Assembly (NCBI GenBank): GCA_003245835.1
Contig: QKCC01000258.1
Location: 1 to 35,806, forward strand
Reading direction: 5' to 3'
Source of the DNA: Spirochaetales bacterium
Lineage (GTDB): Bacteria > Spirochaetota > Spirochaetia > UBA9216
DNA length: 35,806 nt
The notes under the pieces were generated by a model, which worked only from the letters and a program-made list of their open reading frames with translations, made no database searches and was not told the DNA's origin. Positions 1 to 35,806 of this stretch are shown in pieces (the first letter of the stretch is position 1; every line of letters starts with the position of its first letter). Position numbers and translations under genes: made by a program.

Positions 1-726
1 AGATACCCATGAATATACATTTATGAAATCGGCGTCTTTCGCTGCCGATTCATAGTCGTGTACAACACTGACGCTTCCGCCTGAACCTTCGGCCCTGGCA
101 ATTGCCTCTTTCATATAATCCGGATGCGGCTCATAACCCGGAGGGCAGGCAACCGAAATATCGAAGCCCATTGTTCCGGCCATAAGCATCAGCGAGTTTG
201 TAAGCCCTGCAGGCGGGTTCGCGTCGCGGTAGCCCCACATGAAAGCGACCTTGCAGCCTTTTGAATCGCCTTTCTTCTCGCGCATAGTCATCAGGTCGGC
301 AAATGCCTGGCAGGGGTGCTCGACGGGACAGGATGCGTTGATAAAAGGTATCTCCGCGTAATCGGCCGCGTTATCGAGCCTCTCACGTGCAGCTCCGACA
401 CGGTAGGCAACACCGTCGAGGAACCGGTCGATAGTCTTCACCGTATCGCGCCAGTCTTCTTCGGCAGCGTCTCCGACCCACAAGCGGCTTGAATCGAGCC
501 AGATCATATGTCCGCCGAGGTGAGTCATTGCTGTCTCAAAGCTGATGCTTGTTCGCGTACTCGGGGTCTCAAAGATTCCGCCGAGACTCATACCTTCGAG
601 CAGCCTGTGTGCCCGTCCCATTTTCAATTCTCTCTTAAGCTCTTTTGCTACATCAAGAATAAAATCAACCTCATCGCGGTTAACATCAAGGATTCCCTTT
701 AAATCTCTTCCCTTTAAATGTGACAT
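1..726 (-). CDS. carbamoyltransferase, ornithine/aspartate transcarbamylase family (3' end outside window)
   Basis: The 242 visible residues belong to the superfamily that moves a carbamoyl group between carbamoyl phosphate and an amine. The phosphate-binding loop STRTS is at residues 56-60 and HPCQ at 137-140 (HPTQ in ordinary ornithine enzymes). The region around 161-180 (GYRDANPPAGLTNSLM) replaces the usual GDxRNNVxNSL motif, so this is a divergent paralogue, not a second ordinary argF. The C-terminal substrate domain with the HCLP region lies beyond base 1. The ATG at 726 has AGGAGAG just upstream and follows the dehydrogenase stop by 9 bases, so it is the fifth gene of the hyu operon. 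In that setting it may run in the catabolic direction, releasing carbamoyl phosphate from an N-carbamoyl compound; that is inference. Family membership is secure, substrate unknown. Confidence 0.85.
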   Translation of the reverse strand, partial: MSHLKGRDLKGILDVNRDEVDFILDVAKELKRELKMGRAHRLLEGMSLGGIFETPSTRTSISFETAMTHLGGHMIWLDSSRLWVGDAAEEDWRDTVKTIDRFLDGVAYRVGAARERLDNAADYAEIPFINASCPVEHPCQAFADLMTMREKKGDSKGCKVAFMWGYRDANPPAGLTNSLMLMAGTMGFDISVACPPGYEPHPDYMKEAIARAEGSGGSVSVVHDYESAAKDADFINVYSWVS

Positions 727-735
727 TGCTCTCTC

Positions 736-1869
736 CTATTCTATGGTTCCTTCTTTAAGGTATTTTTTCAGCTGATCGGTCGACCAGGACGGGTCGATTC
801 CAAGCTGTTCTACAGTTCTTCCTTTTTCCCTGAAGTCCCGGTCGAGCAGAACTTCAGCAATCGTCGTTACCGCATCGGAAACAGGGGTCGGAATACCGAG
901 CATTTTGCCGAGCGATGAATATGTGACAAGCCCGTACGGAATGTCTTCCGTCAGGTGCCTCGTATCAAGTTTAAAAGGACCTTCGCAGACCTCAAGAAAG
1001 GGTGTATGGATTGCATCGTACAGCGGAAGCACATAGTCCTCGCCGTTCGGGTTCCATTTGACCATCAGGATCTCTTCTTCAAGAGTGTATTGCTTGAGGC
1101 CCAGGGCCTCGCCTATAGCCATGCGCTCGCGGTCAATCCGCTCAATCATCCTGACTACAGCCGGTGTGTTCTCGGCCTTTCCGAAAAGATGAAAATCCGG
1201 GTCACCCGATTCAATCCTTCCGGCATTGCAGATCATCGGCGGGGTATGGGTTATAGCATTGTAATCAACCAGGATCGAATCTATGGCATTCTGCCCATAT
1301 CGGATATCATAGTTGTCGGGCGTGTAAATCTGTTCAAGAACACTGCCGACAAAATCTATATCTTTACCGGGAAAACAGGCGGCAAGAAGGTTCTGCGTTC
1401 TGTTTTCGAGCCGAACCGAATGGTCGTCTATTCTTGACGCACCGTACGGAAGCGTATTCGTATCGGCAAGGTAAACCTTTTTGTCGACGCCTTTTTCCTT
1501 GAACACCTTGGCCCAAATAAGCGACGCCCCGCCCTTGCCGAGACTGACGAACACCTGCCCCTCTTCAACATAGGGCGCACACTGCTGCGCATAAAACTCG
1601 CTTGCAAAAATAGGAACCGGGTTAAGTATAACCTGAGCGCCTTTTAAAGCTTCCTGAATATCGGAGGTGGCGCATGCGATCTTCGCTTTCCGGCCTGTAG
1701 GTTTGGAGTCTATATCGAGGATATCAATTCCGCCGTGTTTTCGTACTCCCGCAACCTTCTCGTCATTCCTGGAGTAAATAGCAACTTCATAACCCTGCAG
1801 CGCAAAATCTGCAGCGCTCATGAAGCCTCCGTTACCGGATCCCAGTACAGCTATCTTCTTAATTTCCAT
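736..1869 (-). CDS. NAD/NADP octopine/nopaline (opine) dehydrogenase family protein
   Basis: This 377-residue protein has an N-terminal Rossmann fold with the glycine-rich nucleotide loop GSGNGG at residues 11-16. The C-terminal part has the helical domain typical of opine dehydrogenases, including ITHTPPM (about 205-212) with the conserved histidine and EDIPYGLV near 310. Family members reversibly join an amino acid to a 2-oxo acid by reductive amination, or oxidise such conjugates. GGAGGG lies a few bases before the ATG at 1869. It sits 54 bases after hyuB and 9 before the carbamoyltransferase, so it is probably cotranscribed with both. A role in splitting a secondary amine made or released by the HyuAB step is plausible but unproven. 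The length is normal for the family. Confidence 0.85.
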   Translation of the reverse strand: MEIKKIAVLGSGNGGFMSAADFALQGYEVAIYSRNDEKVAGVRKHGGIDILDIDSKPTGRKAKIACATSDIQEALKGAQVILNPVPIFASEFYAQQCAPYVEEGQVFVSLGKGGASLIWAKVFKEKGVDKKVYLADTNTLPYGASRIDDHSVRLENRTQNLLAACFPGKDIDFVGSVLEQIYTPDNYDIRYGQNAIDSILVDYNAITHTPPMICNAGRIESGDPDFHLFGKAENTPAVVRMIERIDRERMAIGEALGLKQYTLEEEILMVKWNPNGEDYVLPLYDAIHTPFLEVCEGPFKLDTRHLTEDIPYGLVTYSSLGKMLGIPTPVSDAVTTIAEVLLDRDFREKGRTVEQLGIDPSWSTDQLKKYLKEGTIE

Positions 1870-1923
1870 GCACCCTCCGAAAAATATTCTTTATTTTAAG
1901 AACCGGATTTTCACCCGGCCATA

Positions 1924-3684
1924 TTACTTCCTCAATTCCGCCGTAGCGGCTTTATTTACTTCGAGCAAATCCCCTTCCAGAACTACCTTGTATGTTTTTT
2001 CAGCGCTTTCAAGGCTGATTATCCCGTTGCGGGCGTCCAGCCGCACAAGTTCCGGATCACGTTCAGCAGGATCTCCCCAGCCGCCTCCTCCGGACGGATA
2101 ACAGGTATAGGTTTCACCGGATGTCAGGTTTACCGCCTCTTTCGATTTAAGCAGGCGCTCGTTCGAAAGCCCCTGGTTCAGCCACGCCATATTCGGGCTG
2201 CCCTCCTTACCCCCGAACAGTCCGTACGGAGGGTTATCACGTCCGTCGCCGAACATTACAAGGTTGGGTTCTTCGTCGTACATCTTAATCCGGTAACCCG
2301 CACCGCAGCCCCCGCGGAACTTTCCGGCCCCGCAGCTGTCGGTTGTAAATTCATTAAACTCGGTAATATGGGGGTAATCGGTCTCGTTCGTTTCGATGTT
2401 CGGCGCAATAAGGCCGCCGAGGTCGATACCGTCGCCGATGTAATGCCGGCCGTCCATACCCGACATACCCCCGGCACCGCCGAAACCGTTGAAAGCGAAC
2501 ATTACGTAGAAATTGTTGCTGCGTGAGTCAATTCCGGAGATCGCCGGGCCGTTCCACCTGTTCCATCCGGCCGGTACACGGTCGGGAAGCACCTGCGCAA
2601 GGGCCTTCCAGCAGGCCTCGAGAATCGCGCAGGCGGTATCGAGCGTACATGATACGACCGCCGCGGGAAACTGTGCGTTTACTATGCAGCCTTCGCGGGC
2701 TGTAATATGAATCGGCCTGTAAACTCCCTCGTTATGGGGGATGTCGGGTGTCGTAACCGTCGTCAGAAAAGCTACGTAAACACAGGTCGCTGTATTCGCT
2801 ATCGGCGAATTGATGAAGCCGGTAACCTGGTCGTCGGTGCCGTCAAAATCAACAAATGCTTCGTCGCCCTTTATAGTGATGGATACCTTGATTTTAATCG
2901 GTTTATCGCTGTGACCGTCGTTGTCGAGGTAGGTCTCGCCAACGTATGTGCCGTCTTTGAGGGATTCGAGTTCCTTTCTCATCCGTCTTTCGGCGTACTG
3001 GTGAATCTCAACGATCGTGCTTCGTGTCATAGGAACACCATACTTATCAAGGAGTTCCTTTATACGCTTCTCGGCAACCCGGCATGATGCAACCATAGCC
3101 TTGGTATCGACCCAGAGCTCGTCCGGCATTCTGGTGTTCGAACGGATCATATCGACGACGTCCATAATCGGTTTGTTGTCCCGGTAGATCCGAAGCGGCG
3201 GAATCCTGATTCCCTCATGAAAGAGTTCAGTAGCTGACGGGCAGTACGAACCGGGGTCAATACCGCCGACATCGCCGTGGTGAGCACGGTTGATTGCTAT
3301 AAACTGAAGTTCACCGTTGTAGTATATCGGTTTCATAATCGTCAGGTCCGGAAGGTGCGTTCCCCCGGAGTAAGGATCATTAAGCACGAATACGTCCCCG
3401 TCGTTAATGTCGTCCCCGAAATAGGCGCTCACGGCCTTAACGGATTCCATTGCAGAGGCTGTATGGGACGGTACCCCGTCAATCTGGGCGACAATGCGGT
3501 TTTCCCAGTCGCATATGGCGCATGAAAAATCATGCGCCTCGGCAAAAATCGGGGAAATCGATGTATTTATCATCGTTATTCCCATTTCTTCATTTATAGT
3601 CAGAAGGCGGTTATATATGACCGATAGGGTTATCGGGTCTACCGCGCCTTCGAATTCCTTCTTTCTGCCAGCTCCAATACCCAT
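1924..3684 (-). CDS. hyuB: hydantoinase/oxoprolinase-type subunit B (HyuB)
   Basis: The 586-residue protein has HyuB family hallmarks: a GDVFVLNDPYSGGTHLPD block, followed by the NRAHHGDVGG metal-site region, and a glycine-rich PSGGGGWGDP block near the C terminus. HyuB works with HyuA in ATP-dependent opening of hydantoins, 5-oxoproline or lactams; relatives form the large subunits of acetone and acetophenone carboxylases. I place the start at the ATG at 3684, which shares one base with the hyuA stop (TAATG) and has GGAGG at 3696-3692. A longer reading from 3735 would run into hyuA without its own ribosome site. Translation is therefore coupled to hyuA. The sequence does not reveal the substrate; hydrolase rather than carboxylase is likelier because no third carboxylase subunit is nearby. 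Confidence 0.9.
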   Translation of the reverse strand: MGIGAGRKKEFEGAVDPITLSVIYNRLLTINEEMGITMINTSISPIFAEAHDFSCAICDWENRIVAQIDGVPSHTASAMESVKAVSAYFGDDINDGDVFVLNDPYSGGTHLPDLTIMKPIYYNGELQFIAINRAHHGDVGGIDPGSYCPSATELFHEGIRIPPLRIYRDNKPIMDVVDMIRSNTRMPDELWVDTKAMVASCRVAEKRIKELLDKYGVPMTRSTIVEIHQYAERRMRKELESLKDGTYVGETYLDNDGHSDKPIKIKVSITIKGDEAFVDFDGTDDQVTGFINSPIANTATCVYVAFLTTVTTPDIPHNEGVYRPIHITAREGCIVNAQFPAAVVSCTLDTACAILEACWKALAQVLPDRVPAGWNRWNGPAISGIDSRSNNFYVMFAFNGFGGAGGMSGMDGRHYIGDGIDLGGLIAPNIETNETDYPHITEFNEFTTDSCGAGKFRGGCGAGYRIKMYDEEPNLVMFGDGRDNPPYGLFGGKEGSPNMAWLNQGLSNERLLKSKEAVNLTSGETYTCYPSGGGGWGDPAERDPELVRLDARNGIISLESAEKTYKVVLEGDLLEVNKAATAELRK

Positions 3685-5777
3685 TATTCGGCCTCCATGA
3701 TTATGTTTCCGTATTGATCCACACTCAGCATCCAACCCGGATGAACAATCACGGTTGTAATCCGTTCTTCTATGATAGCAGGACCTGCAATTTCATGACC
3801 GGTAACAAGCAGGCTTCGGTCATATACATCGACATCGATGAAACCGCCGCCGCCTTCTTCCTCCGGGAACCATGCTTTTCGTTTATTCTTGAACGCAGTG
3901 TCAGGCGAGGGCTTACCCTTTGTCGAGCCGGGATTTTCATTCAGCGCAGCGACTTCAGCTTTATCGACTGAACCGACAGCTGTTACACGAAGGCCCATAA
4001 TCTCAAGCGGATTCTCGGGCGTTGAGTATGTATAAAGCTGCTCATGTGCTTTATGAAAGTTCTCGGCTATTTCAGCAAGGTGCTTCTCTTCGATTTTACA
4101 TCCCGAAGGAATATCGACCGTGACCTCATGGTGCTGTCCAAGGTATCTCATATCAAGATGCCGCAACAGGGTTGCACGCTCTTTTTCAACGCCCTCCTGA
4201 AGCAGTTCCTTGAGGGCTTTTTTCTCGACCTCGACAATTACGCTGTTGAAATCAGCAAGGTCTATGCCGGGAATAAGCGCGTTGTAGGTTTTAACATTGT
4301 CGAGTTTGATATCGGATTCAAGCATGCCGAGGGCGCAGAAAACGCTTGCAGCCTTCGGAACTATAACCGACGTAGCGCCGAGTTCTTCGGCAATCCGGCA
4401 TGCGTGTATCGAGCAGGCACCGCCTGCACTGACGAGGGTGAACTCTCTCGGATCGTACCCTTTCTGAACAGATACAACCTTCGCCGCGTCCGCCATGTTC
4501 TGGCTGATGATTGTAAAAACGCCGTGCGCCGCCTCATGGACATCTATCCCGAGATGGTCGGAAATTTTCTTTTTAAGCATTTTTTCAGCGGCATCCGCAT
4601 CAACCTGCATTTCTCCGCCCAGGAAATAGTCCTTATTAAGGTAGCCCAGCAGCAGGTTGGCGTCGGTTACCGTCGGTTCTTCGCCGCCGAGCATATAGCA
4701 CACTGGACCGGGGTCTGATCCGGCTGAAGCCGGACCGACCTTGAGCATTCCGCCCGAATCAAGCCAGGCAATGGAACCGCCGCCGGCGCCGATGGTATGG
4801 ATATCAATCATCGGTTTAGCAACGCGGTATCCGGCTATCTCACCCTCGGTACTCAGCGTAACTCCCGCGTCATGAATAAGAGTTACATCGAATGATGTTC
4901 CGCCCATATCCATCAGGATCAGGTTTCTGCGGTCAAGAAGGTCCGCAAAATACATTGCCCCGACGGCACCGGCTGCAGGACCCGACAGCAGCGTTGCTGA
5001 TGCGTGCCGGATTGCAGTATCGGCTGTCATAACGCCGCCGTTTGAAGCTGTAACGTAAAAAGCCCGGCTCAACCCGTCTTTTTTAAGCCTCTGTTCGAGC
5101 GTCTCAAGGTAAACGGTAAGCTTCGGACCGACATACGCGTTTGCCGCAGTTGTTGAAGATCTTTCATATTCACGTATCTGGGGAAGGACTTCGGAGGAAA
5201 CCGAAATAAATGCGTCCGGCATTTCTTCAAGCAGGATTTCACGTATCCGTTTTTCATGCGAATCATTAAGAAAGGAAAAGAGCGTGCATACGGCTACCGC
5301 TTTAACAGAATTCTGTTTAAAAATCCTGCAGGCCTCACGGACATCGTCTTCATTCAGCTCTTTTACGACCTTTCCCTGATAATCAACCCGCTCATCGACG
5401 CCTACCCTTAAAAATCTCGGAACAAGCGGAGGAGGAACAGGAAGGAAAAGGTCCCAGATGTTGTCCTTGTGGGCACGGCGCATTTCTATAGTATCGCGGA
5501 AACCCTTCGTAAGTATCAGCCCGGTAACGGCGCCTGTACCCGTAAGCAGGGTATTGGTCGCTACGGTTGTGCCGTGTGCAAAGAAATCCAGTTCGCCAAG
5601 AAAGTCGCTGAGTTCCATCCCGAAAAAACCGGCGGCTTTCTTAATTACGTTGTAAAGTCCAATTGAGGGGTCTTTCGGTGTAGACAGCTCTTTAAAACTG
5701 TGAACAGCCCCGTTTTCGTCAATAACGACACAATCGGTGAAAGTCCCCCCGGTGTCAACGCCCATACGTAATTTCAT
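3684..5777 (-). CDS. hyuA: hydantoinase/oxoprolinase-type subunit A (HyuA), ATP-binding
   Basis: This 697-residue protein is the ATPase partner of HyuB, with the ASKHA (actin/hexokinase) fold. Visible blocks are DTGGTFTD at residues 8-15 (phosphate loop), AHGTTVATNTLLT near 68-80, SGPAAGAVGA and then MDMGGTSFDV near 280-300, and GAGGGSIAW further on. It is thought to use ATP to activate the cyclic amide that HyuB opens. Length matches the N-methylhydantoinase/oxoprolinase A family. The ATG at 5777 has GGAGGC 3 bases upstream. The gene starts 33 bases after the GntR-type regulator on the same strand and ends overlapped with hyuB, so regulator, hyuA and hyuB very probably share a transcript. 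Family assignment is firm; the substrate is not known. Confidence 0.92.
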   Translation of the reverse strand: MKLRMGVDTGGTFTDCVVIDENGAVHSFKELSTPKDPSIGLYNVIKKAAGFFGMELSDFLGELDFFAHGTTVATNTLLTGTGAVTGLILTKGFRDTIEMRRAHKDNIWDLFLPVPPPLVPRFLRVGVDERVDYQGKVVKELNEDDVREACRIFKQNSVKAVAVCTLFSFLNDSHEKRIREILLEEMPDAFISVSSEVLPQIREYERSSTTAANAYVGPKLTVYLETLEQRLKKDGLSRAFYVTASNGGVMTADTAIRHASATLLSGPAAGAVGAMYFADLLDRRNLILMDMGGTSFDVTLIHDAGVTLSTEGEIAGYRVAKPMIDIHTIGAGGGSIAWLDSGGMLKVGPASAGSDPGPVCYMLGGEEPTVTDANLLLGYLNKDYFLGGEMQVDADAAEKMLKKKISDHLGIDVHEAAHGVFTIISQNMADAAKVVSVQKGYDPREFTLVSAGGACSIHACRIAEELGATSVIVPKAASVFCALGMLESDIKLDNVKTYNALIPGIDLADFNSVIVEVEKKALKELLQEGVEKERATLLRHLDMRYLGQHHEVTVDIPSGCKIEEKHLAEIAENFHKAHEQLYTYSTPENPLEIMGLRVTAVGSVDKAEVAALNENPGSTKGKPSPDTAFKNKRKAWFPEEEGGGGFIDVDVYDRSLLVTGHEIAGPAIIEERITTVIVHPGWMLSVDQYGNIIMEAE

Positions 5778-5810
5778 ATTGCCTCCGAAAACTAGTAAAT
5801 TGAATCTTAA

Positions 5811-6533
5811 TTATTTGTCAAACAAATCCTCTCTGATATCGAGAATATGCTTGCGCATATAAAGTCTTGCATCCTCGGCACGGCCCTCGCATATTGCGTC
5901 GCAAATTTGACAGTGCTCAGATTTGTAAGCCTGAAGGTTGCCGGGCTTCAGGACCCCCTTGCTTTTAACCTTCTTCCAGTGCTCTTCCTTCATCATCAGG
6001 TTTACAGCGGAAAACACAATAAAAAGCACTTTATTGTGTGCCGCCCTGCCTACAAACAGATGAAGTCTGCGGTCTTCTTCCATGTATTCTTCGAAGAAAG
6101 CGTAGTCGCCTTCAAGTTTGTCGCCGATTCGGTTAAGAAGCTCAACCTGGCGCTTTAGTTCTTCTTTCTCTTCAGGAGTCGCTCTCAGCGCTGCGAAAGC
6201 AGCCATGCTCGGCTCAACTTCCAGCCTGGTTTCATATATCTCAAACGGATCATGATCCATCAGAAGCGCTTTTACAAATTCCCCGTCAATGGAAACCTGC
6301 GAAGCGTCTGCCCTGATAAAGTTTCCCTGACCGCTTCTGCTCTCAATCATACCGAGAGTTTCCAGTACACTGAAAGCTTCACGCATACTCGCCCGGCTGG
6401 TGCCGAACTGCTGACACAGTTCCCGCTCTGGAGGAAGCTTGTCGCCGACCTTTAAATTGCCGTCCTCGATCAGTTTTCGTATCTGATCGACTATCTGCAT
6501 ATAATATTTTTTATTTTCTACCTGTTGAAACAA
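5811..6533 (-). CDS. GntR-family (FadR subfamily) transcriptional regulator
   Basis: The 240-residue protein has a GntR winged helix-turn-helix at residues 8-75 (KVGDKLPPERELCQQFGTSR, then SMREAFSVLETLGMIESR). The all-helical FCD ligand domain (about 85-235) carries likely metal or ligand residues in EEDRRLH, SEHCQICDA and MRKHI. The start is a TTG at 6533. It is chosen because GAGGTG at 6546-6541 is correctly spaced, while the next ATG (residue 12) would cut into the DNA-binding domain. A perfect 13-base palindrome touches this ribosome site and lies at the predicted transcript start, so self-repression is likely. The ligand is presumably the substrate, or an intermediate, of the adjacent hyu operon. 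Confidence 0.9.
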   Translation of the reverse strand: MFQQVENKKYYMQIVDQIRKLIEDGNLKVGDKLPPERELCQQFGTSRASMREAFSVLETLGMIESRSGQGNFIRADASQVSIDGEFVKALLMDHDPFEIYETRLEVEPSMAAFAALRATPEEKEELKRQVELLNRIGDKLEGDYAFFEEYMEEDRRLHLFVGRAAHNKVLFIVFSAVNLMMKEEHWKKVKSKGVLKPGNLQAYKSEHCQICDAICEGRAEDARLYMRKHILDIREDLFDK

Positions 6534-6546
6534 TGTAACACACCTC

Positions 6547-6559
6547 GTGGTCTGACCAC
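6547..6559. promoter_or_regulatory. operator O1 of the GntR-type regulator
   Basis: GTGGTC-T-GACCAC is a perfect palindrome with one central base. FadR-subfamily regulators typically bind TGGTNNNACCA-like sites. It abuts the regulator's ribosome site and lies about where transcription from the minus-strand promoter would begin, fitting steric repression. Confidence 0.7.
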
Positions 6560-6566
6560 TCCATCC

Positions 6567-6595
6567 ATGTTATCTCTGCTTTTCATATTTGTCAA
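6567..6595 (-). promoter_or_regulatory. promoter of the regulator-hyuAB operon
   Basis: Minus strand: TTGACA at 6595-6590 (perfect -35 consensus), a 17-base spacer, then TAACAT at 6572-6567 (4 of 6 in the -10 box). The start point would fall near 6560, at operator O1. Confidence 0.55.
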
Positions 6596-6684
6596 ATAAT
6601 TAAAGACTTTATAAGAAAATTTTGCAGATTTATCTTTGATTACCAATAAAATACAACCTTATACTTCCGTTTTAAATAAATAAC

Positions 6685-6711
6685 TTGACTTTAGATGAAA
6701 TCCCTCATAAG
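6685..6711 (+). promoter_or_regulatory. candidate promoter of the divergent aminotransferase gene
   Basis: TTGACT at 6685-6690 and CATAAG at 6706-6711 (15-base spacer, somewhat short). The start point would be near 6718, just before operator O2. The -10 box is weak; the -35 box is good. Confidence 0.4.
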
Positions 6712-6723
6712 CTTTAAAGTCAG

Positions 6724-6736
6724 GCGGTCAGACCAC
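6724..6736. promoter_or_regulatory. operator O2 of the GntR-type regulator
   Basis: GCGGTC-A-GACCAC matches O1 except for one base in the left arm and the unpaired central base. It lies just downstream of the predicted aminotransferase promoter. The O1 and O2 centres are 177 bases apart, close to 17 helical turns, so looping between them is possible. Confidence 0.6.
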
Positions 6737-6782
6737 GTGTATTTCAGCAAGCCTAAAAGATTCATTATTCAGGAGTGTCTTC

Positions 6783-8108
6783 ATGCCCTATACTGGTCCT
6801 GTAATTAAAACACCTCCCCCGGGCCCGAATGCCAGGCGGTTGATTGAACGTGACGAGAAAATATTGTCCGGGTCTCTGACCCGCAGCGCGCCCCTGGTTG
6901 GAGAAAATGCCGAGGGCATGTACATCGAGGATCCCGACGGAAACGTTTTTATGGACTTCGGGTCCGGAATTGCAGTAACGGCCCTTGGCCACAGACATCC
7001 GGCTGTTGTGGAAGCTATAAAGAAACAGCTTGATAAACTGATTTTCGTCAACAGTCTTGATTACTACTCCCCTCCGCAGGTTGATTACGCAGAACAGATC
7101 TGCGCCCGGACTCCGGGAAACTTTGCGAAAAAGATCTTTTACACCAACAGCGGAAGCGAATCGGTCGATACAGCTATAAAACTGGCCAAAGCCCACAACC
7201 GAAGGCCGTACGGCATCGGGTATATTAATGGTTTTCACGGCCGCACAATGGGAGCAATAAGCTTTACCACAACAAACGTAGTGGGAAGGCGCGGCTTCGC
7301 CCCGATGTATCCTATCGGGCAGTTCACTCCGTACCCTTACTGCTTCAGATGCATGTTCAACAGGGAGTATCCTTCATGCGGAATGGAATGCATGAACTAT
7401 ATGACCGATATAATCTTCAAGAAGATAATTCCGCCGGATGAGGTGAGCTTTATAATCCTCGAAGCCGTTCAGGGATCAGGCGGATACATAGTTCCGCCGA
7501 AAGAGTTCTTCACGGAACTCAGAAAAATATGCGATAAGCATGAAATTATTCTGATAGTTGATGAGGTTCAGACAGGCTTCGGCAGAACGGGAAAGATGTT
7601 TGCCTGTGAACATTTCGATCTTGAACCCGATGTAATAACGATATCAAAGGCTTTTGCGCACGGACTGCCTGCCGGAGCGGCAATATCCAAGGCAGAAATC
7701 ATGGACTGGGACCCGGGGGCTCATGAAGGAACGCTCAACGGCGGCCCGGTTATTATGGAAGCTGCAAAAGCCGTCCTGAAGGTTCTGGACGAAGAAAAGT
7801 TAGTCGAGAACGCGGCTGTAATGGGCGAATACATGAAAGAACAGCTTAAAAACCTGCAGAAAAAATACAGCTGCATAGGCGACATCCGCGGACTAGGACT
7901 GATGGTCGGAATCGAGTTCGTTGAACCCGACGGAAAAAAGCCTGCGAAAGAACTTCGGGACAACCTTATACAGGCTGCTTTTGAACGGGGACTGCTGCTG
8001 CTCGGAGCAGGTCCGTCAAGCATCAGGCTCGCACCGCCGCTGATTGTAGGAAAAAAGGAAATCGATACAGCTCTAAATATTATCGAGGACTGCCTGAAGG
8101 TTCTCTGA
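6783..8108 (+). CDS. class III PLP-dependent aminotransferase (omega-aminotransferase or amino acid racemase type)
   Basis: This 441-residue fold-type I PLP enzyme shows FTNSGSESV-like cofactor binding (FYTNSGSESVDTAIKLA, about 118-134), GFHGRTMGAI, EAVQGSGGY, the DEVQTGFGRTGK block with the PLP-contacting Asp, and the lysine that would form the Schiff base, K289, in ISKAFAHGLPAGA. From memory, the N-terminal PGPxxxxLIERDEKxLS pattern resembles the archaeal group that includes 4-aminobutyrate aminotransferases and broad amino acid racemases, so racemisation is a real alternative. AGGAG at 6771-6775 fits the ATG at 6783. It diverges from the hyu operon across a region with two operators, so it probably handles the amino acid or omega-amino acid released by HyuAB. 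A bidirectional terminator follows. Confidence 0.88.
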   Translation: MPYTGPVIKTPPPGPNARRLIERDEKILSGSLTRSAPLVGENAEGMYIEDPDGNVFMDFGSGIAVTALGHRHPAVVEAIKKQLDKLIFVNSLDYYSPPQVDYAEQICARTPGNFAKKIFYTNSGSESVDTAIKLAKAHNRRPYGIGYINGFHGRTMGAISFTTTNVVGRRGFAPMYPIGQFTPYPYCFRCMFNREYPSCGMECMNYMTDIIFKKIIPPDEVSFIILEAVQGSGGYIVPPKEFFTELRKICDKHEIILIVDEVQTGFGRTGKMFACEHFDLEPDVITISKAFAHGLPAGAAISKAEIMDWDPGAHEGTLNGGPVIMEAAKAVLKVLDEEKLVENAAVMGEYMKEQLKNLQKKYSCIGDIRGLGLMVGIEFVEPDGKKPAKELRDNLIQAAFERGLLLLGAGPSSIRLAPPLIVGKKEIDTALNIIEDCLKVL

Positions 8109-8121
8109 CAGCCGCGAAAAT

Positions 8122-8151
8122 AAAAAAGCCGCAGTAAAATGCGGCTTTTTT
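8122..8151. terminator. bidirectional rho-independent terminator
   Basis: A 12-base perfect stem (8122-8133 with 8140-8151) encloses a six-base loop, with A and T runs forming the outer stem. It lies between the convergent aminotransferase and argF genes and can serve both. Confidence 0.9.
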
Positions 8152-8169
8152 ATTTAACGGCTTCCCTTT

Positions 8170-9165
8170 TTAGAGATTTCCGATAGTAGCAACCATCACG
8201 GCCTTGATTGTGTGCATCCGGTTTTCAGCCTCATCAAAAACTTTTGAATACCGGCTTCTGAATACTTCATCGGATACTTCCATCTCTGAAATACCGTATT
8301 TTTCCTGGATTTCTACTCCTACCGAAGTTTCTGTATCGTGAAATGACGGAAGGCAGTGCAGAAAAATCACTTCAGGGTTGCCTGCGGCTTCAATCATTTT
8401 CATATTCACGCGGTAGGGTTCTAAAAGCTTGATACGTTCCTCGAATTTATCTTCTTCTCCCATCGAAACCCAGACATCGGTATAGACGGCATCAGCGCCC
8501 TTTACACCTGCGGCAATATCGCTTGTAATTTCAATCTTTGCCCCGCTTTCAGCAGCAAGAGCACGCATTTCTGAAACAAGAGCCTCGTCCGGATACAATT
8601 CCTTCGGTGCAATTGCGGTAAAATCCATACCAAGCTTGGCCGCGCCTATCATTAGCGAGTTTGCAACGTTATTTCTGGCATCACCCGCAAAAACCAGCTT
8701 GCACTGACTGAGCGGCTTAGGGGTGTTCTCCATAATTGTCATAAAATCAGCCAGAACCTGGGTCGGATGATAAAGATCAGTCAGGCCGTTCCAGACGGGG
8801 ACCCCGGAAAATTCGGCGAGCGCATCTACGGTAGACTGTTCGAATCCGCGAAACTCGATCCCGTCGTAAAAACGGCCAAGCACTTTGGCCGTATCTTCAA
8901 TTGATTCCTTTTTTCCCATCTGGGAATTTGTCAGAAAAGTAACGCATCCGCCTTCATCAAACGCAGCAGTTTCAAACGCACATCTTGTCCTTGTGGAGGT
9001 CTTTTCAAAAATAAGGCAGATATTCTTGCGATCGAGTAAATTACCCCGTATACCGGCTCTTTTCTTTCTCTTGAGATCCAGCGACAGATCAAGCAGGTAG
9101 TTAATTTCATCCCGCGAAAAATCCTTCAGGGTCAAAAACGATCGTCCTTTAATATTTACAGCCAT
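8170..9165 (-). CDS. argF: ornithine carbamoyltransferase
   Basis: The 331-residue protein makes citrulline from ornithine and carbamoyl phosphate, or the reverse in arginine deiminase catabolism. All hallmark motifs are present: STRTR at 57-61 (carbamoyl phosphate loop), HPTQ at 133-136, the [12 protein letters not shown] block at 161-172, [10 protein letters not shown] at 227-236, and HCLPSFHD at 270-277 (HCLPAFHD in many relatives). The ATG at 9165 has GGAGGAGC upstream. The gene stands alone, convergent with the aminotransferase, and no arginine biosynthesis gene is beside it. The window thus holds two carbamoyltransferases of different subtype. The anabolic or catabolic role cannot be told from sequence. 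Confidence 0.93.
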
Positions 9166-9273
9166 AAGCTCCTCCGAAAGTAATGTTTAGAGATTATAAG
9201 AACAAACCGCCGCCTTTGTAAAGCGGAATAAAAAAAAGCACCGCAAACAGCTGAATACACAAATTTTTATACG

Positions 9274-9302
9274 TTGAAATTTGAGTGTAAAAGTATTACA
9301 TT
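9274..9302 (+). promoter_or_regulatory. promoter of the 9310 lipoprotein gene
   Basis: TTGAAA at 9274-9279, a 17-base spacer and TACATT at 9297-9302. Transcription would begin at about 9308-9310, that is at the ATG itself, and no ribosome binding site is present. Confidence 0.5.
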
Positions 9303-9309
9303 CTACTTC

Positions 9310-10044
9310 ATGAAAACTACAATGATACGAACATCCCGATTTTTACCCCTTCTACTGCTTACCGCAGCTGTACTTTTTTTTGCATCATGCTCTGTACAGA
9401 ATGAGGTGAATTTGTCTGCCGACGGATCGGGTACAGCTTCTACAGTAACCACGCTGGATGAATCGCTGGTATTCTACCTTCAGAGCCTTGCAGAACTCAC
9501 CGGAGCAGAAGCTGGCGCACCTCTTTTTAATACAGATGACATAAAAAAGAGTATGGAAGAGAACCCCGGAATCAAGGTTAAATCCATCAGGAATGATGAC
9601 AATAAAAAAATATCAGCTGAAATAAGCTTTGATGATATCGAAAAATTGATAGCCGAAACTGAATCCAGCCTGAATAAGAAAATAATCACTTTCAAAGAAT
9701 TCGGGGCAGAAAAGGAAATCAGAATCTATATCGATATCGATAATTTCACCGATATTGCCCCGCTTTTCCCGGTGATTGAAGAACCTCTGTTCATGACTTT
9801 CGGCCCGCTCGAAAACCAGGGGCTCTCTGAAGACGAATACCTTGAAATGATGGAATACGCACTCGGCGACGGCGGCGGTGATTTGATTAAAAATGCGATG
9901 ATCACAACAACCATCAATATCAACGGCAAACTGATCAGCCAGACAGGCGGGACCGCAAAAGGAAATTCAGTAACATTTAAAACCCCGCTGATAAGGATAC
10001 TTCTGCTCGATAAACCGATAGAGTATTCAATCCGGTTTAAATAA
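9310..10044 (+). CDS. putative lipoprotein of unknown function
   Basis: The 244-residue protein begins with a basic stretch, a hydrophobic segment and the lipobox-like FFASC, so it is probably exported, lipidated on that cysteine and anchored in a membrane. After it comes NEVNLSADGSG, then acidic, alternating polar and hydrophobic sequence that looks globular and beta-rich. I recognise no catalytic motif. I chose the ATG at 9310 over the upstream TTG at 9274 because the latter lies inside the promoter -35 box and would put a charged extension before the signal peptide. The ATG at 9322 is an alternative. The gene is monocistronic, divergent from argF and closed by a strong terminator. Confidence 0.7.
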   Translation: MKTTMIRTSRFLPLLLLTAAVLFFASCSVQNEVNLSADGSGTASTVTTLDESLVFYLQSLAELTGAEAGAPLFNTDDIKKSMEENPGIKVKSIRNDDNKKISAEISFDDIEKLIAETESSLNKKIITFKEFGAEKEIRIYIDIDNFTDIAPLFPVIEEPLFMTFGPLENQGLSEDEYLEMMEYALGDGGGDLIKNAMITTTININGKLISQTGGTAKGNSVTFKTPLIRILLLDKPIEYSIRFK

Positions 10045-10055
10045 AACAGCACAGG

Positions 10056-10086
10056 GGATGTCCATAAGATGGACATCCTTTTTTTT
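10056..10086 (+). terminator. rho-independent terminator of the lipoprotein gene
   Basis: GGATGTCCAT and ATGGACATCC (10056-10065, 10069-10078) form a perfect 10-base stem with a three-base loop, followed by eight T. Confidence 0.92.
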
Positions 10087-10107
10087 GCCGACTCTGCAGA
10101 AACATTT

Positions 10108-10136
10108 CAGCAACATAAGCGGAACCACTGGTATAA
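10108..10136 (+). repeat. dispersed repeat copy A
   Basis: Contains CAACATAAGCGGAACCAC followed by TGGTATAA. It matches copy D (14000-14024) at about 23 of 26 positions, and the GGAACCWCTGGTATAA part of copy B (11499-11528) almost exactly. It lies just past the lipoprotein terminator, at the left edge of the accessory region. Confidence 0.6.
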
Positions 10137-10269
10137 AGATAGGCAGGCCTCATTTCGACATTTCCATCAGCATAATATAGCAAGGAGAAATTGACTTCAG
10201 ATATGAACTATTTTGAATCGGAAGCAAGTTTAATATTTTTTAAATCAGCAATTCTTTCAAAAGCAAAGC

Positions 10270-10295
10270 AAAAAGGGAGATCTCACAAGTCTCCC
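10270..10295 (-). terminator. terminator of the 10316 gene remnant
   Basis: GGGAGA and TCTCCC (10275-10280, 10290-10295) form a stem with a nine-base loop. On the minus strand it is followed by five T (10274-10270). It sits 20 bases past the remnant's stop, which argues the remnant was once an expressed gene. Confidence 0.75.
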
Positions 10296-10315
10296 TCTTT
10301 ACCTTCAACATCCAA

Positions 10316-10684
10316 TCAATCATCTGAGTCAGCTGAATCCGGATCATCATCCTCATCGCTCTCAAGTTCACCGTTATTGTCACTATCCTTGCCGTAATCC
10401 GCCGAATCCTTAATGTTATCTTTTATTACTTCTCGAACCTGCCGGCTGAGACTTGCCTGAACATTTTCATCCAGCCTGATTTCGTCTCCTGAGGTTCCGG
10501 TAGTAACAGTCAAATCGTTAAAATCCAATGAATTGGAGTTTGTTTCGATATTACTGAAATTGAACCACTTATTAAGACGAAATGCGATAATCAGGGGATT
10601 AAGCTCTGCTTCGTCTATCACAAAACCAAGTGCTTCATCAGTCCCGGATAACGATAATTCTTCATCAAAGTCATAGGTGACTAA
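10316..10684 (-). pseudogene. C-terminal remnant of an unidentified acidic protein
   Basis: An open frame of 123 codons runs from a stop at 10687-10685 to a TGA at 10316-10318, followed by a terminator. There is no ATG and no ribosome site at its left border. The only candidate start is a GTG at 10621, giving 101 residues with no Shine-Dalgarno. The frame begins in the middle of sensible sequence (YDFDEELSLSGTDEALGFV) and ends in a very acidic, Asp/Ser-rich tail (SDEDDDPDSADSDD), so it looks like the end of a longer exported protein whose 5' part is lost. A functional short gene from the GTG cannot be excluded. I do not recognise the family. Confidence 0.45.
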
Positions 10685-10738
10685 CTATATCATGGATTTC
10701 TACACTGCTTAAAAATTATTGTTTAAGAAGCTCCCGCT

Positions 10739-10817
10739 CCCCTCTCAAAAACTTAGACCAACAAAGACGAGACTCTGGCTGAACCGGCCCGGGGTTGTCA
10801 GAGCTCGTTTATTTGGT
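10739..10817 (+). repeat. dispersed repeat copy E with large imperfect hairpin
   Basis: Bases 10739-10765 match the left part of copy C (shared CCCCTCT, AAACTTA and AACA blocks). From 10757 a hairpin extends to 10817: ACCAA pairs with TTGGT, then two or more mismatches, then AA, ACGAG, CTCTG and AACC pair with their partners, leaving single unpaired G and A bases on one arm only. One-sided unpaired bases in a 60-base hairpin resemble integron attC sites, but the canonical GTTRRRY core is not exact. Confidence 0.5.
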
Positions 10818-10884
10818 TGACAGTATATACAAAATAAAGCTAACCTGAATTCTCTTATAACCCCAGCAGAATATGGAGTTCAGA

Positions 10885-11319
10885 ATGAGAAGAGTTATAC
10901 TTGCAGGTTTGGTTTTATGTAAAATTATTTTTACGACTGCCCTTTACGCTCAGGAAAATGGAATACAATCATTGACGACAGATTCCTTCAAAAAAGAAAT
11001 CTTTAATTACGAAGATCCTGTATGGAATTACCCTGGTAATAAACCCGCCATTCTTGTCTTCACTACAAGCTGGTGCGGGCCATGTCAGGAGATGATTTCT
11101 ACTCTGAAGGATATTCTTCCCGTTTATAGCGATTCCGTTTTGTTCTACAGCATTGATACGGATGAAAATGCTGAACTGACCAGTTTCCTCCAGGTTAAAA
11201 ATGTGCCGACAACTTTATTTATTCCTGTTAACGGCCCCCCCCGGAATGCCGTGGGAGCCTTTTCGAAGGATATTATAGTAAGGGCTATTGAGGAAGTCCT
11301 ATTGGTAAAGACTGAATAA
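10885..11319 (+). CDS. secreted thioredoxin-fold protein
   Basis: The 144-residue protein carries the thioredoxin active site WCGPC in FTTSWCGPCQEM (about residues 64-75) and the cis-proline segment VPTTLFIP. An N-terminal signal peptide (RRVILAG...ALYA, probable cleavage before QEN) sends it across the inner membrane, so it acts as an extracytoplasmic thiol-disulfide reductase or oxidase. I prefer the ATG at 10885, preceded by GGAG at 10875-10878, over the ATG at 10873, which has no ribosome site and would place an acidic residue before the basic start of the signal. No redox partner gene is adjacent. Flanked by repeat copies E and B, it is the one rightward gene in the accessory block. Confidence 0.8.
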   Translation: MRRVILAGLVLCKIIFTTALYAQENGIQSLTTDSFKKEIFNYEDPVWNYPGNKPAILVFTTSWCGPCQEMISTLKDILPVYSDSVLFYSIDTDENAELTSFLQVKNVPTTLFIPVNGPPRNAVGAFSKDIIVRAIEEVLLVKTE

Positions 11320-11498
11320 AACAATTAGCCCATGTATAATCAGCATGATATGATTGTTAATGGAGAATCTCTATACGCTGCACAATTCCAATTCTTGTAT
11401 GTGACTCAGTTAAGAATAGTAATCATTCAACAAATCACCTCAAGTTAAAACAACAGCCGATAATTTCATTGAGGCTGCTCACCCGTCACAAATGTTAA

Positions 11499-11528
11499 AC
11501 CAACATCTAAGGGGAACCTCTGGTATAA
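11499..11528 (+). repeat. dispersed repeat copy B
   Basis: Contains ACCAACAT, a two-base insertion relative to copy A, then AAGGGGAACCTCTGGTATAA, which differs from copy A at only two of 20 positions. Confidence 0.6.
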
Positions 11529-11598
11529 CTGTAGAGAATTTGATGCGTGGTCGTAATTTTGTTAAACCGGTATAAAAGAGAAGTTTAAAAATATTAAA

Positions 11599-11651
11599 GA
11601 TTTATAGTGTGTATAATCCCCATTGCGAAAGAGAAGACCACACTATAAATC
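11599..11651. repeat. 13-base perfect inverted repeat with 27-base spacer
   Basis: GATTTATAGTGTG at 11599-11611 is exactly inverted at 11639-11651. It starts 22 bases past the stop of the leftward NHL-repeat gene. It may act as that gene's terminator, although the stem is AT-rich, the loop long and the T-run poor; a protein-binding or recombination site is the alternative. Confidence 0.6.
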
Positions 11652-11673
11652 AAAAGCTACATTATTTTGTTTA

Positions 11674-13116
11674 CTACTGGCCGTTGAAAACCAAGCAACG
11701 GGTATCAGCAACAACGAACAGCTGATTGTTATACGCATGTATTCCTGAAGGATTTGGGAACCGGTTTACGTCAGTTGCAGATACATTGGCTGTAAAATCA
11801 GCCTGTCCTAATACCGCATCTGCGGCAGTACCGTTTACTGTCGGAATAGCGTTCCAGACTAAAACCCTGTTGTTAAAAGTATCACAAACAAACAGCTGTG
11901 TTCCGTTTGAAGTTAAGGCATGTGGATTATTCATACCCGCACTTGTCAAATTTGCATCAGCACTTGTCATGTCAGCCTGGCCAAGAACGACATCAGCACT
12001 CTGCCCGTTCTGGGTTGGAAAAGTAGTCCATATTAGAACCCGGTTATTGCCGGTATCCGCAACAATCAGGTTTTGGCCGTTGCTCCAGACATCAGAAGGA
12101 AAATAAAATGTCTGCGCAGTCGGAGCCCCAACCCCAAGGCCGCCATTAGTGCTTATACTGGCAAAATCCTGCTGTCCAAGTACAATATCGGCTGCAGCGC
12201 CGCTAACCGTTGGAATACTATTCCAGATCAGGACTCTATTATTTTCTGTATCGGCAACGATCAATTTGCCTTGTGTTGCAAAAACACCCATTGGATAGCT
12301 TAATGTTGAAGCACTTTGAGGATCAGCAGCCGCATCAGTGACAAGATTCGGCATACCGACGGCAATATCAGCTGCTGTAAATGTTGCCGTAGGAAGGGTA
12401 TTGTATTGAAGAACTCGAAGGTTATCACTATCTACCACAAAGAAGGCCGTTCCATTGTAGGCGACACTTACCGGATAGTTCAGAGAGTTTGCGGAAATGG
12501 ACAAATTGGAACCGGAATCAAAAACCTGCTGTCCAAGAACAAAATCAGCTGCGGCACCGTTAGAAACCGGTATTGTATTGTATCCCAGCACACGACTATT
12601 ATACTGATCAGGCAGAAACAGCTTTCCTTCCGCAACAACCGGATTGCCATTTCGACCTCCTGTCTCAGTTTCCGTACATCCGGATGTTGAGGTCGTAAAA
12701 TCCGATTTACCTATCACCAAAGATGCATCCTGGTTTGTACTTAAACTGATATTTCCAAATATTCGAAGGCTGATAGCAGCAGTAGTTGAACCTGATTCGT
12801 TAGCAGCTGTGACTGTATATTCCAGTACCTCTATCTGCTGATTTACAGGAGTCCCGGAGATAGTTCCGGTTGCAGCATCTATTGATAAGCCTACAGGCAG
12901 GTCCGGACTGACACTCCAATCATCACAAGCCTGATCTACTGTAGGTGAATTTGCCGTAATTGCTTCACCGACGTAATATAATGCAGAGGAGGTTGAATAC
13001 GTCAGAGTAGTTGGTGCTTCAACAAGATTAGCTGGAGGTTCAGGGCATCCGGTAATAAACAGCAGCATTGCTGAAATACTAAAACCAAGAATAATAGGTT
13101 TGATCGATTTGGGCAT
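11674..13116 (-). CDS. lipoprotein with Ig-like domain and NHL-type beta-propeller
   Basis: The 480-residue protein starts with a lipoprotein signal (LLFITGC), so it is probably anchored on the cell surface or in the periplasm. Residues about 35-120 resemble a putative Ig fold (LPVGLSIDAATGTISGTP, the He_PIG pattern). Then five repeats follow with the pattern NRVLxWNxIPTxNGxxADxVLGQxDF, about 55-60 residues apart. An incomplete unit at each end (SLVIGKSDF and CLVFNGQ) could close a six-bladed propeller. Such propellers bind ligands or other proteins; no catalytic motif is visible. AAGGAG precedes the ATG at 13116. Repeat copies B and C flank it. Confidence 0.8.
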   Translation of the reverse strand: MPKSIKPIILGFSISAMLLFITGCPEPPANLVEAPTTLTYSTSSALYYVGEAITANSPTVDQACDDWSVSPDLPVGLSIDAATGTISGTPVNQQIEVLEYTVTAANESGSTTAAISLRIFGNISLSTNQDASLVIGKSDFTTSTSGCTETETGGRNGNPVVAEGKLFLPDQYNSRVLGYNTIPVSNGAAADFVLGQQVFDSGSNLSISANSLNYPVSVAYNGTAFFVVDSDNLRVLQYNTLPTATFTAADIAVGMPNLVTDAAADPQSASTLSYPMGVFATQGKLIVADTENNRVLIWNSIPTVSGAAADIVLGQQDFASISTNGGLGVGAPTAQTFYFPSDVWSNGQNLIVADTGNNRVLIWTTFPTQNGQSADVVLGQADMTSADANLTSAGMNNPHALTSNGTQLFVCDTFNNRVLVWNAIPTVNGTAADAVLGQADFTANVSATDVNRFPNPSGIHAYNNQLFVVADTRCLVFNGQ

Positions 13117-13272
13117 TTTTATCTCCTTCTTAATTCCTGCAAAGATGCGGGTTCTTATCCAGACCAGAATATCGTATATAGAGATTTTATTATCTCACGG
13201 AATCTTTTTTAACTCTACTAAATTATGATTAAAAACATCATGATTTAGGCAGACTCTCTCCAAAATACTGCC

Positions 13273-13316
13273 CCCCTCTAGAAACTTAAACAAACATAAG
13301 TGGAACCATTGCAATA
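13273..13316 (+). repeat. dispersed repeat copy C
   Basis: The left part shares CCCCTCT..AAACTTA and AACA with copy E. The right part (CAAACATAAGTGGAACCA) matches copies A and D. It ends four bases before the stop codon of the NTF2-like gene. Confidence 0.55.
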
Positions 13317-13319
13317 TCT

Positions 13320-13847
13320 CTATTCTAATCCGCCCGGAGGAATAGCCGCTTGGGAAGGATTAAAAATTGCTATTACAATTTTACCATCACGAAGATGCAG
13401 TATTGTACTTCCGCTTACCCAACCATCACCCCATTGCCAAGAAAAAGCAATTGTATTATCTCCTATAACCAAAGGATCCCCAAGTATAGTCATCTCTTCT
13501 CCGGCATGTATAATAGCCAATCGGTAAAATTCTTTTTCGTCAACCTTTTCTGATAAAGTCCCATATGCTCTATTGTATATTGCATAATGTATATTTTGAG
13601 CTGTTGTCATTACACCATCTTCAGTGAAAAGCGCCTTAACCGAATTATAATCCCCTGATTCAAACGCAGATTTGAAGCTCATAAGGAGTTCTTCTATTTT
13701 GGGATCTATTTTTAATTGTTCTGAATTTACCAAGCTCAACTGCCTATCTAAATTACTAACTTTTGATTTGAGTGAATATGCCCAGATTAATATAAGAATT
13801 AATACAACTGCAAGAACAATAGGCATAATGATAAATAGCTTTTTCAT
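13320..13847 (-). CDS. membrane-anchored NTF2/SnoaL-like domain protein
   Basis: The 175-residue protein has one N-terminal membrane segment (residues 4-25), a short coiled stretch (SLKSKVSNLDRQLSLVNSEQ) and a C-terminal domain of about 120 residues. That domain has the NTF2-like pattern: a helix FKSAFESGDYNSVKALFTEDGVM, middle helices, and curved-sheet strands ending GWVSGSTILHLRDGKIV. The fold serves in binding proteins, small-molecule cyclases and isomerases; no catalytic residues can be assigned. AGGA lies 7 bases before the ATG. A single gene between repeat copies C and D, it is the sort of orphan gene seen in cassettes. The fold call is moderate; function unknown. Confidence 0.6.
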   Translation of the reverse strand: MKKLFIIMPIVLAVVLILILIWAYSLKSKVSNLDRQLSLVNSEQLKIDPKIEELLMSFKSAFESGDYNSVKALFTEDGVMTTAQNIHYAIYNRAYGTLSEKVDEKEFYRLAIIHAGEEMTILGDPLVIGDNTIAFSWQWGDGWVSGSTILHLRDGKIVIAIFNPSQAAIPPGGLE

Positions 13848-14186
13848 AGCATTATCCTACTATTATTTTTTTACACTGAAGCTGATGATAACAATTGATG
13901 TTTTCTATATTTAACAAGCATAATAGCAAATAAGAGTAAAATCAAATACAAACTTATTTATCTAAAAGCAATGAATAATATACCTTACCAAATCACTTTA
14001 GCAACATAGGCAGAACCACGGTATGGGGTTGGATAATGGATCTTGGCTGCCATTTTATAAACTTGAGAATTTGACTTCTGGTACAATTGGCAAAAAGGAA
14101 TAAATAGCGCATTCAATCTTATCACGACAAAATAATGCCCCAAATATCTCTATCTGGGATCTTTAAATAGAATAGTAATGGAATAA
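13848..14186. other. AT-rich stretch without a gene, holding repeat D
   Basis: No frame of convincing length or composition is visible here. The only structured element is dispersed repeat copy D. The stretch separates the NTF2-like gene from a small coding remnant. Confidence 0.5.
14000..14024 (+). repeat. dispersed repeat copy D
   Basis: AGCAACATAGGCAGAACCAC followed by GGTAT. Compared with copy A it has two substitutions and one missing T, the closest pair in the family. Confidence 0.6.
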
Positions 14187-14387
14187 GTGTATATATACAG
14201 AGATAAGGTTGCTGCTCATCCTGCTATTACAGACCCGTTTGGAGATGATAGTATCGGAACCTTGGAGCGTTCAGCGATGAACTCCATTTCATATCATAAA
14301 CCTTATTTTATAGCTGGCGGTTTCATGCGGGTAAGTAATGGACAGGAATCGGTACTTCCCAAAATGGTCTTTACCAAAGGTCTTTGA
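14187..14387 (+). pseudogene. short fragment of an unidentified protein
   Basis: A 66-residue frame opens with GTG immediately after an in-frame TAA, with no ribosome site, and ends at TGA. Its left half (YRDKVAAHPAITDPFGDDSI) reads like an interior piece of a folded protein and recalls the RxKxxAHP signature of some HEPN-like or toxin-type families, but the match is too short to name. Probably a remnant left by a deletion or insertion; a chance frame is possible. Confidence 0.3.
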
Positions 14388-14448
14388 AGATATAGCTATT
14401 TTCTATAATGGAGCGAAGCATATATATTGTTGCATCATGATTTATTTA

Positions 14449-15726
14449 CTAAAATACCGAATGCGTGTGCTGACGATCGTCAAATTCAATTTTTTCAAAT
14501 GGAACTGTTATTTTTATTGATATGGCATCATCAGTATCATTTAAATCAAAAGTACCCTTAAGCTGTTTGGACACAAGTAAATTAACAAGGTTGAAACCGA
14601 CAGTATTATTTACAATTCCTGGTAATTTATAATCAGTTTTATTTTGCTCATCATTAATATTGATTTCAAGGATATCATCCTTCTGGAGTTTTGCAATTAA
14701 CTGAAGTTTTAGTAAACTATTCTCTGAAGATATACTCAAATAAATATTCATCAGTACTTCATTCAATATCAGTCCCAGCGATATTGAAAGTTCCAATGGA
14801 ATCCTATGATCTTCAACTTGCATTTCTATTTTAAAGCTGCTTCTATCTGCTTTAAGAATATCCAGCATATGTTCATATATATCATTAAAATAATTTCTTA
14901 ACGATATGAATCGTAAATCCCCTGAAGAATAAAGCCTGTTGTGAACAAGCGACATAGTGTTAATCTGAGAATAGATTTTAAGAAGAGTCTCTTTTTCCTC
15001 TTTGGAAACATTTAAAGGATCAAGTTGAATATGCAAAAGTGAACTTATAAGCTGTAAATTATTATTTGTCCGATGATACAGTTCCCTAATGAGTATGTTT
15101 TTTTCTTTCAGATTCTGCTTTATATGTTTGGTTCTTTTCCTGACTTTATCCTCAAGATTCTGATTTTGCTGTTCAAGTTCGTTTCTATAATAATCAATGA
15201 TTATTCTGATTGCGATATTAACCAGACAGAAAAAAATATTAAAGAAATACCAGGATGTAAATTGAACAACAGTTACATATGCTGTGAATACGAATATGAA
15301 AATTATGAACACGTTCTCTAAAATGGTTAAAACAACTACCTGCTTTGTATTTAAAAAAAGTGTGGCTATAAAAACAGTTGTAAGAACCCATGCAAATGAA
15401 AGGTAGTTAAATATTCCGTCAGTATCAAAAACAAAAATTATTAATGAAGAGGTAATATAGAGGGTACCTATAAGAATGAGGCCCCCAACTTTATGATTTA
15501 TATTTCTTGTTATTATATATCCTGCGAGTAGAACAGGTAAACAAATCAAAAGAGGCTTCACGACTTGTGCAGGAGCCTTAAAAACTCCTGCGATGTAAGT
15601 TAATATAAGTATTATATAAATTGAAAGCAGTATTGTGACACCTTGATTTTCCCAATTCCTGGGACGAGAATACTTTGATTTTAATAATGCACTACTAAAT
15701 AACAAAAATATATTATTTTTCATCAT
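14449..15726 (-). CDS. membrane histidine kinase, HisKA_2 type, with weakened ATPase domain
   Basis: Of 425 residues, the first 180 form about six membrane helices. A coiled linker follows (180-210), then a HisKA_2 dimerisation/phosphoacceptor domain with ELYHRTNNNLQLISSLL, whose H218 is the likely phosphorylation site. The C-terminal HATPase domain is recognisable from the helix SLGLILNEVLMNIY (about 317-328) and a VGFNLVNLL lid-helix motif (376-384). However, the usual TNAxKHA half of the N-box is absent, and the G1 box, normally DNG, reads NDEQNKT. ATP binding may be impaired, or the protein may act as a scaffold. No response regulator is adjacent. The gene is very AT-rich (14 G/C in bases 15181-15240), unlike the secDF genes beside it, suggesting acquisition. 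Confidence 0.72.
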   Translation of the reverse strand: MMKNNIFLLFSSALLKSKYSRPRNWENQGVTILLSIYIILILTYIAGVFKAPAQVVKPLLICLPVLLAGYIITRNINHKVGGLILIGTLYITSSLIIFVFDTDGIFNYLSFAWVLTTVFIATLFLNTKQVVVLTILENVFIIFIFVFTAYVTVVQFTSWYFFNIFFCLVNIAIRIIIDYYRNELEQQNQNLEDKVRKRTKHIKQNLKEKNILIRELYHRTNNNLQLISSLLHIQLDPLNVSKEEKETLLKIYSQINTMSLVHNRLYSSGDLRFISLRNYFNDIYEHMLDILKADRSSFKIEMQVEDHRIPLELSISLGLILNEVLMNIYLSISSENSLLKLQLIAKLQKDDILEININDEQNKTDYKLPGIVNNTVGFNLVNLLVSKQLKGTFDLNDTDDAISIKITVPFEKIEFDDRQHTHSVF

Positions 15727-15800
15727 TCAAAATTTACCCTATTCCCGATTACAAATCAAAACATGTCCCATTTTCTGCAGAATGAGAACCCATACGATAG

Positions 15801-15815
15801 TGGTCACTCTGACCA
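15801..15815. promoter_or_regulatory. inverted repeat TGGTCA-CTC-TGACCA upstream of the histidine kinase
   Basis: Perfect six-base arms with a three-base centre, 75 bases upstream of the kinase start. The half-site resembles that of the GntR-type operators near 6.5 kb, but the spacing is two bases longer. It may be an operator for another regulator; function unproven. Confidence 0.4.
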
Positions 15816-15971
15816 TGTATAAATTTCTTCTAATTATACAAGTTTAGTAAAAGTTATAATGAAAAGCAAAATTTTAAATTGATAAAATTTAAAAGTATTT
15901 TCATCCTCCACCGCATTGCCCGTATGAACTACATTATACCCTGGCCACCGAGTGTCCACAGTAGCCATACT

Positions 15972-16005
15972 AAAAAAAGTCCTTCGAAGCATTGCTCCGA
16001 AGGAC
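15972..16005 (-). terminator. rho-independent terminator of the yajC-secD-secF operon
   Basis: GTCCTTCG pairs with CGAAGGAC (15979-15986, 15998-16005), and an inner AGC/GCT closes a three-base loop. Seven T follow on the minus strand. It lies 20 bases after the secF stop. Confidence 0.9.
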
Positions 16006-16025
16006 CATATAAAAGTCTGACTGAC

Positions 16026-17363
16026 TTATTTCTTTTGTCTTTTGCCTTTCTTCTTGCGTTCGATCGAAGGTATTTCGAGGACATTGCCTGAAGCTGCAGC
16101 CTCTGATTTTCCTTCAGTCTTCTCTTCGACCTTTCTGGCAACAGCTGCTCCGCCGTATTTCAGATTGTCTTTTGAAAGCTTCCGCTTTCTTCTTGAGTTG
16201 ACCCAGCCGAGAAGTACAGGTGATGCGATAAAGATGGATGAGTAAGTACCGACTACTACACCGACAATCATTGCAAGTGCGAAGTCTTTAATCTGCCCGG
16301 TTGCAAATATGTAAATTGCAAGAACAGCAAGCAGCGTCGTCAGCGAAGTAATAATAGTTCTGCTGAGCGACTGGGTAATACTTGTGTTGATTACAGTTTT
16401 CAAATCAGCGTCTCTCATCAGCTGACGGTTCTCACGGATTCGGTCGAAAACAACGATTGTATCGTTCAGTGAGTAACCTACAATTGTGAGAACAGCTGCA
16501 ACCGTGGCGGTTACAAATTCCATCTGGGTAAGACCGATGAAGCCGATCATGATGGCAACGTCGTGCGCGAGCGCAATAATTGCAGAAACTGCAAATGCAA
16601 GCTCAAACCTGATCCAGATATAAAGCAGAATCAGTGCAAGCGCGAGACCGACCAGCAGGATAACAGACTTTCCGAGGTCCGCAGAGAACCGGGGTCCGAC
16701 ATAATCAGAACGCTTCACGATAACCGAACCGGTGCCGTATTTGTTATCCAGCAGTTCTATTATTTTCGCAGAAGCAGTATCACTGAACTTGCTTGTACCG
16801 TCGTCTTCAAGACGTATCAGGTATTCCTGGGCATCCGAGTTTCCGACAACCTGAATCTGGGGGTCGCCTACAGCTGACAGTACAGATCTTACCTCATCGA
16901 TACCGATTTCACTTCCCGAGCCTTCGTTTGAGTAATTCACTATTGCAGAATCTGTACTCAGGTCCACAAGGTATGCGAGTGACAGCAGCTTTTCAACAGG
17001 AGCGCTGCCTGCAGCGGTGTTGATAGACAGGCCGGGAATTTCCGACATTGCGCTCACCAGCTGCGAAACAGTCGTGTAATCACTGAGCGCATACGAATAG
17101 GATTTCGTTTTTCCGTCCTGAGTAAAAATATCTATCGAGACACTGCCGTTAAGGATATTAAACCTTGTTTCTTCAGTACCTGTATAGGAAACTTCCATCG
17201 CAACGGGAGCAATCTGAACTCTCTGACTTAAACCGGGCCGGAAATCGATACCGTAATTCAGGCCGCCCTGCAGAATGGTACCGACAAAACCGCCGATAAT
17301 AACCACAGCAGAGATCGCCATCATCAGATATCGTATTTTAGTAAAGTTTATAACTCTCTTCAT
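16026..17363 (-). CDS. secF: protein translocase subunit SecF
   Basis: The 445-residue protein forms with SecD the membrane complex that uses ion flow to pull exported proteins through SecYEG. It has the first membrane helix (14-33), the motif GLNYGIDFRPG, a periplasmic domain, then five helices (about 235-400) including the conserved NDTIVVFDRIRENR. It is longer than the roughly 320-residue E. coli protein. About 95 extra residues follow the GIDF motif before the usual periplasmic ferredoxin-like domain, and there is a basic C-terminal tail (ERKKKGKRQKK). The ATG shares one base with the secD stop (TAATG) and GGAGGG lies upstream, so translation is coupled. Confidence 0.95.
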   Translation of the reverse strand: MKRVINFTKIRYLMMAISAVVIIGGFVGTILQGGLNYGIDFRPGLSQRVQIAPVAMEVSYTGTEETRFNILNGSVSIDIFTQDGKTKSYSYALSDYTTVSQLVSAMSEIPGLSINTAAGSAPVEKLLSLAYLVDLSTDSAIVNYSNEGSGSEIGIDEVRSVLSAVGDPQIQVVGNSDAQEYLIRLEDDGTSKFSDTASAKIIELLDNKYGTGSVIVKRSDYVGPRFSADLGKSVILLVGLALALILLYIWIRFELAFAVSAIIALAHDVAIMIGFIGLTQMEFVTATVAAVLTIVGYSLNDTIVVFDRIRENRQLMRDADLKTVINTSITQSLSRTIITSLTTLLAVLAIYIFATGQIKDFALAMIVGVVVGTYSSIFIASPVLLGWVNSRRKRKLSKDNLKYGGAAVARKVEEKTEGKSEAAASGNVLEIPSIERKKKGKRQKK

Positions 17364-19090
17364 TATTTCACCCTCCAGCCAAGACTCAGCTTCTTAATAT
17401 GAAGCTGCTGTGTAGCGAAGTCGAACAACAGTCTTGAAACGAAAAGAGCTGTGAACATTGATGAAACTATACCTACAGCCAGCGTATATGCAAAACCCTG
17501 AACAGGTCCGCTTCCAATCTGTGAAAGGAACAATGCCGCAATAAGAGTTGTAAGGTTGGCGTCCATTACCGTCCAGAAAGCCTTACTGAAACCGGCCTTA
17601 ACGGAAGCTTCTACAGATTTGCCGAGCTTGTACTCTTCCTTGATTCGCTCAAAGATAATTACGTTGGCGTCTACAGCCATACCTACGGTAAGAATCAGAC
17701 CGGCAATACTTGTAAGAGTAAGCGTCAGGTTCAATGCTGAAAGAATGGCAGTAATAATAAAAAGGTTCAGAACCAGGGCAAGGTCAGCTACAAAACCTGC
17801 ACCAAGGTAATACAGGAGCATAAATGCTATAACAAGGATAAATCCAATAGTTATGGCCTTGATACCTTCCTGGATAGAGTCTTCACCGAGCGCCGCTCCG
17901 ACTGACTGCTGGTTGACAACATTCAGGTCAACGGGCATTGCCGCGGTTCTGAGTACAAGAGCCAGGTCATTGGCTTCCTGACGTTCGAATCCGGACATCC
18001 TTACGCTTTCCCTGATTGCTTCTGAAATTCTTGCTCCGGCTTTCACCTTATCGTCAAGTACAATAGCGAGAGTCTCGCCTACATGGGCTGAAGTCAGCTG
18101 GTAGAAGATCTCTCCGCCTTCCCTGTCGAGGGTAAAGTTAATTACCGGACGACCGGTTACAGAGTCTGAACCGACCTGCGCATTCACAATGTGAACTCCG
18201 TCAAGACCGGGTTCTTCATAGATAACAAGGTCTCTCTGGTACTGATCGACACCGTATGAATCCTTGGAATAAAATCCCCTGACAACAAGTCCGGCGTCAA
18301 TTACATCAGGATTTAAAGGATGACCATCGTCATCCAGCAGCTTGCCGGCATTCTGATCCTTGTAGGCGTTCCATGCCGAAGTAGCTTCATCGTTTACGAT
18401 ATGAAAATTGAGACTTCCCTTTCCTTTAAGGAATGTGTTAACCCTGTCCGGGTCTGCAGCACCTGGAATCTCAATCGCTATCTCGGTATCACCCTGCTTT
18501 CGAATCTGGGGCTCGGTTACACCGAACTTATCGATACGGTTATTGAGGATCTCAATCGCCTGGCTGACCGCTGCAGACTGCTCGTCCGCAGTGGGTGTAT
18601 GCTGAAGCCTTTTTGCAAGACTCTCCATATCAGCCTCGAGGAGGATGCTCATACCGCCCGAAAGGTCAAGTCCGAGCTGAAGGACATTTTCGCGATCATC
18701 CTTGTATCCGAGAAGAAGTTCGGCGTAGTAATTCTCAATAGTCCTGAGAGCCTTGTCCCTGTTATTGAACGTAGCCAGAACATCTTTTACTGTCCATTTT
18801 GCAGGAACGCTTTTTCCTTCTATCTTGTACTGCTCTTTTGCGTAATCAATTAAAAAATCATATTTTGCAGAAATGATTGATTCAGGTTCCTTGACGGCAA
18901 GCGACTGAAGTTCTTCAAGGTCGGTTTCCGCCATTGTTACTGAGTATTCTCTAATCTGTTCCCGTGATGCGGCTGAGAGGTCTTTCATATCCTGCGGTAC
19001 ATTGAAGTACCAATTATAGGTAGGCCACAAAAAAACTCCGCAGACAATCACAACCACAAGGACAACTAATAATCTGCCACGTTTGTTCAT
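17363..19090 (-). CDS. secD: protein translocase subunit SecD
   Basis: This 575-residue partner of SecF has an N-terminal membrane helix (6-25), the conserved GLDLSGGMSILLE segment, a large periplasmic region with IEIPGAADPDRVNTFLKGKG and repeated ferredoxin-like subdomains, and then a C-terminal bundle of five helices containing GMAVDANVIIFERIKEE. Length is close to the E. coli protein (about 615). GGAG sits 7 bases before the ATG. It follows yajC by 51 bases on the same strand and overlaps secF, the usual order of this operon. Confidence 0.96.
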   Translation of the reverse strand: MNKRGRLLVVLVVVIVCGVFLWPTYNWYFNVPQDMKDLSAASREQIREYSVTMAETDLEELQSLAVKEPESIISAKYDFLIDYAKEQYKIEGKSVPAKWTVKDVLATFNNRDKALRTIENYYAELLLGYKDDRENVLQLGLDLSGGMSILLEADMESLAKRLQHTPTADEQSAAVSQAIEILNNRIDKFGVTEPQIRKQGDTEIAIEIPGAADPDRVNTFLKGKGSLNFHIVNDEATSAWNAYKDQNAGKLLDDDGHPLNPDVIDAGLVVRGFYSKDSYGVDQYQRDLVIYEEPGLDGVHIVNAQVGSDSVTGRPVINFTLDREGGEIFYQLTSAHVGETLAIVLDDKVKAGARISEAIRESVRMSGFERQEANDLALVLRTAAMPVDLNVVNQQSVGAALGEDSIQEGIKAITIGFILVIAFMLLYYLGAGFVADLALVLNLFIITAILSALNLTLTLTSIAGLILTVGMAVDANVIIFERIKEEYKLGKSVEASVKAGFSKAFWTVMDANLTTLIAALFLSQIGSGPVQGFAYTLAVGIVSSMFTALFVSRLLFDFATQQLHIKKLSLGWRVK

Positions 19091-19141
19091 TGGATATCTC
19101 CGAATATGGATTATTTTAAGTATCGAATTACAATCGACTGG

Positions 19142-19516
19142 TTATTCTGTTTCGCTTTCTTCACTCTCAGAAGCTTTTTCGACTTTCTTCGGTTCGGCAC
19201 TGACTTCAAGAACATCACCAATGGCACTCTTGGCGAATTCGAGCTTTGTATTATCGTCAACCTTCACCACAACTGAATCATCACTGACATTGTGTACAAC
19301 ACCGCGAATCCCGCCGATAGACTGAACCCTGTCACCTTTTTTAAGAGCAGAGAGCATATCCTTTGTCTTCTTCTGTTTCTTGTTCTGCGGTCTGATAATC
19401 AGAAAATAAAAGATCGCGATTACAAGTCCGAATGTGACAATAGTAGTGGACATTGAGCCACCGCCGCTGCCGCCGAACAACTGCATTATGGGCAAACTAC
19501 CCGTAAGTACGTTCAT
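19142..19516 (-). CDS. yajC: preprotein translocase subunit YajC
   Basis: The 124-residue protein has a single membrane helix (VTFGLVIAIFYFLIIRP), the YajC signature RPQNKKQKK, and a small beta domain (KKGDRVQSIGGIRGVV) followed by an acidic tail. It associates with SecDF and helps stabilise the complex. I prefer the ATG at 19516, about ten bases from AGGA; a TTG at 19522 is closer to the AGGA and would add two residues. First gene of the yajC-secD-secF operon. Confidence 0.93.
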   Translation of the reverse strand: MNVLTGSLPIMQLFGGSGGGSMSTTIVTFGLVIAIFYFLIIRPQNKKQKKTKDMLSALKKGDRVQSIGGIRGVVHNVSDDSVVVKVDDNTKLEFAKSAIGDVLEVSAEPKKVEKASESEESETE

Positions 19517-19550
19517 CAACAAACCATCCTTATATTAATAGATTTGGACA

Positions 19551-19580
19551 AAAATAACATTTTTAAGTTGCCATAGTCAA
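19551..19580 (-). promoter_or_regulatory. promoter of yajC-secD-secF
   Basis: TTGACT at 19580-19575 and TATTTT at 19556-19551 on the minus strand with an 18-base spacer, about 35 bases before the start codon. Confidence 0.5.
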
Positions 19581-19649
19581 GGTAAATAACTGAAGGGCTC
19601 CAAGGATGCAGCACAGGAGTGATATTCGTTCCGGGACCCTCCGATCAGC

Positions 19650-20939
19650 TCAGGGAAGCTTGAAGGCAACCTTCAAAGCATCTATATGCTGCCCGGAAAT
19701 TTCGACAAGGTCGCCGAGGCTTCTTGAAGCTATGACGGCTTTTGCGCTGTATTCAAGTACCTCAAGCCGGTCGAAAGCGTTAAGCAGGCTGTTTCCTGTG
19801 ACTATCACACAGTCGTTTTCCAGCATGATAATCGGAGTATCAGGTTTGAATCTTGATGCCGTATCTTCTTGGTTCAGAATATTCGAACCGTACGGAAGCT
19901 TCGGGATGCTGCGCAGCATTATATAGCTTTCGGGAATAGTCCGTGAGTCAAAAATCTCGTCGGTAACTGCAAAAGCCATGATGTTGGGCGGATGAGCTAT
20001 GATAATAGAATCCACATGCGAATGCTGCCTGTATATTTCCTGGTGCAGAAGAACAGAGCGGCTCGGTGTTTTACCCTCTTCCTTTTCGCCGCCTGTAATT
20101 CTTACAAGATCCTCCTCGGCTATATACTTCCTGTCCACTCCGTATGGCGTTATTACGAAAGAATGATCGTCGATCTTCTGTGAGAATGTTCCCTGTGTAC
20201 TGGTAAAAAGCTTCTGGTTATATGCCCTGTGTATGAGAAGGCACATTTCACGGCGGATCTCACGCTCCCGCGGGCTGTAGCTTTTTACGGTAAAATCCTT
20301 CATTTCCGGGTTATTCTTGTTTTTGGAAATTTCTATCGATTCACTGCTCAGTGTACGCAGCCTGCCGATACGCCTGGCATCAATCTCGAGACGCGCACAG
20401 AAATCGAGGGTTTCAAAAGCCATGAATGCCTTGAACAGGGACTCTCCGCCGACAGCTATGCCGTGATTTTCAAGTATTACCGTATTTAATCCCTTTTTAA
20501 ACACTCCGGCGATCTTTTCGCCCAGCTCGGTACTGCCGGGAAGCCCGTATTCTGCTATACCGACTCCTCCGCACACAAGCTGAATATTAGGAATAAGACT
20601 TGTCTCGGGTATCTTCCGGACTATACTGAACGCAACAAGTGCCGGCGGGTGTGCGTGAACAATGGATTTCAAATCAGGCCGGGCTTTGTAGATAAGCCTG
20701 TGAAACGGGAATTCACTTGAAGGCTTGTGGATACCTATTGTTGTGCCGTCCGGCCTGACACATACAATGTCCTTCATGGTAAGACTGCCCTTGTCTACGC
20801 CGGCAGGCGAAATCCACATATTGCCGTCTTCATCCATAATGGAAAGGTTTCCGCCGGATGTAGTAGTCATACCGTAACCATAGATGCGTTCCATTATCAT
20901 TACAATCTGCTGGGCAGGATGCATTAATTTGAAATTCAT
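19650..20939 (-). CDS. tandem class II aldolase/adducin-like protein
   Basis: The 429-residue protein contains two copies of the class II aldolase fold, at about 5-195 and 225-420. The family includes zinc-dependent sugar-phosphate aldolases, epimerases and decarboxylases. Copy 1 is intact: SGGNLS at 28-33, catalytic E76, zinc ligands H95 and H97 (HAHPP) and H159 (LENHG). In copy 2 the aligned residues are S295, I314, H316 and D376, so three of the four key positions are gone and it is probably inactive as an aldolase. AAAAGGAG precedes the ATG at 20939. Divergent from a TetR-type regulator with a palindrome between them, so it is the likeliest regulated target. The substrate is unknown. Confidence 0.85.
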   Translation of the reverse strand: MNFKLMHPAQQIVMIMERIYGYGMTTTSGGNLSIMDEDGNMWISPAGVDKGSLTMKDIVCVRPDGTTIGIHKPSSEFPFHRLIYKARPDLKSIVHAHPPALVAFSIVRKIPETSLIPNIQLVCGGVGIAEYGLPGSTELGEKIAGVFKKGLNTVILENHGIAVGGESLFKAFMAFETLDFCARLEIDARRIGRLRTLSSESIEISKNKNNPEMKDFTVKSYSPREREIRREMCLLIHRAYNQKLFTSTQGTFSQKIDDHSFVITPYGVDRKYIAEEDLVRITGGEKEEGKTPSRSVLLHQEIYRQHSHVDSIIIAHPPNIMAFAVTDEIFDSRTIPESYIMLRSIPKLPYGSNILNQEDTASRFKPDTPIIMLENDCVIVTGNSLLNAFDRLEVLEYSAKAVIASRSLGDLVEISGQHIDALKVAFKLP

Positions 20940-21028
20940 AATCCATACTCCTTTTTAAATTGCCCGATTCACTGAATACATTTTAAAGCATCCTGACAGA
21001 TATTACCAACATCAATATTCACATCCTA

Positions 21029-21055
21029 TTGACAAAATAACCGAAACATTCTAAT
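21029..21055 (+). promoter_or_regulatory. promoter of the TetR-type regulator gene
   Basis: TTGACA at 21029-21034 (perfect consensus) and TCTAAT at 21050-21055 (5 of 6), with a 15-base spacer. Confidence 0.5.
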
Positions 21056-21073
21056 TTAACAATGATAATATAG

Positions 21074-21086
21074 TTAACACTGTTAA
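21074..21086. promoter_or_regulatory. candidate operator of the TetR-type regulator
   Basis: TTAACA-C-TGTTAA, a perfect 13-base palindrome about 12 bases downstream of the predicted transcript start and between the divergent regulator and aldolase genes. This is the usual place for a self-repressing TetR site. Confidence 0.6.
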
Positions 21087-21130
21087 TATTTTAAACAACG
21101 TTGATTATCACCTTTAAAAGGAGAAAGTAT

Positions 21131-21718
21131 ATGAGCGCAACTGAAATTCAGCAGCAGAGAATGAAAGATTATTTTAAGGAAGCAGCCAAAGAGATCCTCA
21201 GGGGCGAAGGGCTGAAAGTGGCAAGCGCACGGAATATTGCTGAGAGGGCCGGATATTCCTATGCAACCCTCTACAATTATTTTGATGACCTGCCGTCGCT
21301 TATTTTTGAATGCGTAACGGATTTTCAGGCAGAAATTGATGAACTTACTGCTGCCCGGATTGCCGGCGAGTCCGGCGGCGCAGAAAAACTAAAAGCGGGG
21401 ATCACTGCATGGGTCAACTATTTCGTTCAGTATCCCGGGATTTTTGAACTCTTCTTTCTTGAAAGGATCGGAGCTGTCGGAAACAGGAAGGATATTGCTG
21501 ATACGATATATAATTCCATTGTTCCGTCATGCAACCCCGGGCTGGCGCTTCTTGAACAGGAAGGCGCCATATCGGCATCCGAGCGCGGCAGCATCCTCGA
21601 CAGCCTGAGGTTTCAGCTCACAGGACTGATGCTGTATTATTCAAACAGAAAGAACCCTGAAGACTACGGCGGGCTGATGCAGATCCTGAACAGGATAATA
21701 GAACAAATCACCGGATAG
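21131..21718 (+). CDS. TetR-family transcriptional regulator
   Basis: The 195-residue all-helical protein has an N-terminal helix-turn-helix (VASARNIAERAGYSYATLYNYF, split as VASARNIAERAG and YSYATLYNYF, about 30-52), the TetR pattern, and a variable ligand-binding C-terminal domain. The ATG at 21131 has AAAAGGAG eight bases upstream; the upstream in-frame ATG at 21101 lies before this ribosome site and is rejected. It is convergent with the malate/lactate-type dehydrogenase and divergent from the tandem aldolase, and may control one or both. A terminator follows directly. Confidence 0.88.
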   Translation: MSATEIQQQRMKDYFKEAAKEILRGEGLKVASARNIAERAGYSYATLYNYFDDLPSLIFECVTDFQAEIDELTAARIAGESGGAEKLKAGITAWVNYFVQYPGIFELFFLERIGAVGNRKDIADTIYNSIVPSCNPGLALLEQEGAISASERGSILDSLRFQLTGLMLYYSNRKNPEDYGGLMQILNRIIEQITG

Positions 21719-21727
21719 GTTACAGGA

Positions 21728-21757
21728 GCCCGTCAGCATGTGCGGACGGGCTTTTTT
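21728..21757 (+). terminator. rho-independent terminator of the TetR-type gene
   Basis: GCCCGTC and GACGGGC (21728-21734, 21745-21751) form a seven-base GC-rich stem followed by six T. It ends 12 bases before the stop of the convergent dehydrogenase gene. Confidence 0.88.
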
Positions 21758-21769
21758 ATACCCTGCAGG

Positions 21770-22894
21770 CTACTCCCAGGGGAATGTGTAGTTCAGCTTC
21801 CAGCGGGCCTTCATTTCAGTCATCTGCTTCTGCAGAACAACCGGCACGGGGCATCCGTGTACTTTACGGTACTGCCATGCCTCCCATTCTTTCTCACCGG
21901 CAGTATAGATCCTCTCGGCTCCGGGGGCTTTTTCGGAATTACGCAGATCGCGCATGATTGCTCCGGCAATTTTTTTAAACAGGTCAAGACCTAGAAATGC
22001 GTCGATATTGATGGCTATAAAAAAGTGACCCAGCGGATACGGAATCCTCTTACCGTCTTCGTCGAAGCCGTTAAGCGATTTGAGAAAGGATCCGCCCTGG
22101 AGCGCCGCCGACAGGACCTCAACTACAGTTGCATAGCCGAAGCCCTTGTACCCCCCGGTCTCTTCGCCAAGTCCGCCGACGGGCGCCAGGGCAGCTTTGC
22201 CCTTTGTTAAATCAACAAGGACCTGGTCGGTATCCGTCCGGGTTGTACCCTCACGTCCGATAACCCAGCCCGGGGGAAGATCCTTCCCGAGCCTGCTGTA
22301 CAGCTCTATTTTTCCGCGCTGTGTGACCGATGTGGCGCAGTCGAGCACGAACGGAAAATCCTCATCGGTCGGAAAACCGACTGTCAGGGGATTGGTTCCG
22401 AGCATATTCTCGACACCGAAGGTCGGAGCAATCGAAGGCCTCGCATTGGTCCCTGTGATGCCGATCATTCCGGCATTGCAGGCCATCAGCGCATAATAAC
22501 CGGCAATCCCGTAATGGGTGGAATTCCTGACCGTTACCATTCCAAGACCGTTTTCAGACGCCTTGTCGATTGCCATCTGCATTGCGTACTTTGAGACGAC
22601 ATGCCCCATACCGTTGTTTCCGTCAAGCACGGCTGTAGTCGGGGTTTCCTTCACAACATCGATTTTTGTTTCGGGACTCAGGATACCCCAGTCGATCCGG
22701 TCGATATATATAGGCTTCAGCCTGCCGATTCCATGAGAATCGATTCCGCGCTTGTCGGATTCAATCAGTATTTCGGAAACTATCTGAGCATCAGCCTCCG
22801 GAACCCCGCTTTTAACGAGGCAGTCCTTCATAAAATTCTCAAGAATCCCGAAATCGACCCATTCACATTCATTGTATTGATCCTGATAAGCCAT
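21770..22894 (-). CDS. Ldh2/MDH2-family NAD(P)-dependent 2-hydroxyacid dehydrogenase
   Basis: This 374-residue oxidoreductase belongs to the family of malate/L-lactate type, sulfolactate, ureidoglycolate and diketogulonate enzymes, which reduce a 2-oxo acid or oxidise a 2-hydroxy acid. Characteristic segments are DSHGIGRL (52-59) with the conserved histidine H54, NSTHYGIAGYY (124-134) with H127, GTNARPSIAPTFG, GTNPLTVGFPT, DCATSVTQRGKIE and GGYKGFGYA. GGAGG lies just before the ATG at 22894. It faces the TetR-type gene. Pairing with an aldolase-type protein suggests hydroxyacid or sugar-acid catabolism, but which acid is not readable from sequence. Confidence 0.88.
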   Translation of the reverse strand: MAYQDQYNECEWVDFGILENFMKDCLVKSGVPEADAQIVSEILIESDKRGIDSHGIGRLKPIYIDRIDWGILSPETKIDVVKETPTTAVLDGNNGMGHVVSKYAMQMAIDKASENGLGMVTVRNSTHYGIAGYYALMACNAGMIGITGTNARPSIAPTFGVENMLGTNPLTVGFPTDEDFPFVLDCATSVTQRGKIELYSRLGKDLPPGWVIGREGTTRTDTDQVLVDLTKGKAALAPVGGLGEETGGYKGFGYATVVEVLSAALQGGSFLKSLNGFDEDGKRIPYPLGHFFIAINIDAFLGLDLFKKIAGAIMRDLRNSEKAPGAERIYTAGEKEWEAWQYRKVHGCPVPVVLQKQMTEMKARWKLNYTFPWE

Positions 22895-23235
22895 TTTTCC
22901 TCCTCAGAAATACTGCAGCCTTTCCGGACAGACCTGGTGCCGGAACAAGGTTTGCCGGTTAGTATCTACATATATTAAATAGTAACAGCGCCAGTATTGT
23001 CAGTAAAGATTTTTTGTATTCAAAATGATTTTATTCTGGAATGATTATAGCCGGCAGCCTGTTCTTCACAGTCATACAGCTCTGTACTTTTTTAACAAAA
23101 AAACCTCAATAGCATGCGGCAGCCATTCACCTATAAAGTGAAAAATGGTATTCTCACGCCGACCGGCTTTCAGCGTATTTTACAGATGATGCGGCGGGAA
23201 ATTCACCCGGAACCGTGTTGGGAGAAACTTCGATA
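22895..23235. other. intergenic region between divergent dehydrogenase and ThuA-like genes
   Basis: These 341 bases show no plausible gene. They should hold the promoters for both flanking genes, but I found no strong -35/-10 pair and no convincing operator; the palindrome seen near 21080 is not repeated here. Confidence 0.5.
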
Positions 23236-23862
23236 ATGAGTGATATCCTGCTTGTCGCGAACGGGCTCAAGGAACCGCCGATACAGGCAATAAAACAATT
23301 AAAAAAATATCTTCGTGAAATACGATACATCCGGGTTCATCAAGCATCAAAGCTGGCTGAATCTTCAGCGGAGCTTCTGGCCGCCTACGACGCCGTTATT
23401 TTTTACTTCAGCGAACCTGATACTCAGCTGTCCGAGAAAATTGAAAAATCCCTGAAAAAATATATAAAACGCGGCGGCGGACTTCTGATTCTGCATTCAG
23501 CTTCCGCATCGTTCAGGCAGAACCATGTTTACCGTTCACTGATCGGGGCGGAGTTCATAAGCAGCAGCCGGATTACAGACTGCACGCTGCGCCCTTCATC
23601 CGCGGCCTTCAAGGGGTTTTCTAATTTCCCGGCTTTCGCTGTAAAGGACGAACTGCTCAAACTGGAAATCTCAGAAGATTCAGTGCTGCAGATGACCGCC
23701 GAAGCGGAAGATGGCGGACCGGTTCCTGCAGTGTGGACAAGAGAGCACGGCGACGGAAGAGTCTGCTGCGTCACCCCGGGTCACAGTCCGGAAACCTTTA
23801 AAAATTCTGAAATCAGAAGGCTTCTGTCGGCAGCAATATCATACGTTCTGAAGAGGGATTAA
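23236..23862 (+). CDS. ThuA-like (glutamine amidotransferase-fold) domain protein
   Basis: The 208-residue protein matches the ThuA fold: an initial strand DILLVANG, DAVIFYFSEPD, then KRGGGLLILHSAS, GAEFISS, and the C-terminal PAVWTREHGDGRVCCVTPGHSPETF with the conserved GRVxxxxxGH segment. ThuA proteins occur in sugar and polyol utilisation loci and lack the amidotransferase cysteine; their exact reaction is poorly defined. I chose the ATG at 23236, nine bases after GGGAGAA, over an upstream GTG at 23215 that would include this ribosome site. Its stop overlaps that of the convergent esterase by four bases (TTAA). Confidence 0.75.
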   Translation: MSDILLVANGLKEPPIQAIKQLKKYLREIRYIRVHQASKLAESSAELLAAYDAVIFYFSEPDTQLSEKIEKSLKKYIKRGGGLLILHSASASFRQNHVYRSLIGAEFISSSRITDCTLRPSSAAFKGFSNFPAFAVKDELLKLEISEDSVLQMTAEAEDGGPVPAVWTREHGDGRVCCVTPGHSPETFKNSEIRRLLSAAISYVLKRD

Positions 23863-24635
23863 GAACCGGCAAGAAATTCAATTACGGCGGCACGGAACAG
23901 CTCCGGCCGGTCCGCATGAATCCAGTGACCTGCGCCTTCAAGCGTGAGCAGTTCATAGGAAGAAAACATATCACCGATTATTCCGAGATACCCGTCTTTA
24001 ACATAATCTGATTCAGAACCCCTGATAAAAAGCGCCGGCCCGGTAAACCTGCGGCCGCCTTCAACCGCTGCCGAAATATTATCGAAGCTGTTTATTATGC
24101 CGTCAAGGTTAATCCTCCATTCGTATGAATCGTTTTCGGCACGCCTGAGATTGGTCAGAAAAAACAGCCTGAGAGTCCGGTCCGGAACATTCTTTTCGAG
24201 CTCACGCTCCGCATCCGACCTTTTTTCAATTCGGGACAAGTCAATCAATTTTAAAGATTTTATATATTTTTCAAAAACAGGCTCATATCTGACGGGGGCC
24301 ATGTCGGCTGCAATCAGCTTGCTGACCCGGTCAGGGTACCTTAAAGCCGTCTCCATGGCCGTCTTGCCGCCCATTGAATGGCCGACAAGGCTGAATTCTC
24401 TAATGGAAAGCCGGTCGGCAAGCCCAGCCAGGTCTTCCGCCATCAGCGGGTAGCTCATCTCCGCACAATGGGGGGAACTGCCGTGATTGCGCTGATCGAC
24501 GGCAATACAGTGGAACCCGTACGCTGCTATTTCGCGGCAGGTCGAAGTCCAGTTATCGGCATTGCCTAAAAGCCCGTGCAGAAAAAAGACCGCCGGGCGG
24601 CGGTCTTCTCCGAATACACGGTAGTTCAGAATCAC
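23859..24635 (-). CDS. alpha/beta-hydrolase, YbfF-like esterase
   Basis: The 258-residue serine hydrolase shows HGLLGNADNW (oxyanion region, 20-29), VDQRNHGSS, the nucleophile elbow GHSMGG with S87, a likely acid at D210 and H237 in GAGHWIHADRP. The segments resemble the YbfF/ABHD11 acyl esterase group, which hydrolyses short acyl esters or acyl-CoA. No signal peptide, so cytoplasmic. It starts with GTG at 24635, sharing GTGA with the NagD-type stop, so it is cotranscribed and translationally coupled with that gene. The physiological substrate is unknown. Confidence 0.85.
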   Translation of the reverse strand: MILNYRVFGEDRRPAVFFLHGLLGNADNWTSTCREIAAYGFHCIAVDQRNHGSSPHCAEMSYPLMAEDLAGLADRLSIREFSLVGHSMGGKTAMETALRYPDRVSKLIAADMAPVRYEPVFEKYIKSLKLIDLSRIEKRSDAERELEKNVPDRTLRLFFLTNLRRAENDSYEWRINLDGIINSFDNISAAVEGGRRFTGPALFIRGSESDYVKDGYLGIIGDMFSSYELLTLEGAGHWIHADRPELFRAAVIEFLAGS

Positions 24636-25462
24636 TCTGCTGTTCCGTCTTTTTCCATGGATTTTTCTTTCGCGTTTGAAGGTCTTGTTGCACCGGGAAT
24701 ATCACCGACCCCGTTCAGAATGTAGCCGGGTCGGTAGGCAAACCTCCGCATCTCTTTTTCATCCGTAACGCCGCTCAGAACCAGTACGGTCTCAATCTCG
24801 GATTCGATCCCCGAAATTATATCGGTGTCCATCCGGTCGCCGACTATGACGGTATCTTCTCTGCGCGATTCAAGCTTCCTCAGCGCCGACCGCATCATCA
24901 GCGGATTGGGCTTGCCGACATAATATGCCTTGTTGCCTGTTGCGAGTTCAATCGGCGCCATCAGTGCGCCGGTCGCCGGTGATATACCGTTTTCAATCGG
25001 GCCCGTCAAATCCGGGTTTGTGCCGATCAGTTTTGCGCCTTGAAGAACAAGGTTAACTGCATGTTCGAGCATGTCCATATTGTATGTCTTGGATTCGCCG
25101 ACAACTACATAATCAGGATTGACATCGTTCATTGTCAGTCCGGCGTTGTAGAGTGCGTTTATCAGCCCCGCTTCTCCGATTACAAAGACAGAACCGCCCG
25201 GCTGCTGCTGTGCAAGAAACGCGGCGGTGGCAAGAGCGCTCGTGTAGAAATGCTCCTTCTCGACCTCAACCCCGAGGCGGGACAGCTTCTGCTGCAGTTC
25301 AAGCGGGGACCTCTGGCTTCCATTCGTTAGAAAAAGGAATTTTTTATCCTCTTCTCTGAGCCAGCTTACAAATTCCTTTACGCCCGGAAGAAGTTTGTTT
25401 CCGTGGTATATAACCCCGTCCATATCGCATATAAACGCTTTTTTATCTCTCAACTCTTTCAT
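24632..25462 (-). CDS. NagD-type HAD-superfamily phosphatase
   Basis: The 276-residue protein has HAD motif I in CDMDGVIYHG (D13 nucleophile, D15 acid/base), motif II in FLTNGSQRS (about 44-52), the class II cap, a lysine in GKPNPLMM (motif III) and VGDRMDTDI (motif IV). NagD relatives dephosphorylate nucleoside monophosphates, glycerol or glycolate phosphates. Order on the minus strand: methyltransferase, this gene (7-base gap), esterase (4-base overlap). No ribosome site is visible. TATAAT at 25474-25469 lies six bases before the ATG, so an additional leaderless transcript may start here. Confidence 0.87.
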   Translation of the reverse strand: MKELRDKKAFICDMDGVIYHGNKLLPGVKEFVSWLREEDKKFLFLTNGSQRSPLELQQKLSRLGVEVEKEHFYTSALATAAFLAQQQPGGSVFVIGEAGLINALYNAGLTMNDVNPDYVVVGESKTYNMDMLEHAVNLVLQGAKLIGTNPDLTGPIENGISPATGALMAPIELATGNKAYYVGKPNPLMMRSALRKLESRREDTVIVGDRMDTDIISGIESEIETVLVLSGVTDEKEMRRFAYRPGYILNGVGDIPGATRPSNAKEKSMEKDGTAE

Positions 25463-25469
25463 ACTGTTA

Positions 25470-26093
25470 TTATAATTTAAAACTTACTGTTAATCCATGT
25501 CCGAGCGGAATAATCGATGTCAGAAGGTCACTGCTTCCGAACGCGATTCTGTTGTATTCATCCGTAAATCTACCCAGATTGGGCCTTACCCCGCTGTTCA
25601 GGCTGAAAAGCGTATCATCGGCAATAAGGAGCCCGCCGCGCCGGAGCAGCGCAACTGTTTTATCAAAAAGCTGCGGGTACAGATACTTGCCGCAGTCCTG
25701 GAAAATAATGTCGAAACCGGGCTCAAGGTTCGCCGCAACTTCAGCCGCGTCGCCGAAGACTGCATCAACATTACTGTAGCCGGCAGTCCTGAAATTCTTA
25801 AGCGCTTCTTCATGCAGGCGTTCCTTTGAATCTACCGTAACCAGGTGTCCGCCGGTATGTTCCAGCGCTTTCAGAATCCAAAGCGCCGACGAACCGTTGC
25901 TTGTGCCGAGTTCAAGCACCCTCTTTGCATTGACAAGCCTTACCATCAGCTCAAGAAACCTTCCGGTTTCCGGTTCGACCTGCGGCTGAACATCATTACG
26001 GGAATTATTGGATGATGCAATCCCGTCTATCACTGCCGACCCGGATTCAATGAAGGACCGCATATATTCAATTTCATTATTCAACTCTTCCAT
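25470..26093 (-). CDS. SAM-dependent O-methyltransferase (caffeoyl-CoA type fold)
   Basis: The 207-residue class I methyltransferase has VLELGTSNGSSALWI (59-73), the SAM-binding glycine loop, then TVDSKERLHEEA (acidic residue for the ribose), a DAVFGDAAE segment, FQDCGKYLYPQ and the RRGGLLIADDTLF strand. This order and length match the OMT_3/catechol type. The acceptor, usually a catechol or hydroxyl group, is unknown. No Shine-Dalgarno is present before the ATG; TAAAAT lies eight bases upstream. First gene of the methyltransferase, phosphatase, esterase group and divergent from the 2TM gene. Confidence 0.87.
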   Translation of the reverse strand: MEELNNEIEYMRSFIESGSAVIDGIASSNNSRNDVQPQVEPETGRFLELMVRLVNAKRVLELGTSNGSSALWILKALEHTGGHLVTVDSKERLHEEALKNFRTAGYSNVDAVFGDAAEVAANLEPGFDIIFQDCGKYLYPQLFDKTVALLRRGGLLIADDTLFSLNSGVRPNLGRFTDEYNRIAFGSSDLLTSIIPLGHGLTVSFKL

Positions 26094-26173
26094 AACACCG
26101 AATTTTACCCAAAAAGTAACACTTTGAAAACATCCCCGTGTTATATTGGAAAGACGGATTGGAGGAACTGTTT

Positions 26174-26461
26174 ATGGATAGGGACGAAAAATATAATATC
26201 GCAAGGAAAAGGGCGAAGGCCAAGATTGATTTTCTCAGACATCTGATTACATACATCATTGTAATCGCTTTTCTGGCAATCGTGAATAACATGACCTGGG
26301 GCGGTTACCAGTGGTGGCTGTGGGCGGCACTGGGCTGGGGAATCGGAATAGTCTCCCATTTTTTTCAGGTTTACGCTTTCAAGGGCAGTCTTTTTGAAGA
26401 AAGGATGATTGAACGCGAACTTGATATGATGGATGATGAAGAGCGGAATCCCCGCAAATAA
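26174..26461 (+). CDS. 2TM-domain small membrane protein
   Basis: The 95-residue protein carries the 2TM pattern: an amphipathic basic start (ARKRAKAKIDFLRHL), helix YIIVIAFLAIVNNM, a short tryptophan-rich turn (WGGYQWWLWAALGWGIGIV) and a second helix ending SHFFQVYAF, then a charged tail. GGAGG is eight bases before the ATG at 26174; an earlier ATG at 26138 lies before that site and is rejected. The next gene starts two bases after its stop, and the one after that overlaps, so the three probably form an operon. Such domains are often fused to or next to sensor proteins; its role here is unknown. Confidence 0.75.
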   Translation: MDRDEKYNIARKRAKAKIDFLRHLITYIIVIAFLAIVNNMTWGGYQWWLWAALGWGIGIVSHFFQVYAFKGSLFEERMIERELDMMDDEERNPRK

Positions 26462-26463
26462 AA

Positions 26464-27336
26464 ATGAAAAGATCATTTATCGATGCGGTCAATATTGCAG
26501 GCACTTTCATTGTCGTCTGCATAATCTCATTCGCAGTCTACACGCTGTTCGTCGGAAAACCCTTCTATAAACCGGCCTCATATCTTGACGGCGAATGGAA
26601 CAGTCCTGACGGAACTGCTGTCGGCGAAGGAGATGATTCAGGTACCTATACAACCAAAACATCCCCGGATTCAGTCGTAATAGGAAATGTGTCCGGTCTT
26701 ATAGATATCGAAGGCTGGAACAATGATTACGCGCAGCTTGAATACATTAAACGGGGCCCCGGAAAACCGCCTGAAGTTGAGATTGACGATACAGGTTCCG
26801 GATTATCAATTAAAGCCGTTTACCCCAAGGCCCCGGGCAGTTTCGGCTCGGTCGAGTTCTTCCTGAAGGTTCCGAAAAATATCGAATCAATCGAAGCGCA
26901 TTCAGTCAGCGGACGCATAAAAATAGAAGGGGCGGCGCCGGGTGTCAGGCAGCACCTGAGTTCTACATCAGGCACGGTCAGCACCGATGCGGCTGGCGAT
27001 CTTGAGATATCCAGTGTCAGCGGAACTATCACATTCATATCATCCGGCAGCAGCGTTTCAGCATCGACAACATCGGGCCGTATTGACGGGAAGCTTGAAA
27101 AAGCTCCGGATTCTGGTAAGATAAGAATAAAATCGGTTTCGGGAAGAATAAAACTCGAAGTTCCCTCCGATCTTAACGCCGATGTCAACCTTCATTCGGT
27201 CAGCGGATCAGTAAGCACGGATCTTCCGGTTTCAGTGACTGAGACAAAACAAAACACAATACGGGGAGTCATAGGCAGCGGGGGAACAGAGCTCGAGATA
27301 AGCACTGTGTCAGGCGCCATAAAGATTACTGAATGA
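26464..27336 (+). CDS. membrane-anchored beta-helix protein, DUF4097-like
   Basis: The 290-residue protein has one N-terminal membrane helix (about 11-31) with the rest probably outside the cytoplasm. Its body contains eight units with the core (S/T)xSGxI or (S/T)xSGxV, about 20-25 residues apart: GNVSGLIDI, HSVSGRIKI, SSTSGTVST, SSVSGTITF, STTSGRIDG, KSVSGRIKL, HSVSGSVST and STVSGAIKI. This is the repeating-strand pattern of DUF4097/LiaG-like proteins, predicted solenoids linked to envelope stress or adhesion. No strong ribosome site; translation is probably coupled to the 2TM gene two bases upstream, and ATGA overlaps the patatin gene downstream. Confidence 0.75.
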   Translation: MKRSFIDAVNIAGTFIVVCIISFAVYTLFVGKPFYKPASYLDGEWNSPDGTAVGEGDDSGTYTTKTSPDSVVIGNVSGLIDIEGWNNDYAQLEYIKRGPGKPPEVEIDDTGSGLSIKAVYPKAPGSFGSVEFFLKVPKNIESIEAHSVSGRIKIEGAAPGVRQHLSSTSGTVSTDAAGDLEISSVSGTITFISSGSSVSASTTSGRIDGKLEKAPDSGKIRIKSVSGRIKLEVPSDLNADVNLHSVSGSVSTDLPVSVTETKQNTIRGVIGSGGTELEISTVSGAIKITE

Positions 27337-28193
27337 CAGGACTGATACTTGAAGGCGGCGGAATGCGGGGGGCGTTCACAGCCGGAGTGCTTGATTCGTT
27401 TCTGAAGAATAACATCCATTTCGATTCGGTTTACGGGGTCTCGGCCGGAGCCAGCAACGGCGCCAGCTATGTAGCCCGTCAGCAGGGCAGGAACCGCCGT
27501 ATCTTCGTCGACAGGGTCGCAGAATTCAAATACTTCAGCCCGAAGCATATTATCACACAGGGGAATTTCCTCGATGTGAAGCTGCTGTTCGACACCTATC
27601 CCAACAGACTGATACCCTTTGATTACGAAACCTTTGAATCTTCACCCTCGCTCTTTTATACCGTTCTAACCGACTGCGAGTCAGGGCAGCCTGTTTATAT
27701 TGAAAGAAATTCGGTAGACCGCAGGGAATTCATGCTGAAGGTGCTCACCGGTTCGAACAGCCTGCCGCTGCTCTCTCCGGCTGTGAAAATCAGCGGGCGC
27801 CCCTGCCTTGACGGAGGATTATCGGATTCGATACCGCTTAAAAAGGCGATCAGCGACGGCTGCGCTAAATCAATCGTGATCCTTACACGTGAGGCCGGAT
27901 ATCGCAAGACTCCTTCCGGGCTTACCCCGGTCATAAAGGCCGTTTACAGAAAATGGCCGAATATGACGGCCCGCTTCGAAAACCGGCATACAGAATATAA
28001 CGAAGCGGTTGAATACTGTGAAGCGGCAGAAAATAACGGAAGATGCCTGCTGCTAAGGCCCGAGACCACTATGAATGTCAGCAGAACCGAGAATGATGTA
28101 AGCAGGCTTTCGGCGCTCTATATGCAAGGATTTGAAACAGCCGAATCTAAGGCTGCCGAAGTAAAAGATTTTCTCAGTCGAACCGGGTCCTGA
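27333..28193 (+). CDS. patatin-like phospholipase
   Basis: The 286-residue lipid acyl hydrolase has a Ser-Asp dyad: oxyanion loop GGGMRG at 8-13, nucleophile S37 in GVSAGAS, and D160 in CLDGGLSDSIPL. Length and the TREAGYRKTP segment fit the bacterial YjjU/RssA-like branch. It is predicted to be cytoplasmic or membrane-peripheral. The ATG overlaps the previous stop as ATGA, joining it to the 2TM and beta-helix genes in what looks like a small envelope operon. Its 3' end overlaps the convergent EamA gene by 20 bases. Confidence 0.88.
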   Translation: MTGLILEGGGMRGAFTAGVLDSFLKNNIHFDSVYGVSAGASNGASYVARQQGRNRRIFVDRVAEFKYFSPKHIITQGNFLDVKLLFDTYPNRLIPFDYETFESSPSLFYTVLTDCESGQPVYIERNSVDRREFMLKVLTGSNSLPLLSPAVKISGRPCLDGGLSDSIPLKKAISDGCAKSIVILTREAGYRKTPSGLTPVIKAVYRKWPNMTARFENRHTEYNEAVEYCEAAENNGRCLLLRPETTMNVSRTENDVSRLSALYMQGFETAESKAAEVKDFLSRTGS

Positions 28194-29097
28194 TCAGCAT
28201 AAAACTTCCCGCCAGCAGCGCGGCAGTTCCCGCAGCCTGAACCGGAAGCAGCCTCTCACCGAACACTATAAAAGAAATCAGCATGGTCACAAGCGGAATT
28301 CCAAGACCGAGACTTGATGTCATTGTAACGCCCAACCCCTTGATAGCCTGGTAGTAGAAAGAATAGCCTAGGCCGATTCCGATAACACCGGACACACCTA
28401 ACTGAATCCAGGCGGAAGCAGGAACCGATGAAGCGACAGGGGCGGCCACACTGCCCTCGAACAGCATACTCACGATAAAAAATGGAATTACAAGGGTAAA
28501 AATCAGACTCGATGTTACAGGCGCTGGAGTATCAGGCAGCCACAGACGAATAAGAAGACTGAACAGGGCCCACGAAAAGGAACTGATGATAATACACATT
28601 ACCCCAGCCGCCGGGAAAGCTTGAGGGCTGCTTCCGCGGGAAACAACTTCCGGCAGAGCAGTCAGCAACACGCCGGCAACAGCAATCAGCATTCCGACGA
28701 TGAGCCGGGGCTGCCTGATAACAGAACGCTCTTCGGGAATAAAGATAAATGCGAGTACCGCAGCGAAGATCACTGTCGATTCTTCGATTATTGTAACAAG
28801 CCCCGGAAGCAGCAGGTACACACCCTTGATAAGAAAAAACTGATGCGAAAAATTCGCAAGAGCAATAAGCGGCAAACGCCTGACAGGACGCCGGATTCCG
28901 CGTATTGACGATATGGTACGGGTGCGGCCGGCTGCAGCCAGTGTAAAAATCCATAGAATTACTATAGAAACAGCAAACCTGAAAAAGTTCTGAAAGGAAA
29001 CAGAAAAATAACCGCTGACCGAACGGATCATTATCGGGCTGACGGACCAGCAGAGTATTGCTGCGAAATTATAGATGATTGCGGTGCTTTTTTTCAT
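28174..29097 (-). CDS. EamA/DMT-family transporter
   Basis: The 307-residue protein has ten predicted membrane helices in two homologous five-helix halves (about 1-145 and 155-305), each with the EamA layout. The second half contains GLGYSFYYQAIKGLGVTMTS and the conserved GERLLP segment. Members export or exchange amino acids, nucleotide sugars or other metabolites; the cargo is unknown. There is no ribosome site; TATACT at 29111-29106 lies eight bases before the ATG, so the mRNA may be leaderless. It shares 20 bases of 3' coding sequence with the patatin gene. Confidence 0.85.
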   Translation of the reverse strand: MKKSTAIIYNFAAILCWSVSPIMIRSVSGYFSVSFQNFFRFAVSIVILWIFTLAAAGRTRTISSIRGIRRPVRRLPLIALANFSHQFFLIKGVYLLLPGLVTIIEESTVIFAAVLAFIFIPEERSVIRQPRLIVGMLIAVAGVLLTALPEVVSRGSSPQAFPAAGVMCIIISSFSWALFSLLIRLWLPDTPAPVTSSLIFTLVIPFFIVSMLFEGSVAAPVASSVPASAWIQLGVSGVIGIGLGYSFYYQAIKGLGVTMTSSLGLGIPLVTMLISFIVFGERLLPVQAAGTAALLAGSFMLIRTRFD

Positions 29098-29169
29098 CGC
29101 TGCTGAGTATATTTATTTTATTGATTGTTTGATATGGGAAAAATAAAGTATTAGATTATTAATAGAAAA
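29098..29169. promoter_or_regulatory. 72-base divergent promoter region with near-leaderless starts on both sides
   Basis: Plus strand: TTGATA at 29129-29134, a 17-base spacer and TAGATT at 29152-29157 place the start a few bases before the ATG at 29170. Minus strand: TATACT at 29111-29106 places the start at or next to the ATG at 29097. Neither gene has a Shine-Dalgarno sequence. Confidence 0.45.
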
Positions 29170-30081
29170 ATGACAGACAGGAGAAGAGTTATTATTCCAT
29201 TTCTTATCATCGGTATAGTCATTATCCTCACAGTCCTTTCGCTTCCGTTCCTGATTTCAGGACAGGTGGCAGCTATTCCAGTCTCATACTTTTTTGAACA
29301 AAATATTCCAAACCATAAACCGCATTACGAGAACAATGCTTTTTCGGTAATGACGCTGAACCTGGGGCACGGCAGGGGAACGGGCATGCATCAAATCCTT
29401 CAGGGCCGCAGCGGAATAAGCCGTAATGCCGATACCGTAGCCGGAACAATCAAAAGAGAGCATGTTGATATAACAGCACTGCAGGAAGTCGACGGACCGG
29501 GATTCTGGAACGGCGGACTCGATCTGATTGAACACCTTGCCGAAAGTTCCGGCTGCCCGCACGGGATCTGGACAAAAAACGTCGAAACTGCGGCGCTCAG
29601 CTACGGCACGGCAATTCTGAGCGACTTCCCCTACGCGCATGCGGAATCATATACATTTAAGGCAAGGCCTTTCATCCTTCCCAAGGGGTTCACTATCGGG
29701 ATTTTCAAGGTATCGGAAAATCCGGAACAGCATGTTTGCGTGGTTTCGGTACACCTTGGTCCGTTTCTGCCGGCAATGCGGCGGGTTCAGGCAAGAATAA
29801 TGATTGAATACCTGAAGGAAGTCAATTACCCGATAGTAATTGCCGGCGATTTCAACTGCGGCGTCAATGCTCGATCCGCCTTAAATCTGATCTGCGGCGA
29901 ACTTAATCTGAAAGCATGGAAACCCGGGGCGAATAACCTCGGCACGCATTTTCCGGGAAACAGGAGACTCGACTGGATTCTGATTTCTGATGAACTGGAA
30001 TTTCTGGATTACAGGGTTATAGAGGAAAGATTATCGGATCACAGCGCAGTAAGGGCTGTAATCCGATACCCGCACGATTAA
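29170..30081 (+). CDS. endonuclease/exonuclease/phosphatase (EEP) family hydrolase with N-terminal membrane helix
   Basis: The 303-residue metal-dependent phosphodiesterase fold is complete: N64 in TLNLGHG, E106 in LQEVDG, H195 in SVHLGP, D227 and N229 in AGDFN, D268 in RLDWILIS, and D290-H291 in SDHSAV. Residues 7-30 form one membrane helix, so the enzyme domain is probably outside the cytoplasmic membrane. EEP proteins cleave nucleic acids, phosphoinositides, sphingomyelin or other phosphodiesters; a lipid substrate would fit the patatin and envelope neighbours, which is inference. No ribosome site precedes the ATG. Its stop overlaps that of rubredoxin. Confidence 0.85.
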
Positions 30082-30239
30082 TCTTCAGGAGAAAAATCGT
30101 CTTTAGAAGCGCCGCAGAGCGGACATACCCAATCTTCCGGAAGATCAGCAAAAGCTGTTCCCGGATCTACACCGTTATCCGGATCACCTTCTTCCGGGTC
30201 ATACACATAACCGCAGACGTCGCATACATATTTCGTCAT
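30078..30239 (-). CDS. rubredoxin
   Basis: The 53-residue one-iron electron carrier has the two CxxC pairs C6-C9 ([10 protein letters not shown]) and C39-C42 (CPLCG), with the typical core PEDWVCP. AAGGAG fits the ATG at 30239; reading further upstream adds unlikely sequence. It is 20 bases downstream of superoxide reductase, which rubredoxin reduces in anaerobes. Its TAA overlaps the stop of the convergent EEP gene. Confidence 0.96.
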
Positions 30240-30259
30240 AATTGTTCTCCTTGAATATA

Positions 30260-30637
30260 TTAAGCTTTCCACAAACCGTGGATATTACAATATTCACGGG
30301 CTGTTACAGTTTTATGATGACCGCAGAGAAATTCCGCTATCGGCTGGTCGCCGGGAGACAGAAATTTCTTGCAGGTACTGCCGTCGAAATTCAGTTCAAT
30401 CCACTGAATATAGTGTTCTTCCGTCATAGGATGCAGGGTGCTGCCGACAGTTACCTTGTATCCACCGTCGATTTTTTCGACAACCGGAACGTGCTTTTCA
30501 ACTGATGAATCAGCTGACTTCTCTACCATCAATTCCATTGGCTGGCCGCAGCAGACAAGCTCTCCGCCTCCTACATGAACCAACTCCACAATATTACCGC
30601 AGAGGTTACATTTGTAAATCTCTTTTTTCGCAGCCAT
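30260..30637 (-). CDS. dfx: desulfoferrodoxin (two-iron superoxide reductase)
   Basis: The 125-residue enzyme reduces superoxide to peroxide without making oxygen, an anaerobe's defence. The N-terminal desulforedoxin centre has C10, C13, C29 and C30. The active centre has H49, H69, H75, C117 and H120, with E47 and K48 in EKHVPV; these positions match the known two-iron enzymes almost exactly. AAGGAG overlaps the stop of the preceding TIGR02757 gene, so translation is coupled. Rubredoxin, its electron donor, follows. Confidence 0.96.
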
Positions 30638-30641
30638 CTTT

Positions 30642-31439
30642 TTACTCCTTATAGTTTTCCAGTTCTGAATAATCCAGAGCCGGATGGATTCCTATTCGGG
30701 ACATACTAAAATCATATCTTACGGGATCCTCTTTGTCAATTAATTTGAGTCCTTCCGTTATCTCAACCGCTGTTTTAAAATCCGCGGACTTTCTTTCAGT
30801 AAGGCCGAGATAACTGCTGACCCGCATTACATGAGTATCGAGAGGAATTATCAGCTCGGATTCAGGCAGATTCCAGAAACCCGGGTCTATGCTGTCATTT
30901 CTGACAACCCAGCGCAGAAAAAGGAAAAGGCGCTTGCACGCGCTGCCGCTCCTGGGGTTCGAAACCACATTCCGGGGACTCCCCCCGCGGTTTACAGCAT
31001 CGGCAACCGCAGTGAGCCCGGCAAGGACAGGAAGCTCCGGGAAATCACCGCTTCCGGCCTTTTCATACCCAAGCATAAAGCAGGTCTCAATGCTTCCGTA
31101 TTCGAGATAGATTCTCCTTAGACCCTGCATAAAATGAATTATATCGGCTTCCGAATAAAACCTGTATTTGAATCCCGCAAATAAACCGGCAAGCTCATCT
31201 TCTGATCGTTTTGTAAGCCCTTCTGCAGGAGAACCAAGCACATTAAATATACTTTCGAGAAATTTTAGAATCAGGTTCACCCTGCCCAGAGCGAACGATG
31301 CGGCAATAAAGGCCGAAGCCTCGATATCAGGGCTGCTGCTGAACCTGCGGGGAAAAAGCAGGGGATCCGGATCTATGTATTCCGGCTTGTGGTACCGCTG
31401 GTAATAGTCATTGAGAAGGTCTGCCGCCTTGTTAGTCAT
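30642..31439 (-). CDS. TIGR02757 family protein of unknown function
   Basis: This 265-residue conserved bacterial protein is recognised by [21 protein letters not shown] (split as [11 protein letters not shown] and [10 protein letters not shown]), [20 protein letters not shown] and FSMSRIGIH near the end. The helical pattern with a conserved Asp recalls the HhH-GPD DNA glycosylase fold, but no activity is established to my knowledge. It starts 18 bases after the WYL-kinase stop and leads into dfx, so all four genes may be one operon. No clear Shine-Dalgarno; coupling to the upstream gene is possible. Confidence 0.85.
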
Positions 31440-31457
31440 TATCTTAAGTTAAGAAGT

Positions 31458-32789
31458 CTATTTGGGGAATTCAAGCACAAAAATATTTTTTTTGTATGAT
31501 ACCGTACACTCAAGCTGCCTGCAGAAATTTCTGATAATATCCGACCCGCAGGTATCTCCTTCAGCGCCGAGTCTGAAGCCGCTGCCGCCGTCGCTGTAGC
31601 GCAGCGTGATCACCCCGTTGACTCCTGTGATGCCGATATTTACAGACGGAGGCCCCTCACCCGCGGAGTGCTTGAAACTGTTGGTAATAAGTTCCGCAAT
31701 GATCATTCCCAGAGGCAAAGCCTTTGATGAGCGAAGCGCAATATTATCAATCTTTATCCGCTTCTTAACTTCTTCATGATCAACAGATACAATTTTTATT
31801 GCCTTCAGTACAAGATCATTTATGAACTCGTAAAGATTGACCGAATCACTGCCGGGGGCCTGGGCCAGCTGCTCATGAATCAGTGCGATTGCATCCACCC
31901 GGCTCTGAAGGTTTCTGACCCTGAATTTCAGATCATCGTCCTCAATATCAGAGAAAGTAATATCTATAAGTCCGGCTGTCATAAACAGGCTGTTCTTTAT
32001 ACGGTGGTTGGACTCCTGAATATTCAGTTCATCAACACGAGCCTCGTTGATGAGCGGCCTGCTGCAGAGTGCGTATTCAGATATGGGACAGAAAAGATGC
32101 TGATAACCGTTTTCAATATCTATTTTTGTAACAGGGTAAACTATAGCAGCAAAGTCGGCAACATTCAGATAACACAACCCCCCGGTCCGCCTGCAGATCC
32201 CCTGCACAGCCAGGACCGATTTATCAATACCGTCTTTTACAGTGAAGAATTTACGCGGCTCAAACAGCGACGTACAGCTCTCGCCCGTGGATTTATGCAG
32301 ATACGAAATTCCTGCTGAAGAATTATTCAGCCATGCACGTGAAAGCTTTTCAAAATATTCTACATAGCCCTTCGAGTAGGTAGATTCTTCTACATCGAGC
32401 GTTTCGGCAGCTTCAAGAAAACTCGTTGAAAGTATCGGGGAAGTATCTTTATAAGCTTCCGAAAGCTTCCTCATTACCGAAGACGCATGCGGATTCTTTA
32501 TATTTATTTCCTGCTGGTACAGCTTAATCAGAGACAACATGAATGTGCCTTCGGTGGGACTGAAATTCATTTTATTGTTAGGCCTGCTGTCGCTCTCGAG
32601 CCCTATCAGGCTGTTCTTTTCCCAGAGCGGAAGCCGGAGACTGAGCTGATCAATATACCGGCCTACTGTGGAACGGTGAACACCGAGTCTGCGCGCAATC
32701 TCTGCCCTGCGCAGACCTTCCGGGTGTGTTTTTAGCATTATTGTCAGCTGCTGAAGCCTGTTATGCTTGTTGTCACTTTTTGTTGTCAT
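31458..32789 (-). CDS. WYL-type transcription factor fused to a HisKA_2 histidine kinase
   Basis: The 443-residue soluble protein has four parts. (1) Residues 10-56: HTH_11-type helix-turn-helix, GLRRAEIARRLGVHRSTVGR. (2) 75-115: the helical linker seen in WYL regulators (FSPTEGTFMLSLIKLY, PHASSVMRKLSEAY). (3) 158-225: a WYL-like core (ISYLHKSTGE, SLFEPRKFF, then CRRTGGLCYLNV), degenerate. (4) 255-443: HisKA_2 with H262 in ESNHRIKNSL, an N-box with N370 and H374 in ELITNSFKHS, and G1 box SDGGSGF with D400. The usual WCX tail is replaced by the kinase. It could therefore bind DNA, sense a ligand and be phosphorylated in one chain. No membrane segment and no receiver gene nearby. It probably heads the dfx operon. 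Confidence 0.8.
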   Translation of the reverse strand: MTTKSDNKHNRLQQLTIMLKTHPEGLRRAEIARRLGVHRSTVGRYIDQLSLRLPLWEKNSLIGLESDSRPNNKMNFSPTEGTFMLSLIKLYQQEINIKNPHASSVMRKLSEAYKDTSPILSTSFLEAAETLDVEESTYSKGYVEYFEKLSRAWLNNSSAGISYLHKSTGESCTSLFEPRKFFTVKDGIDKSVLAVQGICRRTGGLCYLNVADFAAIVYPVTKIDIENGYQHLFCPISEYALCSRPLINEARVDELNIQESNHRIKNSLFMTAGLIDITFSDIEDDDLKFRVRNLQSRVDAIALIHEQLAQAPGSDSVNLYEFINDLVLKAIKIVSVDHEEVKKRIKIDNIALRSSKALPLGMIIAELITNSFKHSAGEGPPSVNIGITGVNGVITLRYSDGGSGFRLGAEGDTCGSDIIRNFCRQLECTVSYKKNIFVLEFPK

Positions 32790-32814
32790 ATTTCAGACTA
32801 TTTTACAGCCATTA

Positions 32815-32833
32815 TGTTGCATTAATCGCAACA
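32815..32833. promoter_or_regulatory. inverted repeat upstream of the WYL-kinase gene
   Basis: TGTTGC and GCAACA arms with a seven-base AT-rich centre (ATTAATC), 25 bases before the ATG. A plausible self-binding site for the protein's helix-turn-helix. I could not assign a convincing -35/-10 pair. Confidence 0.5.
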
Positions 32834-32856
32834 ATTTTTTTTTATCAGTGCTTATA

Positions 32857-33315
32857 CTATATTTTTTTAAGTATTTTAGCGATTTTTACGGGTTCTATTC
32901 TGAAAGGACTTCCTTTACCCTGAAAAAATCCATGTTCCCTGATCATATGGATACCGAGATCGGTATAGCAAAATTCAGACCCGTCTTCCCTGTCCTGAAT
33001 AGTAATGACCGTTTTCCTGAAAAGTCCGGGATGATCGAACGGACAGGGAAGCTTCCCCCTGATTGAGTCGGCTTTAACCAGAAATCCGTCACCAAGATTG
33101 ACGAAATTTCCAAGGCCCTTCAGCGCAGTATCCCTGATTTCCTCAAGTTTAATCGCTATCACGATAGCATTAACACCGAGCCGGTCAAGTTCAGCCGCAT
33201 CGTGCTCTATGATTGCATCAAGTGAACGTGAATCCTTACCCATAAAACCGTGCAGAGAAATAACGCCCGGTTTCATATTTTCAATTACCTTATGTAATGC
33301 AGGATTTTCTTTCAT
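32857..33315 (-). CDS. unrecognised conserved-looking protein, 152 residues
   Basis: The start is well supported: GGAGG is six bases before the ATG at 33315. The protein is soluble, with no signal or membrane helix. It reads like a compact alpha/beta domain: strand PGVISLHGFMGKD, helix SLDAIIEHDAAELDRLG, strand NAIVIAIKL, then a beta-rich half with GNFVNLGDGFLVKADSIRG, KTVITIQDREDG and CYTDLGIHMIREHG. The single His/Cys residues are not arranged as an obvious metal site. I do not recognise the family. It lies between the nqr operon and the WYL-kinase gene, both on the same strand; a hairpin-rich stretch precedes it and 67 bases follow. Confidence 0.7.
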   Translation of the reverse strand: MKENPALHKVIENMKPGVISLHGFMGKDSRSLDAIIEHDAAELDRLGVNAIVIAIKLEEIRDTALKGLGNFVNLGDGFLVKADSIRGKLPCPFDHPGLFRKTVITIQDREDGSEFCYTDLGIHMIREHGFFQGKGSPFRIEPVKIAKILKKI

Positions 33316-33338
33316 TTTAACCTCCAGTAATGGATTTC

Positions 33339-33443
33339 TGCCATGGATGGCAATTCGAAAAGGAGAAGTTTGAAAGAGCCGCTTTCAGACTTCAAAATGA
33401 TAAAACAGCAAAAGGTACGCAATACCTTCAAGCTGCTTTTATC
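33339..33443 (-). other. three consecutive hairpins downstream of nqrF
   Basis: Hairpin 1, 33399-33443, has arms GATAAAA/TTTTATC, CAGC/GCTG and AAGGTA/TACCTT around a five-base loop. Hairpin 2, 33365-33393, has GAAGT/ACTTC and TGAAAG/CTTTCA. Hairpin 3, 33339-33352, is TGCCAT-GG-ATGGCA. In the direction of transcription they run from nqrF towards the 33315 gene. Hairpin 1 may be an nqr terminator with a weak T-run; the set may also be a structured leader for the next gene. Confidence 0.6.
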
Positions 33444-33457
33444 ATTCCTCCTACAGA

Positions 33458-34567
33458 TCAGGCGAATTTATCATAAAAAATCAGCTCCTCCGGAACACCT
33501 TTCTCCGTAAGAACCTTTATACAGGCGTCAATCATACCGGGGCTGCCGCAGAGGTAAGCCTCAACATTATCACCGGATTTGAGGTATCTGCCGACTGCAT
33601 CGGTAACAAAACCGGTCTCACCCTTCCATGAGTCCCCCTCATCGGGATTAGAAAGCACGGGTATATATTTGTAGTTGGGCAGGCGTTCAGAAATAGCCGC
33701 CATTTCATCAGGCAGAACAAGGTCTTTTATACCGCGTGCCCCGTAAAAATAACTGACTTTCCGCTGGTTGCCCTTTTCGGCCATGTCGAGCAGGATCGAT
33801 TTTATCGGGGCGTTTCCCGACCCGCCGGCTATACAGATAACATCCCTCTGTGTATCTCTGAGAAAGAAGTCTCCGTAGGGTCCGTTGATCGTTACCTCAT
33901 CGCCTTCCTTCAGGAACTGGTGTACCCAGGTGGTACAGATTCCCTCGGGAACAAGCCGGATCTCAAGCTCTACTACATTCTTGTCGGACGGGACCGACGA
34001 CATGGAATATGCCCGAAAAACCTGCTCATCACTGAGCTTGTATTCCGGAACAAGTATCTGAACAAACTGCCCGGCCTTATACTCGATATTATCCGGAGCA
34101 AGCAGTTTGAACCGGACTTCCTTTATATCGTGGGTCAGGTCCTTTATGCTCTCAACCTTCGTCCTGAACTGTCTGACACTGAATAATTCCTCTGGAATCC
34201 TGATGCTCATATCGGACTTTACCTTGAGCTGACAGGACAGCCTGACATTCTCGGCCTGCTCTTCCTTGCTTATCCAGGGCAGTTCGGTCGGCAGGTACTG
34301 TCCGGCACCGCTCTCGACGCGGACCTTGCACAAGCCGCAGGAACCGCGGCCTCCGCAGGCTGACGGAATAAATATTTCTTCAGCCATCAGCGTAGAGAGA
34401 AGCGACCGACCGCCCTTCACGACGAGTTCTTTTTTATCGTTGACCGTTACCTTGCATTCGCCGTAATTGGCAATGAAGGCGTCAGCCACAACCAGAATTA
34501 TTGAAAGTACAATTGTCAGGGCTGTAATTGCCCCGATGCTGATAAGTAATGCAGTAATAGAAAACAC
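33458..34567 (-). CDS. nqrF: Na+-translocating NADH:quinone reductase subunit F
   Basis: The 369-residue protein takes electrons from NADH via FAD to a 2Fe-2S centre and feeds the sodium-pumping complex. It has one N-terminal membrane helix (6-30), a plant-type ferredoxin domain with C71, C77, C80 and C112, then the ferredoxin reductase-like part with FRAYSMSS (FAD) and GGSGNAPIKSIL (NADH) and the end YDKFA. It is about 40 residues shorter than the Vibrio enzyme but all cofactor motifs are there. The start is GTG at 34567 with AGGAGG at 34578-34573, overlapping the nqrE stop. The fused 2Fe-2S/FAD subunit marks the complex as Nqr, not Rnf. Confidence 0.95.
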   Translation of the reverse strand: MFSITALLISIGAITALTIVLSIILVVADAFIANYGECKVTVNDKKELVVKGGRSLLSTLMAEEIFIPSACGGRGSCGLCKVRVESGAGQYLPTELPWISKEEQAENVRLSCQLKVKSDMSIRIPEELFSVRQFRTKVESIKDLTHDIKEVRFKLLAPDNIEYKAGQFVQILVPEYKLSDEQVFRAYSMSSVPSDKNVVELEIRLVPEGICTTWVHQFLKEGDEVTINGPYGDFFLRDTQRDVICIAGGSGNAPIKSILLDMAEKGNQRKVSYFYGARGIKDLVLPDEMAAISERLPNYKYIPVLSNPDEGDSWKGETGFVTDAVGRYLKSGDNVEAYLCGSPGMIDACIKVLTEKGVPEELIFYDKFA

Positions 34568-34576
34568 CGGAGCCTC

Positions 34577-35170
34577 CTAACTTATATTAATCATTCCGGA
34601 AAAACCCATAAACGCAAGCGCCATCATTCCGGCGATGATAAGCGTTATTCCGGGTCCCTCGAGCCCCTTCGGAATATTGGCGCCGGTAAGTTTTTTCCTT
34701 ATTCCGGCCATGGCGATGATTGCCAGGTACCATCCTATGCCGCTTCCGAGACCGTAGAAGAACGAAGAAACAAGCGAATAGCTTCTTATTACCATGAACA
34801 GGCTGACTCCAAGGATCGCACAGTTTACGGTTATCAGCGGAAGGAATATACCAAGTGCGGCATAGAGCCCCTCGCTGATGCGTTCAATTATCATTTCGAC
34901 AAGCTGCACAAATGCGGCTATAACGACGATAAAAACAATAAACCGCAGGTATTCCAGGCCGAGCGGAATAAGCAGGTAGTGATACACAATCCAGTTAAGA
35001 AGCGTAGTAACCGCCATAACGAAAATTACCGCAGCCCCGAGCCCGTTTGAGGTTTTAATTTCTTTCGAAACTGACAGAAACGAACACATCCCGAGGTAGT
35101 TCGACAGAAGGATATTTCCTGTGAAAATAGCGCCGAAAAATATTGCGGCGGGCATCAGTTGTCCATTCAT
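34577..35170 (-). CDS. nqrE: Na+-translocating NADH:quinone reductase subunit E
   Basis: The 197-residue protein has six membrane helices. With NqrD it forms an antiparallel pair that holds iron between them and helps sodium transfer. Recognisable parts are FTGNILLSNYLGMCSFLSVS (helix 1 with cysteine), NCAILGVSLF with the second conserved cysteine, and the SGIGWYLAIIAMAGIRKKL segment. The start is the ATG at 35170 (ATGA overlap with nqrD), with GGGGAGG upstream; a frame reading from 35260 only adds shadow sequence inside nqrD. Confidence 0.94.
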   Translation of the reverse strand: MNGQLMPAAIFFGAIFTGNILLSNYLGMCSFLSVSKEIKTSNGLGAAVIFVMAVTTLLNWIVYHYLLIPLGLEYLRFIVFIVVIAAFVQLVEMIIERISEGLYAALGIFLPLITVNCAILGVSLFMVIRSYSLVSSFFYGLGSGIGWYLAIIAMAGIRKKLTGANIPKGLEGPGITLIIAGMMALAFMGFSGMINIS

Positions 35171-35760
35171 TCTTTTATCCTCCCCTTCACTACCCAGATA
35201 AAGATAGCGAGCATAAAGAAAGCACCCGGAGGCATTATCATTATCGCCCAGTTGCTCCACCAGTCACCGAAAACCTGCATTCCGAAAATTGTACCTGAAC
35301 CGAGAAGTTCGCGAAAAAACGCGATTACCATTAAGACGTAGGCGTACCCGACACCGGATGACAGTCCGTCAATAAGGCTGAGGCCCGGAGGATTACTTGC
35401 CGCAAAAGCCTCAAGCCGGCCCATTACTATGCAGTTCGTAATAATAAGCCCGACATAGGGCCCAAGCTGCTGCCAGATCTCAGGCAGGAATGCCTTAAGT
35501 ATAATATCTACGATTATTACGAATGTTGCTATTATGAGCGTCTCAACCATCATCCTTATTCTTGACGGGATAATTTTTCTAAGTATCGAAAAAGTAAACG
35601 ACGAAAGGGTGGTTGTAAATATCAGCCCCAATACCATGACTATGGTATTCTCGAGCTTGTTGGTAACCGCCAGGGTTGAACAGATACCCAGAATCTGTAC
35701 GAATACAGGGTTCTCTTTTCCAAGAGGGGTAATAAATGTTTTAAGCGCCTTGTTAGCCAT
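35167..35760 (-). CDS. nqrD: Na+-translocating NADH:quinone reductase subunit D
   Basis: The 197-residue membrane partner of NqrE shows the family pattern ENPVFVQILGICSTLAVTNK (helix 1 with cysteine), LGPYVGLIITNCIVMGRLEA (second cysteine) and a final WVVKGRIKE. AAAGGAGG lies upstream of the ATG at 35760. Order nqrC, D, E, F on the minus strand matches the usual operon. Confidence 0.94.
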   Translation of the reverse strand: MANKALKTFITPLGKENPVFVQILGICSTLAVTNKLENTIVMVLGLIFTTTLSSFTFSILRKIIPSRIRMMVETLIIATFVIIVDIILKAFLPEIWQQLGPYVGLIITNCIVMGRLEAFAASNPPGLSLIDGLSSGVGYAYVLMVIAFFRELLGSGTIFGMQVFGDWWSNWAIMIMPPGAFFMLAIFIWVVKGRIKE

Positions 35761-35806
35761 TCAAGCCCTCCTTTTTAAGATCCGCGGCACGCCTGCCTGC
35801 GGCATT
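35753..35806 (-). CDS. nqrC: probable C-terminal end of nqrC (partial)
   Basis: Seventeen codons and a TAA read NAAGRRAADLKKEGLNG and overlap the start of nqrD by eight bases. This is the place where nqrC is expected, and the nqrD ribosome site falls inside it. Too short for independent proof; a second frame ending TGA at 35763-35761 is the alternative. Confidence 0.4.
   Translation of the reverse strand, partial: NAAGRRAADLKKEGLNG

Follow-up and report, generated by a model that had tools for sequence, protein, structure and literature searches.

The window, by which we mean the whole stretch of 35,806 nucleotides analysed here, comes from an uncultured spirochaete and contains, at positions 31458..32789 of the minus strand, a single uninterrupted open reading frame (ATG at 32789, stop at 31458) for a protein of 443 residues with the domain order HTH-WYL-HisKA_2-HATPase. 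This fusion gene is the first of a tight minus-strand run, being followed after 18 nt by the gene for a DUF2400/TIGR02757 protein (30642..31439, −), after another 4 nt by that for a superoxide reductase (desulfoferrodoxin; 30260..30637, −) and then by that for a rubredoxin (30078..30239, −). The initial annotation had suggested that superoxide reductase and rubredoxin belong to an operon led by the fusion gene, and the gene order bears this out, with the DUF2400 gene lying in between; the operon as a whole is an oxygen-defence unit. In front of the fusion gene are found a gene for a conserved 152-residue protein (32857..33315, −), having no match in Pfam or NCBIfam, and the gene for an NqrF-type flavoprotein subunit (33458..34567, −), which was used as the anchor for synteny. 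The 152-residue protein is encoded directly behind NqrF in six of the seven genomes of the family, and also in the families f6 and f25, and it may belong to the Nqr function. A second, distant HisKA_2-type match (E 4e-5) was seen elsewhere in the window, at 14728-15105 (−) in a 425-residue open frame.

Domain architecture of the fusion protein

The two ends of the protein were identified by Pfam directly. What had earlier been described as an HTH_11-like motif was matched by HTH_11 at residues 11-50 (32640..32759, −) with 26.7 bits against a cut-off of 25, and according to the alignments this head carries the stretch RRAEIARRxGxHRSTVGRYID, nearly invariant across the fusions and their WYL relatives. 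The HisKA_2 phosphoacceptor domain, likewise recognized at the outset together with H262, gave an E-value of 6e-16 at residues 259-332 (31794..32015, −; H262 codon at 32004-32006, −) and aligned with the HisKA_2 kinases of the same genome, which encodes many of them. Behind it lies a GHKL ATPase domain at residues 358-442 (31464..31718, −) with an N box ELITN, a G1 box DGGSG and a G2-like glycine, G415, of which the part at residues 358-405 was weakly matched by HATPase_c.

No WYL domain was called directly in the protein by the Pfam or NCBIfam scans, and a PDB profile search gave weak matches only, at the level of the HTH. Because Pfam was silent on the middle region, that region was tested by other means. 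Using hhalign, residues 60-245 of three fusions (the window protein and the two orthologues described below) were found to match HTH-WYL-WCX proteins, several of which score above the Pfam cut-offs for WYL and WCX, with a probability of 96.9 and an E-value of 1.6e-10 over 152 columns. An AlphaFold2 model, for which the input alignment included rows from the loci L012, L013, L016 and L022, contained a confident HTH, a helical segment (residues 78-131; 32397..32558, −), five strands at residues 159-217, a pair of long DHp-type helices and an ATPase domain of alpha/beta fold; the mean pLDDT of 75 and pTM of 0.41 make the arrangement of these domains unreliable. With this model, Foldseek matched PafBC, BrxR, CapW and DriD, as well as the histidine kinase EL346. 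Even with no direct Pfam match, the WYL region of the initial annotation was thereby recovered as a WYL-type five-strand barrel at residues 159-217 (32139..32315, −), which contains C172, C199 and C206. In BrxR, the segment equivalent to the helical one (71-119) contributes to dimerisation (PMC9122589).

The WCX domain was indeed missing, as had been noted: neither Pfam nor the alignments gave a WCX match in the protein, and the HisKA_2-HATPase module stands in its place. The linker at residues 218-256 (32022..32138, −), containing C234, occupies the position that WCX has in the relatives, and residues 226-259 were modelled with pLDDT below 50. Pfam gave no STAS match in the protein. Judged by alignment only, the canonical basic residues of the WYL pocket are replaced, with the R200/K203 region reading GGLCYLNVADF in the fusion.

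Orthologues and origin of the regulator half

When a single protein was used as query over the genome contigs nothing was retrieved, and an alignment query gave 80 loci. Two further assemblies of the genus (G004, UBA9216; G005, bin_125) proved to encode full-length orthologues, with 55% and 46% identity, bringing the known intact fusions to three. The order NqrF, 152-residue protein, fusion, DUF2400 and superoxide reductase is common to the orthologue loci, with a rubrerythrin gene inserted in G005, so that a search for the domain order combined with neighbour analysis recovered both the fusion and its synteny. A chimeric frame created by misassembly, which the initial annotation had named as a way in which its proposal could fail, or else a recent degenerate gene, might be suspected with a draft source assembly of 318 contigs and about 7% contamination, but is virtually inconceivable and can be considered refuted because two other assemblies carry the same fusion at 46-55% identity within the same gene order, the frame being open and the motifs conserved in all three. 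No further fusions were found in a 393-genome sample of the phylum, a draw that did not include G004 and G005, or in the families of G011 and G030.

Two genomes appear without the gene. In G003, of the same genus, it is missing between the gene for the 152-residue protein and DUF2400, and the gap retains TTGTTGCGCGTTTCGCAGCC, an operator-like sequence matching at 10 of 12 positions (see below), and encodes KNNFFILEFP, a stretch found unchanged at the C-terminus of the kinase half in the orthologue at locus L069; this gap is best read as a deletion of the fusion gene. G006 has just a short gap at the locus.

Relatives of the N-terminal half of the fusion were encoded in 123 of 395 genomes of the class, mostly as open reading frames of about 320-350 residues, and of the 36 members that were aligned, 29 gave a WCX match. 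In family f25 this locus is occupied by a protein of the HTH-WYL-WCX type, which comes after NqrF and the 152-residue frame and is followed by DUF2400 in G030 and by rubrerythrin and superoxide reductase in G066. The syntenic gene of family f6 (Marispirochaeta and its kin) encodes only 220-234 residues, having neither WCX nor kinase, with a Fur-family gene next and then superoxide reductase or rubrerythrin. Such short HTH-WYL forms lacking WCX (220-234 residues) were seen at the Nqr loci L059, L062 and L071, ahead of a Fur/PerR-type gene and then superoxide reductase or rubrerythrin. The fusion of a WYL regulator to a histidine kinase is thus real and conserved, and the locus holds an ordinary WYL regulator in related families. 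In a tree the fusions formed one clade (100/100), sister to the f6 short forms (93/85); this grouping is tentative since both are on long branches. The N-terminal half of the fusion descends from a Spirochaetia HTH-WYL-WCX regulator of the same locus, and the simplest history would be that WCX was lost, that the kinase was then gained in the genus, and that the gene was later lost in G003 and perhaps in G006. As the fusion branch is long, the function of its WYL unit may have changed.

The predicted operator and its promoter

Upstream of the fusion gene lies the palindrome TTGTTGC-GATTAAT-GCAACA (32815..32834, −), followed by a -10-like hexamer TAAAAT (32800..32805, −), 29 nt from the start of the palindrome. 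Should this -10-like box be genuine, the transcript would begin almost without a leader (32790-32805, −). A palindrome of the form TTGTTGC/CTGTTGC-N7-GCAACA was found directly upstream of all three fusion genes. The exact 12-base operator pattern had a sole genome-wide match in G004 and likewise in G005; the genome of the window had one additional exact match, within coding sequence, leaving the copy at the fusion promoter as the only non-coding one. Other exact matches in G000, G003 and G011 look like coincidences within coding sequences, as judged against open reading frames for the C276 match of G000 and for one site in G003, and from the sequence for the remainder.

The half-site was present upstream of 56 of 78 related WYL genes, as compared with 6% of random windows from the same loci and 5% of the regions upstream of other genes (p ~1e-50, a value that ignores relatedness and is indicative only). 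In each of the six promoters of fusion and f6 short-form genes, representing two families, the distance between the operator start and the -10-like hexamer was exactly 29 nt, an offset shared in 1 of 20,000 shuffles when relatedness is ignored. This fixed spacing would place the operator over the -35 region. A comparable arrangement is described for DriD in a 2025 preprint (PMC12340889), where the -35 of activated promoters is weak and is covered by a 20-bp pseudo-palindrome whose distance to the -10 is fixed, and the geometry from site to -10 resembles that of the fusion promoter. In Sphaerochaetaceae relatives, the half-site is instead located downstream of the TGGTATACT box, a position after a -10-like box that looks like repression, and the sign of regulation is uncertain because of this repressor-like geometry. 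The rubredoxin gene comes next at the WYL genes L082, L100, L107, L122, L126, L139, L141 and L146, mostly from Sphaerochaetaceae and relatives. At most of these loci TTGTTGCA-N-TTTGRTGC follows the TGGTATACT -10-like box, which suggests a repressor-type promoter.

The palindrome could also be a terminator, or a site of some other regulator. A terminator-like pattern was indeed called there on the plus strand, but its T tail falls on the strand opposite to the one that these genes would need and is not conserved at the orthologue loci L069 and L070, and the terminator reading was rejected. As the motif moreover goes with WYL genes in both Spirochaetia and Chloroflexi, some WYL-Cas3 genes included, we find it very improbable that the palindrome is anything other than the operator of the fusion. 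These comparisons lend good support to a predicted binding of this operator by the fusion protein, and because the operator is conserved the protein probably still binds DNA, at the ancestral site.

The WYL-Cas3 genes just mentioned are of a known kind. In G300, G221 and an Anaerolineae genome, large open frames with HTH-WYL proved to be WYL-Cas3 fusions, a combination described in 2014. HTH-WYL-WCX joined to Cas3 (HD plus helicase) was seen at L054 (723-3956, −), L055 (1462-4818, −) and L081 (3661-7329, +), with an exact operator copy directly upstream of L054 and L055 and about 470 nt upstream of L081. That WYL-Cas3 genes share this operator may be new.

Kinase half, redox signal and proposed mode of action

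Having no more than about 43-50% identity in their kinase halves, the three fusions nevertheless keep H262, an HRxKNS motif, N370, D400 and the G2-like G415 invariant. The N and G1 boxes had initially been called intact, which holds for ELITN and for the full DxGxG of the window protein (DGGSG); the G1 box reads DGGNN and DGENK in the orthologues at L069 and L070, so that the family as a whole cannot be said to have an intact G1. With G1 degenerate in two of three fusions, catalysis may be lost or dispensable. No F box could be recognized in the kinase half, and no receiver gene was found among the neighbouring genes scanned.

As for the signal, all three fusions have C172, C199, C206 and C234, which nearly all of 33 other aligned proteins lack at those columns, an argument built on three fusion sequences; f6 short forms have a cysteine near the position of C172 in sequence. 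By topology, three of the four would be placed on adjacent strands of the modelled barrel, and one might reasonably guess at a redox switch or a metal site. A gene for superoxide reductase, rubrerythrin or rubredoxin was located downstream on the same strand in 17 of 79 loci having a called WYL gene, and upstream in none. DNA damage, raised initially as an alternative signal, found no support, and a redox signal is favoured instead because of the invariant cysteines and the oxygen-defence operon.

The explanation that we consider somewhat better than evenly likely is that of an autoregulatory transcription factor of the cytoplasm, encoded by the first gene of an oxidative-defence operon. Its HTH dimer would bind TTGTTGC-N7-GCAACA, overlapping the -35 region of the promoter from which it is itself transcribed, thereby controlling DUF2400, superoxide reductase and rubredoxin, presumably by activation rather than repression. 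Derived from the HTH-WYL-WCX regulator of the same locus by loss of the WCX cap and subsequent gain of the HisKA_2-HATPase module, it would probably use this module as a new C-terminal dimer and as an ATP- or phosphorylation-dependent switch coupled to DNA binding, with the signal most likely entering as a redox change at the four cysteines of the WYL/linker region.

The kinase and the transcription factor are normally separate in two-component signalling. The initial annotation had proposed that the kinase might itself be the transcription factor, with its DNA binding controlled by ligand and by phosphorylation. The DNA-binding part of that idea is probably correct, the operator being conserved; the control by ligand and phosphorylation fared less well, with G1 degraded in the orthologues and the pocket residues replaced. 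Since the ancestral operator was kept in the promoter, the kinase may act as a gene switch without a separate receiver protein. In its fullest form, a DNA-bound histidine kinase would be a one-chain substitute for a two-component system, in which a refitted WYL barrel with its redox cysteines, together with a phospho-His or ATP-bound DHp-CA unit, sets the binding of the oxidative-defence promoter; this we advance tentatively, as possible at clearly less than an even chance.

An alternative, unlikely but to be taken seriously, is that the histidine-kinase half is no longer a working kinase and serves in place of WCX as a scaffold for dimerisation or ATP sensing, leaving in effect a one-component WYL regulator. 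The degenerate G1 boxes of both orthologues, the unrecognizable F box, the lack of a receiver gene among the neighbours checked and the f6 sister forms without any C-terminal domain agree with this, but the invariance of H262, HRxKNS, N370, D400 and the G2-like glycine in three of three proteins and the full DxGxG of the window copy do not. Less probable again is an ordinary sensor kinase in which WYL is the sensor, the HTH is vestigial and the receiver is encoded elsewhere: the genome is rich in HisKA_2 kinases, H262 is conserved and CapK, an HTH-STAS-GHKL kinase activated by ssDNA, offers a partial precedent (PMC13373217), but conservation extends to the recognition helix as well as to the operator in front of the fusion gene, and no receiver gene was seen among the neighbouring genes scanned.

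The autoregulatory WYL-kinase factor that we favour shares the HTH, the helical segment and the WYL-type barrel with PafBC, BrxR, CapW and DriD, and as in BrxR and DriD a palindromic site, in our case a predicted operator, lies at its own promoter. It differs from those four in lacking WCX and the canonical basic pocket residues, in its C-terminal HisKA_2-HATPase and in heading an oxidative-defence operon where theirs concern DNA damage or phage defence. HTH-WYL proteins without WCX are known as class B (Mueller et al. 2019, PMC6789036), and these, like the f6 short forms, resemble the fusion in that respect but have no kinase domain; the f6 forms also have the locus, operator and -10 spacing in common with it. 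With the HisKA_2/HWE kinases EL346 and Brucella LOV-HK it shares HisKA_2 with HRxKN and a GHKL ATPase (Foldseek E 1e-8), but their input is PAS/LOV whereas that of the fusion is a DNA-binding WYL unit, with a degenerate G1 in its relatives and no receiver nearby. CapK of the CapK-CapS system appears to be the nearest functional analogue found, having an N-terminal HTH, a middle sensing domain and a GHKL kinase in one chain and adjoining the operon that it controls; its sensing domain is STAS and not WYL, it is a Ser kinase without HisKA, it acts on a separate repressor, CapS, and deletion of its dispensable HTH has no effect (PMC13373217). No CapS partner was found among the neighbouring genes of the fusion. 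WYL-Cas3 fusions also combine a WYL unit with an enzyme domain, and in the portion of that source available to us the enzymes fused to WYL act on nucleic acid and include no kinase (Makarova et al. 2014, PMC4012209). A kinase fusion is likewise missing from the available portions of both surveys of WYL architectures (PMC6789036, PMC4012209). Our literature search, outside which lay most subscription papers and supplementary tables, gave no precedent for a WYL-kinase fusion, for WYL with superoxide reductase or for a DNA-binding histidine kinase.

An HTH-WYL regulator in which WCX is replaced by a histidine-kinase module, in an uncultured spirochaete, thus appears to be new, as does the palindrome TTGTTGC-N7-GCAACA in all three fusion promoters. 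A one-component regulator has here gained a kinase, with the ancestral operator remaining in its promoter. The exchange can be assigned to one particular locus, at which related genomes show what are likely to be its intermediate state (the short forms without WCX), its derived state (the fusion) and its loss (the G003 remnant), and this makes control of DNA binding by a kinase in cis directly testable. The operator, finally, gives a handle on an apparently unstudied family of WYL regulators whose genes, in spirochaetes, come ahead of those for superoxide reductase, rubrerythrin and rubredoxin.
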